This document shows positions 1-64,000 of a stretch of 64,000 bases of DNA, one piece after another. The notes below the pieces were generated by a model. The model saw only the letters and a list, made by a program, of their open reading frames with translations, was not told the DNA's origin and did not search any database. Numbering within the stretch: the stretch's first letter is position 1; every line of letters starts with the position of its first letter. A program made the position numbers and the translations under genes. Origin of the DNA: Roseimaritima ulvae (GTDB taxonomy: Bacteria; Planctomycetota; Planctomycetia; Pirellulales; Pirellulaceae); contig NZ_CP042914.1 in the NCBI RefSeq assembly GCF_008065135.1, positions 1,488,001 through 1,552,000 on the forward strand, read 5' to 3'.

Positions 1-1563
1 TACCTAATGGCCTGGGAAGGTCGTCGTTACAGCTGGATTACGGGCTTCTATTGGACGCTGACGGTGATGTCCACGCTGGGGTTTGGCGACATCACGTTTC
101 ACACCGACTTGGGCCGGCTGTTTTCGATGCTGGTATTGATGAGCGGCACGGTGTTCATGCTGATTCTGTTGCCCTTTACCTTCATCCAATTCTTCTATGC
201 GCCCTGGATGCAAGCCCAGGAGGCGGCCCGCGCACCTCGCGAGTTACCTGCCAACACCTCAGGCCACGTCATCTTGACCCATTATGGTCCCGTCGACGCC
301 GCATTGATAAAACGGTTGACACAATACAAGTATCCATACGTGGTCTTGGAACCGGAAGTCACGGAAGCTTTGCGGCTACATGATCTGGACCTAAAAGTGG
401 TTGTCGGAGAGTTAGACGATCCCGAGACCTATCGGCGGTTACGCACCGACAAGGCAGCACTTGTCGTCACCGTGGGCACGGATGTCGCCAACACCAACGT
501 TGCCTTCACCGCCAGGGAAATTGCCGAACAGGTTCCCATCGTTGCCACGGCGACCGATGTCGCCTCGGTCGATATCCTCGAGCTAGCGGGCTGCACCCGA
601 GTGCTGGAGCTCGCGGAAATGATGGGGCGTTCGCTGGCTCGGCGGGTCATCGGACGCGACGCCAAGACACATGTCATCGGGCAATTCGATGAATTATTGA
701 TCGCCGAGGCCAGTGCCGCGGGCACTCCGCTGATCGGAAGAACGCTCCAAGAAATTCGCTTGCGTGATCATGTTAGTCTCAATGTGTCGGGGGTTTGGGA
801 ACGCGGGCGGTATCAAAACGCGGGCCCCGACACACGGATCACCGACAACACCATCTTGGTGTTGGCGGGGTCCCGAGAGCAACTCGCTGAATACGACGCC
901 CTGTTCTGCATCTACCACACCAGCGACGTGCCGATTGTGATCATCGGCTTCGGCCGCGTGGGCTCGGCGACCGCCCGCGAACTTGCGCAACAGGAGATCG
1001 AGTATCGAGTCGTGGAAAAAAATGTCAAACAAAATGACGATAACGCTAGACTGATCGAGGGCGACGCGGCCGACCTGGAGATCCTCAAGCAAGCAGGGAT
1101 TATGGAAACGCCCGCCGTTGTGATTACGACCCACGACGACGCATTGAACGTTTACCTGACGCTGTACTGTCGGCGGTTGCGGGCGGACATTCAGATCATT
1201 AGCCGAGCGACACTCGAACGCAATGTTCATACCTTGCACCGCGCCGGCGCCGATTTCGTGATCTCGGAGGCCTCGATGGGGGCGAACGCGATCTTCAATC
1301 TACTTCGCCGCAGCGATGTGTTACTGCTGGCCGAAGGGCTGGACGTGTTTCGAGTGAAGATCCCGCCTTCGCTGGCCGGCAAGACTCTGACGGAGGCTGC
1401 CATCCGTCACAGGACGGGCTGCAATGTGATTGCCATCCACACCGCCGCCGGAGCCCAAGTCAATCCGAATCCCGGTACCGCATTACCTGCAGACGGGGAA
1501 ATCGTTGTGATTGGCAGCGACGAATCGGAACAGCAATTCTTGGATCTGTATGTGAATCGCTGA
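1..1563 (+). CDS. Potassium channel protein with two RCK (TrkA-N/TrkA-C) domains, 5' end cut by window
   Basis: This is the C-terminal part of a two-TM potassium channel with cytoplasmic regulatory domains. The frame is open to base 1, and the first ATG (base 7) falls just before the pore helix, so TM1 lies outside the window. Counting from that ATG, the selectivity filter TLGFGD is at residues 23-28 and the second TM helix at about 38-64. Two Rossmann-type RCK units follow. The first (about 86-300) has lost the glycine-rich nucleotide loop and reads THYGPVD. The second (about 310-518) keeps GFGRVGS. A tandem RCK pair with one degenerate copy is known from channels gated by ligand or Ca2+. 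The protein should sit in the cytoplasmic membrane and control K+ flux. Family confidence is high; the gating ligand is unknown. Confidence 0.9.
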   Translation, partial: YLMAWEGRRYSWITGFYWTLTVMSTLGFGDITFHTDLGRLFSMLVLMSGTVFMLILLPFTFIQFFYAPWMQAQEAARAPRELPANTSGHVILTHYGPVDAALIKRLTQYKYPYVVLEPEVTEALRLHDLDLKVVVGELDDPETYRRLRTDKAALVVTVGTDVANTNVAFTAREIAEQVPIVATATDVASVDILELAGCTRVLELAEMMGRSLARRVIGRDAKTHVIGQFDELLIAEASAAGTPLIGRTLQEIRLRDHVSLNVSGVWERGRYQNAGPDTRITDNTILVLAGSREQLAEYDALFCIYHTSDVPIVIIGFGRVGSATARELAQQEIEYRVVEKNVKQNDDNARLIEGDAADLEILKQAGIMETPAVVITTHDDALNVYLTLYCRRLRADIQIISRATLERNVHTLHRAGADFVISEASMGANAIFNLLRRSDVLLLAEGLDVFRVKIPPSLAGKTLTEAAIRHRTGCNVIAIHTAAGAQVNPNPGTALPADGEIVVIGSDESEQQFLDLYVNR

Positions 1564-1929
1564 CTATCGTATAGCTTTCAGGTCCTGCACCCAGCCAACG
1601 ACGTCGGTGCGTTGTGTTCGCGGCGGACGATAAATGAATTATTTCACTCTCCCTCTGGGAGAGTCGAGCGTCAGCGAGGAGAGGGCGACCGTGCCGCTGC
1701 CAAAATCATAAAAACCTCCCCTCGCTATGGCTCGCCCCTGCTTGAAAAGGGGCGCAGCCTGCGAACCGCGTCAGTCGACAACGACGCGGTAACGATCCCC
1801 GCCTTATTGCCGAAGGGAATTTCAGATAATAGCCCGTGGGCAAGCCATCGTGTTTGCTTGATCGTTGGCTACCCACCATTCACCGTCGCCGAGCGGTTAA
1901 TATAGGTGCATCACGTTTTAGGAATGAAT
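1564..1929. other. Intergenic spacer with repeat element A
   Basis: About 365 bases separate the channel gene from the protease gene. A frame of 97 codons exists here but it runs through a repeat shared with two other spacers and has no protein-like features, so I do not call a gene. The left half carries repeat A; the right half shows nothing I can name apart from an AGGA just before the protease start. Confidence 0.5.
1634..1690 (+). repeat. Repeat A, copy 1
   Basis: A CACTCTCC...GGGAGAG hairpin is followed by GCGAGGAGAGGG. The same arrangement recurs at 16985-17035 and, inverted, at 60262-60322. When read as protein in one frame all copies give HSPSGR. Confidence 0.7.
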
Positions 1930-4158
1930 ATGCTGCGACGATGTTTTGTCCTGATCTTCATGATCGGTCTTGCTCCTTCCTGCCTGCTGCCGCTATGGGC
2001 CGATGATGCGAACGGCTCGGCGCCCCATGATGCGTCCTTTCAGTCCTTGATCGAACAGGTGCGGCCGTCGGTCGTCACCATCAAAACGCTTGGACGCGAT
2101 GGCGATCAGATTCAGATGGGAACCGGTTTCGTAATGGATGCCGAGGGGCTGATTGCGACCAACTTTCACGTAATTAGTGAAGGTCGGTCGTTCACGGTGG
2201 AAACCCGCTCGGGCCGTAAATTGCCGGTGACTGCGGTGGAAGCTTCGGACCGCTCGGGCGACTTGGCATTGATTCGCGTCGACGTTACCGGTGCCCCGCT
2301 ACCCGCTCTGTCGCTGTCCGAAAGCGAACTCCCCACTCAGGGCGTCAGGGTGCTGGCTTTCGGAAATCCGCTCGGGTTGCAAGACAGCGTGGTGGCCGGA
2401 ATCGTCTCCGCGGTCCGCGAAGTCGAAGGACGCGAAATGATTCAGCTGGCGATTCCCGTTCAGCCTGGAAACAGCGGCGGCCCCGTCGTCGACTCGCAGG
2501 GAGTGGTGGTCGGCATCGTCAACATGAAATCCGCGATCGACGACAACCTTGGATTTGCCATTCCGATCGGTGAACTTCAAACCCTGCGCGAAAAACCCAA
2601 TCCCGTCAGCATCGACCGCTGGGTGCGATTGGGAAAAATCGACGAGACAAAATGGACGCCCATATTCGGTGCCACTTGGCAGCAGCGTGGAGGTTTGCTT
2701 TCGGCTCGCGGCTTGGGAAACGGTTTCGGCGGCCGCTCACTGTGCCTGCGCAGTCCGGTGTCCGACGAGCTTCCTAAGGAGATTGCGGTGGAGGTGCGTT
2801 TGGATGACGAGTCCGGCGCGGCCGGCTTGGCTTTTCACTCCGACGGCGAACATCGACACTATGGTTTCTACGCCAGCAACGGACGTTTGCGTCTGACCTG
2901 CTTCAAAGGACCTTCGGTGTATTCATGGCAGGTCTTGGAAGAATTGGAAACGCAGCACTACCTGCCCGGCCAATGGAACCGCCTTCGTGTGCGTCTGGAA
3001 CCGGACGGATTGAAGTGTTTTGTCAATGGACAACTAGTGATCGAATCGCCCGACCGCCAGCTGACATCCGGGAAGTTTGGTTTGGTGAAATTTCGCGATA
3101 CCAATCCCGATTTCAAAAGCTTCCAATTCGGAGACGATCTTCCCCTCCGCTCTCTCTCGGACCAAGCCCAGGACTTGCTCGACGACGTCATTGCAAACCC
3201 TGACAAACTGTCGATGGTCGAAGCGTCTCGGGTTTCGCAGCTTGGTCAGTCGAGCGACGCCGTGTCGCGTAAACTGGAACGACAGGCAGTTCAATGGGAA
3301 CGGCAGGCCGAGCGGTTGCGAAGACTGGCGGCCGACGTGCAAGTTGCACCAACACTGGAGCGTTTGGCTGATTTATTGGCCGATCCGTCTGCGGCAGATA
3401 GGCAGCTGTTGCGGGGCAGTTTACTGATCGCAAAGCTCGACAATCCCGACATCGATGTCGACGCCTATGTGGGCCGAGTCGATGCGATGGCCGCAGAGAT
3501 TCTCGCCGATGTGCCCGAGGACGCCGATGTCGTCGAACGCCGCAAAGCCCTACACCGGTATTTGTTTGAGGAGAACGGGTTTCACGGCGGGCGTGCCGAA
3601 TATGATCATCCCGCCAACAGCCATCTGAATAGCGTGATCGACGACCGCGAAGGGCTGCCCATCACCATGTCGATTCTTTACATGGAGTTGGGCAAACGAC
3701 TTGGCCTATCCATCGAAGGTGTCGGCTTGCCGGGGCATTTTGTGGTCAAGCACGTCATCTCCGACAGCGACGAACAGTTGGTGGATGTGTTTGAGCGGGG
3801 TAAGCTGCTGTCTCGAGAAGATGCCGCGGCCATCGTTGCCGCTTACACAAACCGAGTTCTGACGGACGATCATTTGCGTGGTCAGACCGTTGTCGAAATC
3901 CTGGCTCGTGTGCTCAATAACCTGATTGGCGTTGCGGGTCGCACGCAAGACGTGGAATCGCTGCATCGCTACTGCGGAGCTCTGATTGCGGTCCGGCCCG
4001 ATTCGGTCAGAGCACGTATGTTGCGTTCCCAGGTCCGCGCGGCCACCGATCGACGCAGCGGAGCCATTGAAGATCTTGACTGGCTGATCGAACAAGATCC
4101 TCCGGGACTCGATTTGGGTGCAACGCTACGATTGCGTGAATCCCTGCTCGACAAGTAA
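1930..4158 (+). CDS. HtrA/trypsin-like serine protease fused to ConA-like and SirB1/transglutaminase-like domains
   Basis: This is a secreted trypsin-like protease of unusual architecture, about 742 aa. The start at 1930 is chosen because AGGA lies six bases upstream; ATG 1924 and GTG 1906 are in-frame alternatives. An N-terminal signal peptide is followed by a trypsin-like domain (about 40-220) with His80 (NFH), Asp111 (SGD) and Ser182 (GNSGGP), so the catalytic triad is intact. No PDZ domain follows. Residues about 230-405 look like a concanavalin-type (DUF1080-like) beta-sandwich. Residues about 500-650 match the SirB1-like Transglut_core2 region (HLNSVIDDREGLPITMS, GLPGHFVV), and the end is TPR-like. 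HtrA-like proteases usually act in envelope quality control; the role of the extra domains is unknown. Confidence 0.85.
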   Translation: MLRRCFVLIFMIGLAPSCLLPLWADDANGSAPHDASFQSLIEQVRPSVVTIKTLGRDGDQIQMGTGFVMDAEGLIATNFHVISEGRSFTVETRSGRKLPVTAVEASDRSGDLALIRVDVTGAPLPALSLSESELPTQGVRVLAFGNPLGLQDSVVAGIVSAVREVEGREMIQLAIPVQPGNSGGPVVDSQGVVVGIVNMKSAIDDNLGFAIPIGELQTLREKPNPVSIDRWVRLGKIDETKWTPIFGATWQQRGGLLSARGLGNGFGGRSLCLRSPVSDELPKEIAVEVRLDDESGAAGLAFHSDGEHRHYGFYASNGRLRLTCFKGPSVYSWQVLEELETQHYLPGQWNRLRVRLEPDGLKCFVNGQLVIESPDRQLTSGKFGLVKFRDTNPDFKSFQFGDDLPLRSLSDQAQDLLDDVIANPDKLSMVEASRVSQLGQSSDAVSRKLERQAVQWERQAERLRRLAADVQVAPTLERLADLLADPSAADRQLLRGSLLIAKLDNPDIDVDAYVGRVDAMAAEILADVPEDADVVERRKALHRYLFEENGFHGGRAEYDHPANSHLNSVIDDREGLPITMSILYMELGKRLGLSIEGVGLPGHFVVKHVISDSDEQLVDVFERGKLLSREDAAAIVAAYTNRVLTDDHLRGQTVVEILARVLNNLIGVAGRTQDVESLHRYCGALIAVRPDSVRARMLRSQVRAATDRRSGAIEDLDWLIEQDPPGLDLGATLRLRESLLDK

Positions 4159-4175
4159 ATGTTTTTGAGATAGCA

Positions 4176-5273
4176 CTAGCCAACCGCTTCGCCGACGAGC
4201 CGCGAAGTCACTTCGCGCGGATGCGGATCGGCGGCGTTCGAAGGCAGTGTCGTTAAGACCACAAAGATGGAATCGGTTTGGGGATCCGCCCAGCACAGTG
4301 TGCCCGTCGATCCACCGTGGCCAAACGCGTTGTCGCTCAAGTACGCACCGCCCAGTCGTTTGCCTAGGTCAAAGCCCAGGCCTCGTGGTCGAAGGTGGGC
4401 TGGGTTGTGATTGCTAATCATCGACTGCATGGTTTCGGGCTTCAGCAATTTGCCTTGTGGATGGAGGAACTCTTCAAGAAACCGGGCGACGTCCGGGGCC
4501 GATCCATGAGCACCGCCCCAGGGCGCTCCGAGGTTCCGCCAATAGCGGCTGTTCCAATTCCAGTCTTTGCTCGTTGGATCGCCGGCCCCCGATTCGGGAG
4601 CCGAGTTTTCGACTTGGCACCGCATCAACGAGTCGAAGTCCAAGCGACCGACGCCCAGCGCCGAGTGCTTCATTTCCAGCGGTCCCAAGACGGTCTCGTC
4701 GACCAGCTCGGCAATCGATTTTCCGCTGATCCGCTGAGCGACTTCGCTGGCCAGCAAGATCGCGATGCTGGAGTAGCGGTATCGCGAACCAGGTGCGAAC
4801 CGCAAGGGCGTACGGATAGCGGCGTCGACAAATTCATCCAGTCCCGCGTGGCGGCTACGCAGTTCAGCGTTTTCAGGCAATTGATCGGGCAGCCCGGATA
4901 CGTGGGTCATCAATTGACGCATCGTGATCTTATCGCGACCGTCGGCGGTGAATTCGGGGATGAATTTGTGAACCGGATCATCCAACCGAAATAGCCCGCG
5001 GTCAAATAATGTCATGACCGCTGCAATTGAAATCGGTTTCGAGATCGAAGCCAGCAAGAACACGGCGTCCTCCGTTTTCGCCGCACCGAACGAGCGACTG
5101 AATTGCGTCGCGCCTTGTCGCACGTAAATCGCCGCAGCGTCCAGTAATCTCGACTCCGTGCCTTGCTCCAGCACCTTAGCGACCGCATCGAAGTTTTCTT
5201 GTTTCATGGCAGCCAACAGTGGAGAGCCGATTGCAAGTCCCAAGCCGGCTTGCAGGATGGTGCGTCGTTTCAT
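4176..5273 (-). CDS. Serine hydrolase, beta-lactamase/class C (PBP-like) family
   Basis: The 365-aa product is a secreted serine hydrolase of the beta-lactamase / D,D-peptidase / esterase superfamily. It has an RR-containing N-terminal signal (MKRRTILQAG...), a SxxK active site at Ser76-Ile-Ser-Lys79, a Tyr-Ser-Ser motif in the middle (RYRYSS) in place of YxN, and a C-terminal HGG box (FGHGGSTG). Length fits the family. It converges on the protease gene, leaving a 17-base gap. Members of this family range from penicillin-binding enzymes to esterases, and nothing here fixes the substrate. Carriage of a beta-lactam resistance function should not be assumed. Confidence 0.85.
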   Translation of the reverse strand: MKRRTILQAGLGLAIGSPLLAAMKQENFDAVAKVLEQGTESRLLDAAAIYVRQGATQFSRSFGAAKTEDAVFLLASISKPISIAAVMTLFDRGLFRLDDPVHKFIPEFTADGRDKITMRQLMTHVSGLPDQLPENAELRSRHAGLDEFVDAAIRTPLRFAPGSRYRYSSIAILLASEVAQRISGKSIAELVDETVLGPLEMKHSALGVGRLDFDSLMRCQVENSAPESGAGDPTSKDWNWNSRYWRNLGAPWGGAHGSAPDVARFLEEFLHPQGKLLKPETMQSMISNHNPAHLRPRGLGFDLGKRLGGAYLSDNAFGHGGSTGTLCWADPQTDSIFVVLTTLPSNAADPHPREVTSRLVGEAVG

Positions 5274-5337
5274 GGTGATTGATTGTCCTTCATTGATTTT
5301 TTTCCGGCAGCGGGATGTATTAGGGCAACCTCGACAC

Positions 5338-5375
5338 CCCGATCATGCAGACTGTCGATTCAATCGTTTAACCCG
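5338..5375. repeat. Repeat E, copy 1
   Basis: The stretch ATCATG-AG-C-GTCGATT followed by TCGTTTAACCCG is shared with 16907-16935. Both copies sit a short distance upstream of a minus-strand start codon (5273 and 16869). Confidence 0.55.
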
Positions 5376-5463
5376 TAGCCGAAGGCGCCGGCGAATACGT
5401 TAAGCATAAACAGAAGCGATTGCCCGCATCATTCGCTTGAACGCAACCATTTGATCTATTGCC

Positions 5464-5530
5464 TCGTTTCCAGACTCCTGCCTGGGAAACGGCCTGCAGT
5501 TGAGGCTCCCGCCTCTCGCGTCCTCGCTCA
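5464..5530. repeat. Repeat G, copy 1
   Basis: A CTCCTGCCTGGGAAACG / GGCTCCCGCCTC motif matches 12200-12268 with small changes. In both places it lies directly to the left of a copy of inverted repeat B, so G and B travel as a composite. Confidence 0.65.
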
Positions 5531-5548
5531 GCCGATAACCGTAACCCC

Positions 5549-5615
5549 CGTAGCCGAACTCGCCAGAGTTTGGATCTCTCGCCGAGCTATCCAAAGTCTG
5601 GCGACTTCGGCTACG
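5549..5615. repeat. Inverted repeat B, copy 1
   Basis: Two 27-base arms (beginning CGTAGCCGAACTCGCCAGAG and ending TGGCGACTTCGGCTACG) pair at 25 of 27 positions around a 13-base loop. Close copies occur at 12286-12352 and 12371-12436, and a diverged one near 10130-10200. Confidence 0.8.
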
Positions 5616-5743
5616 GCTAGACCCTAATATCACATGTGGACACCGCACTCATAAGTTCTTTCGTGCACGCCAACGGCAACAATGTTAATATAGCGGTCCC
5701 ACCCCCACCTTCGAGACTGTTGAATCGGTCGCATTAAAAGAAT

Positions 5744-8599
5744 ATGAGGCGCTCGATGACACCTTGCCGAGTTCCTGCCCGCCGCACGTACATTTGGATT
5801 GCGATGCTGCTGTGCTTGGCGGTTGCCTACTGTGGATCGCATGCCACTGCCAACGAGATCCGCTTTAGCCGCGACGTGCGACCGATCCTGGCAGAGTATT
5901 GTGTGCAGTGCCATGGTCCGGACGAGCAGCATCGCGAAGCCGACTTACGGCTGGATATCGCCGACGCAAGTACGGCGGCTGCGATCGTGCCAGGCGATCC
6001 GGATGCCAGCGAAATGATCTTGCGGTTGACGGCCGAAGATCCGGACATACGGATGCCGCCTCCGGAAATGCAAAAACGTCCCACGGCAGAAGAGATCGAT
6101 ATCTTGCGGCGCTGGATCGCCGAGGGAGCCCCGTTCGAAGGGCATTGGTCTTATCAACCGATTCGCCGCCCGGATGTTCCCTCGCCCCGCGGCGCCGCGT
6201 CCACCGATATCGATCGCTTCGTGGTCGCTGCTTTGGAGAAGAACGAACTGCAACTGGCCCCGCGGTTGGATCGTCGGCGGTTGATCAGGCGAGCAAGTTT
6301 TGACCTGATCGGCCTGCCTCCGTCGCCCGCCGAGGTCGAAGCGTTTGTTAACGACGAGGCTGCCGACAACGAGGCCTTCGCAAAGGTCATCGATCGTTTG
6401 CTCCAATCACCACGCTATGGCGAACGCTGGGGCCGGCACTGGTTGGATATCGCACGCTACGCGGACACCCACGGTGGATCGGCCATCGGCTTCAAACGGT
6501 TTCCGTTTTCCTACACCTATCGCGACTACGTGATCGCCGCGTTCAACGCCGACTTGCCCTACGACGAATTCATTCTGCAGCAGCTGGCCGCCGATCAACT
6601 GGATTTACCCGCCAACGATCCTGCTCTGGCGGCATTGGGCTTCCTGACGGTGGGCATGCAGTTTCGCAGCGTGCACGATTTGATCGACGACCAGATCGAT
6701 GTGGTCACCCGTGGACTGATGGGCATGACGGTCGCTTGCGCGCGCTGCCACGATCACAAATTCGACGAGATCCCAACCACCGATTACTACGCCCTGTACG
6801 CGACGCTGGCCAGCAGCGAGCCGCCGGAAGATCTTCCCGTTTTGGGCAAACCGTCGCTGACCGACCAGTTGCGCAACTATCAGGATAAGTTGGAAAAGCG
6901 GCAAACGATCTATCGCGATATGGTCCGCGACCAGACGGAAGTGATGCGAAACCGGTTGCGCAGCCAGGTCGGTTTGTACTTGACCGAATTGGCCAAGAGA
7001 GTGCCCGAGCAGGATCTTTCGGCAGCGTTCTTGTCGTATCGCACCGACGATGTGCGGCCCGTGGTGCTGCACCGTTGGCGTCTTTATATGCGCACGCTGA
7101 GCGAACAGGATCCGGTGTTCTTTGCTTGGGTCCGTTTGCAGGACACCCCGGAGGACCAGTTCCAAGCTTCCTGCGAACAATTGGTACAGACGTTGAAAGC
7201 CGAGAACGGCGATCCGGCGAAGTTTGCAAACCTGCACAACATGAGCGTCGAAGCACCGAAATGGAATCCGCGAGTTCTGAGCACGCTGGAAGAAGCCAAA
7301 CCGGCGTCGTTGGTCGAATTGGCCGCAGCCTATGGCCAGCTGTTTGCCGACGTGCATCTCGACTGGTTGACCGCGCTCCGTGACGCCTCCTTGGAAGCGA
7401 CGCCGGACGAGCAGATCGTGACGGACGAAGATCCGCGACACGCCGAAATCAATAGTGCCATCAATCAACAACTGCGGCGACACCTGTACGAACCCGGCAC
7501 CCCGACCGACGTGCCGGACAACGTCGCCGCGAAACTGCTGAACCGAACGGTAAAGGATAAACTGTCGGGCAAGCGTGGTACGATCCATAGCTTGCACCTC
7601 AACTCGCCCGGTTCGCCGCCGCGCGGGATGGTGCTGACCGAATCGGCGACGCCGCCGGAAACCCGCGTGTTCCTCCGCGGCAATCCGCTCAGCCGTGGGG
7701 AGCCTGTCACCGCGAGGTTCCTGACGGCTGTGGCTCCGCACGACTCCACACCCTTTGCCGATGGGCAGCGGCGCCGCGGTCTGGCCGAAGCCATTATCGA
7801 TCCGGCCAACCCGCTGACTCGGCGGGTGATCGTGAACTGGATTTGGCGGCACCATTTCGGTTTGGGACTGGTTCGTACGCCCGACGATTTGGGAACCCGC
7901 GGCACGCCGCCCACGCATCCGCAACTGCTGGACTATCTGGCCACGGTGTTTGCCGAAGACGATTGGTCGATCAATAAAATGCATCGGCGGATCATGCTGT
8001 CCGACGTCTATCAGCAGGCCTCGGTAGAAAACCCCGCGGCTCGCCGCCGTGATCCCGAGAACCGCCTGTTGTGGCGGATGCCCCGCAAACGCTTGGAAAT
8101 GGAATCGATGAGAGACGCCCTATTGGCCGTTTCGGGCGAGCTGGATACAACGACCATCGGTGGTCGCCCGTTTGATCTGGAAACCAATCCGGTGGTTCCC
8201 CGCCGCAGCGTGTACGCATTCATTAATCGCGACATCATATCCAGTTTGTCCAGCACCTTTGATGGAGCGGACCCAACGTCGTGCACGGTCAAACGGCCCG
8301 ACACGACGGTCCCCCAGCAAACGTTGTACGCGTTGAATTCCGCCTTCATTCAAGACCGCGCCGCCGCGGTGGCCAAGCTGGCCGTCGACGCGGCCGATGC
8401 CGATGCCGACCGAGTCGATTGGTTGTACCAGCGGATTTATCTGCGTCGGCCCGACAAAGCCGAACGCGACCTGGCAATTGGCTTTGTCACGCGGCCCCAA
8501 GCCGAAGGCGACGCCGCCGATGACGACACCGCCACCGATCGATGGACTCAACTGGCCCATGCCATGCTGGCGTCCAATGAATTTATTTTCTTAGATTGA
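5744..8599 (+). CDS. Planctomycete cytochrome-c (PSD1) / DUF1549 / DUF1553 protein
   Basis: A 951-aa exported protein. A basic N-terminus and hydrophobic segment (about 17-36) form a signal peptide. A PSD1-type haem-binding motif Cys53-Val-Gln-Cys56-His57 follows (FSRDVRPILAEYCVQCHG). DUF1549 spans about 155-370 (RYGERWGRHWLDIARYADTHG; CARCHDHKFDEIPTTDYY) and DUF1553 about 690-940 (ANPLTRRVIVNWIWRHHFG). This three-part layout is characteristic of Planctomycetota. Its reaction is not established; sulfated polysaccharide breakdown or extracellular redox has been suggested from gene neighbourhoods. The next gene is its usual DUF1501 partner, 16 bases downstream, so the two form an operon. Confidence 0.93.
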   Translation: MRRSMTPCRVPARRTYIWIAMLLCLAVAYCGSHATANEIRFSRDVRPILAEYCVQCHGPDEQHREADLRLDIADASTAAAIVPGDPDASEMILRLTAEDPDIRMPPPEMQKRPTAEEIDILRRWIAEGAPFEGHWSYQPIRRPDVPSPRGAASTDIDRFVVAALEKNELQLAPRLDRRRLIRRASFDLIGLPPSPAEVEAFVNDEAADNEAFAKVIDRLLQSPRYGERWGRHWLDIARYADTHGGSAIGFKRFPFSYTYRDYVIAAFNADLPYDEFILQQLAADQLDLPANDPALAALGFLTVGMQFRSVHDLIDDQIDVVTRGLMGMTVACARCHDHKFDEIPTTDYYALYATLASSEPPEDLPVLGKPSLTDQLRNYQDKLEKRQTIYRDMVRDQTEVMRNRLRSQVGLYLTELAKRVPEQDLSAAFLSYRTDDVRPVVLHRWRLYMRTLSEQDPVFFAWVRLQDTPEDQFQASCEQLVQTLKAENGDPAKFANLHNMSVEAPKWNPRVLSTLEEAKPASLVELAAAYGQLFADVHLDWLTALRDASLEATPDEQIVTDEDPRHAEINSAINQQLRRHLYEPGTPTDVPDNVAAKLLNRTVKDKLSGKRGTIHSLHLNSPGSPPRGMVLTESATPPETRVFLRGNPLSRGEPVTARFLTAVAPHDSTPFADGQRRRGLAEAIIDPANPLTRRVIVNWIWRHHFGLGLVRTPDDLGTRGTPPTHPQLLDYLATVFAEDDWSINKMHRRIMLSDVYQQASVENPAARRRDPENRLLWRMPRKRLEMESMRDALLAVSGELDTTTIGGRPFDLETNPVVPRRSVYAFINRDIISSLSSTFDGADPTSCTVKRPDTTVPQQTLYALNSAFIQDRAAAVAKLAVDAADADADRVDWLYQRIYLRRPDKAERDLAIGFVTRPQAEGDAADDDTATDRWTQLAHAMLASNEFIFLD

Positions 8600-8615
8600 A
8601 CGGGGCACCGATTCG

Positions 8616-10067
8616 ATGCCTGATCCGACACGTCTGGATTCCCAAACGAGCAATATCAACATGGAACGTTTCATCGCCTCTCCTCGCCGGCAGTTTCTAC
8701 AGCGCTGTGGTCTGGGGATCGGCTCGCTAGCGCTGACCGATATGCTGGCCGGCCAGGCCGCGACCGCTGGGTCCGCAAACGGTACCACCGCCCCCCACCA
8801 TCCGGCTCGCGCCCAGCACGTCATTCACGTTTTTTTGAATGGCGGCATGTCGCAGGTGGATACCTTCGACCCCAAGCCCGAGTTGACCCGTCGAGCCGGT
8901 CAGATGTTGCCGTTTGATAACCTGCAGACCGAACGCAAAACGGGGGTGGCTCTGCCCTCACCGTTTACGTTCAAACAGCACGGTGAGTGCGGGATGCCGA
9001 TCAGCGACTTGTTCCCACACGTGGCTGAGTGCGCCGACGAGCTGGCGGTGATTCGTTCGATGCATGCCGAATTGCCCAGTCATGAAATGATGCTGATGTT
9101 GATGAACACCGGGCATTCCCGCTTGGTGCGTCCCAGTTTCGGTTCGTGGTTGAGCTGGGGCATGGGCAGCGAGAATCAGAACCTACCTGGATTTGTTGCC
9201 TTATGTCCGGGCGGCCTACCGGTCGGCGGCGCTGGCAATTGGCGTTCCGCGTTCCTGCCCGGTGCCTACCAGGGTACGTTGGTGGACACGGCCCACACCG
9301 ATCCGACCAAGCTGATTCGCCATATTCGTAACGAGCGGTTATCGAAAGCGGACCAACAGGCTCAGCTGGAAGTCCTGCAGGCACTCAACGCCAAGCACCT
9401 CGCCCAGCGTCCGGACGAAGCCGCCCTCGAAGCTCGGATTCAATCCTTTGATTTGGCGTACCGCATGCAGATGGAAGCCACCGACGCGTTCGACATTAGC
9501 CAGGAATCGGAGCACATTTTAAACCTGTACGGCGAAGGGACACAGAATCGACAATTGCTGCTGGCTCGGCGGTTGGTCGAACGCGGCGTGCGATACGTGC
9601 AAGTTTGGCACGGCGCCGGCCAACCATGGGACAGTCACAGCAACATCAAAGCCACCCACCGGAACGTCGCCAAACAGTGTGACCAAGGAATCGCGGCCCT
9701 GATCAAGGACCTCAAGCAACGCGGCCTGCTCGACAAGACCCTGATCCTGTGCAGCGGCGAATTCGGACGCACGCCCTCGGTGGAACTGGGACAAAACGGA
9801 TCGGGCGCCAGCCAGGGGCGCGACCACAACCACTGGGGCTTCTCGCTGTGGATGGCCGGTGGGGGTGTGAAAGGCGGCACGATTTACGGCGCGACGGATG
9901 AGTTTGGATTTAAAGCCGTCGAAAATCCGGTTTCGGTGCATGACCTGCATGCCACGATGCTGCACCTGTTGGGCTTCGACCATGAACGCTTGACGTACCG
10001 TTATGCCGGCCGCGATTACCGCCTGACCGACCTCTCCGGCCAAGTCGTCCGTGACGTGATTGGGTGA
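8616..10067 (+). CDS. DUF1501 domain protein (Tat-exported, alkaline-phosphatase-like fold)
   Basis: A 483-aa protein of the DUF1501 family, distantly related to sulfatase/phosphatase-fold enzymes. The N-terminus carries a Tat-like signal (SPRRQFLQRCGLGIGSLAL). An in-frame ATG at 8661 puts that signal close to the terminus and may be the true start. Family landmarks are HVFLNGGMSQVDTFDPKP, VIRSMHAELPSHE, HGAGQPWDSHSN, LILCSGEFGRTP and GRDHNHWGFSLWMAGGG, covering essentially the full family length. It is the partner of the preceding cytochrome-c/DUF1549 gene (16-base gap). Export in a folded state is inferred from the twin-arginine signal; the substrate is unknown. Confidence 0.92.
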   Translation: MPDPTRLDSQTSNINMERFIASPRRQFLQRCGLGIGSLALTDMLAGQAATAGSANGTTAPHHPARAQHVIHVFLNGGMSQVDTFDPKPELTRRAGQMLPFDNLQTERKTGVALPSPFTFKQHGECGMPISDLFPHVAECADELAVIRSMHAELPSHEMMLMLMNTGHSRLVRPSFGSWLSWGMGSENQNLPGFVALCPGGLPVGGAGNWRSAFLPGAYQGTLVDTAHTDPTKLIRHIRNERLSKADQQAQLEVLQALNAKHLAQRPDEAALEARIQSFDLAYRMQMEATDAFDISQESEHILNLYGEGTQNRQLLLARRLVERGVRYVQVWHGAGQPWDSHSNIKATHRNVAKQCDQGIAALIKDLKQRGLLDKTLILCSGEFGRTPSVELGQNGSGASQGRDHNHWGFSLWMAGGGVKGGTIYGATDEFGFKAVENPVSVHDLHATMLHLLGFDHERLTYRYAGRDYRLTDLSGQVVRDVIG

Positions 10068-10367
10068 TTGCGTGATCCACGAGCTGTCAAACAGCTAGTG
10101 CGGTGTAAACATCTGATATTAGGGTCTGGCCGTACCCGAGCGTCGCCAGAAAATGGTCCTTCTTGCCGCGCCGATCCAATCTCTGGCAAGATCGGCTACC
10201 CCTATTTTCCAAGTGGATCAGAGCACCCCCCTAACCTTTGTCTGCTAATATAGGGTGACCTCTCATCCCCGATGCTTTGTCGACGCCAGCGTCAACCGTT
10301 GAGTTCCGCTGATCCACCTGCGCTTTTCATGGCCCCCCACACGGGCGTGGCTACAAGGAGAATCAAT
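10068..10367. other. Spacer with a diverged copy of inverted repeat B
   Basis: The 300 bases before the sulfatase contain a degenerate B-type inverted repeat (about 10130-10200: arms CGAGCGTCGCCAGA and TCTGGCAAGATCGGCTAC). The motif GATATTAGGGTCTGG just left of it also occurs, reversed, at the right end of repeat B at 5610-5632. An AAGGAG at 10355-10360 fixes the sulfatase start. No gene seen. Confidence 0.55.
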
Positions 10368-12170
10368 ATGTCGCGTTTGAGTTACCTGACGATTATGGTA
10401 TCCGCGTTGCTGCTGAGTTTTTCAGCATTGTCGCAGGCGGCCAAGCCCAATGTCATCTTGGTGATGGCGGACGACCAGGGTTACGGCGACCTTGGATGTA
10501 CGGGGAATCCGATCATCAAGACGCCCAACATTGATCAGCTGGCGTCCGAATCGTCTGGGCTGAGCGACTACCATGTTGCGCCGACCTGTTCTCCCACGCG
10601 TTGCTCACTGCTGACTGGGCACTGGACCAATCGCACTGGCGTCTGGCACACGATCATGGGCCGTTCGATGCTGCGTGAAAATGAAGTCACCGTGGGGCAG
10701 ATGTTCAGCGATGCCGGCTACGAAACCGGGATGTTTGGGAAATGGCACCTTGGTGACAACTATCCCTACCGTCCCGAAGATCGCGGCTTTACGGAGGTTT
10801 TTCGGCACGGTGGTGGCGGTGTCGGACAAACCCCGGATGTTTGGAACAATGCCTATTTCGATGGTTCCTATTTCCACAACGGCGAACTCGTTCCGGCCGA
10901 AGGATTCTGCACCGACGTGTTCTTCGACCGCGCCAATGCGTTTATCACCAAGTGTGCCAAGCAGGAGCAGCCGTTCTTCGCGTACATCTCGACCAATGCA
11001 CCTCACGGCCCGCTGCATTGCCCCCAGAAATATCTTGATATGTATGAAGGGCAATCCGATAAAATCGCCGCTTTCTTTGGCATGATTACCAACATCGACG
11101 ATAACGTCGGCAAGACGCGCCGGTTGATCGAAGAGCTGGGAATCGCGGACGATACGATCTTTGTTTATACGACCGACAACGGTACGGCCACCGGAGCGAA
11201 TATTTTCAATGCGGGGATGAGGGGCCGCAAGGGAAGTCCTTACGATGGGGGGCACCGCGTCCCGTTCTTTCTGCATTGGCCCGCTGGTGGCATCGACCAG
11301 CAGCATGACGTTGATGAACTCACTCACGTGGTCGATATTGTCCCCACGTTGCTGGCGATGACCGGCGTGGAAAAGCCTGCAGAGGTGAAGTTTGATGGCG
11401 TCTCCATTGCCGACTTGCTGGACCCCAAGAAAGACGTGGATTGGCCGGAGCGTTTTGTGATTAGCGATTCGCAACGCGTGCGCGATCCGATCAAGTGGCG
11501 TGGTTCGTCGGTGATGTCGCAAAAATATCGGCTGATCAACGGCCAGGAACTGTACGACATGACCGCCGACCCCGGCCAACAAAAGGACATCGCGAAACAG
11601 CATCCAGAAGTCGTTGCGGAGATGCGAGCGTTTTATGATCAATGGTGGGCCGAGCTGGAACCCACGTTTTCTCAGACCACCGAAATATACCTCGGCCATC
11701 CTCAACATCCCGTGGTCAGCCTCACCGCCCACGACTGGATTCAGGGCGTCAATCCGCCATGGCACCAAGGTTCCATCCGCGCTGCAAACCTCAAGCAGCG
11801 AGGCTCCAAGAAGCTCGTCCATGAGGGACACTGGGCCGTGAAAGCCCTACGAGATGGTAAGTATCGCATCTCGCTCCGCCGCTGGCCTGTTGAGTCGCGC
11901 ACTGCGATCAATGCATCGCTTCCCGCTGGAGACAATGTTCCTGGAGCCTCGAAGGCCTTTCGGACCACGCCAGGAAAATCCATCGGCGCCACCCACGCCG
12001 TGCTCCGAATCGACGGACAAGACATTGATCGCAAACCCGTCGAAGCAGACGTCGAAGAGGTCAGCTTCGTCACGGAGCTGAAGCAGGGCTCGCATCAACT
12101 TGCTCCGTTCTTCGAAGTCGAACAAGGGGAACTGGGGGCGTATTACGTCGTCGTGACCAGTCTCGACTAA
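10368..12170 (+). CDS. Type I sulfatase (arylsulfatase family)
   Basis: A secreted 600-aa formylglycine-dependent sulfatase. The start at 10368 follows an AAGGAG ribosome site with a 7-base gap and gives a clean signal peptide (cleavage about residue 24). Metal-binding Asp35-Asp36 (MADDQGYGD) and the sulfatase signature Cys74-Ser-Pro-Thr-Arg are present; Cys74 is the residue converted to formylglycine. Further family landmarks are GKWHLGD, TTDNGT and GMRGRKGSPYDGGHRVPF. The C-terminal ~130 residues beyond the usual catalytic core form a beta-rich extension. Likely role: removing sulfate esters from algal polysaccharides in the periplasm. The exact substrate class cannot be told by eye. Confidence 0.95.
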   Translation: MSRLSYLTIMVSALLLSFSALSQAAKPNVILVMADDQGYGDLGCTGNPIIKTPNIDQLASESSGLSDYHVAPTCSPTRCSLLTGHWTNRTGVWHTIMGRSMLRENEVTVGQMFSDAGYETGMFGKWHLGDNYPYRPEDRGFTEVFRHGGGGVGQTPDVWNNAYFDGSYFHNGELVPAEGFCTDVFFDRANAFITKCAKQEQPFFAYISTNAPHGPLHCPQKYLDMYEGQSDKIAAFFGMITNIDDNVGKTRRLIEELGIADDTIFVYTTDNGTATGANIFNAGMRGRKGSPYDGGHRVPFFLHWPAGGIDQQHDVDELTHVVDIVPTLLAMTGVEKPAEVKFDGVSIADLLDPKKDVDWPERFVISDSQRVRDPIKWRGSSVMSQKYRLINGQELYDMTADPGQQKDIAKQHPEVVAEMRAFYDQWWAELEPTFSQTTEIYLGHPQHPVVSLTAHDWIQGVNPPWHQGSIRAANLKQRGSKKLVHEGHWAVKALRDGKYRISLRRWPVESRTAINASLPAGDNVPGASKAFRTTPGKSIGATHAVLRIDGQDIDRKPVEADVEEVSFVTELKQGSHQLAPFFEVEQGELGAYYVVVTSLD

Positions 12171-12199
12171 GTTGCAGACCGCCGCCCCCGTAGCCGCCC

Positions 12200-12268
12200 C
12201 CCTCGTTCCCAGGCTCCCGCCTGGGAACGCACTGCAGTGGAGGCTCCCGCCTCCCGCGCCCTCGCTAA
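12200..12268. repeat. Repeat G, copy 2
   Basis: TTCCCAGGCTCCCGCCTGGG followed by GGAGGCTCCCGCCTCCCGCG matches 5464-5530 and again lies immediately left of repeat B. It can fold as a small hairpin. Confidence 0.65.
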
Positions 12269-12285
12269 GCAAACCGCAGCCACTC

Positions 12286-12352
12286 CGTAGCCGAACTCGC
12301 CAGAGTTTGGATTTTCCGCCGAGTCGTCCAAAGTCTGGCGACTTCGGCTACG
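12286..12352. repeat. Inverted repeat B, copy 2
   Basis: Same arms as at 5549-5615, separated by a short TTCCGCCGAGTCG-type loop. It is followed 18 bases later by another full copy. Confidence 0.8.
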
Positions 12353-12370
12353 ACGAAACGCCACCGCCCC

Positions 12371-12460
12371 CGTAGCCGAACTCGCCAGAGTTTGGATTTT
12401 TCCGCCGAGTCGTCCAAAGTCTGGCGACTTCGGCTACCACTGGTCCAAACTCTGGCGACT
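12371..12460. repeat. Inverted repeat B, copy 3 plus a half copy
   Basis: A full copy covers 12371-12436; a further single arm (GGTCCAAACTCTGGCGACTG) follows at 12441-12460. With copy 2, the 319-base spacer upstream of the amidohydrolase is almost entirely repeat. Confidence 0.75.
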
Positions 12461-12489
12461 GCGCACCGCACCCGATCACAGGTACCTCC

Positions 12490-13407
12490 ATGAAGCCCTT
12501 CCGTCGTCGCGATTTCATTCGGGGGCTTGGCGCGGTGCCGCTTTGCACCGCAACCGGTTTAGCCGAGGACGCTCCGTCGAGCGTAGTGGTGGACACCCAT
12601 CTGCATTGTTTCGCCGGTCAGAATCGCCGTTTTCCATATCATCCGCGAGCGCCGTATCGCCCCAGTTCCGCGGCAACTCCAGAGCATCTCTTGCAGTGCA
12701 TGGACAATGCCGGCGTCGACTTTGCGGTTGTCGTTCATCCGGAGCCCTACCAAGACGACCATCGGTACCTCGAGCACTGTTTGAAGGTGGGACAGGAACG
12801 TCTAAAAGGCACGTGCTTGTTCTTTGCCGATCGTCCCGGTTCGGTTGAAAAGATGGCTCCGTTGGTTCAGCGACATCCGGGGCGCATTATTGCCGCACGC
12901 GTGCATGCCTACGCGCCTGATCGCCTGCCACCCTTCGGGACAAAAGAGCTGCGGCAGCTCTGGAAAACCGCGTCGGATCTGGGGCTTGCAATGCAACTGC
13001 ATTTCGAACCGCGTTATGCCCCGGGGCTGGAACCGTTGATTCGAGAGTTCAAGGATACGACGGTTGTCATCGATCATTTGGGGCGACCGATGCAGGGCAC
13101 GCCTGAGGAACATGAGGTGGTGGTTCGCTGGTCACGGTTTCCCAATACGGTGATGAAGGTTTCTTCGATCCCCGACCAAAATCGTTATCCACATCGCGAC
13201 GTCAAACCCGTCATCCGCCGTTTGACGGACGCCTTTGGCGCCGAACGTATGATCTACGGAGGAGGATTCAACGCGGCTGCGACGGGCGAATCCTATCGAG
13301 ACTATCGCATGCACGTCGCGGATTTACTTTCCCATTTATCGGACGCAGATCGCCGGAAAATCCTTGGCGGTACCGCGGCCAAGCTATATAAATTCAACGG
13401 TTCCTAA
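12490..13407 (+). CDS. Amidohydrolase-family TIM-barrel hydrolase (COG3618-like) with Tat-type signal
   Basis: A 305-aa metal-dependent hydrolase-like protein of the amidohydro_2 group, related to 2-pyrone-4,6-dicarbonate and lactone hydrolases. The N-terminus is Tat-like (FRRRDFIRGLGAVPL). The barrel begins with VVDTHLHCF (His37, His39 as metal ligands) and later shows HLGRP (in VVIDHLGRP). The usual C-terminal GSDWP metal Asp is absent: the equivalent stretch is MIYGGGFN. It ends with the normal KILGGTAAKLY helix. It may therefore be a metal-poor or altered subgroup. It sits alone between repeat-filled DNA and a PQQ-like gene (101-base gap). Confidence 0.8.
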   Translation: MKPFRRRDFIRGLGAVPLCTATGLAEDAPSSVVVDTHLHCFAGQNRRFPYHPRAPYRPSSAATPEHLLQCMDNAGVDFAVVVHPEPYQDDHRYLEHCLKVGQERLKGTCLFFADRPGSVEKMAPLVQRHPGRIIAARVHAYAPDRLPPFGTKELRQLWKTASDLGLAMQLHFEPRYAPGLEPLIREFKDTTVVIDHLGRPMQGTPEEHEVVVRWSRFPNTVMKVSSIPDQNRYPHRDVKPVIRRLTDAFGAERMIYGGGFNAAATGESYRDYRMHVADLLSHLSDADRRKILGGTAAKLYKFNGS

Positions 13408-13508
13408 ATATGTCTATACCTGCCAGCGTTGCCGTCGGCATATTTCGCTTCCTTGCCTGTGACTTGCAATTACGAACCGCCGTTGAACCGTTCAGGAGAG
13501 ATTTGCCG

Positions 13509-14795
13509 ATGAAGCCCTTCACTGTTGTCCTCTGCACGCCATTTTTGTTCCTGCTCACCGCGACCCCTTGTCTGGCAGACAACTGGGGATCGTGGCGAGG
13601 CCCGACCAGCAACGGCATTTCCACGGAAACAAGCGTTCCTACCGAATGGTCAAAAGACAAAAACGTGGCCTGGCGAGTGGAATTGCCGGGACCGGCCGGT
13701 GCCACACCGGTTGTCTGGGACGACCAGATTTTCCTGACCACCGTCGACGGCTCGAGCCTGTTGCTGATGTGCTTTGGAACCGACGGCCAGGAACAATGGC
13801 GACGGGAAATCAGCAAAGGCAACAAAGCGGCACGTGGCGATGAGGGCAATTCGGCTTCACCATCGCCAATCACCGACGGGAAACATGTCTGGTCTTTCAT
13901 GGGCACCGGTGATCTGGCTTGCTTTACGGTTTCCGGTCAGCCGGTATGGCATGTGGATCTGCAGGAGCGATACGGAAAATTCGACATCGCGTTTGGTATG
14001 TCGGCCACCCCCGTACTACACGAGGGCCGACTATTTGTGCAGCTGATCCATGGAGACGGAAAGCCGACGACCCAGGAAGCCATCGTGGTGGCCATCGATG
14101 CGAACTCTGGCGAGCACCTGTGGAAGGTCGATCGCGTCACGGGCGCTGCGAAAGAGAATGAGCATTCGTACGCCTCCCCGATTCTGTACGATTTCGGTGA
14201 CCGCACGTTTCTGATCACCCATGGCGCGGATTACACCGTGGCGTATGGGCTGGAAGATGGCAAGGAAATTTGGAGGCTTGGCGGCCTGAACCCTCAGGGC
14301 AACAACTATCACCCCACGCTGCGTTTTGTCGCCTCACCGGCGGCGGCGGAAGGCATCGTGGTCTGTCCCACGGCCAAAAACGGACCTGTCTTTGCGGTCG
14401 CTCCCGATCGACAGGGCGACCTGACCGATAGCGATGCGGTGCTGTGGGTGCGAGATCAACATACGCCCGACGTGCCGTCACCGCTGATTCACGGCGACCT
14501 GGTCTACCTCTGCCGAGAAAACGGGATGTTGCTGGTACTGGATCGCAACACCGGCCAAGAGGTTTACATGGAGCGTACGCACAGCCATCGCCATCGTGCT
14601 TCGCCCGTATTTGCCGACGGCCATCTTTACCTGACCGCTCGGGACGGCAAGATCACCGTGGTCAAAGCCGGCAAGGAGTTTCAGATTGTCGCCCAGAACG
14701 ATACGGACGAGACCATGTCTGCCTCGCCCGTGATCTCTGACGGCACCATCTATTTGCGAACGTTCGAAGCTCTGTGGGCGATCCGAAAAGATTAA
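13509..14795 (+). CDS. Secreted PQQ/BamB-like beta-propeller protein
   Basis: About 428 aa, with a signal peptide (MKPFTVVLCTPFLFLLTATP, cleavage after CLAD region). The start at 13509 follows a CAGGAGAG ribosome site; upstream in-frame ATG 13410 lacks one and lies right after the amidohydrolase stop. The body is a run of PQQ-like blades: W.GPTSNGISTETSVPTEW, VAWRVELPG, QEQWRREIS, EHLWKVDRV, KEIWRLGG, TGQEVYMERT. Such proteins are abundant in planctomycetes and can be scaffolds as well as quinoprotein dehydrogenases; I see no CxxCH or disulphide pair that would argue for an enzyme. Confidence 0.85.
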   Translation: MKPFTVVLCTPFLFLLTATPCLADNWGSWRGPTSNGISTETSVPTEWSKDKNVAWRVELPGPAGATPVVWDDQIFLTTVDGSSLLLMCFGTDGQEQWRREISKGNKAARGDEGNSASPSPITDGKHVWSFMGTGDLACFTVSGQPVWHVDLQERYGKFDIAFGMSATPVLHEGRLFVQLIHGDGKPTTQEAIVVAIDANSGEHLWKVDRVTGAAKENEHSYASPILYDFGDRTFLITHGADYTVAYGLEDGKEIWRLGGLNPQGNNYHPTLRFVASPAAAEGIVVCPTAKNGPVFAVAPDRQGDLTDSDAVLWVRDQHTPDVPSPLIHGDLVYLCRENGMLLVLDRNTGQEVYMERTHSHRHRASPVFADGHLYLTARDGKITVVKAGKEFQIVAQNDTDETMSASPVISDGTIYLRTFEALWAIRKD

Positions 14796-14797
14796 GC

Positions 14798-15553
14798 ATG
14801 ACCAAGCCGCGGGCACGAACCGTTTCTGGAGGGATCGTTGCGGTGGCGGCGAGCATGTGGTTCGCATCAGCACCGTTTGTGATTAGAACCAATCCTAACG
14901 TGCCCGCCGTCTTCCTGTTTGGCTCGACGATGTTCTTCTGCTGCATTGTCGGAGCCTGGCTAGGATTGGGAAAAAATCATTGGCGTTGGCTGCTCGCGAT
15001 CGTCACCCCAGTCCTGCTTGGCGTCGGGGTGTCGATGGCGATTTCGTTTAGAAGTGAAGAACGGACTGTCTTCATCTGCATGTTCTGCGGGGCGACGGGC
15101 CTAGCAGCTCTGACGACGTCGCTGCTGCGAGTAGTAAAGGGCGATTACAAGCAAATCGCGCCGGGCGCATCGACGCCCGACGCGTTGCAGTTTGGAATCC
15201 GCGATCTATTAATCTGGACCGCAGCGTCTGCAGTGATCATCGCTATCTTGAAAGCGATTCTGGGCGCTGAATTTCGAATCCATAGCCCCGAAGTCACATT
15301 GATTGGGGTCGTTTCAGTCAGTTTTTCGCTCGCCACGGTCATCGACATATGGGCCATTCATGGCCAGCAACTGACACCTACAAAGGTACTTGTTGTCATT
15401 GTGATGACCTGCTGCGCGATGTTGGCGAACTATTTTGCAATCGCACGTTACCAATGGTTTTTCCCCTCCGTGGTCCTACTCTGGCAAATACTGGCGGTTG
15501 CTATAATGCTATCGTTTCGATTGCGTGGATATCGATTTGTTAAACGTCTTTGA
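14798..15553 (+). CDS. Polytopic membrane protein with planctomycete 'RDLL' motif, function unknown
   Basis: A 251-aa protein with about six to seven hydrophobic segments. The start at 14798 is two bases after the stop of the propeller gene, suggesting co-transcription. Residues around 133-150 read LQFGIRDLLIWTAASAVIIA, a motif common in planctomycete integral membrane proteins of no known role. No transport or enzymatic signature is visible. Its last four bases overlap a TTG that opens the truncated DUF502 frame. Confidence 0.7.
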   Translation: MTKPRARTVSGGIVAVAASMWFASAPFVIRTNPNVPAVFLFGSTMFFCCIVGAWLGLGKNHWRWLLAIVTPVLLGVGVSMAISFRSEERTVFICMFCGATGLAALTTSLLRVVKGDYKQIAPGASTPDALQFGIRDLLIWTAASAVIIAILKAILGAEFRIHSPEVTLIGVVSVSFSLATVIDIWAIHGQQLTPTKVLVVIVMTCCAMLANYFAIARYQWFFPSVVLLWQILAVAIMLSFRLRGYRFVKRL

Positions 15554-15948
15554 GTTGCGAAGCCCACAATGAAGAAGCTGTAATTGGCCAACTGTCGTTC
15601 CTTCGCGCCATAGCGATTGGGGGCATTTTCTTTCTGCTGCCGCTCGCCGTGCTGCTGTTTTTTCTCGGGCAGATCGCTCAGGTAATCTTCGCCGTCGCCG
15701 TGCGGATTCAGCCGTGGCTGGGGGAATACCTAGGGATTAAAGACGCCACCGGGTACGCACTGGTTTTCGCCATCGCGGTGACGCTATTGTTTGACAATAT
15801 CTGCCAGATACACCGCCGTGATGGGGCGTCCATCGCTGTCCCGCTGGTGACTGGAATACCAGGACAACAAGCCATGTTGGGCATCAAGTGCGACGAACCC
15901 CGGATAAGAGTTGTCGCCGCCGCTGGGAAGTTCGGCAATCGGTTTTAG
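15550..15948 (+). pseudogene. Truncated DUF502-family membrane protein
   Basis: The first about 80 codons (from TTG 15550) read as the start of a DUF502 protein: FLRAIAIGGIFFLLPLAVLL, then IQPWLGEYLGIKDATGYALV and AIAVTLL. DUF502 proteins are normally about 200 aa with more transmembrane sequence and a C-terminal soluble part. Here family likeness stops at about base 15787; the rest of the frame is simply antisense to the 3' end of the convergent sialidase-like gene. The breakpoint coincides with that gene's stop codon (15784-15786), so a deletion or insertion joined the two. The product, if made, would be a non-native 132-aa peptide. Confidence 0.65.
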
Positions 15949-16869
15949 TTCATCGTCGATTAACCAATAAAGCGCCGTCTTGGGACCTTGGTCGGTGTTC
16001 TTTCGTCCGCCGACCAACCAATGGTCTCCCCATTTTGCCAGCAACGGGCCACCCACGTAATGCGGTAAGGTTTTGCGGTCCCATTCCTGGTAAGGAGGAA
16101 GAGCACGAGCTAGTTGGGCGCTCGCACCCCGTTGGCGACTGAGCGCCACCATGGTGCGGTCCGGCTCGATGAGAAACGCCGTTTCATTTCCCTGCTGCGT
16201 CTGAAACAGGGACCGGAATTTCCAATGCAGCCCATCGCTGCTTTCCAACAGTGCTCCTTCCAGGATCGCAGCGCCGCCCGCGCCGGACTCGGCTTCGGAA
16301 TACCCACGCTTTCGCCGGCCGCAAAGGTAAGCCGTTTCACCGTCGCTTACCGCACGCCAGATGTAATGTCCATACGTCCCTTCCATCTGCTGCGGATCGC
16401 TCCACGTCTTGCCATCACTCGTCCAGACCGCAAAACCAAGATGTTTGTTAATGTCATAGTCTTTGCGGGGCAGTTCGCCTTCGCCGCTATACCAGGTTCC
16501 GGTGTAAAGGAATAGCTTTCCACGGAATGCTAGAAAGTGTGGGTCGCGGGTGTCACGTTGCGGCACCGAGAATTGATGCACGGTGTTCCAAGTCTTTGCA
16601 TCATCGCTGCTGAGAACGATGATCGATGAAGTGGAAAACACCATGTGTCCGTCCGGACAACTTCGGAACGCCAGCCAGTATTTTCCCTCCCAGTGGATCA
16701 GATCTGTAAACGCATTGTGCTCGCCATTATCGAATACACGACGAACGTTTTGTACGTGAAGTCTGGGGGTAGCGTCCTCCGCACAAGTGGTCACAGCGGA
16801 GCACGACAGGCACAACGCGGTTAGCGAAACGAACGCGACGCTTAAACGATTTGGCAAGTGCCAGAACAT
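15784..16869 (-). CDS. Secreted sialidase/BNR-type beta-propeller glycosidase-like protein
   Basis: A 361-aa exported protein. The signal peptide spans about residues 1-30 (LSVAFVSLTALCLSCSAVTT). The body is a six-bladed propeller of the sialidase/neuraminidase-like kind with repeated S-x-D-x-G-x-x-W-like turns: SSDDAKTWNTVHQF, WTSDGKTWSDPQQ, ESSDGLHWKFRS. The early NAFTDLIHWEGKYWLAFRSCPDGH is typical of planctomycete exo-alpha-sialidase-like proteins. Catalytic residues of true sialidases are not certain by eye, so glycan binding or hydrolysis of another sugar is possible. It converges on and abuts the broken DUF502 gene. Confidence 0.75.
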   Translation of the reverse strand: MFWHLPNRLSVAFVSLTALCLSCSAVTTCAEDATPRLHVQNVRRVFDNGEHNAFTDLIHWEGKYWLAFRSCPDGHMVFSTSSIIVLSSDDAKTWNTVHQFSVPQRDTRDPHFLAFRGKLFLYTGTWYSGEGELPRKDYDINKHLGFAVWTSDGKTWSDPQQMEGTYGHYIWRAVSDGETAYLCGRRKRGYSEAESGAGGAAILEGALLESSDGLHWKFRSLFQTQQGNETAFLIEPDRTMVALSRQRGASAQLARALPPYQEWDRKTLPHYVGGPLLAKWGDHWLVGGRKNTDQGPKTALYWLIDDELKPIAELPSGGDNSYPGFVALDAQHGLLSWYSSHQRDSDGRPITAVYLADIVKQ

Positions 16870-16906
16870 AAGGCAGAACTCATATCAATATCGAGGAATA
16901 AAATCA

Positions 16907-16935
16907 TGTAGGCAGTCGATTTAGTCGTTTAACCC
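16907..16935. repeat. Repeat E, copy 2
   Basis: ATCATG-AGGCAGTCGATTTA then TCGTTTAACCCG, matching 5338-5375. Confidence 0.55.
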
Positions 16936-16984
16936 GCAGTTGCAGGAGACGTCTGACCTAATAGCATTAAATTGTCATCCGGTC

Positions 16985-17120
16985 TCACTTCACTCTCCGT
17001 CTGGGAGGGTTGAGCGTCGGCGAGGGGAGGGTTTTTCGGCTGCTGCAAAAGACTCAACGACCTGCAAATCCAACGTACCCTCCCCGCTCGTTCCTCGCGA
17101 CCCTACCAGGGAGAGGGTGA
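16985..17120. repeat. Repeat A, copy 2, with an inverted partner
   Basis: The left part (CACTCTCCGTCTGGGAGGG, GGCGAGGGGAGGG) matches 1634-1690. The right part near 17080-17120 (CCTCCCCGCTCG, CAGGGAGAGGGTGAAATG) is the approximate reverse complement, so the whole 135 bases form an imperfect long inverted repeat. Confidence 0.6.
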
Positions 17121-17126
17121 AATGCT

Positions 17127-17453
17127 TCAAGTCGATTCACGTGTCCGTTCAAGGTACGTCTGACGCCGCCACCTCCGACACATCCCAGCTCGATTGTTCA
17201 AGCCGTCCTCGGAAACGGTGACATAAGCACGCAAGTCGTTGCGCATTGTCAAAAAATACCGGCCCTGGTATTTGATGATCGATGGTTCGTAGAGCCCACG
17301 TTTGACGTTCAGCTGCAGGATTTCGCCGTGTTCACGATAACGAATCGTCTGAGCAGACGCGTTCTCACCGGCAAACCAAAGTAGAAATGCGGCGGCAAGA
17401 GCAATGCGGGGCACAACTGGTAAATCCTTTGTCGCAGAAATCATGGCGTTCAA
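17127..17453 (-). pseudogene. N-terminal stump of a sialidase-like secreted protein
   Basis: The frame gives a signal peptide (PRIALAAAFLLWFAGENASA) and then GLYEPSIIKYQGRYFLTMRN and AYVTVSEDGLN, the usual opening of a propeller glycosidase. After about residue 88 the likeness ends and the frame closes within 20 codons. Full-length relatives are 350-450 aa, so this is a 5' remnant. The break lies against repeat A. It is upstream of, and parallel to, the intact sialidase-like gene. Confidence 0.6.
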
Positions 17454-17747
17454 AAACAGGTTGGGGCTGGAATGCTGCTGGGATTAACTTTGGGGGGCCT
17501 GCGATCATAGTGTATTCTGGTTCCGCCCAGTGACTTTCCCTTCAGGCTATACCGTGAAAATCACTGCAGTAGCTGTCTGCCCCATGCTGGAACATAGCTG
17601 CCCCAACTGATTACAATTACAGCCTCCGCTGATGAACTTTTCCCTGGACGATTGGCGTGTTTCACGATTCCCGTGCTCCGCAACAAAAATCACCCTCGGG
17701 CTAATCAAACGGCGGTTCCCACCTCACTTCCCGCTCCGATCCGAATC

Positions 17748-18788
17748 ATGAAATCCATTCAACTCTCGATGGGTATTGCCGCATTCAGCATGAGCATGCT
17801 GGTTGCGACTGCCATACCGTCCGCACTTGCTGATCAAAATAGCTCCCCCGTTCCCTTGATTTTCGATACGGACCTGGGCAACGACTGCGACGATGCTCTG
17901 GCCATGGGTGTGATCCATGCCTTGCAGTCGCGCGGCGAATGTGAGTTGTTAGCGGTCACGATTACCAAGGATCATGAACTTGCAGCTCCCTTTGCCGACG
18001 TGATCAACACGTTTTACGGCCGCGGCGATATTCCCATTGGTGTCTGCCGCAGCGGAGTGACCAACCAGGCCGGTAAATTTAACGTGCTGGCTAAGCAATC
18101 GGATCGCTATCCCCACGATCTAAAATCCGGCAAAGACGCTCCCGACGCCGTCACCGTACTTCGCAAAGCATTGGCGTCCCAGGACGACGGCAGCGTGGTG
18201 ATCGCTCAAGTCGGTTTCTCTACCAACTTGGCCAACCTGCTGGCTTCCGAACCCGACGATATCAGCCCGCTGTCCGGCAAAGACCTGGTGGCCAAGAAAG
18301 TACGTCTGCTGTCCGTGATGGCCGGCGCCTTCACACAAATCCGAAATGGCAAAGGGGAGCTGCACGATCACAAGGAATACAACGTGGTCAAGGACATCCC
18401 CGCGGCCCAGGCGGTCTGCAAGGATTGGCCAACCGCGATTGTGTGGAGCGGGTATGAGATTGGCAAGAATCTGCCGTATCCCCACCAAAGTATCTTGCAG
18501 GATTACCAATACGTCGATCACCACCCCCTGGCTGAAGCCTACACGGTGTACAACCCGCCGCCCCACAACCGCCCGACATGGGATTTAACCTCGGTCCTGC
18601 ATGCCGTCCGTCCCGATAGAGGCTACTTTGATCTCTCGCCTCCCGGTCGGGTTTCGATCGCCGATGACGGCTTGACGACCTTTGAGCCATCCGCCGACGG
18701 CCGTGATCGATATCTGGTCATTCACGACCACCAGAAAGGCCGCACGATCGAAGCTTTGGTGCAACTCTCCAGTCAGCCGCCAAAATAG
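17748..18788 (+). CDS. Exported nucleoside hydrolase (IUNH family), first copy
   Basis: A 346-aa protein of the inosine/uridine-preferring nucleoside hydrolase fold, which splits ribonucleosides into base and ribose. The start at 17748 gives a clear signal peptide (MKSIQLSMGI...ALAD); longer in-frame starts upstream do not. The Ca2+-binding Asp cluster is intact: Asp40, Asp42, Asp46, Asp48 and Asp49 in IFDTDLGNDCDDA. The conserved PTWDLTSVL near the C-terminus holds a further metal-ligand Asp. Most characterised bacterial family members are cytosolic, so secretion is notable. It is 68 bases upstream of rbsK and similar in length and sequence to the hydrolase that ends the cluster, pointing to a nucleoside-to-ribose pathway. 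Confidence 0.88.
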   Translation: MKSIQLSMGIAAFSMSMLVATAIPSALADQNSSPVPLIFDTDLGNDCDDALAMGVIHALQSRGECELLAVTITKDHELAAPFADVINTFYGRGDIPIGVCRSGVTNQAGKFNVLAKQSDRYPHDLKSGKDAPDAVTVLRKALASQDDGSVVIAQVGFSTNLANLLASEPDDISPLSGKDLVAKKVRLLSVMAGAFTQIRNGKGELHDHKEYNVVKDIPAAQAVCKDWPTAIVWSGYEIGKNLPYPHQSILQDYQYVDHHPLAEAYTVYNPPPHNRPTWDLTSVLHAVRPDRGYFDLSPPGRVSIADDGLTTFEPSADGRDRYLVIHDHQKGRTIEALVQLSSQPPK

Positions 18789-18807
18789 CTGGATAGCACC
18801 AGCTTTT

Positions 18808-18832
18808 CGTAGCTACGCTCGCCAGAGCGTGG
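18808..18832. repeat. Repeat C, single arm
   Basis: CGTAGCTACGCTCGCCAGAG plus CGTGG. It matches one arm of the inverted repeat at 24322-24380 and is related to the arms of repeat B. Confidence 0.6.
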
Positions 18833-18856
18833 AAATCGTAAAGGGCCCGCCTGCTG

Positions 18857-19807
18857 ATGAATCAAACGTCTGCCACCTCCCATCCCGCCCCCAAGATCGT
18901 TGTCCTGGGGTCAATCAACATGGACCTGGTCGTTCGCTGCGCCCGGCTGCCACTGCCGGGGCAAACGGTACTGGCGGATTCCTCCGCTGAATTCTGTGGT
19001 GGCAAAGGCGCAAACCAAGCGGTCGCGGCGGCGGTTGCCGGCGCCGACGTCACCATGATCGGGGCTGTCGGAGACGACGCCTTTGCCGACCGGCTGCTAA
19101 ACAACCTCCGGCAGCATGGCATCCACGATGCCTGTGTCGCTCGACGCGTCGACCAAGCCAGCGGACTGGCCGTCATCTCGGTGGATCAGCAGGGTCAAAA
19201 CTCGATCGTCGTCGTCTCCGGCGCCAACGGCTCGGTGTCGCCAGCGGACGTTCGCGCCGCGGAAGCGATTATCGAGGGGTGCGATTTGCTGTTGGTGCAA
19301 CTGGAAATCCCGCTGGACACCGTGCTGGCGGGCATCAAGTTGGCTCAGCAAGCCGGTGTGAAAGTGGTTCTCGACCCGGCCCCGGCGCCAAGCGACGTTC
19401 CGCCTGAATTGCTGAAAGTGGACGTGCTTTGTCCCAACGAATCGGAAGCCGCCGAATTGACCGGCCGTCCCGTCGAATCGCTGGACGACGCCCGTCGAGC
19501 CGCCGAAACGTTGCATCACAGAGGAGCCGATCACGTCGCGCTCACGCTGGGCGAGCGAGGTACGTTGCTGTACAGCCAAGGCACATCGGAAATCATCCCG
19601 GCGTACCCCATTGATGCGGTGGACACTACCGCCGCGGGCGATGCCTTTGCCGGAGCGTTTGCCACCCGCTGGTCGCAGACGGGCGATTTGCAAGAGGCCG
19701 TTCGCTACGCCAACGCCGCCGGGGCACTGGCCGCCTCGCAGCACGGCGCCCAGGCCAGCATGGCCAATCATCAATCCATCGAAAACCTGATAAGGTCTCA
19801 AGTATGA
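18857..19807 (+). CDS. rbsK: Ribokinase
   Basis: A 316-aa PfkB-family sugar kinase that phosphorylates D-ribose at O5. Signature one is present near the N-terminus (GSINMDLVVRCARLPLPGQT, FCGGKGANQAVAAA) and signature two near the C-terminus (DTTAAGDAFAGAFA) with the catalytic Asp. The N-terminal ten residues precede the fold and no signal peptide is seen, so it is cytosolic. Its stop overlaps the rbsB start by four bases (ATGA). In this cluster it should trap imported ribose as ribose 5-phosphate. Confidence 0.94.
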   Translation: MNQTSATSHPAPKIVVLGSINMDLVVRCARLPLPGQTVLADSSAEFCGGKGANQAVAAAVAGADVTMIGAVGDDAFADRLLNNLRQHGIHDACVARRVDQASGLAVISVDQQGQNSIVVVSGANGSVSPADVRAAEAIIEGCDLLLVQLEIPLDTVLAGIKLAQQAGVKVVLDPAPAPSDVPPELLKVDVLCPNESEAAELTGRPVESLDDARRAAETLHHRGADHVALTLGERGTLLYSQGTSEIIPAYPIDAVDTTAAGDAFAGAFATRWSQTGDLQEAVRYANAAGALAASQHGAQASMANHQSIENLIRSQV

Positions 19808-20784
19808 AAACTTTCTTAAATTTAGGTCTTTGCCTAGGTCTGTGCCTGTTCGCCCTGCTGGCAGGTTGCGGCCCCAAGTCGACTTCCACGGATCCAGCGG
19901 CGGACGGCGCCCCAGAGAAACCTCGGGTTGCCTTGATCATGAAGTCCCTGGCCAACGAATTCTTTTCGACGATGGCTAAAGGAGCTGAACAGCATCAAGC
20001 TGAGCACTCCGACCAGTACACGCTGGTCGTTAACGGCATCAAGGACGAGCGTGACCTCAGCCGCCAAGTTTCTCTGGTGGAAGAAATGGTAGCTAGTGGC
20101 GTGGATGCGATTGTGATCGCGCCGGCCGATTCCAAGGCCCTGGTCCCCGCCCTGCGTCGCGCCAAGCAGGCAGGCATCGTGGTTATCAATATCGACAACC
20201 AACTGGACCAGGATATTTTGCAGCAAGAAGATGTGGTGATTCCCTTCGTCGGTCCGGACAATCTGGCCGGCGCCAAGAAGGTCGGCGACCACTTGGCAAA
20301 AGCTCTAGAGGGCAGCTCTAACAAGGTGGCCATTCTGGAAGGCATCCGCACGTCCTTCAACGCTCAGCAGCGATTGCTGGGTTTTCAAGCCGCGATGGAT
20401 GAGGCGGGCATCACGATCGTCGACAGCCAGTCGGCCGAATGGGAAATGAGTAAAGCGAATACGATCGCCTCCTCGATGTTGAGCGAGCACCCGGACATCG
20501 CGGCGATTCTAGCGGCCAACGATTCGATGGCGTTGGGAGCCGTGGCGGCGGTGAAGACGGCCGGACGAAGCGGCGAAGTGAAAATTGTCGGCTTCGATAA
20601 TATCACCGCCATTCAAACCGCCATCCGCGAAGGAAAGGTGCTGGCCACGGCCGACCAACACGGTGACCAGTTGGCCGTCTTTGGAATCGAAGCCGCCCTG
20701 CAAGAAATCAAGGGCGAACCGGTCAGTGAAAATGTGGAAACGCCCGTCGACCTGGTCACCTCGCAGACTCTGTCGACCCCATAA
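19804..20784 (+). CDS. rbsB: Ribose ABC transporter, substrate-binding lipoprotein
   Basis: A 326-aa periplasmic binding protein of the ribose/galactose (Peripla_BP_4) type. A lipoprotein signal ends LLAGC with the lipidated Cys22. The binding fold starts PRVALIMKSLANEFFSTM and contains VIAPADSKALVPALRRAK, AILAANDSMALGAVAA and IVGFDN, all typical of RbsB. It overlaps rbsK by four bases and rbsA by one. Ribose is the inferred ligand because of the neighbours. Confidence 0.92.
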   Translation: MKTFLNLGLCLGLCLFALLAGCGPKSTSTDPAADGAPEKPRVALIMKSLANEFFSTMAKGAEQHQAEHSDQYTLVVNGIKDERDLSRQVSLVEEMVASGVDAIVIAPADSKALVPALRRAKQAGIVVINIDNQLDQDILQQEDVVIPFVGPDNLAGAKKVGDHLAKALEGSSNKVAILEGIRTSFNAQQRLLGFQAAMDEAGITIVDSQSAEWEMSKANTIASSMLSEHPDIAAILAANDSMALGAVAAVKTAGRSGEVKIVGFDNITAIQTAIREGKVLATADQHGDQLAVFGIEAALQEIKGEPVSENVETPVDLVTSQTLSTP

Positions 20785-22289
20785 TGGACGCTCCTCTACT
20801 GCAGACGCGAGGACTGACCAAACGCTATGGGGACGTCACCGTTTTAGATGACGTCTCGATGGAAGTTCGCGGCGGCGAGATTCACGCTTTGCTGGGCGCC
20901 AACGGAGCAGGAAAGAGTACGCTGTGCAAAATCATCAGCGGCCTGACCCCGGCTTCCGATGGATCGATGCAGCTGGGCGGAGTGGATTTCAACCCACAAG
21001 CCAAACAACAGGCCGAAGCTGCGGGCGTCGAAATCGTCCAGCAGGAACTGAATTTGATCGGCACGCTTTCGGTTGCCGAAAATATCTTCCTGACGCGACT
21101 GCCCAGCCTGCGGGGCGTTTTGCGACAACGACAACTGCACCAACAGACGCGAGCCCAACTGGATCGCTTCGGTTTGACAGACGTCCCCACCCACGCCGCG
21201 GTGGAAACGCTCGGAGTGGGACGCCAACAAATGGTCGAGATCACCACGGCTCTGGCGCGGCAGTGTCGACTGTTGATCCTGGACGAACCCACCGCCGCGC
21301 TGTCGGGCAGCGAATCCGAACAACTATTCGCTCACTTGCGGTCGCTGCGTGATCAAGGCGTGGGCATCCTCTACATCAGCCATCGACTGGACGAGGTTGC
21401 TCAACTGACCGACCGCATCACAATCCTTCGCGACGGCAAGTTCGTCGCCACACGCAACACAAGTTCGGCATCCACCGACGAGATGGTGGATTTGATGAGC
21501 GGTCAGAACCTCGCCAACAAGCGGTCCGCCCACACCTGCCATCGTCGCGACGAAATCGCCATGCGAGTGCGTTCGCTTAGTAACGCCGTGGTGCGAGACG
21601 TATCGTTTGAGGTGCGTCGCGGTGAACGGTTGGGGATCACTGGACTGGTGGGCTCGGGGCGCACGGAACTGCTGCGAGCGATCTTTGGTGCGGACGTCGC
21701 CACCACCGGCAGTGTCTTCCTGCAGGGCGATTCCCAAGGGCGGCGGTTCCAAAGCCCCAGCCAAGCCGTGCAGGCGGGGTTGGCCATGGTGACCGAAGAC
21801 CGCAAACAAAACGGACTGCTGCTGTCGCAATCGATCAGTACCAATACCTCCCTCAGCAGTTTGCAGGCACGCTTTTCACGGATGGGGCTAATCAAGGGCC
21901 GTGAAGAAAGACGGGCGGCGCAGCGTTGGGTCGATGAACTGGAAACCCGCTGCCAGGATATCGACCAGCCGGCCGGAACGTTGAGCGGCGGGAATCAACA
22001 AAAAGTCGTCGTCTCGAAATGGTTGGTCCGCGACGCCGAGGTCTTTCTGTTTGACGAACCGACTCGCGGGATCGACGTGGCGGCCCGCCGTCGCATCTAT
22101 CGGTTGCTGGAATCCTTGGCCGCCGAAGGCAAGGCGTCGGTGATTGTCAGCAGCGACCTGGAAGAACTGTTCGAGATTTGTGATGCCATCGCCGTGATGT
22201 GTGAAGGGCGTTTGGTGGATGTGTTTCAGCGAGACCAATGGAGTCATGAAAAGATTATGCAGGCATCGTTTTCGGGTTATGTGAAATGA
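20784..22289 (+). CDS. rbsA: Ribose ABC transporter, double ATP-binding subunit
   Basis: A 501-aa protein with two ABC domains in one chain, as in RbsA/MglA. The first has Walker A GANGAGKST (38-46), a signature region TLGVGRQQMVE and Walker B LLILDEPTAAL. The second has the degenerate P-loop GLVGSGRTE normal for the family, the signature LSGGNQQKV and FLFDEPTRGID. It starts on the last base of the rbsB stop and overlaps rbsC by four bases, so translation of the transporter genes is coupled. Confidence 0.95.
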   Translation: MDAPLLQTRGLTKRYGDVTVLDDVSMEVRGGEIHALLGANGAGKSTLCKIISGLTPASDGSMQLGGVDFNPQAKQQAEAAGVEIVQQELNLIGTLSVAENIFLTRLPSLRGVLRQRQLHQQTRAQLDRFGLTDVPTHAAVETLGVGRQQMVEITTALARQCRLLILDEPTAALSGSESEQLFAHLRSLRDQGVGILYISHRLDEVAQLTDRITILRDGKFVATRNTSSASTDEMVDLMSGQNLANKRSAHTCHRRDEIAMRVRSLSNAVVRDVSFEVRRGERLGITGLVGSGRTELLRAIFGADVATTGSVFLQGDSQGRRFQSPSQAVQAGLAMVTEDRKQNGLLLSQSISTNTSLSSLQARFSRMGLIKGREERRAAQRWVDELETRCQDIDQPAGTLSGGNQQKVVVSKWLVRDAEVFLFDEPTRGIDVAARRRIYRLLESLAAEGKASVIVSSDLEELFEICDAIAVMCEGRLVDVFQRDQWSHEKIMQASFSGYVK

Positions 22290-23242
22290 AGCAATCCAAG
22301 TGGACTCAATCACTCGTCCAATACGGCGGGCTGCTGGCTGTGCTGTTGATAATGGTCATCGTCTTTAGCCTCAGCAGCCAGAATTTTTTTCAAATGTCGA
22401 CCTTGGTGACGATCGCCAATCAAGTCCCTGCGCTGACGTTTTTGGCCGTGGGCATGACGCTGGTGTTGATCGTGGGCGGTATCGATCTGTCCGTGGGGTC
22501 GCTGTTGGCGTTGTCGTCTGCGGTGTTGGGGGTGCTGATGGCCAACCACGGCTGGTCGATCTGGACTTCGCTGGGCGTGGCCTTGCTGGTGGGAGGGCTG
22601 GCCGGCCTGATCAACGGAGCGATCTCGGTGGGCTTAGGCATCCCTTCGTTTATCGTCACGCTGGGGATGCTGGAGATCGCTCGCGGGGCCACCAAGGTGG
22701 TCACCGATTCGCAGTCCGTTTTTATTGGCAGCCGAGTAGAATGGTTTGGGCAACCGTTGGCGGGAATGTTGCTGTCTCCGGCCTTTATCACCGCCGTGCT
22801 GGCCGTGATCGTCGGCCAGTTCGTACTGACGCAAACCGTGTTTGGCCGCTACTGCGTGGCCATTGGCACCAATGCCGAAGCGGTGCGGATGTCGGGGATT
22901 CGTTCCGCCCCGTATGCGATTGCCGTGTTTGGGATCAGCGGCCTGATGTGCGGGCTGGCGGGACTGGCCCAAACGTCTCGTTTATCGACAGCGGATCCCA
23001 ACGGAGCGATCGGAGATGAATTGCACGCCATCGCCGCTTGCGTGATCGGGGGCACCAGTTTGATGGGCGGCCGTGGCAGCGTGATCAGCTCGTTCATCGG
23101 GGTGTTGATCATCCAAGTCCTGGAAACCGGCCTCGCCTCGATCGGCGTGCCCGATGAACACAAACAAATCATTACTGGAATCGTCATCGTGGTAGCCGTC
23201 TTGCTGGATGCACTACGAAGTCGTTGGGGAAAAACAACATGA
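22286..23242 (+). CDS. rbsC: Ribose ABC transporter permease
   Basis: A 318-aa polytopic permease of the BPD_transp_2 family with about eight to ten hydrophobic segments. Family motifs are GGIDLSVGSLLALSS, GLGIPSFIVTLGM and AIAACVIGGTSLMGGRG. It overlaps rbsA at its start and the second nucleoside hydrolase at its stop (ATGA at 23239-23242). Confidence 0.94.
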   Translation: MKQSKWTQSLVQYGGLLAVLLIMVIVFSLSSQNFFQMSTLVTIANQVPALTFLAVGMTLVLIVGGIDLSVGSLLALSSAVLGVLMANHGWSIWTSLGVALLVGGLAGLINGAISVGLGIPSFIVTLGMLEIARGATKVVTDSQSVFIGSRVEWFGQPLAGMLLSPAFITAVLAVIVGQFVLTQTVFGRYCVAIGTNAEAVRMSGIRSAPYAIAVFGISGLMCGLAGLAQTSRLSTADPNGAIGDELHAIAACVIGGTSLMGGRGSVISSFIGVLIIQVLETGLASIGVPDEHKQIITGIVIVVAVLLDALRSRWGKTT

Positions 23243-24279
23243 AAGTCAACATGAAAAACATCACATGCTTGCTGCTGCTTATTCTGGCTCCGCTATCCCG
23301 GGCCAGCGCCGAGGAACCACTGCACGTGATCTTCGACACCGACATCACAGGCGATGTTGATGATGTGCTGGCACTGGCCATGTTGCATACGCTGGCCGAT
23401 CGCGGCGAGTGCGTGATCGACGCGGTCACGATCTCGAAGATCAATCCGTTGACCGCCCCCTTCGTGGATGCGGTCAACACGTTTTATGGACGCGGCGAGA
23501 TTCCCATCGGTGTGACGCGCGATGCCCAGCACCGCGACAGCCTGTACCTGCATCTGGTCAAAGAGCGTGAGGGCGATCGGTTTCGCTACCCCCATGATTT
23601 GTTGTCCAGCGACGACGCACCGGACGCCGTCGAGGTGCTGCGGCGAGTATTAGCCGAAGCGGACGATCACTCGGTCGCCATCGTCCAGGTTGGCCTGGCA
23701 ACGAACCTGGCCGATTTGCTGGACAGCCCCGCCGACGACATCAGCCCGCTGGATGGACGAGAGTTGGTGTCTAAAAAGGTACGCCTGGCTTCCATCATGG
23801 CAGGCGCCTTTTCGCCGGTCCGTGGCAATCCACGATACCTGGAAGCCAACGTCAAAAACGGCATCGACGCCATGCAGCGTTTTGCTGAAAATTGGCCCGA
23901 CACCGTGCCGGTGGTGTGGAGCGACTTTGGCATCGGGATCGCCACCCGCTATCCGCGCAAGAGTATCGCCAGGGATTTCGGCTATCGAAAACATCACATT
24001 GTATCGGAGGCGTATCTGGCCTACTGCGGCCCCGATCATGACCGGCCCAGCTGGGACCTAACCAGCGTGTTGTATGCGGTACGTCCGGACGAAGGCTATT
24101 TTAAACTCAGTCAGCCGGGACGTGTGTCGGTTGCCGACGATGGCTACACATCTTTCACTCCCGTCGCGGATGGGCGCGACCGCTACCTGATCCTGCCCCC
24201 GGGCACAGCCTCCAGGGTCATCACCACGCAGCGGGCTCTGGTCTCGCAACCTCCGGTGCAACGATCCGCAAATGAGTGA
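23239..24279 (+). CDS. Exported nucleoside hydrolase (IUNH family), second copy
   Basis: 346 aa from the ATG that overlaps the rbsC stop. It has a signal peptide (MKNITCLLLLILAPLSRASA) and the Asp cluster Asp33, Asp35, Asp39, Asp41 and Asp42 in IFDTDITGDVDDV. The body aligns by eye with the first hydrolase throughout (FVDAVNTFYGRGEIPIGVT, DLLDSPADDISPLDGRELVS, SWDLTSVLYAVRPDEGYF), so the pair are paralogues bracketing the transporter. Different nucleoside preference (purine versus pyrimidine) would explain keeping two; that is inference. Confidence 0.9.
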   Translation: MKVNMKNITCLLLLILAPLSRASAEEPLHVIFDTDITGDVDDVLALAMLHTLADRGECVIDAVTISKINPLTAPFVDAVNTFYGRGEIPIGVTRDAQHRDSLYLHLVKEREGDRFRYPHDLLSSDDAPDAVEVLRRVLAEADDHSVAIVQVGLATNLADLLDSPADDISPLDGRELVSKKVRLASIMAGAFSPVRGNPRYLEANVKNGIDAMQRFAENWPDTVPVVWSDFGIGIATRYPRKSIARDFGYRKHHIVSEAYLAYCGPDHDRPSWDLTSVLYAVRPDEGYFKLSQPGRVSVADDGYTSFTPVADGRDRYLILPPGTASRVITTQRALVSQPPVQRSANE

Positions 24280-24321
24280 GAGTCTGCAGCGCGGATCAAG
24301 TGTGGTGTTTAGCAGGTTCTT

Positions 24322-24380
24322 CGTAGCTACCTTCGCCAGAAGGTGGGTGCAATTCCCACGCTCTGGCGAGCGTAGCTACG
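24322..24380. repeat. Inverted repeat C after the ribose operon
   Basis: Two 26-base arms (CGTAGCTACCTTCGCCAGAA... and ...CTGGCGAGCGTAGCTACG) pair at 22 of 26 positions around a short AT-containing loop. It lies 43 bases after the last gene of the ribose operon and could act as a terminator or mRNA-stabilising hairpin, though no T-tract follows. Confidence 0.65.
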
Positions 24381-24438
24381 AGAAAAGGAAGCTGTCCAAC
24401 TAGCATGTTGTTGCTTTGCTCTACTGGTTGGCCTTTGC

Positions 24439-25926
24439 TCACTTCTCCGCGCGTGACCGATTGCCACCTGGCTTTAGGTGGCGGCTCATCTTTTGCAGAT
24501 CCTGCGACGTGGGGCTGCCGCCGTACTGCTCGTAATACAGCTTCTGAAACGGATTGATCGCCGGTCCCACGGCGTCTTCATTCACCATCAGCGGTTGCAC
24601 ATCCTGCCACCAAGAATCGTACGCGGCGCGCAGTTCAGCAACCACCTGCGGGTGTTCGGCGATGACGTTTTTCGTCTCGCCCGGATCGTTTTGAAGGTCA
24701 TACAGTTCCTGGTTGTTGACCAGTGTGAAACGCGAATTCTGAATCGCTGCCTTCGTGTATTTCGCCTCCGCCGCGGCTCCCTCTTTCCAACGTCCGGCGT
24801 GATGCACAAGCATGCGGTCGGCCCATTCCGCGTTCGGGTTCTTCAGCAACGGCATGAGGCTGCGACCTTCCAGTTGGCGTTGCATCTGAGGCGTCGTCGT
24901 TGCACCACTGATCTGAGCAAGGGTTGGGTACAAATCCACGTGGGCCGTCAGGGCATCACATGTTTCTCCAGCAGGAACTCCACCGGCGGGCCAACGGACA
25001 AAGACCGGTGACAGCGTGCCGCCTTGGTACACAGTGTTCTTACCACCTCTTAATCCTGAATCGAAGATACGTCGGCTGATCCCACCGCCATTATCGGTGC
25101 CCATGTAGATCAGCAGCGTATTCTCTTCGATGTCCCACTCTTTCAGCTTCGCCAGCAATCTGCCAAAGTTCGTATCAATGTTTTCCACCATGCCGAGGTA
25201 CTTTGCCAGCTTCGCGCTGACGCCCGGCTTGCCGATATAGTTCTTGCAGTATTCATCCGGCACGACATGCGGACCGTGCGCCGCGTTGAGCGAGACGTAA
25301 GCAAAGAACGGCTGCTTCGCGGCTCGCCGATCATTCATCCAGCGGATGGACTGATCAAAGAACAGGTCCGTGCAATACCCCGTCGTTTTAACGAACTTGC
25401 CGTTGTGCCATAGGGTTGGGTTGATGTTTGTATTACCGGGTGCGTCACCGCACGATCCAGGAAAGGTCTGGCCAATGCCGCCTGCTCCGTGGATGTAAAC
25501 TTCATCAAAGCCGCGGCTCTCGGGGCGATAGGCTTGCTCATCTCCCAGATGCCATTTGCCGAAGATGCCCGTGGTGTAGCCGACCGTTTTCAGCATCTGT
25601 GGCAGCGTGAACGTGTCCAGGCTCATGCGTTCGCGTTCGAGGATCGTGTGCGTGACACCGTTCTTAAATTCGTGCCGCCCACTCATCAATGCCGCCCGCG
25701 TCGGTGCACAGGTGGGGCTTACATGAAACCGTGTAAACAGCAGACTCTGCTTCATGAACGCATCCACCGCAGGCGTCTGCAGGATCGGGTTGCCGAGGCA
25801 GCCATAGTCTCCATAAGCCAAGTCGTCCGGCATCACGATGATGATGTTCGGCTGGTCGGATTCCGCAGCGTCGAGGCTGAGGGGCAGCAACAAGCCGAGA
25901 ACCAGGCAAACAAGCGACGCTTTCAT
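24439..25926 (-). CDS. Type I sulfatase (arylsulfatase family)
   Basis: A 495-aa secreted sulfatase. A signal peptide (MKASLVCLVLGLLLPLSLDA) is followed by metal-binding Asp34-Asp35 (MPDDLAYGD) and the signature Cys73-Ala-Pro-Thr-Arg with the formylglycine Cys. It also has FGKWHLGDEQAYRPESRGF, MGTDNGGG and GLRGGKNTVYQGG. It shares landmarks with the sulfatase at 10368 but differs enough to suggest another substrate. It is transcribed away from an acetylesterase-like gene, which fits attack on decorated polysaccharides. Confidence 0.95.
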   Translation of the reverse strand: MKASLVCLVLGLLLPLSLDAAESDQPNIIIVMPDDLAYGDYGCLGNPILQTPAVDAFMKQSLLFTRFHVSPTCAPTRAALMSGRHEFKNGVTHTILERERMSLDTFTLPQMLKTVGYTTGIFGKWHLGDEQAYRPESRGFDEVYIHGAGGIGQTFPGSCGDAPGNTNINPTLWHNGKFVKTTGYCTDLFFDQSIRWMNDRRAAKQPFFAYVSLNAAHGPHVVPDEYCKNYIGKPGVSAKLAKYLGMVENIDTNFGRLLAKLKEWDIEENTLLIYMGTDNGGGISRRIFDSGLRGGKNTVYQGGTLSPVFVRWPAGGVPAGETCDALTAHVDLYPTLAQISGATTTPQMQRQLEGRSLMPLLKNPNAEWADRMLVHHAGRWKEGAAAEAKYTKAAIQNSRFTLVNNQELYDLQNDPGETKNVIAEHPQVVAELRAAYDSWWQDVQPLMVNEDAVGPAINPFQKLYYEQYGGSPTSQDLQKMSRHLKPGGNRSRAEK

Positions 25927-26050
25927 GGTATTGTCACACGAGAAGTTGATGGTTTTGTCATTGCTGGGCGGGTATTATTGTAGGCTGGGATAATCATCGG
26001 GTGTTAGAAAATCCGTTCGTTCCTGACGACGTCCGTCAGGAGGCACTTAA

Positions 26051-27166
26051 GTGTTATGGAGACCTACCATTAACGATCTACTACGCACCGCTCTGACATG
26101 CATCGTGACGGCTAGCCTGGTCTCGACATTGGCCTTTGCCGATACAGCCCCCCAGACGCCGACCTCGCTGCCAGCTCCCGATGGACAGCCGGCCGATATG
26201 AGTCAGCCGGTTCAGGTTTACATTCTGCTGGGCCAGTCCAACATGCTGGGAGCCGGTAAGATCGGGACCGCCGACCAACCGGGAACGCTGACGCACGCTG
26301 TGCAGGTGAAGCAGAAGTATCCTTACCTGGTGGACGAGTCCGGCGATTGGACGGTCCGCAAGGATGTCCGTAACGTGCGGGTGATGGGCAGCGGCACCGG
26401 CCGTACAAGGCAGTTCAACAGCCAGTGGCTGACCATCAACGGCGGCAAGATCGGCCCCGAGATCGGCATCGGACATCACCTGGGACACGCCATTGACGCG
26501 CCGGTGATGCTGCTGAAAAGTTGCATCGGCAACCGCAGCCTGGGCTGGGATCTTCTGCCGCCCGGCAGCGAGTCCTTTGTGTTTGAAGACAAGGACAAAA
26601 AGAGCGGCGAGGTGAAGACCTGGCACTACGCTGGTTATAAAGAGTCGCCGTTGCGTTGGGAGCAGGGCACGGAGCCTCAGCCGATCACCTGGTACGCGGG
26701 AATGCAGTACGACGGCGATATTGCTCGCGCTAAACGGGTGCTACAGGAATTGGAAAAGAACTATCCAGGCGCGAACGGGTACGAGATCGCGGGCTTCTTC
26801 TTTTGGCAGGGCGATAAAGATCGTTACGACGCTGGGCACGCCAGCCGGTACGAACAGAATCTGGTGCACCTGATCAAGCAACTGCGAAAGGATTTTGACG
26901 CTCCCAACGCAAAGTTCGTCTGCGCCACGCTGGGGCAAACCGAAAAAGGTGCCGAAGGAAACGAAGGTCGGATTTTGGAAGCTCAGTTGGCCGTCGACGG
27001 CAAGTCTGGCAAGTACGACGAGTTCAGAGGCAACGTGGCGACGGTCTACAGCCATCCGCTCTCTCAGGGCGGTGCGTCCAACAGCCACTACGGCGGCAAC
27101 GCCGAGACCTACATGGACGTCGGAGAAGCGATGGGCCAAGCCATGGCCGAATTGCTCAAGCAATAA
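26051..27166 (+). CDS. Secreted SGNH-type carbohydrate acetylesterase (SASA / sialate O-acetylesterase-like)
   Basis: A 371-aa exported esterase-like protein. The GTG start is supported by AGGAGG seven bases upstream (26038-26043). After the signal peptide (LTCIVTASLVSTLAFA) comes YILLGQSNMLG with the nucleophile Ser of the GQSN block; GPEIGIGHHLG and the late block NSHYGGNAETYMDVGEAMG supply the other expected motifs. The family removes acetyl groups from sugars. A sulfatase lies divergently upstream and a cytochrome-c dehydrogenase follows 84 bases downstream. Confidence 0.85.
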   Translation: MLWRPTINDLLRTALTCIVTASLVSTLAFADTAPQTPTSLPAPDGQPADMSQPVQVYILLGQSNMLGAGKIGTADQPGTLTHAVQVKQKYPYLVDESGDWTVRKDVRNVRVMGSGTGRTRQFNSQWLTINGGKIGPEIGIGHHLGHAIDAPVMLLKSCIGNRSLGWDLLPPGSESFVFEDKDKKSGEVKTWHYAGYKESPLRWEQGTEPQPITWYAGMQYDGDIARAKRVLQELEKNYPGANGYEIAGFFFWQGDKDRYDAGHASRYEQNLVHLIKQLRKDFDAPNAKFVCATLGQTEKGAEGNEGRILEAQLAVDGKSGKYDEFRGNVATVYSHPLSQGGASNSHYGGNAETYMDVGEAMGQAMAELLKQ

Positions 27167-27250
27167 GTCAAAACGCGAACAAGTGGGTTCGCACTCTGGC
27201 AGATCGGATTTCTTGTTCTTAATCCGTCCCACGCAAAGGTTTCTGAAGCG

Positions 27251-30200
27251 ATGCGCAGTCTTACAACCGTGGCGATAGTCTGGTCATGTCTCCACGGTAT
27301 GGCGGCGGCACAGATTCAGCCGGCCTCCGATGCTCCGCAACCCTTGTCCCCGACGGAGGCCGCACGGACGTTTGAACTGCCGCCGGGGTTTCGCATGGAG
27401 CTGCTTGCCAGCGAGCCGCTGGTGCATGAGCCGTCCGGTGTCTGCTGGGACGAACAGGGACGCCTGTATGTCTGTGAACTGCATGGCTACAACCTTGACG
27501 GGCACTACGACATCGTGGAGCTCAATAAGACGGGACAACTGGACCGCGTTGTCCGCCGCATTCAAGCCACCGACGAGGCCAAACGCAAGGCCGAAGCCGG
27601 AACAACAGGCACCATCAAACGGCTGATCGACAGTGACGGCGATGGCCGTATGGACAAGGCTCAACTGTTTGCGGACGACCTGCCTCCCTGTTACGGCATG
27701 GTGGCGGCCCGCGGCGGATTGATTGTTGCCTGCAGCCCACACATCATGTACCTCGCCGACCGCGACGGTGATGGACATGCGGAAGTCCGCGAGATCCTGT
27801 TCACGGGATTCTCCGAAGGGGTTCTCGAACGCCGGCTGAATGCACCGCAATGGGGACTCGATGGCTGGATCTATTTCGGCACGGTCACCGGCAGTACCGA
27901 GATCACCGGACCGAACTTGAAAGCTCCCGTGACTCTGCCGCATTCGGATGTTCGCATCCGGCCGGACGGCTCCGCGATCGAGCCGGTATCGGGAACCACC
28001 TGGGGATTAGGCTTTGCCTTCACGGATACCGATGAGCGGTTTGTCAGTTCGATTGGCTGGCCAGCCACCTATATCGTTCCGCTGCCATGGCGGTATCTGG
28101 CACGGAATCCTTTTCTGCCTTCCCCTTCACTGACCGACACGCACCCGCCCGATCGCCGCACGTATCCCATCAGCCAACCCCATCCCTGGCGTGCTAAACG
28201 CGCCGACGACCCCGGATTCAATAAACTCTACACCGAACGCTACGGTATCGCAGAGTCTGCACCCAACGGATACTTCACTTCCTGTTGTGCTCCATTGGTC
28301 TATCGGGATTCACGGTTGCCAGGCCTCCGTGGTCAGTTGTTGGCCTGCGAACCGGCACAAAACATGATCACGCGGAGGCAGGTCCGTCGTCAGGGCTCGC
28401 GGCTGCAGCTGGCCCGACTCGCGAGCGAACAGCAGTCCGAATTCTTGGCCTCTCGCGATCAGTGGTTTCATCCGATCTCGTTGGCTCACGCGCCCGATGG
28501 CACGCTCGTGATGACGGATTTTTATCGCGAAATCATCGAAGACTATTCCGCGATCCCCCGCTATTTACAGCAACAGTACAGCCTGGTCGCTGGCCGAGAG
28601 CACGGTCGTCTGTGGCGGCTGACCCATGACTCGGTGGACAGCCCCATCGCTTCGAGCGCAGAAACCGATATGAGCCGCCTGAGCTTAGCACAATTGGCCT
28701 TCGAAATTGCCAGTCCTCGGCACTGGCGGCGCCAGACGGCGCATCGGCTATTGATAGAGCGAGGCGACGCCGATGTCGCGCCATGGTTGGCTCAAACCGC
28801 AAAAAAATCCAATGACCGTGCCGTCGTACTGCATGCACTGTACGTGTTGCAAGGCCTGCAGCAACTAAAGCCCGCAGACGTCATCGCGGCGATGCAATCA
28901 CAACACGCTGGCGTTCGCGTGCATGGTCTGCGGCTGGCCGAACCGCTGCTCGATACCGACGCATCCGTGCGAGAATCCGCCTTCGCACTCGCCGCCGACC
29001 CCGAGTCGTCGGTGCGTTTGCAACTGGCGCTGTCGCTGGGGGAAAGCCGCGATCCGGCCGCCATCGCGCAGCTGGCCCAGTTGGCAATGACGGCCTCCGA
29101 CGAACCATGGCTCGATACGGCGATTGGCAGCTCCGTCGCCGGTCGATCCGATCAACTGATCGCGGCATTGCTGAACGCGCGGCAGCCATCACAGGACCTG
29201 CCTGCATTCGCGGCCGGAATGCTTGACACGCTGGCCAATCTGGTTGGTACGCAGCGAGACGAACAACAGCTGACGCAGTTACTCGTGGTGATCGCTGAGC
29301 TCGATGAACATGCGGCGTCCATTCAGCAGCGGCTGCTGGCAGGACTGATCAAAGGACTGCGGGACGGTGCCACCAATTCAAAACCTTTCTCGTCGATTGT
29401 CGGACAGCAGATGCTCGCCAAATTGCTATCCAGTCCGTCGCCAACGGTTTCCGGTAACGCCTTGCAGATCGCAGGGCTATTGCGTTTGCACAAATCCTCC
29501 GCGATGGATGCAGCCTGGGACCGAGCCATCGACACGGCACTGGACGAAGCTCGATCCACGGCAGACCGTCTGGCCGCGGTGTCTTTGCTAGGCGCTGCGC
29601 CCCTGAATAAGTCGTCGCAGTTGAAAGCCCTGCTCGATGCGCGACAGCCACTCGATGTGCAACTTGCCGCCGTCCTCGCTATCTCGATGGCCACCGATCC
29701 GCAGGTGGTGGACGTCCTGATGACCGATTTTGCAAGGCTCTCTCCAGACGTCCGTTCCGCCATCATCGATGCAGCCTGCTCGCGACAGCAGCGACTGCCG
29801 AGAATCCTTGATTTGCTTGAACAACAAACGCTGGCGTCGAACGATCTGCCTCCCATTCGTCGTCTGCAGTTACTTGAACATTCCAACGCCGAGTTGCGAG
29901 CCAGAGCCGCTAAATTGTTGACCCCGGCGACCTCGACGGAGCGCAAACAGCTATACGAAAGATATCAGGCGGCATTAGCGGGACCGCGAAATGCCGCCGC
30001 TGGCAAGCAGATTTTCGAGAAGACCTGCGCGAAATGTCATCAGTTAGGCAAGGCAGGTTTCGCTGTCGGACCGGACCTGGACTCCGTTCGCACTCGGCCG
30101 GATGAATCACTGCTGTTAGACATCCTCGACCCCAGCAGCACGATCAACCCCAAATTTGTTACTTTCACGATCGCGACCGTTGACGGTCATATTGCCAGCG

Positions 30201-30913
30201 GGTTGTTGGCTAGCGAATCGGCTACCAGTGTGACGCTGAAGCGGGAGAACAATCAGACCGAAACCATTCTCCGCAAAGACATCGAACAATTTAAAGCGTC
30301 AGAGAAATCATTGATGCCCGAAGGAATGGAACAACAGGTATCGCCGCAGCAACTGGCTGACCTGATCGCCTATCTGCGCGAATCACTTGGGGCACCGCTG
30401 GCAGCAAGTAGGGTTCTGTTTGATGACGACCCGGCGTTTCTCGAAGCCTTGCAAGATGGTGGTGGAGTTGCCAGTTTGATTTCAACTGACAAAATCTCGG
30501 GAGAGGTCGCAATGCGGATGACACCGCTGCAGCGTTCGTCACCACGGATCAAGGATTGGAATTTTCAGATTGTGGAAACACCCCAACCGACGCAGCCCGG
30601 CGAACCAGAGCAGTTTCGTTATTTGAGATTTGCATGGAAGACGGTCGGTGGTCACGGAGCGATGCTGGAATTGGCTGACGCTGGCGACTGGCCTCCAGCC
30701 GACAACCCGCTACGTCGTTATTATTCGGGAACGAATTCTTCCGACTGGTCCGCCACAGAAGTCTCGCCCGACTCGCCCGAGGACTGGACCACGGTCACGG
30801 TTGATTTGTGGAGTGACTTTGGCGAATTCACGCTGACCGGTATCGCCCCGACCGCCTTGGGCGGCCCAGCGCTGTTCGATCGGATCGAGTTATTGCGAAC
30901 ACTAGATCATTGA
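27251..30913 (+). CDS. PVC-type propeller / HEAT-repeat / cytochrome-c 'membrane-bound dehydrogenase'
   Basis: A 1220-aa exported protein. Residues about 30-400 form a sorbosone/glucose-dehydrogenase-like propeller (FELPPGFRMELLASEPLVHE, GVCWDEQGRLYVCE). The middle (about 470-900) is helical HEAT-like repeat. A single haem c site CAKCH at about 927-931 sits in the class-I cytochrome context GKQIFEKTCAKCHQLGKAGFAVGPDL. A C-terminal ~200-residue beta-rich domain (ISGEVAMRMTPLQR, FRYLRFAWKTVGGHGAML) resembles a carbohydrate-binding module and is not part of the usual core. Oxidation of a sugar with electrons leaving through haem c is plausible but unproven for this family. Confidence 0.88.
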   Translation: MRSLTTVAIVWSCLHGMAAAQIQPASDAPQPLSPTEAARTFELPPGFRMELLASEPLVHEPSGVCWDEQGRLYVCELHGYNLDGHYDIVELNKTGQLDRVVRRIQATDEAKRKAEAGTTGTIKRLIDSDGDGRMDKAQLFADDLPPCYGMVAARGGLIVACSPHIMYLADRDGDGHAEVREILFTGFSEGVLERRLNAPQWGLDGWIYFGTVTGSTEITGPNLKAPVTLPHSDVRIRPDGSAIEPVSGTTWGLGFAFTDTDERFVSSIGWPATYIVPLPWRYLARNPFLPSPSLTDTHPPDRRTYPISQPHPWRAKRADDPGFNKLYTERYGIAESAPNGYFTSCCAPLVYRDSRLPGLRGQLLACEPAQNMITRRQVRRQGSRLQLARLASEQQSEFLASRDQWFHPISLAHAPDGTLVMTDFYREIIEDYSAIPRYLQQQYSLVAGREHGRLWRLTHDSVDSPIASSAETDMSRLSLAQLAFEIASPRHWRRQTAHRLLIERGDADVAPWLAQTAKKSNDRAVVLHALYVLQGLQQLKPADVIAAMQSQHAGVRVHGLRLAEPLLDTDASVRESAFALAADPESSVRLQLALSLGESRDPAAIAQLAQLAMTASDEPWLDTAIGSSVAGRSDQLIAALLNARQPSQDLPAFAAGMLDTLANLVGTQRDEQQLTQLLVVIAELDEHAASIQQRLLAGLIKGLRDGATNSKPFSSIVGQQMLAKLLSSPSPTVSGNALQIAGLLRLHKSSAMDAAWDRAIDTALDEARSTADRLAAVSLLGAAPLNKSSQLKALLDARQPLDVQLAAVLAISMATDPQVVDVLMTDFARLSPDVRSAIIDAACSRQQRLPRILDLLEQQTLASNDLPPIRRLQLLEHSNAELRARAAKLLTPATSTERKQLYERYQAALAGPRNAAAGKQIFEKTCAKCHQLGKAGFAVGPDLDSVRTRPDESLLLDILDPSSTINPKFVTFTIATVDGHIASGLLASESATSVTLKRENNQTETILRKDIEQFKASEKSLMPEGMEQQVSPQQLADLIAYLRESLGAPLAASRVLFDDDPAFLEALQDGGGVASLISTDKISGEVAMRMTPLQRSSPRIKDWNFQIVETPQPTQPGEPEQFRYLRFAWKTVGGHGAMLELADAGDWPPADNPLRRYYSGTNSSDWSATEVSPDSPEDWTTVTVDLWSDFGEFTLTGIAPTALGGPALFDRIELLRTLDH

Positions 30914-30989
30914 TTTGTAACAACCACGGCCGCTGAACCAGCAGCTGCGAATGTGACGGACTTGAGAATCGGTACGCCCTCATCGCCCT

Positions 30990-32870
30990 TCACCACTTCC
31001 GTGTTTCTGCCGTGCCGTCCAGCAAACCTTGCAACTTGGACAGTTCGAATGTCTCGGAGATGAACGTCGCGCCACCGTCGCGAAAGCCGATATTTAATCC
31101 GCCCGGATGAGGGCTGCCCAGTCCGGCGGCGTTGTGGTTGATGCCTTGATAAGCGATCGACTGTGGTAGTTCCGACATCGGGTCCATCCAGCAAACCGCT
31201 TGCTGTCGCTCAACCACCAGCGCCAGATGCGTGCCAAAATCGTCAAGTGCCTTTCCTTCGCCCTCGTGAAAAGCCGTGTCGTTGCCAACAACAACCGAGT
31301 AGGTGGTTTGACCGGGCCGAAGTTCCGCACTGGGGCACTGATACCTGGAGACGAGCACGTCATGGAATTGCCTGTTGTGCTCGCTGTCCCAAGGTTCGTC
31401 GAGCCGCAGCTTGCTCCACAATTTCTGCTCGCCAAGATACGGTAGCAGCAGCACGCGCCAGCTATGTAGTGGTTTGCCGGCTGCGTCGACGGTATACGCC
31501 GGTGGAAGCGTGCCGTGCTCTCGCTCATAGAGCAGCATGGCTAGCGAAATGCGTTGGAGATTTTTCATACATTCGATACGGTGCTCCGCCTCAACGCAGG
31601 CCTCAATCGCCGGCATATAGTGTAGAGAGAACAGATCGGCCACTCGCCGCGAACGCTCGCCGATAAAGAGGCTGCTCGAAGACTTGTTGCTCTGCGGCCG
31701 TAAGATGAGTCCTGTTCCCAATTCGTCATATTGCTGATTAACCCGCTGCATGACGACATTCCAGTCGATGGGAAAACTTGCGACCGTGGTGCTTGGCATG
31801 AGCCCGTGATTGTCCCATTCCGAGAATAGCTCAGCCAGCGACTCGTCGCCGTGGGCCATCGCCTGAAGGAAATCAAGCGAATGGTAGCGTTCAGCCAACA
31901 GCATCCGGGACATGGGAGGGCGAGGCGGAAGAGCGTCCAACTCATTAAGTAAACGTTCTATTTGCTCTTTGGAGGGCTGCATTTCCTGCAAGGAAGCGAC
32001 TCCAACGGAGGCAGCGACACTCTCGACCGCAATTCCGACCAGACGTGCAATCATCGTCCCTTGGGATGCGGTATGGCGTCCGAGACGAGCGCACGTAAGC
32101 ACGTCGTTAATCGCTCCTTCGATATCGCCGGTTCCAATTCGATAGTGTGCTCGGACGCTGAGCATCCGGGTGAAGGCACGCGTCCGCTGATATTCAGCGA
32201 AAGAAATCGACTTGACAAGCGTTGCATTTTCTTCGGGCCGAAGTGTGGGGAAACGGAACGCCGGAAGACGCACCGCTTCGGCCAATAGGTCGAGTATGGG
32301 CGCGTTCCCTTCAAGCCACGGCTCCATCATTGGCATGTCGTCGAGCGTCCACGGTTCGTATAGTTTGTCATCCAGTTCATTCGCCCGTTTCTCATCAAGG
32401 CCTTCAGCGTTACAGTAGCCTTTCAGGAAATCGAGTGATTCGACATAGGTCATGGTGGGCGCGATCTCTGCATCGAGTCCGAGCTGCTCGTAGTATCGTC
32501 TGGCAGCGGTTCGTTCCTGTCCGTCGTTCGTGACATCTCCCAGGGCGCCGACAATCAGCCGATAGCCATTGTCCTCGGTCTTCATATCGGCCCCATGAAA
32601 TTCGCTCTCAAACGCTGCGAAGTAGTCGACCCGCGTTCCCTCGCTGGTTAGCGGTTCGGTGATAAAGGTCGTAGCCTTCGATATCTTTAGTGGTGGCTGG
32701 CGAAAGAAATTCCAATAGACGAATACCGCGAGCAATAGCAGCAGGATGCCGCCGTATTTTGCCGACCGAGCCAGACATCCGAATGGTTTCCTTGGCAGTA
32801 TCGCCATGGCTTCATTGACGTCTTTGATCGCGTCATCGGCATCGATCGACGTTGATTTATCACCGGCCAT
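30990..32870 (-). CDS. DUF1559 protein with long extracytoplasmic insert, copy 1
   Basis: About 626 aa. The start at 32870 has AAGGAG upstream and overlaps the previous gene by 11 bases; a longer start at 32897 exists. One TM helix (about 36-58) follows a short cytoplasmic tail ending in RKPFGCL. A helical region of ~380 residues comes next, then the DUF1559 core (CMKNLQRISLAMLLYEREHG, LHSWRVLLLPYLGEQKLWSK, YQCPSAE). The C-terminus carries the H-X9-DG motif (HPGGLNIGFRDGG). DUF1559 proteins are numerous in Planctomycetota; pseudopilin-like roles are suspected. It is the last gene of a sigma factor/TM protein operon and is closely similar to 34629-36542. Confidence 0.85.
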   Translation of the reverse strand: MAGDKSTSIDADDAIKDVNEAMAILPRKPFGCLARSAKYGGILLLLLAVFVYWNFFRQPPLKISKATTFITEPLTSEGTRVDYFAAFESEFHGADMKTEDNGYRLIVGALGDVTNDGQERTAARRYYEQLGLDAEIAPTMTYVESLDFLKGYCNAEGLDEKRANELDDKLYEPWTLDDMPMMEPWLEGNAPILDLLAEAVRLPAFRFPTLRPEENATLVKSISFAEYQRTRAFTRMLSVRAHYRIGTGDIEGAINDVLTCARLGRHTASQGTMIARLVGIAVESVAASVGVASLQEMQPSKEQIERLLNELDALPPRPPMSRMLLAERYHSLDFLQAMAHGDESLAELFSEWDNHGLMPSTTVASFPIDWNVVMQRVNQQYDELGTGLILRPQSNKSSSSLFIGERSRRVADLFSLHYMPAIEACVEAEHRIECMKNLQRISLAMLLYEREHGTLPPAYTVDAAGKPLHSWRVLLLPYLGEQKLWSKLRLDEPWDSEHNRQFHDVLVSRYQCPSAELRPGQTTYSVVVGNDTAFHEGEGKALDDFGTHLALVVERQQAVCWMDPMSELPQSIAYQGINHNAAGLGSPHPGGLNIGFRDGGATFISETFELSKLQGLLDGTAETRKW

Positions 32871-33309
32871 CGTGGAGCTCCTTCTTGAGTTCATCAAACA
32901 ACGCTCGCTCCTGTGGAGTCAGCGACGCCTCGTTCACCAACAGCATCCGATCAAGGGGCGAAGCCGTGGTGCTACGTGACTGGGCGGGGGGGAATGACTG
33001 TGTGTAGATTCGGTCGAGAACAAAAAAGACGCTCGTTCCGCCGAGCAGGAATCCGAACAACAGCCCCACGAGCAATCCACTCGCGGCGGCATTGAACTGC
33101 GCGATGCGGATGTAGTGGGTCAGCGGGACCTTAACCGTCGCAGTTGGACTCTCACTCGCCGAACTCTCGCCCAACAGTGCGGATCGCGCCCGACTTTTGA
33201 TATCGTCAGCGAAGCGCGCCTCACGACGTGGCCGTAGTTGGGCGAGCGCGGCCTCGATGGCGGAATCCTCCGCACTGTTCGTCGAGTGGTCTTTGTCTTC
33301 ACGATTCAT
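32860..33309 (-). CDS. Single-TM protein, candidate anti-sigma or sigma-linked factor
   Basis: A 149-aa protein with a charged N-terminal cytoplasmic region (about 1-75), one TM helix (about 80-105, NAAASGLLVGLLFGFLLGG) and a short outer tail. It starts 16 bases after the stop of the ECF sigma gene and overlaps the DUF1559 gene. The position matches that of anti-sigma factors, but no zinc-binding HxxxCxxC motif is present, so the role is inferred from context only. Confidence 0.7.
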   Translation of the reverse strand: MNREDKDHSTNSAEDSAIEAALAQLRPRREARFADDIKSRARSALLGESSASESPTATVKVPLTHYIRIAQFNAAASGLLVGLLFGFLLGGTSVFFVLDRIYTQSFPPAQSRSTTASPLDRMLLVNEASLTPQERALFDELKKELHDGR

Positions 33310-33325
33310 GGCTGGCGGCTCCCAT

Positions 33326-33874
33326 TCACGATAGACTCTTGCGAAGCGTGTCGAGTCCTGAAACGTATCTCCGGTGGACCGTCGACCGCGACGAATTCGT
33401 CACGCTGGCAATCTCCTCGAAAGAGAGCTGGCCCCAAATTCTGGCGACGACGGTTTCTCGCTGTTCAATCGGTAGTATTTTCAATTGCTCGGCCGCACGG
33501 CTCGCGTCAAGCAGCGTATCAACTGATGGCTCGAACCACATGAGCCGCTCAGCAGCCAGGCTTTCTTCTCGTGCACGAGAACGCCGCACCTTGTGGTGTA
33601 TCGTGATCAGCTCATTGCGAACCACGCCGTACAGCCACGCAACGACATTATCGGGTGGATCATTTTCCTTGACGCGTCGGACTAAGCGAAGAAAAGCTTC
33701 CTGAACGACATCTTCCGCCGACACCTTGGACCTCTGTCTTGCAAACAGCAGTAGCGCATCGGCGTGTGCATCCACGATTTCGGCAACGTTTTCATAGGAG
33801 CACCGCACATTCACCTCGTCACTAATTCGTCTGACGCCACGATGATAGACCGCGCTGCAATGAAAACTTCCCAC
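33326..33874 (-). CDS. ECF-type RNA polymerase sigma factor
   Basis: Up to 182 aa from GTG 33874; a GTG about 21 codons later is an equally possible start. Region 2 is seen in ADALLLFARQRSKVSAEDVV and QEAFLRLVRRV, including the conserved AEDVVQEAFL. Region 4 is the helix-turn-helix LSFEEIASVTNSSRSTVHRR. The linker is of the short ECF kind. It heads a three-gene minus-strand operon with the single-TM protein and DUF1559 copy 1, which are its probable partner and target. No recognition promoter was identified. Confidence 0.88.
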   Translation of the reverse strand: MGSFHCSAVYHRGVRRISDEVNVRCSYENVAEIVDAHADALLLFARQRSKVSAEDVVQEAFLRLVRRVKENDPPDNVVAWLYGVVRNELITIHHKVRRSRAREESLAAERLMWFEPSVDTLLDASRAAEQLKILPIEQRETVVARIWGQLSFEEIASVTNSSRSTVHRRYVSGLDTLRKSLS

Positions 33875-34052
33875 TAAAAATAAGGACGAGTAAGAAAAAA
33901 GTCGGGAAATGGCAACCGTAGGCTAGGCTACGTTACGGTGGCGTACAGTTTCCGCACTCATAAACTGGCACCTTCTGCACCATCTGGCGAGAACGACAGC
34001 TGAATCCTGTCCGACTCAACAGGGGGCGTCCGCAACCTTTGAGAATGCCTTC

Positions 34053-34113
34053 CAAACGTCGGGGACAGCCAAACGTCGGGGACAGCGCTTGCCAGCACTC
34101 CCCCCTGTCCCCG
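34053..34113. repeat. 17-base tandem pair and GGGGACAG hairpin
   Basis: CAAACGTCGGGGACAGC occurs twice in a row from 34053. The second copy pairs, through CGGGGACAG at 34077-34085, with CTGTCCCCG at 34105-34113. The hairpin ends seven bases from the stop of the toxin remnant and may act as its former terminator. Confidence 0.65.
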
Positions 34114-34119
34114 CATTTC

Positions 34120-34218
34120 CTAACGCGACCGACGTTTCCAGACGTTTGGATTTCGGTGACCGTGAAGAATCGACAACACTTCGGCTTGGTCGTTCTTGAT
34201 GCGATACAACCCGATGTG
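34120..34218 (-). pseudogene. C-terminal remnant of a ParE/RelE-type toxin
   Basis: Directly after the antitoxin stop, in the same frame, 32 codons read HIGLYRIKNDQAEVLSILHG followed by HRNPNVWKRRSR and a stop. This is the typical final strand and basic tail of a ParE/RelE toxin. A whole toxin has about 90-100 residues, so roughly the first two thirds are missing. An internal deletion that left the antitoxin end and toxin end joined in frame is the simplest explanation. Confidence 0.6.
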
Positions 34219-34488
34219 TCACTGCTCACCCATCAGATCGCGAAACACGTCTTCGGCTGAAATCAACGACTCAGCTTTCTCGTCGGCTTCACGAATTCGT
34301 TCGTCGATAATCCGCTTGTGTTCATCCGATAGGCCAATCGCTGCTTTGTCTTCGGCGACACTTTCCCAAATTTTTGGGGCAAGTTCAATCCGATCCGCGA
34401 CAGGAAGATTGCGGATATTGGAGGGTATGGGGACATCTGACACAGGAAGTCCTCCGAATCGAAAATACCTGGTTGCTACATCGCTCAT
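34219..34488 (-). CDS. Addiction-module antitoxin-like protein (Unstab_antitox family), orphan
   Basis: The likely product starts at ATG 34488 (89 aa); the longer frame runs into the DUF1559 gene. The C-terminal 60 residues fit the putative addiction-module component family: LPVADRIELAPKIWESVAED, then LSDEHKRIIDERIREAD and SAEDVFRDLMG. The partner toxin survives only as a 32-codon tail. It lies between two DUF1559 paralogues. If expressed it can no longer have a local toxin to neutralise. Confidence 0.7.
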   Translation of the reverse strand: MSDVATRYFRFGGLPVSDVPIPSNIRNLPVADRIELAPKIWESVAEDKAAIGLSDEHKRIIDERIREADEKAESLISAEDVFRDLMGEQ

Positions 34489-34628
34489 TGTAAACAATTT
34501 TCCCGCCGTTCGGCAGATAATCGGGCTGAGACGGGAGGCCAAGTGGTGCCAGCCAACCTTAGCCCCTCTCGGTCGATCGGTCGCGAAGGGCGAGCCAGAT
34601 TCGTCTTGCAGGTCCTGCCAATCTCCGT

Positions 34629-36542
34629 TCACCAATCTCGTGTTTCTGCCGTGCCGTCCAGCCAACCTTGCAACTTGGACAGTTCGTATGTCTCGGAGAT
34701 GAACGTCGCGCCACCGTCGCGAAAGCCGATGTTTAATCCGCCCAGATGAAGGCTGCCCAGTCCGGCGTTGTTGCGATTAATCCCTTCGAAGGCGATCGAC
34801 TGTGGTAGTTCCGACATCGGATCCATCCAGCAAACCGCTTGCTCTCGCTCAACCACCAGCGCCAGATGCGCGCCAAAATCGTCAAGTGCCTTTCCTTCGC
34901 TCCGGTGAAACGCCGTGTCTTCACCAACAACAACCGAGTAGGTGGTTTGACCGGGCGGAAGTTCCGCACTGGGGCACTGATACCTGGAGACGACCACGTC
35001 ATGGAATTGCCTGTTGTGCTCGCTGTCCCATGATTCGTCGAGCCGCAGCTTGCTCCATAATTTCTGCTCGCCGAGATACGGTAGCAGCAGCACCCGCCAG
35101 CTATGTAATGGCTTGCCGGCTGCGTCGACGCTATACGCCGGTGGAAGCGTGCCATACTCTCGCTCATAGAGCAGCATGGCTAGTGAAATGCGTTGGAGAT
35201 TTTTCATGCATTCGAGACGGTGCTCCGCCTCGGCACTTGCCTGGAATCCCGGTACGTATTGTGTCCCAAACATGTCAGCGAATCGCCGCGAACGCTCGCC
35301 GATAATGGGCGTGCTGAGCGATTTGATATCCGGCAACTGTAAAGCCTGTCCTGTCGCCAAGACATCAAAATGCTCATTCACCCGCTGCGTGACGATATTC
35401 CAGTCGATGGGAGATTTGACGACGGCAATGTTGGACTGAAATCCACGGTGTTCCCAGTTCGAAAATAGCTCTGCGAGCGACTCGTCGCCGTGAGCCAGCG
35501 ACTGAAGGTAATCGAGCGCCACATAGCGTTCCGCCAACAGCATTTGTGCCGTCGTGGGGCGAGGCGGAAGTGCGTCCAGCTCATCAATCAGACGCTGGAT
35601 TTGCTCTGTCGACGGCTGTGCATCCTGGCTGGCAGCAATAGCCACCGAGCCCGCGACGCCCTCGAGCGCGATTCCGACCAGACAGGACACCATCGTCCCC
35701 TGGGATGCCGTATGGCGTCCGAGACGAGCGCAGGAAATCACGTCGTCGATCGCTCCGTCGATCTCGCCGGTTCCGATCCGATAATAGGCTCTCGCCTGGA
35801 GCATCCGAGCAAACGAACGCGCGGTATGGATTTCATCAAAAGAGTGTGAATTGTGAAGCGTGGCGTTGTCGGAGTCCCGAAGCACTGGGAAACGGAATGC
35901 CGGATACCGCACCGCTTCGGCCAACAGGTCGAGCACGGGACCGTTCTGTTCCAGCCACGGTTCCATCATCGGAAACTCGTCGAGCGTCCATGGTTGGCTC
36001 AGTTGATCGTACAGTTCCCACGCCTGTTCCTCATCAAGGCCTTCCGCAGAAGCGTACTGGTCTAAGAACTCGTACGGTTCGATATAGCTCATCGTGGGCG
36101 CAACCTCTGGGTCGAGTCCAAGCTTCTGGTAGTATTGTGCGGCAGGGGCACGATCCTGGCCGTCGTTGTCCGCAATATCGCCCAACGCGGCAACCATCAA
36201 CCGGTAGCCATTGTCCTCAGGCTTCATACCGGACTCGTAAAACTCGTCCTCAAACGCTGCGAAGTAGTCGACTCGCGTGCCTTCCTCGGTAAGCGGTTCG
36301 GTAATGTAGGTCGTCGCCTTGGAAATCTTCAGCTGTGGCTGGCGTATCAAGTTCGTGTAGACGAATACCGCAAGCAATAGCAGCAACATTCCGAAGCAGG
36401 TTGCTGACAGAGCCAGACATCCGAACGGTTTTCTAGGGGGGGACGCCATGGCTTCTTTGGGGTCTTTAGTCGCGTCACCTCGATCGCTCGCCGCTGATTG
36501 GTCATCCTGCAAAGGTTCAGCACCGGGTTTATCTTGGTTCAT
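34629..36542 (-). CDS. DUF1559 protein with long extracytoplasmic insert, copy 2
   Basis: A 637-aa protein with the same plan as 30990-32870: cytoplasmic tail with RKPFGCLALSA, TM helix (about 47-66), a long helical region, the DUF1559 core and C-terminal HLGGLNIGFRDGG. Stretches such as MKNLQRISLAMLLYEREYGT and LPYLGEQKLWSKLRLDESWD differ from copy 1 at only one or two residues, while the middle is more diverged. It has no sigma factor of its own upstream and is divergent from the GH36-like gene. Duplication of one ancestral gene is the evident origin. Confidence 0.85.
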   Translation of the reverse strand: MNQDKPGAEPLQDDQSAASDRGDATKDPKEAMASPPRKPFGCLALSATCFGMLLLLLAVFVYTNLIRQPQLKISKATTYITEPLTEEGTRVDYFAAFEDEFYESGMKPEDNGYRLMVAALGDIADNDGQDRAPAAQYYQKLGLDPEVAPTMSYIEPYEFLDQYASAEGLDEEQAWELYDQLSQPWTLDEFPMMEPWLEQNGPVLDLLAEAVRYPAFRFPVLRDSDNATLHNSHSFDEIHTARSFARMLQARAYYRIGTGEIDGAIDDVISCARLGRHTASQGTMVSCLVGIALEGVAGSVAIAASQDAQPSTEQIQRLIDELDALPPRPTTAQMLLAERYVALDYLQSLAHGDESLAELFSNWEHRGFQSNIAVVKSPIDWNIVTQRVNEHFDVLATGQALQLPDIKSLSTPIIGERSRRFADMFGTQYVPGFQASAEAEHRLECMKNLQRISLAMLLYEREYGTLPPAYSVDAAGKPLHSWRVLLLPYLGEQKLWSKLRLDESWDSEHNRQFHDVVVSRYQCPSAELPPGQTTYSVVVGEDTAFHRSEGKALDDFGAHLALVVEREQAVCWMDPMSELPQSIAFEGINRNNAGLGSLHLGGLNIGFRDGGATFISETYELSKLQGWLDGTAETRDW

Positions 36543-36644
36543 GAAGGATCGCTATGGCGGGTCGTTCTGGTGGTTGAACTATTGGGAGAGTATTTTAGTG
36601 AGTCGCTGGGCATCCACCAATTAATAATAACGACAGCTGAATTC

Positions 36645-39047
36645 ATGATAAACAAAATTGACCGATGGCACGCTGCTTCCTGGCTCGCACGGTGCGGATC
36701 AGCGTGGCGGACCGTGTTTCTTGCTGCCGCCGTATTCCTGCCTACCTTGCGTTTGGCAGCGCAAGTGGAATCCAGCCCGGTTCTGCACGATGCGTCTGCA
36801 ACGCTCGAGAATGCCTTCCTGAAACGCAGCCTCTCGACGGCGGGCGGGGTCCACACCACCTCGATCACCAACAAGCTCGACGGGAAGACACTCACGCCAA
36901 AAGCTGCCCAAGCGTTTGTTGTTCATCTCAGCGACGGCACGCAACTCACCGCAGCGGACTTTCGCGTCACGGATTTGCGTCTAAGTCAAAACGACGAAGC
37001 GGATAGCGTCCGCATCCAGTTGGTCTGCTCGAAGCTTCCGCTGAAGGCCGAACTGAACTATACGCTCGAAGCCGATGAATTCTTTCTACGGAAACAGCTT
37101 GCGCTAACCCCCGAACAGCCGCTGAACATCGAACGCGTGGACCTCGAGTCGATGCGGTTGGACGAAGCGTATCAGCCCTACACGATTTCCCAGATCACTG
37201 CACAGGGCCCGGCGCAGTGGCGGCCCGGTCTCGGCCAGCCGCTCTATACCAAAAACACCGGCACTTTCTGGGGTGTCGAATTTCCCGCCGCCGAAAATAC
37301 GGTCCAGGATGGGACGCTCACCTGCTCGTATTCGGTCGCGCAAAAGATTCCCGCGGGGACGACCTTCACCACACATACCTCCGTGATGGGCGTCTCAGAC
37401 TCACCCGAATTTACCAAAGACGCCCTCTTCGAATACATCGATCGGACGCGCATCCGGCCGTTGCGTTTGCAGACGCAATACAACTCGTGGTTCGATTACG
37501 GCAGTGGCGTGGACGCGACGAAGTTTGTCAACAGTGTTGCGTTGGTACACGAGAAACTTCACACCCAGCGAGCCGTGCCGCCGCTGCGTGCTTATGTGAT
37601 CGACGACGGATGGCAGAACACGGCTGCTGATTGGTCGAAGCAGGTCTGGCAGGTGAACGGAAAATTCGACGCCGATTTTTCTTTTAGCCGAAAGGCCACC
37701 CGTGCCGCCGATTCCTCTCTCGGCCTGTGGCTCAGCCCCGGCTGTTTATTCGGTGGTCAGCGTGCCATTCCCAAAATGCGAGCCGCTGGATTTAAATCGC
37801 TCGATCCCTGGATGTCGCTCACCGACCCCGGCTACATGGACAAACTGGAAGAACGTATGACGGGTCTGGCACGCGAAGGCGTCAGCTACTTCAAGTTGGA
37901 CGGTATCTTCGGCCATCTGAACACCCGCAATTTTGATGTCCCCGGCTTCAAGGGCTCCGAGGCTGCACTCAACGATCCCCGATACGACTCACAGAAGATC
38001 CAGTACCTCGCGGCCGGAAGCGAACGCCTGATCCAGTTATTCGCAGCGATGCACGATGCCAACCCGGATGTCTACATCGTGATCTCCAACGGAGCGTGGC
38101 TGTCGCCGTGGTGGCTGCAGCACATCGATTCGGTCTGGATGATCAACGCCGGGGACGCTGCCGGCGGTTCGACGCGCACGCAAGAACTCGTCTACCGCGA
38201 TGGCGTTTACCACGACTTGGCCGTCACGGAAAACACGCAGTATCCGCTGCACTCGCTGTTCAATCACGAACCCAAGAAGACCAGCAGCAAAGAGACCAAG
38301 GACACGTTCCGCCAGTATCTGTACATGAACATGTCACGCGGTACTGGATTTGTGGAACTGTACGTCAAACCATCCGTGTTGCAGGACTACGACTGGGATG
38401 TCTTGGCCGAAGGACTGCACTGGGCGCATGCAGTCTTTCCAACTTTCAAGCGGGCGCGGATGCACGGGGGAAACCCCAAAGCGGGTGAACCGTATGGCTA
38501 CACAGGCTGGCTGCCGGAGCAGGGATATCTGTCGATCCACAATCCGTCGGACAAACCGCAAACCTACACCCTTACGCTCGACCGCGCCTTCGGGCTTCAT
38601 CCAGACGCGGAGGACACCACGTATTATGTTTCGTCGCCCGTCGCTCGCTGGCGTGAAGGGCTGAACAAGCAATACCGTTTTGGCGATTCGCTCCGCGTCA
38701 CGCTCAAGCCCCACGAGATCCGTGTCTTGAACTTCGATGTCACGCCGCGTGACTGGTCGACTTTGGTTGCTCTGCAGACCCGCACCGCCGACGACTTCAC
38801 GCCTCCCCGGCCAGTTCCCATCGCGGACCACGCCATCCTTGGCACGTGGCAATACGGCCCGCACACCCGTGAGTTCAGAGCGGATGGTAAGTGCACGTTG
38901 CGCTCTAATGGCGTCGAGCAATGGACCAAGCCATTTGTCGCGGACTCCCCGACGCATGTGACCATCGAAGGCCGATACGGTCACCAGATTCGGAAGGATG
39001 GCAGCCTGCGGATTGAAGGCAAGTACACCGCAACCAAGGTGCGCTGA
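36645..39047 (+). CDS. Secreted GH36/melibiase-like alpha-galactosidase-type glycosidase
   Basis: About 800 aa from ATG 36645, which gives a signal peptide (WRTVFLAAAVFLPTLRLAAQ); a longer frame to 36498 lacks one. An N-terminal beta-sandwich (about 40-270) leads into a TIM barrel with YVIDDGWQN and the presumed catalytic nucleophile Asp419 in YFKLDGIFGH. GFKSLDPWMSLTDPGYMD and VIVISNGAWLSPWWLQ-like blocks follow. The last ~70 residues form a separate small beta domain (AILGTWQYGPHTREFRADGK). The family hydrolyses alpha-galactosides or related sugars; the exact specificity is open. It is followed 192 bases later by a cytochrome-c dehydrogenase. Confidence 0.8.
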   Translation: MINKIDRWHAASWLARCGSAWRTVFLAAAVFLPTLRLAAQVESSPVLHDASATLENAFLKRSLSTAGGVHTTSITNKLDGKTLTPKAAQAFVVHLSDGTQLTAADFRVTDLRLSQNDEADSVRIQLVCSKLPLKAELNYTLEADEFFLRKQLALTPEQPLNIERVDLESMRLDEAYQPYTISQITAQGPAQWRPGLGQPLYTKNTGTFWGVEFPAAENTVQDGTLTCSYSVAQKIPAGTTFTTHTSVMGVSDSPEFTKDALFEYIDRTRIRPLRLQTQYNSWFDYGSGVDATKFVNSVALVHEKLHTQRAVPPLRAYVIDDGWQNTAADWSKQVWQVNGKFDADFSFSRKATRAADSSLGLWLSPGCLFGGQRAIPKMRAAGFKSLDPWMSLTDPGYMDKLEERMTGLAREGVSYFKLDGIFGHLNTRNFDVPGFKGSEAALNDPRYDSQKIQYLAAGSERLIQLFAAMHDANPDVYIVISNGAWLSPWWLQHIDSVWMINAGDAAGGSTRTQELVYRDGVYHDLAVTENTQYPLHSLFNHEPKKTSSKETKDTFRQYLYMNMSRGTGFVELYVKPSVLQDYDWDVLAEGLHWAHAVFPTFKRARMHGGNPKAGEPYGYTGWLPEQGYLSIHNPSDKPQTYTLTLDRAFGLHPDAEDTTYYVSSPVARWREGLNKQYRFGDSLRVTLKPHEIRVLNFDVTPRDWSTLVALQTRTADDFTPPRPVPIADHAILGTWQYGPHTREFRADGKCTLRSNGVEQWTKPFVADSPTHVTIEGRYGHQIRKDGSLRIEGKYTATKVR

Positions 39048-39239
39048 GCGGCGTATCGTCGCGGAATGGGATGCAGGTTTCAGCAGAGGCGGTCGTTCTG
39101 GGGACTTCCTGCCCCAAGGGGCGGTTCGACCCCAGCAAAACGAGTTTAGGGCGTATATGCTGTATGTCCGCATGTGATCCGCAGTCTCGCTTGCTGATCG
39201 AGCCCTTCCCGTTCCAGATCCCACCTAATTGCATCCACG

Positions 39240-42200
39240 ATGAATTACCGCCTCTACAGTGGCATGGTTTGCCTGGCCCTGTCGTTTTCTCTCCAGCTGT
39301 GCGCAGAAGACTTCCCGAAACCGTTTAACACCGAATCGGCGGATGCCAAACTGACGACGCCGCAAGAGGCCCTGCAGGGGATCACCGTCCCCAAGGGGTT
39401 TCAGGTAACCCTGTTTGCGGCCGAACCTGATATCAATCAACCCATCGCCCTGGCGACCGACGATCGCGGTCGGTTGTGGGTCGCAGAAAACTACACCTAC
39501 TCCGACGCCGCCACTAACTATGACGATCGCATGCGTGACCGCATTGTGATTTTGGAAGACGTCGACGGCGACGGCAGCTTCGATAAACGCAAAGTTTTCT
39601 GGGATCAGGGGAGGCGTCTGACCAGCGTCGAAATCGGTCATGGTGGCGTCTGGGTTCTGGACGCGCCGAACCTGCTTTTTATTCCCGATGCGGACCAGGA
39701 CGACGTCCCCGATGCCGAGCCGGTTGTCATGCTGGACGGTTGGGACGACGACGCCGCACGACATACGATCGTCAATGGGCTGCGTTGGGGACCGGACGGC
39801 TGGTTGTACGGCCGCAATGGCATTATGGCCATCTCCAACGTCGGCGTCCCCGGGGCCACGCCCGATCAACGGGTGCCCATGGACTGTGGAATCTGGCGGT
39901 TCCACCCCAGCCGTCATCAATTCGAAGTGGTTTGCGTGGGCACGACCAATCCCTGGGGTATGGACTGGGACCAACACGGGCAGATGTTCTTTATCAATAC
40001 CGTCATCGGACATCTGTGGCATGTCGTTCCGGGCGCTCGCTTTCGCCGCATGTATGGGGAACACCTTCAACCGCACACCTACGGGATCATCGAACAGACG
40101 GCGGATCACTTTCATTGGGATACCAACGAACTGTGGCATGACATCCGCAAAGACGGCGTTACGGTCATGACTCAAACCACCGACCAAGCGGGCGGTGGAC
40201 ACGCGCACTGCGGAATGACCATCCTGCAGGGCAAACCCTTTCCGCAATCCCTGCAAGGCTCCGTGCTGGCTCTGAACCTTCACGGCCGCCGGATTAATCG
40301 TGATACCCTCCATCGTCATGGGGCGACATACACGGCGCGGCATGCTCCGGACTTTATGAAAGTTGCGGACCCTTGGTTTCGGGGCGTCGAAATCATCACG
40401 GGCAAGGCCGGCGAATTATTCATCGCGGACTGGTCCGACGTGGGAGAATGCCACGAAAACGACGGCATTCATCGCACCTCCGGCCGGATCTATCGCCTAG
40501 CCCCCAAAGGAAACCCCGCGGATGCACACCCGGCAGTCGGCCCGGCGAACCAACTCAGCAACCAACAACTGGCCGAATACGTGGCCTCCCCCTGGGAATG
40601 GCTGTCGCGGAAGTGCCTGCTGGAACTAAGTGAACGTGCTGCGAATTCAGCGATTGCACCGGAGATTCACCAGTACCTGCTGGCAAAGTTTCACTCGGAC
40701 GAACCGGAAACGCAGCGTCTGCGGCGATTATGGGCGCTGCACCTTACCGGCGGTGCGACCGACGAATTTCTTGCCAGTTGCCTGCAGGACCCCAGCGAAC
40801 ACGTTCGCTGCTGGGCGATCCAATTGCTCAGCGAAGACGGTTCCCTTTCGCCAACCGTGCTGGCCAAGTTTCAGCATCTCGCGCAGAGCGACGATTCCGG
40901 CTTGGTGCTGACCTGGTTGGCCTCCGCATTGCAACGTCTGCGATACGAAGACCGCTGGCCGCTGGCCTTGGCGCTGGGGCGTCACGGAGCATACGCCGAC
41001 GACCGCGTATTGCCGTTGATGGTCTGGTACGGCGTCGAGCCCGCCATCCTGGCGAGCCCGGATCAAGCCATCGAAATGATTGCCACCTGTCAGCTGCCCA
41101 TCGTTCGCGAATACATCAGCCGACGGATGACGCTGGAAATTGAACGGCAGCCGGAAATCGTCACTCAGTTGTTGGACCGTTTGTCCAATCCAGCCGTCGA
41201 TTCGGCGGTGGTTGTGGACGTTCTGAGCGGCATGACCGAGGCGCTGCGAGGTTGGCGGAAGGCAACCCCGGTGGCAGGCTGGGATCGGTTTGCGGCCGCC
41301 AATGCCAACAGTGACAACGAGGAAGTGCGCAGATCGATTCGCGAGCTGTCGCTGGTCTTTGGCGACGGACGCGCCCTGGATGAACTGCGTGCGATCGCAG
41401 CCGACGGTAAGGCCAAGTTGTCGGAACGCCGTGCTGCGATCCGCGCCTTGGTGATGGCCCGCGACGCCGACGTCGTCCAGCTACTACAGAAACTATTGGG
41501 GGATCGCGACCTGTCAAAGGATGCGATCACCGGATTGGCATCATTCGGCCACGAAGAAACGCCCAAGCTGTTGGTGGCGAAATTCGGTCGGTTTAACCTG
41601 CCGGCTCAACAAGCGGCGATCAGTACGCTGGTATCGCGTCCGCAGTTTGCCAGTTTTCTGCTGGACGCGGTCGCCGCCGGAAAGATCGAACGCTCCCTCG
41701 TCTCGGCGTTCCAGCTCCGCCAGATGCAAAGCTCCGGAGACGCGGTGCTTCGCCAGCGCGTCTCCGAGATGTGGCCGGAACTGGTTTCGCAGTCGCAGGA
41801 GACAGCGGCTCAGATCGCCGAGCTACGGGAAAAGTTGACGTCCGAAAGGCTGGCCGCCGCCGACGCGTCTGCCGGTCGGGCGCTGTTCAATCAAGCTTGC
41901 ATGAACTGCCATACCTTGTTTGGAGAAGGAGCCAAAATCGCTCCCGATTTAACGGGGGCCCAGCGAAACAACCTGAACTACCTGCTGGAAAACATCGTCG
42001 ATCCCAGTGCCACGGTCTCGGAGAATTTTAAGCTATCGGTAGTGCTGTTAGACGATGGCCGCGTACTTAACGGCGTCGTCGTGGCCCGCACAGAAAAAAC
42101 GCTGACCCTCCAAACCGCCACCGATCAGGTTGTGGTCCAGCGTGAAGAAATTGAGCATCAGCAGGAGTCGCCGCTGTCGATGATGCCCGACAAGCTGCTC

Positions 42201-42284
42201 GACGTTCTCAGCGACCAGCAGGTTCGAGATTTGATCGCCTACCTGATGTCCCCCACCCAGGTACCCTTGCCCAAGGGTAAGTAA
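39240..42284 (+). CDS. PVC-type propeller / HEAT-repeat / cytochrome-c 'membrane-bound dehydrogenase'
   Basis: A 1014-aa exported protein. The signal peptide is MNYRLYSGMVCLALSFSLQL. A propeller (about 40-420) begins ITVPKGFQVTLFAAEPDINQ and has WVAENYTYSD. HEAT-like repeats run to about 860 and a haem c site CMNCH at about 887-891 sits in AGRALFNQACMNCHTLFGEG. The C-terminus (VDPSATVSENFKLSVVLLDD) is the family's usual end. It lacks the extra C-terminal beta domain of the gene at 27251. Probably periplasmic sugar oxidation; no direct evidence. Confidence 0.9.
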   Translation: MNYRLYSGMVCLALSFSLQLCAEDFPKPFNTESADAKLTTPQEALQGITVPKGFQVTLFAAEPDINQPIALATDDRGRLWVAENYTYSDAATNYDDRMRDRIVILEDVDGDGSFDKRKVFWDQGRRLTSVEIGHGGVWVLDAPNLLFIPDADQDDVPDAEPVVMLDGWDDDAARHTIVNGLRWGPDGWLYGRNGIMAISNVGVPGATPDQRVPMDCGIWRFHPSRHQFEVVCVGTTNPWGMDWDQHGQMFFINTVIGHLWHVVPGARFRRMYGEHLQPHTYGIIEQTADHFHWDTNELWHDIRKDGVTVMTQTTDQAGGGHAHCGMTILQGKPFPQSLQGSVLALNLHGRRINRDTLHRHGATYTARHAPDFMKVADPWFRGVEIITGKAGELFIADWSDVGECHENDGIHRTSGRIYRLAPKGNPADAHPAVGPANQLSNQQLAEYVASPWEWLSRKCLLELSERAANSAIAPEIHQYLLAKFHSDEPETQRLRRLWALHLTGGATDEFLASCLQDPSEHVRCWAIQLLSEDGSLSPTVLAKFQHLAQSDDSGLVLTWLASALQRLRYEDRWPLALALGRHGAYADDRVLPLMVWYGVEPAILASPDQAIEMIATCQLPIVREYISRRMTLEIERQPEIVTQLLDRLSNPAVDSAVVVDVLSGMTEALRGWRKATPVAGWDRFAAANANSDNEEVRRSIRELSLVFGDGRALDELRAIAADGKAKLSERRAAIRALVMARDADVVQLLQKLLGDRDLSKDAITGLASFGHEETPKLLVAKFGRFNLPAQQAAISTLVSRPQFASFLLDAVAAGKIERSLVSAFQLRQMQSSGDAVLRQRVSEMWPELVSQSQETAAQIAELREKLTSERLAAADASAGRALFNQACMNCHTLFGEGAKIAPDLTGAQRNNLNYLLENIVDPSATVSENFKLSVVLLDDGRVLNGVVVARTEKTLTLQTATDQVVVQREEIEHQQESPLSMMPDKLLDVLSDQQVRDLIAYLMSPTQVPLPKGK

Positions 42285-42316
42285 GCCCACGGACTATGGT
42301 CTCTGGCTCGATGGTC

Positions 42317-43195
42317 TCATCTTGAATTGCCTGCGGCGATACTGCGTAAGTATTCGCCGTATTCGTTGCGCATAGCGTCGGCTAACGCCAGCAATTGGGA
42401 ACGATCGATGAACTCCATCGCGTGGGCAATTTCTTCGGGGCACGCGATCTTTAGTCCCTGCCGCTTTTCAATCGCGGCCACGAAATTACAGGCGTCCAAG
42501 AGAGAATCCCGCGTGCCGGTATCCAGCCAAGCAAAACCGCGTGAGAAGATCTCGACGCTCAGAGCCCCATTTTGCAGGTAATGCTTATTGACGTCTGTGA
42601 TCTCCAGTTCGCCCCGTGGCGAGGGTTTTAAGGCCGCGGCGATCTCGACAACTCGGTTGTCGTAGAAGTAAAGCCCGGGAACCGCGTACCGAGATTTTGG
42701 ATTGGCGGGTTTTTCTTCCAACGAAAGGACTTTGCCAGTCTCATCAAACTCGACGATGCCGTAGCGTTGGGGATCCGTTACCCGGTAACCAAAGATGGTT
42801 GCCCCTTTGTTTTTCTGGCCAGCCGCAGCAAGTATCTTGCGAAAGCCCTGTCCGTAGAAAATGTTATCACCCAAGACCAGGGTGACCGCATCGCTGCCGA
42901 TAAAGTCACGACCAATGATAAAGGCTTGAGCCAAACCATCCGGGGTGGGTTGTTCAGCGTACGACAGCGACAGTCCCCACTGAGAGCCATCGCCCAACAA
43001 CCGCTGAAAGCCAGGCAGGTCAGCCGGTGTGGAGATGACCAAGATCTCACGGATCCCCGACAGCATCAGCGTCGACAGCGGATAATAGATCATCGGCTTG
43101 TCATAGATAGGCAGCAACTGCTTACTGACCGCCAACGTAATCGGATGCAACCGACTACCGGTCCCACCAGCCAGAATGATGCCTTTGCGAGCCAT
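42317..43195 (-). CDS. rmlA: Glucose-1-phosphate thymidylyltransferase
   Basis: A 292-aa enzyme forming dTDP-glucose from dTTP and glucose 1-phosphate. The start at 43195 opens directly on the nucleotide-binding signature [16 protein letters not shown] and [17 protein letters not shown]; the longer frame from 43273 adds unrelated residues. Also present are [27 protein letters not shown] and [20 protein letters not shown]. Length matches RmlA. It is the last gene of the minus-strand cluster with rfbB and an rmlD-like gene, 233 bases after rfbB. Confidence 0.94.
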
Positions 43196-43428
43196 ATTAA
43201 AAATCTTTCCGTGTTGAAAACACACATATAAACGACCTGGTAGGTTGCCCGTCGCCATGGCTGCCGGTCCCAACCGAGGATCGAGGACTGAAAGCTAACT
43301 CGCGGTAGGCTTGGTCGCAACGCCCTAGATCGCAACTGAGCGAGCCAAGCAGCAAAATTAGCAGGCGGCCACGGCGAAGCTCTTTTTCGATATGGCTACA
43401 CCGAAGCAGGCAAGCGGTTTCCAATTCG

Positions 43429-44484
43429 TCACGCCTCAATAGTCCCCAGTCGCTCACGCTGGTACTTGCCGCTGGTGATTCGCTCTACCCAAGCTTGATT
43501 GTCCAGATACCACTGGACTGTTTCGCGGATAGCTTCCTCGAACACGCGATGGGGCTTCCAGCCCAATTCTCGTTCGATCTTGCTGGCATCAATCGCGTAG
43601 CGTCGGTCGTGCCCCGGACGATCCTGGACGTAGGTGATCAGGTCTTCGCAGCGATGGTCCAGGTCGGGCAACAATTTTTGCACGGTTCCACAAATGACTC
43701 GCACGATATCCAGATTGGTGCGTTCGCAGTTCCCGCCCACGTTGTAGGTCTCGCCAACCTGCCCGCGTTCTAACACCGTATCGATGGCCACGCAGTGATC
43801 CTCCACGTACAGCCAGTCGCGAACGTTCAATCCATCTCCATAGATTGGCAGCGGCTTACCCTCGATCGCGTTTAGGGTCATTAAGGGAATCAGCTTTTCG
43901 GGAAACTGATAGGGCCCATAGTTGTTCGAGCAGTTAGTGATCAGCGTGGGCAGGCCGAAGGTGTGATGCCAAGCTCGCACCATATGATCCGACGCGGCTT
44001 TGGAAGCCGAATACGGGGAGTTGGGCGCGTACGGAGTCGTTTCGGTGAACAGGCCGGTCTCACCAAGCGATCCATACACTTCATCTGTCGAAACATGCAG
44101 GAAACGAAAGGCATGGCGACGCTCACTGGTCAAAGTTTTCCAATATTTCAGAGCCGCATCCAACAGGCACGACGTACCGACGACGTTGGTTTGCACAAAA
44201 GATGCCGGACCGTCGATCGAACGATCGACGTGGGACTCGGCGGCAAAGTGCACAATTTGATCGGGCTGGTACTGCGTGAGCGTGCGGGCGACCGTGGCGG
44301 AATCACAGATATTGCCGTGCACAAACACATGCCTTTTTCCGTCGGCCAGGGGGATCGAGTCAAGGTTGCCGGCGTAGGTGAGCGCATCGTAATTGATCAC
44401 CCGCGTGCCTTCGTTTGCCAACAAACGGCGAACATAGCAACCGCCGATAAAGCCCGCGCCGCCGGTCACCAGAATAGTTTTCAT
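43429..44484 (-). CDS. rfbB: dTDP-glucose 4,6-dehydratase
   Basis: A 351-aa extended SDR converting dTDP-glucose to dTDP-4-keto-6-deoxyglucose. The NAD-binding loop GGAGFIG is at 8-14, with [16 protein letters not shown], the STDEVYGSL block and the catalytic [10 protein letters not shown]. Full family length. The start codon at 44482-44484 directly abuts a 7-base tandem repeat, and no Shine-Dalgarno sequence lies between. Confidence 0.95.
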
Positions 44485-44523
44485 GTTGGTTGTTGGTTGT
44501 TGGTTGTTGGTTGTTGGTTGTTG
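44485..44523. repeat. Heptanucleotide tandem repeat (GTTGGTT) at the rfbB start codon
   Basis: Five perfect copies of GTTGGTT plus four bases (5.6 units) fill the gap between the rmlD-like stop (44534) and the rfbB ATG. On the mRNA strand it reads AACCAAC repeated, an unstructured A/C-only leader that ends exactly at the start codon. Confidence 0.9.
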
Positions 44524-44533
44524 AACTCAAGTC

Positions 44534-45427
44534 TCAAGTCCCCCTCGCCTGTTCGGGAACCCAGGCCTGCAGTGCTGCTTTCACGGACTCTTCGACCAGT
44601 GGCAGATTCAATCCGGCGGCCAAGGCCTTGCTGCTATCAAGCACACAGTTGGAACGTGGGGTAGCGGCGGCTTGGGCCATGAAATCGTCTTCGTCTTCGA
44701 AAAAATTGAATTCCTTTGCCTGGTCGCAAACGCCGCTTTCCTGAATCCACCGCACCACTTGTCGCGTGGTCACACTACCGGGGTTGGTCAGATTATAGAT
44801 GCCGTGGGGAATTTGTTTCTCGAAACAATCCAAAGCCGCCGAGACGAAATCGGTGAGGTTGGAAAGGCTGTTTTCAGCTTGCAGAAGTCGGTCGTACCGC
44901 ATCAATTTGGAGAGGTAGTTTCGCGGCCCGTCCACATTCGAAAAGGGGATCCGCAGCCGCCAGATAAAACACCGAGGAGCATCCGCCAGGACTTCTTCGC
45001 CGAGCGCTTTGGAGCCAGAATAGAAACTGCAGTTGTTTTGACGAAAAGAGAAGTTCGGAGGATCCAGCTCGGAGAATCCGCCACCGTCTTGGCGGCGGCC
45101 TGTGTAGACACACCCCGAGGAAACGTGTCCCCAGGGGATATCCAAATTCGCACAAGCTTCCGCGATCACGCCCGGCAACACTGCATTGCCCGCCAAGCAG
45201 TGGGTCTTGTCGAGCTCACACGCGTCGACATTCGGCTTGCCCGTGTACCCAGCACAATTGATCAGGACGTCAGGAGCCAACGCACGCACGTGCTTCGTCA
45301 GCTGGTCCGCATCGTAGACATTGCAGTCCGTTCGCCCTACGGGGAGCCATTTCCAATGGCGAGCTGTAAGTTGAGCGCGGAATTCGGCACCAACATAGCC
45401 TCTGCTTCCCAACAAAACCGCTCGCAT
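44534..45427 (-). CDS. dTDP-4-dehydrorhamnose reductase-like (RmlD family) sugar-nucleotide reductase
   Basis: A 297-aa SDR of the RmlD_sub_bind/epimerase type. The NAD(P) loop is GSRGYVG (8-14), then DVLINCAGYTGKPNVDACEL, HVSSGCVYTG and the catalytic FYSGSKALGEE. It is upstream of rfbB in the same operon. It is not a textbook RmlD: the DVDKAE-type block is changed and length and spacing differ slightly, so it could make another 6-deoxyhexose. No rmlC epimerase is present nearby. Confidence 0.8.
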   Translation of the reverse strand: MRAVLLGSRGYVGAEFRAQLTARHWKWLPVGRTDCNVYDADQLTKHVRALAPDVLINCAGYTGKPNVDACELDKTHCLAGNAVLPGVIAEACANLDIPWGHVSSGCVYTGRRQDGGGFSELDPPNFSFRQNNCSFYSGSKALGEEVLADAPRCFIWRLRIPFSNVDGPRNYLSKLMRYDRLLQAENSLSNLTDFVSAALDCFEKQIPHGIYNLTNPGSVTTRQVVRWIQESGVCDQAKEFNFFEDEDDFMAQAAATPRSNCVLDSSKALAAGLNLPLVEESVKAALQAWVPEQARGT

Positions 45428-45784
45428 CCAACAACTTTCTCAAAGCTTTTTTTGTGACGCTAACCGCACGACGATCGTGGGCACCGCCCGAACAAGCGTT
45501 CATGTTAGCAAAAGCAATCTCTAGGGGGAGCTGCTCGACGGGAGCAACAGCAGTTCCATTGCCGAGCTCGCGCGACCGAGCGAATCCGCTTGCTGCAAAT
45601 CCAATAACTCTCTGCGTCGTCATCGTTGATTCGCAGGTCACGACCGCCCGAAACGGGACGTTTGTCCACTGCCGCCAAGGGGAAGCGTGACACGCCCCCT
45701 GCCAGACGGCATACTGATGAAGCTCCTTTTCTCAGTCGCTGGTCACACGACCACGATGGCTTCATTACTACGACGGACAGCCGC
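45428..45784. other. Divergent spacer between the dTDP-sugar operon and the cytochrome-c/DUF1592 gene
   Basis: 357 bases with no repeat of the families seen elsewhere and no protein-like frame; the plus-strand frame reaching back to 45626 lacks a signal-like start. Promoters for both directions are expected here but were not resolved. Confidence 0.4.
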
Positions 45785-48418
45785 ATGCATCTTCTGTCTT
45801 TCTGCTCGCCACTACGATTGATCGCTGTGGCTGGTTTGCTGCTATCGACCGCTTGGTTTAGTGGGCTGAACCCAGCCAATGCGCAGCGCGTCAAGCACAG
45901 CTTGCAGGTGTTGTATACGTTTGAGGAGGGATCGGGCGGCATCATTCGGGATCGCTCGGATACGTCGCCACCGCTCGACTTGAAAATTGCCGACCCGAAG
46001 GAGCTGGACTGGCAAGACGGCGTGCTTGTCGCTCACAGTCCGGCTTCGATTGTTTCCACCACGCCCGCCACAAAGCTGATCAACTCCGTCAAACGTTCGG
46101 GCGAGATCACGTTGGAAGCTTGGATCCGGCCGGCGAACCGTTCCCAAGCGGGACCGGCTCGGATCGTCTCGCTGTCCTCCGACACCAGTCATCGCAACTT
46201 TACATTGGGGCAGGAAAAGGACCTGTTTGATGTCCGGCTGCGAACTTCGAAAACCGATCGCAATGGTCTGCCATCGACGACCAGCCCTGGCAAGTCACTG
46301 CGGACCAAACTCACACACGTCGTCTTCACGCGTGATTCCAAGGGTAGGGCTCGTATCTATTTAGACGGCAAGCGTGTCGCGGAGAAACAAGTCGCGGGAG
46401 ATTTTGGTAACTGGGACGGAAACTATCGGTTGTCGCTCGCCAACGAGGCCAGCGGCGGCCGGCCTTGGCTGGGTGAACTGCATCTGGTGGCGATCTATGA
46501 CCTAGCCTTAAGCGGCGATGAGGTGCAGCAGAATTTTGCTGCGGGCCCCCAGCTCAGTCCGCCCCAGCCACTCAGCCCGGACGCGGTATCGGCCGGCTTG
46601 TTTCGACAACACGTGGCGCCGCTGTTGGCGAAGCACTGCTTGGAATGTCACGATTCGGCGATCAAAAAAGGCGAATTGGACCTGTCCCGAAAGCTCGCCG
46701 CCCTGTCGGGAGGGGAAAGTGGCGAAGTGATCTCGCCGGGCAACGCCGCGGACAGTCTGCTGTGGCAAGCGGTGGCCTCCGATGACATGCCCAAAGACCG
46801 AGCTCCCTTGTCGGACGAGGAAAAACAGTCGCTGAGAAAGTGGCTCGACAGCGGAGCCGTGTATCCGGTCGAGCGAATCGACCCGGTGATTTACGTGCAT
46901 GGCGGTGGCAGTCGCGATGTCTGGGTCCAACGTCTGACGGTCAACGAATACATCACCACGGTGCGCCGCGCCGTCGGAGTCGACGTCGCCGCACAGGCTC
47001 ACGAAATCCTGCCGCCCGACCTACGGGCCGATGGCTTCCGCAACACGGCTTACAATCTGAGCGTCGACCTGAAACACGTGGAAGCCTACGCGCGGCTGGC
47101 CGAAATCACGGTCGATAAAATGGATGTGCTGAAGTTCGCTGCAAGGTTTTCGAAAAGCACCAAATTGTCGACCGATGACACCATGCGCCAGCACGTGGCA
47201 GCGATGGGCAAGTGGCTATTCCGCGGCCCGCTGACGGAGCGTGAGGTGAGTGCCTACAGCGGCATTGCCACCACGGTTGCTAGTGCCGGCGGCGATTTCG
47301 AATTGGCCAACCGCTTTATCATCGAGGCAATGTTGCAGTCGCCGCGTTTCATCTATCGAATCGAAAGGCAGGATGACCGCGGTCGATCGCGCCGCGTCGA
47401 TGACTACGAACTGGCGTCTCGGTTGAGTTACATTCTCTGGGGAGCGCCGCCGGACGAAGCATTGCTGCAAGCGGCGGACCGCGGAGAATTACAAAACGCG
47501 GCTAAACGGAACGCCCAAGTGGAGCGGATGCTGAATGATCCCCTGGCCAAAACCCAGTCGGCCGAGTTCGTGTCGCAGTGGCTGAACCTGGATCGCCTGC
47601 AAAACATGCGGCCGGACAGCAAACGTTTCCCCAACTGGGATCCGCAATTGGCCGCCGACATGCGAGCGGAAACGTTGGCCTTCTTCCAAGACGTGGTTTG
47701 GAAGGAGAATCGTCCGCTCTCCGATTTGCTGGACGCCTCGTTTACGTACGCCACACCCGAGCTTGCCAGACACTATGGGTTGACCCCGCAAGGCAAAGGC
47801 CTCCGTCGCTATGACCTTTCGTCCGTGCCAGCTCGTGGGGGATTGTTAACTCACGGCAGTGTATTGACGATCGGTGGCGATGGAGCATCGATGGTCGCGC
47901 GGGGACTGTTCGTCCTGGACGATCTGTTGCGAGGCACGATCAATGCGCCGCCACCCTGCGTGAATACCACGCCGCCGCCCACCAAAGTCGGACTGACGCA
48001 GCGCGGGATCGCCGAACAACGCATCGCCGATGTCAAATGTGGTGTCTGTCACGTCCGCTTCGAACCGCTGGCATTTGGATTGGAAAAATTTGATGGAGTG
48101 GGCGCCTTTCATCAGCAGGACCCGTTCGGAAACAAGCTGCGCGACGACGGCGAAGTGCTGTTTCCCGGCGAAGCGAAACCCGTCAGCTACAAGTCTTCGG
48201 CGGAACTGATGAAGCTACTGGCCGATAGCGAGCGAGTGCGTGAAAGCCTGACATGGAAAGTCACCCAGTTCGCTCTGGGGCGTCCGCTGACCGCGGACGA
48301 TGCGGCGACGGTTGCCGAGATTCACGCGGCGACTCAGCAGGCCGGTGGTACGTACCGAAGTTTATTGACGGCGATCGTGAATAGTGACTTGGTGCTGAAA
48401 TCGGGTCGAGGGACGTAG
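45785..48418 (+). CDS. LamG / PSD1 cytochrome c / DUF1587-DUF1592-DUF1588-DUF1585 protein
   Basis: About 877 aa from ATG 45785, chosen for its signal peptide (LRLIAVAGLLLSTAWFSGLN). Residues about 35-240 are a LamG/concanavalin-type domain (GEITLEAWIRPANRSQAGPA; KLTHVVFTRDSKGRARIYLD). A haem-binding CLECH follows at about 284-288. DUF1587/1592 blocks (LTVNEYITTVRRAVG; DDYELASRLSYILWG) come next, and DUF1588 with a second CGVCH at about 751 (RGIAEQRIADVKCGVCHV), then DUF1585 (ALGRPLTADDAATVAEI). It pairs with the DUF1552 gene that follows. Function not established. Confidence 0.92.
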   Translation: MHLLSFCSPLRLIAVAGLLLSTAWFSGLNPANAQRVKHSLQVLYTFEEGSGGIIRDRSDTSPPLDLKIADPKELDWQDGVLVAHSPASIVSTTPATKLINSVKRSGEITLEAWIRPANRSQAGPARIVSLSSDTSHRNFTLGQEKDLFDVRLRTSKTDRNGLPSTTSPGKSLRTKLTHVVFTRDSKGRARIYLDGKRVAEKQVAGDFGNWDGNYRLSLANEASGGRPWLGELHLVAIYDLALSGDEVQQNFAAGPQLSPPQPLSPDAVSAGLFRQHVAPLLAKHCLECHDSAIKKGELDLSRKLAALSGGESGEVISPGNAADSLLWQAVASDDMPKDRAPLSDEEKQSLRKWLDSGAVYPVERIDPVIYVHGGGSRDVWVQRLTVNEYITTVRRAVGVDVAAQAHEILPPDLRADGFRNTAYNLSVDLKHVEAYARLAEITVDKMDVLKFAARFSKSTKLSTDDTMRQHVAAMGKWLFRGPLTEREVSAYSGIATTVASAGGDFELANRFIIEAMLQSPRFIYRIERQDDRGRSRRVDDYELASRLSYILWGAPPDEALLQAADRGELQNAAKRNAQVERMLNDPLAKTQSAEFVSQWLNLDRLQNMRPDSKRFPNWDPQLAADMRAETLAFFQDVVWKENRPLSDLLDASFTYATPELARHYGLTPQGKGLRRYDLSSVPARGGLLTHGSVLTIGGDGASMVARGLFVLDDLLRGTINAPPPCVNTTPPPTKVGLTQRGIAEQRIADVKCGVCHVRFEPLAFGLEKFDGVGAFHQQDPFGNKLRDDGEVLFPGEAKPVSYKSSAELMKLLADSERVRESLTWKVTQFALGRPLTADDAATVAEIHAATQQAGGTYRSLLTAIVNSDLVLKSGRGT

Positions 48419-48429
48419 GGAACTTAATG

Positions 48430-48485
48430 CACACAGGCCAGGGCCCATGCTACTTTGCACACGGGCCGGGGGTCCATGCTACTTA
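48430..48485. repeat. Repeat D, two copies with 28-base spacing
   Basis: CACACGGGCCGGGGGTCCAT plus GCTAC and a diverged neighbour occupy most of the gap between the DUF1592 and DUF1552 genes. The same unit is present three times at 55935-56033. Confidence 0.75.
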
Positions 48486-48499
48486 TCGGAGAATCAGTG

Positions 48500-49927
48500 A
48501 TGACGAATGCTCGTATTGATCGACGGAAACTGCTGAAAGGGATTGGCGGGATTACCATCGGCTTGCCGCTGCTGGAGGAAATGCTGGGATCGACGGCTTT
48601 GGGCGCGGAGCAGGCGGCCGTTCCTACGCGGGCGTTTAACGTCTTCTTCGGCCTGGGCATCCCTGCGCCGCTGCAGCAGGACGGTTTTGACGGGGTTATG
48701 GAACCGCTCAAACCGCTCGGTGACAAGCTGCTGATCATGCGTGGCGTCGATCATGTGCGAGCCGATGAGAAAGGCATCAACGCGCATTACGACGGAGCCA
48801 CGGCGGCCTTTACGGCGGAACCACCGGACGGAGAAGCCAAGGCGGGGGGCGCATCGATTGACCAGATGATTCGTCGCGCCCACCACCCCAAGGGATTGCC
48901 CGCTGGGATGGTCCCCACGTTGGTCGCCGGGACGTTCTTCCGCCGCAGTCGTGTCGGCCGCTACGTACACAGCTATAACCCCGACGGTACGGTGGCCGCC
49001 ACGATGCAAGAGAAACCACGCGATGTGTTCGAGCGTGTGTTTGGCTCCTTGGCGATGCCCGGCGAATCCGACGATGCCCGCCGCCAGCGACTCAAACGCA
49101 GTGTGCTGGACACGGTCGCCGACGAGTACCACTATTACACCGGCGCGAACTCTCCGCTTGGAACCGCCTCCAAAGCTCGAATTGTCGAACACCTGGAACG
49201 GATTCGCGAATTCGAACAGCGGGCCTATGCGATGAACGCTAAAGCGAAGGGCGGTCCGGCCCTGCCCGCCAAATCCAAACTGCTGCACGGCGGCGCCGCC
49301 GATCCCGGCGGGATGGGGATCGATATCACCGTTGAGGAACTCACCAGCGAATGGCGGTTGCTGGCCGACCTGTACGCGCTGGCCATCCAGATGGATCGCG
49401 TGCGGTTTGGTTCACTCACCTTCCTCGCCGCCGGGGAACGCATTCGCTTGAAAGGCGACTATGAATATGACGGCCGTAAGGTATTTGAGTTCGATGACGC
49501 CAGGCAATTGAATGCGTCCGGCGACAAAGGCTGCAGCCACGAATGGTGGCACAAATTTAACGAAAAGAAAAAGAACGAACAGCTCCGTGCACACGCTCAC
49601 TTGAAGATGCGTGAAGTGGCGTATTTCCTCAGCCGCTTGGATGACTCAAATGCGATCGACGTCAACGGCAAAACGATCCTGGAAAATAGTTTGCTGACGA
49701 TTTCCACCGAATCCGGCGACGGCCGGCACAACGACGTGAAACGCGAACTGTCCGGGGTTTTCCACGCCATCAGCGGCGCCGGTGGTCGCTTCAAAACGGG
49801 CCAAATACTGGACGTCAATGCCGAGGGGCTGGATGTCTACAACACCATGCTCGCCGCGATGGACGTCCCGGATCGCCTGGGGCCCACCAAGCGGAAAACG
49901 ACCGCGGTCGATGCCATCCGCCGTTAG
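48500..49927 (+). CDS. DUF1552 domain protein
   Basis: About 475 aa from ATG 48500, preceded by CGGAGA. The N-terminus has a Tat-like stretch (DRRKLLKGIGGITIGLPLLE). DUF1552 landmarks include ARAFNVFFGLGIPAP-type and QDGFDGVMEPLKPLGDKLLI, GVDHVRADEKG and CSHEWWHKF, with a C-terminal block LDDSNAIDVNGKTILENSLL. It is the usual partner of DUF1592 proteins in planctomycetes, in the same order as at 57464-56051 on the other strand. No enzymatic role has been shown. Confidence 0.9.
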   Translation: MTNARIDRRKLLKGIGGITIGLPLLEEMLGSTALGAEQAAVPTRAFNVFFGLGIPAPLQQDGFDGVMEPLKPLGDKLLIMRGVDHVRADEKGINAHYDGATAAFTAEPPDGEAKAGGASIDQMIRRAHHPKGLPAGMVPTLVAGTFFRRSRVGRYVHSYNPDGTVAATMQEKPRDVFERVFGSLAMPGESDDARRQRLKRSVLDTVADEYHYYTGANSPLGTASKARIVEHLERIREFEQRAYAMNAKAKGGPALPAKSKLLHGGAADPGGMGIDITVEELTSEWRLLADLYALAIQMDRVRFGSLTFLAAGERIRLKGDYEYDGRKVFEFDDARQLNASGDKGCSHEWWHKFNEKKKNEQLRAHAHLKMREVAYFLSRLDDSNAIDVNGKTILENSLLTISTESGDGRHNDVKRELSGVFHAISGAGGRFKTGQILDVNAEGLDVYNTMLAAMDVPDRLGPTKRKTTAVDAIRR

Positions 49928-50012
49928 GTCCCGCCTGAGTGTCCACGCCTGAATGGCCCCCACGCTTGGCCCAAGCTTGACAGTCGCCATTTGTTTCGAT
50001 ACTTCTAAAACT

Positions 50013-50417
50013 ATGGAAATAAAACAAGCGGTCGTCGCACTGTCTGCACTCGCCCAGCAATCGCGTCTGGAGGTGTTTCGGTTGTTGGTCAAACTGGGCC
50101 CGGAAGGTTTGTCGGCGGGACAGATTGCCGAAACGCTCGGCATCCCTCCCGCCACGCTCTCGTTCCACCTCAAGGAACTAACGCACGCCGGGCTGATCGA
50201 ATCGCAGAAAGTTGGCCGGTCGGTGATCTATGCCGTCCATGTGCAAGGCATGAATTGCTTGATGGGGTTCCTGATGGAGGATTGCTGTCAAGGACGTCCG
50301 GACCTCTGCGCGACGTCCCGTTGCGACACGTCGGCCACGCAGCAACCGAAGCCAAAGCAGAAACAAAAACGAAAAACCAAACGGACACGGGCCTCACGCG
50401 CCGGTGCCCGTCGATGA
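50013..50417 (+). CDS. arsR: ArsR/SmtB-family transcriptional regulator with Cys-rich metalloid site
   Basis: 134 aa from ATG 50013. The winged helix is LSAGQIAETLGIPPATLSFH and LKELTHAGLIESQKVGRSVI. After it come Cys91-Cys92, Cys99 and Cys104 (MEDCCQGRPDLC), the arrangement of arsenite-sensing ArsR proteins of proteobacterial ars operons. A Lys/Arg-rich tail of about 20 residues ends the protein, which is not typical of the family. It precedes a PstS-like gene by 51 bases; derepression by As(III) is inferred. Confidence 0.8.
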   Translation: MEIKQAVVALSALAQQSRLEVFRLLVKLGPEGLSAGQIAETLGIPPATLSFHLKELTHAGLIESQKVGRSVIYAVHVQGMNCLMGFLMEDCCQGRPDLCATSRCDTSATQQPKPKQKQKRKTKRTRASRAGARR

Positions 50418-50468
50418 GTCGCCGTGATTTACTCTAACGACCCGACCTCTGTAGAAGGAAATGCAGGA

Positions 50469-51572
50469 ATGGAGATTTCAAAAACCGTGGCCATCGGCGC
50501 GTTGTTCGCCCTGGTCGTCGCATTCACGAGCGGTTGTGCCGATTCCCACTCCGGGGCAAAGGGACTGACCGTCACCGGCGGCGGTTCTACCTTTGCGGCT
50601 CCCCTGATCGCCAAGTGGGCTGATGAATACTACCAGCGCAATCCAGACTTCTCGGTTGAGTATGCCGCGGTCGGCAGTGGCGACGGCGAAGAAGGGTTTC
50701 TAAATGGAACCGAAGATTTTGGGGCCACCGACGCCGGACTGTCGACGGCGGATTTGGCACAAGCGGAAGGCGGAGCCCTCCAGGTTCCCATCACCGCCGG
50801 CATCATCGTGCTGGCCTACAACCCGGATGGTCTGCCGGCGGACCTGAAATTACCTCGGGCGGTCTACGTGGATGCCTTCTTGGGCAAAGGCACGCGTTGG
50901 AACGACCCTCGGATCGCGGAGGCCAATCCCGGACAGTCGCTTCCCGACGAGCCGATCAAGATCGTGGTTCGAGAAGACAGTAGCGGGACCACGTTTGCGT
51001 TCACCAATCACTTGGCAAACCTGAGCCAAGAATGGGCCGATGCCTATGGCAGTAGTGAGGCGACGTCGGACCTGGACCGCGGCGTGAAGGACCTCCACTG
51101 GCCCGACAACGCCAGTCGTTGCGGAGGGAATTCCGGCGTCGCCGTCAAAATTAAACAAACCCAGTACTCGCTCGGCTACGTCCAGTATGGCGCCGCACGT
51201 GATGCAAACATTAGCATGGCAGCGCTCGAGAATAAGGCCGGAAACTACGTGCCCCCGACCGGCACCAGCGGATTGGAAACGCTGCTGAACGCCGAACTGA
51301 CCGATGGCCTGCGAGCGTACATTCCCGATCCGGAGGGCGAGTACTCGTACCCGATCGTCACCTTTACCTGGCTGCTGCTACGCAAAGAGTACGAGGACGA
51401 GACCAAGACAGCCCAAATTAAAGCTTTTGCCGAGTGGTGTCTAAACCAAGGCCAAGACTACGCCGAGGCGGCCGGCAATGTACGGCTGGCCCCGCACGTG
51501 GTACGAGCCGCCGAAGCGGAGTTGACGTCGATGCAATCCGCCACCGAGGCTCCCCTTTCGCAATCGCCCTGA
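50469..51572 (+). CDS. PstS-like phosphate-binding lipoprotein, without pstCAB
   Basis: About 367 aa from ATG 50469 (AAGGAA upstream). Signal with lipobox FTSGC (Cys23). The phosphate-binding fold opens VTGGGSTFAAPLIAKWADEY, with GSGDGEEGF, FGATDAGL, the block VREDSSGTTFAFTNH and a block near the end YPIVTFTWLLLRKEYEDE, as in PstS. No permease or ATPase genes follow; the next stretch is a pseudogene. Its neighbour is ArsR-type, so it may act under arsenic or phosphate stress, when a phosphate-selective binding protein would help discriminate against arsenate. Confidence 0.85.
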   Translation: MEISKTVAIGALFALVVAFTSGCADSHSGAKGLTVTGGGSTFAAPLIAKWADEYYQRNPDFSVEYAAVGSGDGEEGFLNGTEDFGATDAGLSTADLAQAEGGALQVPITAGIIVLAYNPDGLPADLKLPRAVYVDAFLGKGTRWNDPRIAEANPGQSLPDEPIKIVVREDSSGTTFAFTNHLANLSQEWADAYGSSEATSDLDRGVKDLHWPDNASRCGGNSGVAVKIKQTQYSLGYVQYGAARDANISMAALENKAGNYVPPTGTSGLETLLNAELTDGLRAYIPDPEGEYSYPIVTFTWLLLRKEYEDETKTAQIKAFAEWCLNQGQDYAEAAGNVRLAPHVVRAAEAELTSMQSATEAPLSQSP

Positions 51573-51597
51573 TCGGCCGCATGGCGAACGCGGAACG

Positions 51598-51848
51598 GTG
51601 AACGGTGCTCCCCAATACTCGAAAGGTCACGCCCCGGTGTCTGCCCAACCTGATCCGCTCGCCGCCTGGACCAGCCGGCTTTTAGCCCCTCTGCTGCCGG
51701 ATCGGTTTGCCAGCGTGGCCCGCGCCGCCTCCGCTTCGCCGATGGCAGCGGTGCAGTATCGCGTTCACGGGCGTTCGGATGTTTTGGCCTATGCAAACAA
51801 CGTCCCCCGTCCCCTTCGCGGTGCGGGCCAGACATTGGCGCGGGGGCG
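51598..51848 (+). pseudogene. Possible degraded NAD(P)-binding oxidoreductase fragment
   Basis: A frame reading AAWTSRLLAPLLPDRFASVA and AAVQYRVHGRSDVLAYAN has a distant resemblance to the C-terminal part of NAD(P)-binding epimerase-like proteins. It has no start with a ribosome site and runs into the next remnant in another frame. Very uncertain; it may be non-coding. Confidence 0.25.
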
Positions 51849-52040
51849 AATTATTATCACCTGATCTTTGTCCATCCCTGTGGCAACATGTTGCCGACCA
51901 TCGCCCAAGCGGTGGACGAAGGAAAACTACGTCCGGTGATCGACCGCACTTTTCCTCTGGAGCAAACGGCTGCCGCACACGACTTCGTCGAACAAGGCCA
52001 CACGTGTGGGAAAGTCGTCATCGAAATCGATGATGACTGA
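51849..52040 (+). pseudogene. C-terminal remnant of a zinc-type quinone oxidoreductase / alcohol dehydrogenase
   Basis: A frame of 63 codons without a start reads YHLIFVHPCGNMLPTIAQAV, then EGKLRPVIDRTFPLEQTAAA and CGKVVIEID before a stop. This is the standard C-terminus of MDR-family NADPH:quinone oxidoreductases. The remaining ~270 residues are absent from the window. It stops 38 bases before the stop of the convergent lipid-fusion gene. Confidence 0.6.
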
Positions 52041-52077
52041 TCGAAAACGTTTACAAGCCAATGCCCTAAAGTTGCAA

Positions 52078-53934
52078 TCAATCTTTGCCACTCGCCGCGT
52101 TGGCGCCGGTGGAGAAGCGTGACACGAGGATTTCCTGCGCGAGCACGGCCGTGTAACCGCTCAGGTGTGCCGCCCCTAGCCATCCGTAGGCTGATCGAAA
52201 ATCGCCAACCAACAACATCCCGGCGATCCCCAGCATGGCCCCCAAGATCATCGGATGCGGCAGGACCCCGTAAGGAAAACGCCGCACGGGTGCGGAGGAC
52301 TCAAACCCCAGTTCGGCGCCGAACAGGGTGCGGTTAAGCCCCAGCATCAGGGTCGCGTAGGTGGCCAGCGAAAAGCCGCCCACGACCAACCCCAAAGACA
52401 GCCACTGGCCGGAAAAATACATCGCGTACAGCGAGTAGAGTTCGAGCAAGGCCAACGTTTTAAAGAACACCGCATTGCGTCGGAATTCACCAAAGGCAAT
52501 CGACCGTCTCTCTCCCAACGTGCCGACGTAGATCCCGTAGTGGACAAAACTGGTGGTGGCGACAAACCAGCGAAGATCGCCAACCAACACCGCGAGCACA
52601 GCCATGAGCAGGACGTAAGCCAGATTAGCCCAGCCGACGTATCGTACCATCCATTCAAAAATCTTCGTCCAGCCCAGCACCCACTTGGTCTTGAATCGCG
52701 CGACCAGACTGTTGGGATCAATGGTTTTTAAGAACAACTTCCGAGCCCGAATGTCATACATCGTGGTCAGCTTGGCCAGCAATGCTCCGTACCAGGGGAT
52801 GTTCGCCGGGTAGGCCACGAAATGCAACTTCAAATTAATGCGTGGTTCGGGCTGCGGAGCCTGAGCGTCCCGAGTGATGTAATGCAGTTCACGATTAAAG
52901 TCAAAGGCAACCGCATCCCCGGTTTCCAGCCGATACCCTTCCGGCTGATCGTAATCGGTTCCGGTCATGGGGAAATGAGTGGTCACGGCTGCATTGGCAC
53001 TGGCCGCCACCATGCAGCGATACAACCGGGCGCCGGGAAAGATCGACCATGGTCCGTCCACATGCCCCATGTAAAACACCGTATCCGAAGTACTCTGCTT
53101 GGGAGGCCCGGTAACGTACAACTCATTCATCCCCGGCACCGTTCGCACGGCGTATCCAAAGCCATGGAAGCGTCGCAGCATAGACTGCAACTGCGAATCT
53201 TGACTGAGCCGCTGATAGGCGTCTCCGGCATCCCCGCTCAGATCCGACTGCCACCAGTGCGTGCTTTGCGTCAGGTTCGGCTGGTTTTCTTGTACCCAAG
53301 TACGAATGCTGGCCAGATCCTGCAATTGGTTCGGCGAATTCAGCCTTGTCTTCAATACGGCTTTACGAGACACCAGCACACGCAGTGGCGATTGCTTGCG
53401 CCGTCCCGCGACCACCAGCAGCACCGGCAACAGAAGCAAACTATGTTCAATAGCTCGCGACAGCCAATGGCGGTCGCGGATGTAGGTGCTTTGAAGCGTC
53501 CGCTCGCCGGTCAGCAGGTGGGCGATGTCTTGGCCGACATACCCGGTAACCAGGCAAATCACGGACGTGATCCAACCGGGGGAAGCGAAATGAGCGACCG
53601 CGTACAGCGCCGCCAACACGGCCGTGGAAGCCGCGCCGGCCGTTGTGGGTACGGTCAACGCCAGATAGAGGACGTACGCCCCCAGAACCGCCAGGGTAAC
53701 TGTGGGACTAAGCCAGTGCAGCAGCGAGATGAAACCGAACAGGCCCAGCGGTGTGGTGATCGCGTGCAGGGCAACATTCAAAGGCCGCCGATGACACTGC
53801 AGGAATTCACTGCAGACACGCTGCCAGCGTATCGCGTGCTTCCAATCTCGGAGGAAACTCAGGACCGACACCGCGGTGAAGCCGGCGTCTGGGGTCTGGT
53901 CAGATCGCGGGCGATCAAGTGAATCAGCTGTCAT
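52078..53934 (-). CDS. Multidomain membrane protein: Mpo1-like + HxD...H dioxygenase-like + phospholipid N-methyltransferase-like
   Basis: About 618 aa from ATG 53934 (AGGAA upstream; ATG 53958 is a longer alternative). Numbers below use the longer form. Residues about 45-185 match Mpo1/DUF962 (2-hydroxy fatty acid oxygenase-like): EFLQCHRRPLNVALHAITTP with His56 and His65, and GQDIAHLLTGERTLQ with His147, plus four hydrophobic segments. Residues about 215-385 are soluble, with His299-Val-Asp301 and His359 (GDAVAFDFNRELHYIT), resembling a cupin or 2OG-Fe(II) fold. Residues about 435-615 are polytopic with FGAELGFESSAPVRRFPYGV and LPHPMILG, close to the C-terminal part of PEMT/OPI3-type phospholipid methyltransferases. 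The combination suggests membrane-lipid modification. Each domain call is by motif, and the join within a single frame is clear. Confidence 0.65.
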   Translation of the reverse strand: MTADSLDRPRSDQTPDAGFTAVSVLSFLRDWKHAIRWQRVCSEFLQCHRRPLNVALHAITTPLGLFGFISLLHWLSPTVTLAVLGAYVLYLALTVPTTAGAASTAVLAALYAVAHFASPGWITSVICLVTGYVGQDIAHLLTGERTLQSTYIRDRHWLSRAIEHSLLLLPVLLVVAGRRKQSPLRVLVSRKAVLKTRLNSPNQLQDLASIRTWVQENQPNLTQSTHWWQSDLSGDAGDAYQRLSQDSQLQSMLRRFHGFGYAVRTVPGMNELYVTGPPKQSTSDTVFYMGHVDGPWSIFPGARLYRCMVAASANAAVTTHFPMTGTDYDQPEGYRLETGDAVAFDFNRELHYITRDAQAPQPEPRINLKLHFVAYPANIPWYGALLAKLTTMYDIRARKLFLKTIDPNSLVARFKTKWVLGWTKIFEWMVRYVGWANLAYVLLMAVLAVLVGDLRWFVATTSFVHYGIYVGTLGERRSIAFGEFRRNAVFFKTLALLELYSLYAMYFSGQWLSLGLVVGGFSLATYATLMLGLNRTLFGAELGFESSAPVRRFPYGVLPHPMILGAMLGIAGMLLVGDFRSAYGWLGAAHLSGYTAVLAQEILVSRFSTGANAASGKD

Positions 53935-54419
53935 GAAATGGTTTCCTGTCCGCAGCATATAGATTGGACGAAAACCTAACGTCGACCTGTTTGGATTGCG
54001 TTAAACCGTGAAGTATCTTTCAAGACTTTTTGCGTTTCGCGTTTTGCGTTTCGCCCGAATGCAGTCGACAACGACAGCCAACACGGCTCCGCAGTTACTT
54101 CTCCTTGGCTTGGGAGTACTTAACGCGATATTTGGCCGCCAGTGCGGTTTCGCTGGCGATTGCTTCGACCGGCCAATGACCATACCGCTCCATTTGTTTT
54201 TGTCTCGTTTGAGTTCCCATGTGACGGGGATTGTTTTACCCGACGCCCTAATGCTGATTGCGTTCTGGCATCACGACGATGCTACGGGCCACAGCGCTTT
54301 GGTGTTAAGAAACGGAGTTGCCCCACGCATGGCGGATTCGCCTGCTCGGAGGGCATTGCTAGAAAGACCTGTTCCCCTAACTGACTTTCACGCACTTTTT
54401 TTCAGGCATTTCGAAAACC
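53935..54419. other. Spacer upstream of the SDR gene with a small tandem repeat
   Basis: Contains two adjacent copies of a 14-base unit TTTTGCGTTTCGCG at 54028-54054 and a possible 41-codon minus-strand frame (54095-54220). A plus-strand frame of 283 codons crosses this area but reads the SDR gene in the wrong frame and is rejected. No other structure seen. Confidence 0.4.
54095..54220 (-). CDS. Possible small protein of 41 aa
   Basis: ATG 54220 opens a 41-codon frame ending HWPVEAIASETALAAKYRVK and YSQAKEK. The composition is protein-like (charged C-terminal helix, no repeats), unlike other frames in the spacer. No ribosome site is clear and no family recognised; it may be a fragment of a longer lost gene. 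Confidence 0.25.
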   Translation of the reverse strand: MGTQTRQKQMERYGHWPVEAIASETALAAKYRVKYSQAKEK

Positions 54420-55154
54420 ATGCCCGCAAACAAGACAGTGATCGTAACCGGCGGATCGGGCGGGATCGGGGCGGGCATTTGTCGCAAACTGGCCGGCAGC
54501 GGCTGGAACACCGTGGTGCATTACCACTCCGACCAAGATTCGGCGGACCAGATTGTCCAGGACATCCAGGCGGCCGGCGGCAGGTCCTTCGCCGTTTCCG
54601 CAGACCTTGGCCAGGAATCACAAGTGGCGGGCCTGTTCGATACCACCCAACGCGAGTTTGGGGAAATCCACAGCGTCGTCGCCAATGCGGGCGTCGGGGG
54701 TGGCGGGCCCATCGTGGAAACCACACTCGCGGACCTGCAGCACCTACTAAGCATCAACGTCGTGGGGGCGTACCTGACGATCCGCGAAGCCGCTCGGCGA
54801 ATCGAAACCGGCGGTCGCATCGTTTTCATTTCCTCGCAACTGGCCGAACGTCCACGTGAAGGCACCGGACTGTACGCGGCCACCAAAGCGGCGATCGACG
54901 CCATGATCGTTTCCATGTCCCATGAGCTGGGCTCACGCGGCATTACCATCAACAGCGTCCGCCCCGGAGCCACCGAGCCGGGAATGTTCGCCGGCAGCAG
55001 CCCCGAACGTAAAGCGTTTTTTCGCGACTTGTCACCCTTCAAACGGCTGGGACATCCCGATGATGTCGCTGGCGTCGTCGAATTTTTATTAAGTGACGAA
55101 GCCCGATGGATGACCGGTCAACACCTGCGCGTCGATGGCGGCGCGTCTAACTGA
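54420..55154 (+). CDS. Short-chain dehydrogenase/reductase (FabG-like)
   Basis: A 244-aa classical SDR. The cofactor loop GGSGGIG is at 11-17, NAG in VVANAGVG, Ser138-Ser139 and the catalytic Tyr152-x3-Lys156 (LYAATKAAI) are in place, and NSVRPGATEPGMF follows. The residues after strand 2 (HYHSDQDSADQI) favour NADP(H). FabG-type activity on 3-oxoacyl thioesters or a sugar/steroid alcohol are both possible. It is followed by a peroxiredoxin-like gene 54 bases downstream. Confidence 0.87.
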   Translation: MPANKTVIVTGGSGGIGAGICRKLAGSGWNTVVHYHSDQDSADQIVQDIQAAGGRSFAVSADLGQESQVAGLFDTTQREFGEIHSVVANAGVGGGGPIVETTLADLQHLLSINVVGAYLTIREAARRIETGGRIVFISSQLAERPREGTGLYAATKAAIDAMIVSMSHELGSRGITINSVRPGATEPGMFAGSSPERKAFFRDLSPFKRLGHPDDVAGVVEFLLSDEARWMTGQHLRVDGGASN

Positions 55155-55208
55155 TCATGCCGTGCTTTGCGGCACGTTCTATTACCTTTCCGTTATCGGA
55201 GAACTGCA

Positions 55209-55931
55209 ATGCTGAAGTTACTGACTCGTTCTTTCCTGTTGACCTCCCTGCTGGCGATTCCGGCCATGGCTCAAGAAGCATCCAACACGCCCACGCTTGC
55301 TGAACAACTGGCCGAAAAGGCTTCCGGGTTTGCCAAACGAGCGCCCGCCGAGCGCCGCGCGACGTTCGCCAAAGGCATCGCGGATGTGCGTGCCAGCGGC
55401 GTCGAAAAATCCGCGAAACAAGTTGGCGACCAAGCCGTTGATGGAACCCTGCAGGGTTGGAAAGGCGATTCCGTCACGCTCAGCAAGTTGTGGGAACAGG
55501 GCCCGGTCGTGTTGATGTGGTATCGCGGTGGCTGGTGCCCGTACTGCAACATCCAACTGCGGGCTATGCAGCAATCACTCGATGAACTCGAGAACGCCGG
55601 CGCGCGGCTGGTTGTGTTGACCCCCGAGTTGCCCGAGAAAGCCAAGCAGACTGCTGAAGCCAGCGGGATCTCGATCGTCGCCCTGCACGACAAAGACCTG
55701 GCGCTGGCCAAGAAGTATGGCATCGTGTTCCAACTGCCCGACGCCATCGCCCCGATGTATCAAGAACGTTTGCCGCAGTACAACGGCAACGATGCCCTGG
55801 AACTGCCGCTATCGGCCACCTACGTGATCGATTCGTCCGGCAAGATCACCTACGCTTTCCTGGACGCCGACTACAAGAAACGAGCTGAGCCGGCTGAAGT
55901 GATCGAAGCTGTCAAAGCCGCGGTGAAGTAG
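55209..55931 (+). CDS. Exported peroxiredoxin-like (AhpC/TSA) thiol oxidoreductase
   Basis: About 240 aa from ATG 55209 (GGAGA upstream), with a signal peptide ending AIPAMAQ. The thioredoxin fold contains LMWYRGGWCPYC with Cys110 and Cys113 (CPYC). This family of planctomycete and bacteroidete proteins resembles atypical peroxiredoxins with a CxxC pair. The product is presumed periplasmic and may reduce peroxides or protein disulphides. The 3' end is followed by the D repeats. Confidence 0.85.
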   Translation: MLKLLTRSFLLTSLLAIPAMAQEASNTPTLAEQLAEKASGFAKRAPAERRATFAKGIADVRASGVEKSAKQVGDQAVDGTLQGWKGDSVTLSKLWEQGPVVLMWYRGGWCPYCNIQLRAMQQSLDELENAGARLVVLTPELPEKAKQTAEASGISIVALHDKDLALAKKYGIVFQLPDAIAPMYQERLPQYNGNDALELPLSATYVIDSSGKITYAFLDADYKKRAEPAEVIEAVKAAVK

Positions 55932-55934
55932 GGT

Positions 55935-56033
55935 CACACGGGCCGGGGACCCATGCTACGTAATCGATACACGGGCCGGGGACCCATGCTACGAAAGCGG
56001 CACACGGGCCGGGGGCCCATGCTACGAATAGGA
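55935..56033. repeat. Repeat D, three tandem copies of a 33-base unit
   Basis: The conserved core ACACGGGCCGGGGACCCATG plus CTACG occurs three times at an exact 33-base period (55935, 55968, 56001), with the last 8 bases of each unit variable. It lies between two convergent genes (peroxiredoxin stop 55931, DUF1552 stop 56051). Confidence 0.85.
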
Positions 56034-56050
56034 AATGGGTACGCGGGCGT

Positions 56051-57442
56051 TTACACGCGGTCGAGGGTGCCGGTGGCGCCGCCGAACGAATCTGTCTCCA
56101 CGCCCAGTCGTTGCAAAACGGTCACAAACAGGCGAGACAGCGGCAGCTCTTGGACTTCCATTTTGCCTCGCCAGCCAGCATCGGTAGCAATCCCCGCACC
56201 GGCTTGATTGTCTTCGTTGCCCGTGCCGAACTTCAAATACCGGCCGTTTTGGAAGCCCATATTCTTCCCACCGGCCGAGATGATCGGATAGTTGCGGGAC
56301 AGGTGGAAACTGCTGGACGCCGATCCATGCATGGCAAACGTGTTGTCCAACATGTTCCCCGGGCCATCGGCTTCCGGCGTATCTTTTAGTTTTTGGATGA
56401 AGCGACCGAATTCTTCCGCCTGGTAGCGGTTGTAGGTGCCCAGATTCTCCCAACCCTTGGGTTGCTTCACAGCATGGGTCAAGCCGTGCGCGTTGCCCAG
56501 CCCCACGGCTTTGGACAGCAGGTCGTGCGGGCCTTCGCCGTTTTCGCGACCGAGCTGAAAAGTGGCCACGCGAGTCGAGTCGCTGCGGAACGCCAGATAA
56601 ATCAACTCGTACATGGTTTCGAAGTACAGCCGCGCCTCGGTGGGTTCGGCATCCAACGTCAGATTTCGCGTGTCGACTTTGGGGATCGGCGTATCCACCC
56701 ACCGCTGAGCTTTGGCCAGTTTTACTTCCGTGTCACGCACGGCGTCCAGGTACTGCTGCAGCACTTGCTGATCGTCTTTGGAAAGCTGGCGTCCTAAGGA
56801 ACGCGTGTTGGCGATCAGCAGATCCAGGGCGCTCTTGCTGCGAGCCAGTTTGGCGCGGGCGTCTTTGCCGCTGGTCAGAAACAACGTGTCGAAGATCTGC
56901 TTGGGTTTGTTCATCGCGGGAATCGGCCGGCCTTCGCGATTGAAGGACTGCGTCTGGGCGCCGCGGGGGGCGCCGATGCCGCCATTGGTCGACATCACCA
57001 ACGACGAGTGGCGAGTGAATTCACCGGCATAGGCGGCATAGACCTGGTCGATCGAAACCGAATTTTTGTACGGGCCGTGACCACCGGTGGGGGCGCCTGT
57101 CAGATACTGATCCGCATTGGAATGTCCGTGCACGGTGCGCGCTGCGGGATGCGACAGCCCCGAATAGACGGTGATGTCGCCGCGGAGCGGTTCCAGTACG
57201 TCCAAAACCTTGGTTAATTCAAAGTCCCGTTCACCGCCCCGCGGAAACCAACTCCAATCCTTCCAAGCCGGATCAGACTTCAGCGGCAAGCCCACGCCAT
57301 CGGGATGATAGACACTGACGAAGCGTTTGGGGGTGGCTTCGCGGTTCTTGTCTTCCGCGGCAAAGGTTTCAAACCGAGGCAACGCCAAAGCGATACCGGT
57401 GCCATAGAGAAATCGTCTACGGTTCAGTGAAGTAGGTGCCAT
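56051..57442 (-). CDS. DUF1552 domain protein, second copy
   Basis: A 463-aa protein with a Tat-like start (NRRRFLYGTGIALALPRFET). DUF1552 landmarks are VSVYHPDGVGLPLKSDPAWK, DITVYSGLSHPA, NTFAMHGSASSSFHLSRNYP and VQELPLSRLFVTVLQRLGVE. It differs considerably from the protein at 48500, so the two are separate lineages of the family. It is the downstream member of an operon with the DUF1592 gene (21-base gap). Confidence 0.9.
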   Translation of the reverse strand: MAPTSLNRRRFLYGTGIALALPRFETFAAEDKNREATPKRFVSVYHPDGVGLPLKSDPAWKDWSWFPRGGERDFELTKVLDVLEPLRGDITVYSGLSHPAARTVHGHSNADQYLTGAPTGGHGPYKNSVSIDQVYAAYAGEFTRHSSLVMSTNGGIGAPRGAQTQSFNREGRPIPAMNKPKQIFDTLFLTSGKDARAKLARSKSALDLLIANTRSLGRQLSKDDQQVLQQYLDAVRDTEVKLAKAQRWVDTPIPKVDTRNLTLDAEPTEARLYFETMYELIYLAFRSDSTRVATFQLGRENGEGPHDLLSKAVGLGNAHGLTHAVKQPKGWENLGTYNRYQAEEFGRFIQKLKDTPEADGPGNMLDNTFAMHGSASSSFHLSRNYPIISAGGKNMGFQNGRYLKFGTGNEDNQAGAGIATDAGWRGKMEVQELPLSRLFVTVLQRLGVETDSFGGATGTLDRV

Positions 57443-57463
57443 GTTTAGTCCTGTTGCCGTCGG

Positions 57464-60073
57464 CTAGCGAGCGCGAAAAATGTCGCTCTGAACGATTAAA
57501 TGAATCAGATCGCCCAAGCGATCTCCGTCTTTCCTGAACTGCCCCACCAGCTTGTCGAGTTCCGCTCGATCACCAAAGGACAACGGTCGTCCCAATGCGT
57601 AGGCGGTCAACTTGTCGACCATGGCCTTAGCAAATTGGTCTTGTCGATCGGACAGCAGGTATCGCTTCACCCCCTCAACGCCCGCTAGCTGTTGCTTGTT
57701 GAGCAACGTAGAGGTCGCATCGACCGGCCGATCTTTGATCCGCGTGCGAAAGGCTCCCAACGCATCGTAGTTTTCAAACGCGATGCCCCAAGGATCGATC
57801 TTGGCGTGACAGGAAATACAGGCGGGTTTGTTGCGGTGATCGGCGATCCGTTCCTTGAGTGTCATCTTCAGAATTTCCGGATCCGTCAAGTCGACTTCGG
57901 GAACATTCGGCGGTGGCGGTGGCGGCGGATCGTGCAGGATGCGTTCCAATAACCACACCCCGCGTTTGAGAGGATGCGAGTCTTTGCCGTCGGAGTTCAT
58001 GGTCAACACGGCGGCGGTCGTCAACAAACCGCCGCGATGGGCCTGCGGAGCAAGCGGCACTTGTCGGAAATGAGGTCCGTACACGTTGGGGATTTTGTAG
58101 TGCGAGGCCAGCCGTTCGTTGACTACGGCGTAGTCGGAGTGCAGGAAATCCATCACGCTGCGGTTGTCCTTCAAAACCTCGCGGAAAAACGCTACAGGCT
58201 CTTCCTGCATCGCTGCTTTGAGAGACGAATCACGGACGTGCGTCACGCTGTTCAACCCCTCCAGCCCGATCCATTGCGAAACAAAATGCTGAGCCAATCG
58301 CTCGCAGCGCGGATCAGCCAACATGCGTTCCACCTGTGCTCGCAACACGCTGGGATCGCTCAATTTGCCTTGACTGGCAAGCCCCAACAATTCGTCGTCG
58401 GGAATACTCGACCACAGAAAGAACGAGAGTCGACTGGCCAGTTCCAGATCATTGATGCCGTTGTCCGTTTCCTCGGCGCCGGCCGGAACTCGCTGTGTTA
58501 CATACAGAAACTCTGGAGACGCCAATACGGTTGCCAACACTTCCAGCATGGCGTCTTCGAAGCTGGCAAAGCTGGGACGATATTCGTTGAACAATTCCAG
58601 GAATGGTTCAACCTCGGTCGCAGCGACGGGACGACGCCAGGCACGCTCCATAAAGTCCGCCAGCACCTCGCGGCCGTAGGCTTGCTCAACCTGATCGTGC
58701 GGGCTGTCGATGAACACGCCGCGGTGCGTTGCCGGCGGCCACTGCTCGTAGAACGGAGCCTGGATATCGATGTAGTCGACCAGCACCTGCAGCGGATGTT
58801 GCTTGCCGCGAGCATTGGAAATGCACTGGATCGTGAGGTGTTCATCACGCCTGGGAAACGTCGTCGTTAGCTTCCGAAACGGATTGCGAGGGATCTCACT
58901 TAACGGAATATCAAAGTGGACGAACTGAGGTTCGTCGGCCGAAGCGGTGACCGGAACGTCGCGAACACTGATGACCTGCGAGAAGCTGGCGTTATTGCTG
59001 GTGTGGGCGCCAAACACTAAACGAAAACTGACGTACTCATTCTCCTGCATGGTCGTTCGCCCGGCGCGGATGCGAACTCGCATGATGCCTTCGTCGGGAA
59101 GAAATCGGCCGAGGTTGAATTTCAGCTCACCCGATCGCGACAAGGCGGCCACCACCGGCGACACCGCGGGCGGATCGGCAACCTGTTCTTCCGGCACGGG
59201 GTTAAACGTGCCCCCGGAATAGTCGAGCCCTTTGCCGGTGTTGCGGTCGAGCAAATAGCGACGCTTCTTCGCTTGCTCCTTCTTCGCATCGAACCATTTG
59301 GGGTCTTTTCCCGACGCCTGCTGCAGAACGTCCGACATCGCGATGCGGTAGGCGATGGCTTGAGGACGTTCGCCTTGGACGGTGGCATGGCGGAGAGCTC
59401 GCAGACCGATCTGGCGATAGGTTTCGAACTGCATGGCCGACATCTGCAGCATGTCGGAACGGTTCTTAAAACCGTCTTCGGAGGCGGATTCGGGCGGCAG
59501 GCTATCGGCCAGCGAATAAGACAGCCCGAGCAGATCCTGCAGGACGTAGCTGTATTCGTATTTTGCCATCCGCCGGAACGACGAACCTTTGGTGCTGTTG
59601 CGGCGAACCAACGCCGCTTTGTCGATTTCCGCACTCAGCCATTCGACCACGCTGCGGCGCTGCGCGTCGGTGAACTCCCCTTCCGACTCGCCCTCGGGCG
59701 GCATCTCCGAACTGCTGACCGCGTCGTAGATGTCAATCCATTTTTGGATGTCAGATCCGGACAACAGATCGGGATTTAACTCGTCTACTCGCAGGTAAGA
59801 CTCCGTGGTTTCCGGGCCATGACAAGCGAGGCAGTTCTTGCTCAGCAGCGGGCCGATGGTGGACTGAAAGTGGGAAAGGTTTGCCTCGGGAGCGTCAACG
59901 GTCGGCGCGGGCTCGGCAGCAGCTTCGTTCAAGTAGCTCGAATTGGCGCGGCCCAGTTCTTTGGCGGCTTGCAAAGTTGTCGGGGGATTGTCCGCCCCGT
60001 CCACCATCAGCGGGCAAACAACACAATGCACCAGAAGCGTTGCGATTCTGAAAATATTCATAGGCGTTTTCAA
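57464..60073 (-). CDS. PSD1 cytochrome c / DUF1587-DUF1592-DUF1588-DUF1585 protein, second copy
   Basis: An 869-aa protein with a signal peptide (MNIFRIATLLVHCVVCPLMV; the ATG at 60061 is an alternative start). Haem motif Cys81-Leu-Ala-Cys84-His85 is followed by DUF1587 (YEYSYVLQDLLGLSYSLADS), an inserted ConA-like or sugar-binding segment around 290-450, DUF1592 (DLELASRLSFFLWSSIPDDE), DUF1588 with a second CISCH motif (KPACISCHAKIDPWGIAFEN) and DUF1585. Unlike the gene at 45785 it has no N-terminal LamG. A run of proline (PPPPPPNVPEVDLTDPEI) precedes DUF1588. It is co-transcribed with the DUF1552 gene. Confidence 0.92.
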   Translation of the reverse strand: MKTPMNIFRIATLLVHCVVCPLMVDGADNPPTTLQAAKELGRANSSYLNEAAAEPAPTVDAPEANLSHFQSTIGPLLSKNCLACHGPETTESYLRVDELNPDLLSGSDIQKWIDIYDAVSSSEMPPEGESEGEFTDAQRRSVVEWLSAEIDKAALVRRNSTKGSSFRRMAKYEYSYVLQDLLGLSYSLADSLPPESASEDGFKNRSDMLQMSAMQFETYRQIGLRALRHATVQGERPQAIAYRIAMSDVLQQASGKDPKWFDAKKEQAKKRRYLLDRNTGKGLDYSGGTFNPVPEEQVADPPAVSPVVAALSRSGELKFNLGRFLPDEGIMRVRIRAGRTTMQENEYVSFRLVFGAHTSNNASFSQVISVRDVPVTASADEPQFVHFDIPLSEIPRNPFRKLTTTFPRRDEHLTIQCISNARGKQHPLQVLVDYIDIQAPFYEQWPPATHRGVFIDSPHDQVEQAYGREVLADFMERAWRRPVAATEVEPFLELFNEYRPSFASFEDAMLEVLATVLASPEFLYVTQRVPAGAEETDNGINDLELASRLSFFLWSSIPDDELLGLASQGKLSDPSVLRAQVERMLADPRCERLAQHFVSQWIGLEGLNSVTHVRDSSLKAAMQEEPVAFFREVLKDNRSVMDFLHSDYAVVNERLASHYKIPNVYGPHFRQVPLAPQAHRGGLLTTAAVLTMNSDGKDSHPLKRGVWLLERILHDPPPPPPPNVPEVDLTDPEILKMTLKERIADHRNKPACISCHAKIDPWGIAFENYDALGAFRTRIKDRPVDATSTLLNKQQLAGVEGVKRYLLSDRQDQFAKAMVDKLTAYALGRPLSFGDRAELDKLVGQFRKDGDRLGDLIHLIVQSDIFRAR

Positions 60074-60261
60074 TCACGATCCGCTCCGCTGACTGGCAAC
60101 ATTCAGGCGGGAAAACGAACGAGATGGTCTCGAGGACGCGTGGGTGGGGTGGGCGGCAACAGCCGGTGGTAGGTGGGATCCGTCGTTGCCCGGACAGGCA
60201 TCGCGGCGACCTACAGTATAGCAGCTGCGCCACATCCACGCGTTGTTCTAAGATTGACATT

Positions 60262-60322
60262 GGTGGCACTCGCCCCCCCTCTCCTCGCTAAGGCTCGCCT
60301 CTCCCCGAGGGAGAGTGATATT
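60262..60322. repeat. Repeat A, copy 3 (inverted), overlapping the end of the PQQ-like gene
   Basis: CCTCTCCTCGCTAAGGCTCG and CTCTCCCCGAGGGAGAGTG are the reverse complement of the element at 1634-1690. Its right half supplies the last codons of the gene at 60288-61892 (HSPSGRGEP before the stop). Confidence 0.75.
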
Positions 60323-61892
60323 CCGTTCCCTCCCCAAGACCATTTTCTCCGATGCAAATAATCTCTTTGCTGGTGCGTTGGTACAGGCACCCGTTGGCGG
60401 CCGTGATCGGGCTCAGGGTCCAGGTCTCCCCCGGCAGCCCCAGGTCGTTGACCGCCACCAAGGCATGCTCGTCAAAACGTTCCGCCGTGGCGTCGATGAC
60501 GTAAACCGTGCCGAGCATCGTGGAAAAGTAGATGTGCCCGTTGACCACAATCGGCGTGGCGGCGGAAACATGCCCGAAGCCGTGACTAAGCCGACGCTTA
60601 TCGCCCTCGACCACAAATCCCGATCCCGTGTCATCGCCGGACTCGAAGCGACTCCAGGAGAATGCTTTCTTGCCGTTGTCGATACCAACCTGAACCGGGA
60701 CCTGCAGATAACTGATGTCAGCGGTCTCGATATCGATTCGGCCGAGGATTCCCGGCAAGCCGCCCATGAAGAAGTGATATCGGCCGACCCCGATATTCGT
60801 GCGGTGTGTTAAGAGATGCCGCGAAGACAACGAGCCCGCATCGGCAGGCGTTTTGTAACGCCCGTTCGCTTCGTCAAACGCGATCAGGCTGCCCGCATCT
60901 CGGACGCGAATCTGCTTGACCGTTTCGCCGCTTGCCAGATCGAGCACGAAGAAGTCTTTTCGATCGAAACAATAGGCATGGTTATCGTCCACAAAATGAG
61001 TGCCTTCAAAGGGCAGTCCTGGCTGCTCCCAGATCAACGGATGCTCGGTGTCGAGCCGTGAAAGTCCAAGCCCGTATGGTTTTTCCGGAGGACTATGGCT
61101 GCCGCCCTTGGCGTGCAGCAGCACGGTCTTGCCATGCAGCGTTCCCAGCGCCCCTTTGCTGTGGACGCTGATCCCATCCGGCAACAGAACGGTCGGTTCC
61201 CCAGACATGGCATCGAATCCGCGTACGAACATCCACGGCCAACCGCTCTTGCTGTTCTTGTCGTAATCGGTGGCCGTTTGCGGACGACGTAGCGGATCAC
61301 TCTCGTCGCGCATCATGACGTAGTACAAATTGCCGCCGTGCAGAAACGGCTGGAACTGTTTCGCCGAATGCTTGGTGCGAACCTCAAAGGCTTTGCCCCA
61401 CACACGCCGACCGTCCATCGTATGGCAAGCCATAAAACCGCCCGCGTTGACGAACCAGACATGCTTTCCATCGGTCACCGGCGTGGGCGTCGTGGAATCG
61501 GTAAACGTCCCATTGACCTGATTCGGTCGCCGCCCCGGCAACTCACAACTCCAGAGAATGTTGCCGGTTTTGGCATCCAAGCAATAGCCGCGAGTCTGGG
61601 AAACCCAGGTGCCTTTGGGACCAATGTCTTCCGCGGTGAGCTGGCGGAAGCAGGTCAGAAACAGGCGGTCCCCCCAGACGGCGATTCCGCTGTGCCCGGT
61701 TTCCGGCAGCGGCCTTCTCCAGCGGATGTTTTCGCCATTGATCACGCTCCACTTTGTTGGATAGACCGTGTCGCTGGTCAAGTGATAATTGTGCTCCGGC
61801 CCCCGATGCTCTGGCCAGCGATCGTGGGCGGCCGCCACGGATGCCAGGGCAGCGAGCACGCAGAAAAAGCCTACGGTTGTCCGAGATTTCAC
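60288..61892 (-). CDS. Secreted PQQ-like beta-propeller protein
   Basis: A 534-aa exported protein. The signal peptide (TTVGFFCVLAALASVAAA) is followed by PQQ-type blades: WPEHRGPEHNYHLTSDTVYP, NIRWRRPLPETGHSGIAVWG, GNILWSCELPG, GRRVWGKAF and near the end the short helix-poor blade PITAANGCLYQRTSKEIICI. No haem motif or catalytic metal site is evident. The C-terminal residues HSPSGRGEP are encoded by intergenic repeat A, so the native end was probably at about residue 525. It stands alone, upstream of the DUF1592/DUF1552 operon on the same strand. Confidence 0.85.
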   Translation of the reverse strand: MKSRTTVGFFCVLAALASVAAAHDRWPEHRGPEHNYHLTSDTVYPTKWSVINGENIRWRRPLPETGHSGIAVWGDRLFLTCFRQLTAEDIGPKGTWVSQTRGYCLDAKTGNILWSCELPGRRPNQVNGTFTDSTTPTPVTDGKHVWFVNAGGFMACHTMDGRRVWGKAFEVRTKHSAKQFQPFLHGGNLYYVMMRDESDPLRRPQTATDYDKNSKSGWPWMFVRGFDAMSGEPTVLLPDGISVHSKGALGTLHGKTVLLHAKGGSHSPPEKPYGLGLSRLDTEHPLIWEQPGLPFEGTHFVDDNHAYCFDRKDFFVLDLASGETVKQIRVRDAGSLIAFDEANGRYKTPADAGSLSSRHLLTHRTNIGVGRYHFFMGGLPGILGRIDIETADISYLQVPVQVGIDNGKKAFSWSRFESGDDTGSGFVVEGDKRRLSHGFGHVSAATPIVVNGHIYFSTMLGTVYVIDATAERFDEHALVAVNDLGLPGETWTLSPITAANGCLYQRTSKEIICIGENGLGEGTEYHSPSGRGEP

Positions 61893-62064
61893 GATCGCAC
61901 CCGCCTGATTGAATGGTTTTTATATGAGGAAGCTTCTCTATTATGCTCCAAGTTCGGGTGGCTAGTGGGAGGCGGCCGAGCCGGGGCCGTGTCAATCCCT
62001 GCTGACAAGAAGCGGCGAGTGAATTCCAATGTGGACTTCGCCCTCTACTAAATTGGCATCAGGT

Positions 62065-63408
62065 ATGACAACGGATAGCGAGACCTCGCCGCTGGGACGC
62101 CCCCCGCGACTCGCCAACGTGCCCTTCAACCCCAGCCGACTCCCGTTTTTTTATGGCACGGTGGTGTTGGTCTGCGGCACGTTGGGGGTGTTAACCAGCG
62201 CGCCGGGACAAACCGTTGGCGTGTCGGTGTTTACGGATTTTCTGATCGAAGCTCATCAATTGTCGCGGAGCTGGATCAGTTTTGCCTACATGGCGGGAAC
62301 CATTTGCAGCGCCCTGTTGATCACTCGAGCCGGTCATTGGTACGACCGCGTGGGGGGCCGTTGGGTGTCGGCGTTTTCTGCTGCGATGCTGGCATTGGTT
62401 TTATTGGGGATGAGTTTTTCCGTCACGCTTGCCGACTCGGTGGCAACAGTCCTCCCCGGCAGCTACCGCCACCACGTGTCGTTTGGCGTGTTGACGGTGG
62501 GATTCTTCGCCATGCGTTTCTTTGGCCAAGGCATGCTGACTTTGTCGTCCCGCAACATGGTGCTGGAGTGGTTTGAGGCCAGGCGTGGGATGGCGATGGC
62601 CGTGATCGGAATCTCGGTCGCTTTTGGTTTTTCGATAACGCCGCCACTGTTCGAATGGTTGATCCAGCGGGGCGGATGGTCGTGGGCCTGGCAAGTGATC
62701 GCCGCGATGGTGGCGGGCTTTTCGCTGTTGGCATTTGCCTTCGGTCGCTCGCGACCGGAAGACCACGGCTTGCTGCCGGACGGTCCGTTTGCCAAGAAAG
62801 ATCGCAAAACGCACGCGGAAACGCTGAGCGGCCGTTCATTTACGCTCGCCGAAGCAAGGCGTACTTATAGCTTCTGGGTGTTCACGCTCAGCGTCGTGTT
62901 GTCCGGGCTGCTGCTGACCGCATTTTCCTTTCACGTCGTGTCGATCTTTTCCGATGCCGGCATGTCACGCTCGCAGGCGGTGGCTATTTTTGTCCCGGCT
63001 GCCTGCGTCAGTGTGGTGGTGGAATTTGTCGGCAGTTGGCTCAGCGACTTTGTCCGATTGAAATATTTGGCGATGGTTCAATTGGTGGGAATCTTGGTGT
63101 TGTCGCTAAGTCTATCGTTTCTAAATCCGGGGACTGCGGTAGTGTTTGTGGTGCTGGGAATGGGTTTGATGCAGGGCCTGTTCGGGATCATTTCCGGAGT
63201 GACGTGGCCGCGGTTTTATGGTCGCCAACATCTAGGCGCAATCTCGGGGTTCTCGACATCGATCGTAGTGGCCGGCACCGCGGTCGGCCCCTACCTGTTC
63301 AGTGTCGCCCACGATCGGTTCGGAAGTTACCGCGCGGCAACCGTGTTATGCGGAGTGGCGGCCCTAGCCCTATTAGCCGCCTCGCCGCGAGCCAACCGCC
63401 CGGAATAA
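62065..63408 (+). CDS. Major facilitator superfamily (MFS) transporter
   Basis: About 447 aa from ATG 62065 with 12 hydrophobic segments predicted by eye. The conserved loop 2-3 motif region is ITRAGHWYDRVGGRW; FGQGMLTLSSRNMVLEWFEA and RRGMAMAVIGISVAFGFSIT belong to the OFA/monocarboxylate-like group. A cytoplasmic hinge holds GRSRPEDHGLLPDGP and a run of charged residues. Substrate not determinable; organic acids would fit the family. It lies apart from other genes, upstream of the REP-like hairpin region. Confidence 0.85.
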   Translation: MTTDSETSPLGRPPRLANVPFNPSRLPFFYGTVVLVCGTLGVLTSAPGQTVGVSVFTDFLIEAHQLSRSWISFAYMAGTICSALLITRAGHWYDRVGGRWVSAFSAAMLALVLLGMSFSVTLADSVATVLPGSYRHHVSFGVLTVGFFAMRFFGQGMLTLSSRNMVLEWFEARRGMAMAVIGISVAFGFSITPPLFEWLIQRGGWSWAWQVIAAMVAGFSLLAFAFGRSRPEDHGLLPDGPFAKKDRKTHAETLSGRSFTLAEARRTYSFWVFTLSVVLSGLLLTAFSFHVVSIFSDAGMSRSQAVAIFVPAACVSVVVEFVGSWLSDFVRLKYLAMVQLVGILVLSLSLSFLNPGTAVVFVVLGMGLMQGLFGIISGVTWPRFYGRQHLGAISGFSTSIVVAGTAVGPYLFSVAHDRFGSYRAATVLCGVAALALLAASPRANRPE

Positions 63409-63454
63409 AACGTCGACGGCATTGGGCCCCGGCGGTTGGTGTTATCGTTCGTTA

Positions 63455-63640
63455 CCCAGGGTTGCACCCTGGGCTAGTATAGAGCTGTCCCTTCGGGACG
63501 GCCGCAATCCCCAACCGGCCGCAGCCGCACCAGCCGGCCGCACCCGCCGCCCGAGCCCCAACGGGGCGGACCTATACCAGCCCAGGGTGAAACCCTGGGG
63601 AAACGGGGCACCACCAACGCCCGAGCCCCGAAGGGGCGGT
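63455..63640. repeat. REP-like hairpins beside the transposase
   Basis: Short hairpins come in two orientations: CCAGGGTTGCACCCTGG (63456-63472), GTCCCTTCGGGAC (63486-63498), GCCCCAACGGGGC (63555-63567), CCCAGGGTGAAACCCTGGG (63581-63599) and GCCCCGAAGGGGC (63625-63637). This grouped inverted arrangement is that of REP elements moved by RAYT transposases. Confidence 0.85.
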
Positions 63641-63645
63641 CCTAT

Positions 63646-64000
63646 TCAATCCCACGCATATCGTTCGTCGAGCTCGATTCCGTGGCGTCTGCACAGCTTT
63701 CGAAACTCGTCTTTGAACGATTCTTTTAGGTGATGCTTTTCTTGGTGGTCGATGTAGTGGCTGACCGCTTCGACGTTCGATTGGCTAACCGAAAACGCCC
63801 CGTAGCCGCCCTGCCATGAGAACGTCGACACGCCCTTCGCATGCTGCTTGACCCATTTACTCGTTTCCGTCTTCGCAACTTTTATTAGCTCCGCGATGGT
63901 AACCACCCGCGGCAACGTAACGAGCGCGTGTATATGATCTTCAACTCCGCCAATTCGTAGAGCGTGCGAATTGAATTCGTTCTTGAACACCGTCGCCATG
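63646..64000 (-). mobile_element. IS200-like / REP-associated tyrosine transposase (RAYT), 5' end beyond window
   Basis: The readable part (118 codons) lacks the N-terminus, which lies past base 64000. It has the metal-binding HxH motif in GGVEDHIHALVTLPR and, in the C-terminal part, GYGAFSVSQSNVEAVSHYID followed by HHLKESFKDEF. The catalytic Tyr is expected in the latter region (HYI). The family makes single-strand cuts next to REP hairpins. Its stop lies against a group of such hairpins, so it is probably the source of them. Confidence 0.9.

Follow-up and report, generated by a model that had tools for sequence, protein, structure and literature searches.

The TRI gene and its surroundings

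The window, meaning the whole stretch of DNA analysed here, is 64,000 nucleotides long and comes from Roseimaritima ulvae. Its minus strand carries a gene for a three-domain membrane protein, called TRI in this work. The features of the window that are discussed below are as follows; residues of TRI are numbered throughout from the ATG at 53958.

49953-50417, ArsR-type regulator gene, upstream of pstS
50424-51572, plus strand, pstS, phosphate ABC transporter substrate-binding protein (TIGR00975, 270 bits against a cutoff of 205)
52078..53934, minus strand, TRI, three-domain membrane protein gene, 618 aa from the inner ATG
52078-53958, minus strand, longer TRI frame from the upstream ATG at 53958, 626 aa
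52099..52683, minus strand, segment 3 of TRI (residues 426-620), PEMT-like integral membrane methyltransferase, with a PF04191 match at residues 519-589
52759..53361, minus strand, segment 2 of TRI (residues 200-400), putative Fe(II)/2-oxoglutarate oxygenase domain
52840..52842, minus strand, R373, candidate 2-oxoglutarate-binding Arg, invariant
52882..52884, minus strand, H359, candidate distal iron ligand, invariant
53056..53064, minus strand, H299-V300-D301, candidate first iron-ligand motif HxD, with H and D invariant
53389..53841, minus strand, segment 1 of TRI (residues 40-190), Mpo1-like membrane domain, PF06127-like and below the Pfam cutoff
53988..54004, minus strand, weak copy of an upstream repeat (9/12 positions), 30 bp before the ATG at 53958
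63646-63999, minus strand, fragment of an IS200-like Y1 transposase (PF01797), running off the end of the window

An earlier, sequence-only reading had described a single frame of 618-626 aa with three segments, and this is borne out: TRI is one open frame on the minus strand. The residues to which that reading drew attention (H56, H65, H147, H299-V-D301, H359 and FGAELGFESSAPVRRFPYGVLPHPM) were all found at the positions it gave. The inner ATG at 53934 (618 aa) seems the likelier start, because the nearest ortholog (L001/G040, 65% identical) begins at the residue aligned with M9.

Fourteen full-length TRI proteins were collected in all. The orthologs are 44-65% identical to the window's protein from about residue 42 (in one case from residue 9) to near the end, and in the alignment 118 positions of the window's protein are invariant. 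These include H56, N61, H65, Q143, H147, E152, H299, D301, H359 and R373, as well as H568, P569, M570 and E609 in the C-terminal part. The dN/dS ratio lies between 0.06 and 0.18 in every segment for four ortholog pairs, one of which (G250/G251) is near saturation at synonymous sites. By this measure all three segments are under similar purifying selection, which argues that all three parts are maintained. Hydropathy suggests a membrane anchor made of several hydrophobic stretches, located in the N-terminal and C-terminal parts, and a soluble middle domain. An AlphaFold2 model of the full-length protein, made with 4 sequences in the alignment, has low confidence (pLDDT 38.0), probably because there were too few homologs.

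The three segments of TRI

Segment 3 is the most readily assigned. The full-length protein scores 27.1 bits against PF04191, above the curated cutoff of 25, and segment 3 alone scores 29.8 bits; the family matches all of the 14 orthologs at E<=10, the best at 4.9e-9. The segment is of intermediate conservation (43-65% identity to the window's) and has the FPYGxxxHPM motif and the C-terminal Glu in common with PEMT. By profile it is clearly a PEMT-like methyltransferase, and SAM-dependent methylation of a lipid amine is predicted. It differs from PEMT in that it forms part of a larger protein, in a context of betaine-lipid synthesis rather than phospholipid methylation.

Segment 1 resembles Mpo1, the yeast 2-hydroxy fatty acid dioxygenase of PF06127, whose original report, by its title as given in PMC9624242, concerns alpha-oxidation of a 2-hydroxy fatty acid. 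Against PF06127 the full-length protein gives 7.4 bits (E 6.4), which does not reach the cutoff of 24; segment 1 alone gives 22.2 bits (E 1.5e-4), still below it. Segment 1 of every one of the 14 orthologs is matched at E<=10, with a best value of 7.2e-5. When 100 genomes of the family were searched with PF06127, matches were found in 8 of them, and none in the six TRI carriers sampled (G000, G014, G038, G040, G133 and G260); the Pfam model alone therefore misses this domain. Profile-profile comparison with hhalign is more telling. Against nine Mpo1-like proteins of Planctomycetota, segment 1 gives probabilities of 96.5-97.1% and P values of 7e-11 to 9e-10, and seven other profile comparisons give P values of 0.048 to 0.62. 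Segment 1 is the least conserved part of TRI (32-55% identity to the window's), and H56, N61, H65, P70, Q143, H147 and E152 are unchanged in all 14 full-length orthologs. The core of H, N, H and P followed by Q..H is thus common to TRI and the Mpo1-like proteins. There are also differences: TRI is fused to two further domains, and after H147 it has ExTxQxxY where close Mpo1-like relatives have a run of the EGxxPA type. Since the Pfam cutoff is not reached, we call the segment Mpo1-like and go no further.

The middle segment, in the broader span of residues 200-425, is the best-conserved part of TRI, with identities of 45-73% between the window's protein and the other 13 of full length. Its candidate ligands H299, D301, H359 and R373 are kept even in an internally deleted copy from S. 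sedimenti, described below. The distal His lies 58 residues past the Asp, and the Arg 14 residues further on; an HxD motif, a distal His and a following Arg or Lys with such spacing occur in Fe(II)/2-oxoglutarate oxygenases. A Pfam scan of the window's middle segment matched no family, and among the 14 middle segments there was a single stray match (E 0.053) in one member. PF05118 (AspH) matched none of the 14, nor was it found in G000 by genome search. In hhalign, the middle domain scored 29.1 against a 30-row PF05118 profile at a probability of 35% and a P of 3.9e-4. The highest of 100 column-shuffled controls scored 26.3, the reversed version gave 11.6, and unrelated families gave P values of 0.028 to 0.72 against the AspH profile. 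For scale, AspH compared with PhyH, both of them accepted members of the superfamily, likewise gives a probability of 37%.

The alignment with PF05118 pairs the first His, the YRC/LRC motif, a G...FD element and the final R, and these stand in the same order in both families, while the distal His is offset and unpaired. TRI has HxD where PF05118 has HxG and 60 residues between its two His, its middle domain has no Pfam match, and the AspH-type fold is a candidate only. Two other identities for the domain were tried and set aside. PhyH was marginal (P 0.053, with 2 of 100 shuffles scoring as high), and PF13640 did no better than unrelated families, in a comparison set that was poor in that several of its rows were in the wrong frame. 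The structural check named in the sequence-only reading was a double-stranded beta-helix with its ligands clustered. The AlphaFold2 model of the middle domain, again from 4 sequences, is of low confidence (pLDDT 45.9), and Foldseek with this model gave nothing meaningful (best E 0.06); a PHD2 chain among the matches listed, at rank 37 with E 4.4, was treated as noise. Sequence searches of the PDB with the TRI protein and with three profiles returned either nothing or one chance-level match each (E 1.3, for the middle domain, and 0.84).

The three-part architecture put forward in the sequence-only reading is therefore retained in graded form: the PEMT-like part passes its Pfam cutoff, and the Mpo1-like part is supported by profile-profile comparison while remaining under its cutoff. 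For the middle segment, where a cupin or 2OG-Fe(II) fold had been suggested, the invariant motif and the weak AspH-like profile match point the same way, and the domain is likely to be an Fe(II)/2OG oxygenase.

Distribution of TRI

In a search of 98 relatives, full-length TRI was found in five genomes including the window's (G000, G040, G038, G014 and G062), and three further matches were confined to one part, either the Mpo1-like or the PEMT-like one. A wider search of 241 genomes of the family, using a 7-row TRI profile at E<=1e-10 with the best five candidates per genome scored, gave a match in 16, these being 13 full-length copies, one internally deleted copy (G257, S. sedimenti, locus L003) and two remnants (G258 and G234). 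With G062, which belongs to another family of the order, this makes up the 14 full-length proteins.

In a sample of 392 genomes of the phylum, with the best three candidates per genome scored, two matched, both of them known TRI carriers. When 248 genomes of the class were searched with the middle domain alone, 5 matched, and each of these carries TRI. In the genomes searched, both the fusion and the middle domain were seen only in this order. A scan of contigs across phyla for close relatives returned three loci, all in Planctomycetota, and the viral contigs and plasmids searched yielded no relative. Among the matches listed from a search of open-licence papers, none gives an account of this fusion or of such a gene behind btaAB.

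Operon context in relatives

In 12 of the 14 genomes with full-length TRI the genes stand in the order plcP-like, btaA, btaB, TRI, with TRI directly after btaB. In the loci L001 and L002, for example, TRI directly follows genes for a calcineurin-like phosphoesterase, BtaA, and a methyltransferase at the position of BtaB. Two genomes, G014 and G133, have the start codon of TRI overlapping the btaB stop by 4 nt, and in three others, G253, G254 and G255, the overlap is 11 nt; for the remaining seven operon genomes the nearest TRI ATG lies 3-80 nt past that stop. The two genomes in which TRI stands outside the operon are the window's and G062, where TRI and the cluster are on different contigs. 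At one locus (L042) the plcP-like and btaA frames were absent from the list of open reading frames, which has an opposite-strand frame there, and were recovered by tblastn.

BtaA is assigned by PF11899 (DUF3419), with E values of 3e-111 for L001 and 2e-116 for the window's genome. The plcP-like protein, encoded upstream of btaA, matches PF00149 (calcineurin-like) and is LpxH-like, below the equivalog cutoffs. The names PlcP-like and BtaB are given from position and literature, the profile libraries yielding only general families. The arrangement phosphoesterase-btaA-btaB corresponds to the type 1 plcP cluster of marine bacteria, as described in passages of PMC4796936; according to the same passages, Phaeobacter has a plcP-btaA-btaB cluster and makes DGTS under phosphorus starvation, and deletion of plcP abolishes DGTS. 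TRI, as the next gene, shares the membrane-lipid theme of PlcP, BtaA and BtaB, and of the fused Bta1 of algae and fungi, but is itself none of these enzymes. In the literature searched, no later step of the BtaA/BtaB pathway in bacteria is described among the matches listed.

Linkage to BtaA, losses and decay

BtaA is present in 179 of the 241 genomes of the family, and betaine-lipid synthesis seems to be very common in Pirellulaceae. Its loci are of at least two types, with a plcP-like phosphoesterase adjacent or with none in the fetched flanks, which for the latter were often only 1.5 kb. Each of the 13 genomes of the family that carry full-length TRI also has BtaA, compared to 166 of the 228 others; G062 has it too, so that every one of the 14 full-length TRI genomes is BtaA-positive.

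A BtaA tree was built from 58 rows (54 distinct), a selection from the 179 BtaA genomes made up of the loci with TRI or its remnants, a chosen set of loci for comparison and the 30 top-scoring BtaA matches, to which G062 was added. One plcP-linked clade (support 100/99) holds 21 rows, of which 13 have TRI, 2 have TRI remnants and 6 have none. Outside this clade TRI accompanies 1 of 37 rows (33 genomes). The plcP-like gene was found with btaA in 20 of the 21 clade rows, and the contig of the last one begins inside btaA. The simplest history would place TRI in the ancestor of this operon type, with several losses afterwards.

In G258 and G234, BtaAB is retained and TRI survives as fragments behind btaB: in the remnant at L049 7834-8082, pieces matching approximately residues 1-19 and residues 474-542 of the protein from G255 adjoin, and that at L050 1586-1966 matches approximately residues 4-138. 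In S. sedimenti, no BtaA was found in the genome, and btaA and btaB are missing from the locus (one assembly). The plcP-like frame there is shortened, matching only residues 1-190 of 297, and TRI has an in-frame internal deletion of approximately residues 131-296 (L003 5860-7284, and L048 7304-8728 in the same record). The neighbouring transketolase and ExbD-like genes, identified by sight, are still in place. By the look of this locus, the betaine-lipid pathway of S. sedimenti is decaying, TRI and BtaAB together.

The six clade rows without TRI and the two with remnants indicate that TRI is dispensable for keeping BtaAB. TRI is lost while BtaAB stays, yet none of the 14 full-length copies occurs without BtaA, which points to an accessory role downstream of BtaAB.

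The window's own copy and the upstream repeat

In the window's genome a distance of 3.6 Mb separates TRI, at 1.54 Mb, from the plcP-like gene, btaA and btaB, at 5.14 Mb. TRI and pstS are convergent, with 0.5 kb between them. The presence of pstS fits a phosphate theme but could be coincidence. Upstream regions of TRI and 15 plcP-like genes were scored with the E. coli PHO-box consensus, which did no better than background.

A direct repeat with a period of 11 bp was found on the coding strand before 11 of the 17 plcP-like genes scanned (L037-L039, L043, L045-L049, L052 and L091), matching at 9 or more of 12 positions. It was scored as TTAACA-N5-TTAACA, the commonest form being TTAACA-N5-TCAACA (sequence TTAACAnGATATCAACA and variants), and in ten of these loci it stands 54-110 bp before the annotated start of the plcP-like gene. 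It is absent before the plcP-like gene in L040, L041, L044, L093 and L095, and the operon of the window's genome (L083) has it on the opposite strand only. In all four Stieleria genomes searched there is a single exact copy of the core, which lies at the operon, and G000 has none; a reversed control pattern turned up once in the five genomes together. The copy upstream of TRI in the window is weak and may be due to chance, since a score at least equal to it is reached by 30 of 400 control stretches, which were drawn from the same loci and hence partly include true repeat sites.

Possible function of TRI

We propose that TRI is a tailoring enzyme of the phosphorus-free betaine-lipid pathway, a reading in which we place slightly more belief than doubt. 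Because it is encoded directly behind the genes for their synthesis in most relatives, TRI probably remodels betaine lipids, in a step with no prior description in the literature searched. In the known part of the pathway, under phosphate limitation, PlcP converts phospholipid to diacylglycerol, BtaA puts a homoserine headgroup on the diacylglycerol, and BtaB methylates the headgroup to give DGTS, which TRI would then modify within the membrane. The putative Fe(II)/2OG domain in the middle would hydroxylate the lipid, most likely on the headgroup beside the free carboxylate; the Mpo1-like domain might bring about an O2-dependent cleavage or decarboxylation there, by analogy with the alpha-oxidation of 2-hydroxy acids; and the PEMT-like domain might N-methylate the resulting amine. 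For alpha-oxidation of the Mpo1 type the carboxylate must be free, and in an esterified acyl chain it is not. In DGTS only the headgroup bears one, and for this reason we would place the reaction on the headgroup and not on the acyl chains. The sequence-only reading had envisaged a membrane-bound enzyme acting on both acyl chain and headgroup; the lipid theme stands, whereas these targets give way to DGTS, to which, rather than to phosphatidylethanolamine, the gene context with BtaA and BtaB points.

The acyl chains nevertheless deserve consideration. TRI might adapt acyl composition during phospholipid recycling: the 2OG domain would produce 2-hydroxy acyl groups in the manner of LpxO-type enzymes, one carbon would be trimmed off the freed 2-hydroxy fatty acids by the Mpo1-like domain, and a headgroup would be methylated by the PEMT-like domain. 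AspH/PF05118, the family of LpxO, gave the middle domain its best profile match and would suit this scheme. So would Mpo1 itself, which parts of PMC9624242 describe as a dioxygenase of fatty acid metabolism that depends on Fe(II). Such a role is at odds with the linkage of TRI to btaA/btaB and with the esterified state of the chains, which leaves them without the free carboxyl that alpha-oxidation needs, and we consider it unlikely.

It is also conceivable that TRI works on another lipid formed under these conditions, for example by hydroxylating and N-methylating PE or an aminolipid, and that it sits in the operon only so as to be co-regulated. BtaB is already a methyltransferase, so that a second one in the pathway needs a reason; this counts against the tailoring role and in favour of a different substrate, as do the PF04191 score above its cutoff and the position of TRI apart from the operon in two of the 14 genomes. 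The decay of TRI where BtaAB has been lost, and its near confinement to one BtaA clade, argue on the other hand that the substrate is the product of BtaAB, and an unrelated lipid target appears distinctly improbable to us. We give even less weight to the idea that TRI contains one or more segments without catalytic activity, its Mpo1-like or PEMT-like part just anchoring the oxygenase in the membrane. It would account for the sub-cutoff Mpo1-like match and for the middle domain being the most conserved and segment 1 the least; the family-typical H56, H65, Q143, H147 and E152, the HPM motif and E609 are however invariant in all 14 proteins, and purifying selection is similar on all segments. 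A tailoring step on betaine lipids is the reading we retain.

Implications for betaine-lipid metabolism

Betaine lipids stand in for phospholipids in many aquatic microbes once phosphate is exhausted. The synthesis of DGTS is already solved, and TRI is a concrete candidate for a later step, because it is conserved, overlaps btaB in several Planctomycetota, and combines two oxygenase-like modules with a methyltransferase. Passages of one account (PMC10685587, 2023) state that DGTA, which is an isomer of DGTS, is assumed to form from it by decarboxylation and recarboxylation, the enzyme and mechanism being unknown, and that nothing is known of DGCC synthesis; they also report a tree of betaine-lipid synthases in which planctomycete sequences lie at the base of the clade of marine protists and algae. 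The production of both DGTS and DGTA has been ascribed to heterotrophic marine bacteria, in parts of PMC4796936 (2015).

It is worth adding, as a long shot, that TRI may turn DGTS into DGTA, or carry out the oxidative decarboxylation half of this conversion, or else make some other, unnamed lipid derived from DGTS. If this were true, TRI would be a bacterial counterpart, and perhaps an ancestor, of the DGTA step of marine algae. The closely related Stieleria genomes with TRI (S. tagensis among them), without it and with broken copies are a ready natural experiment.
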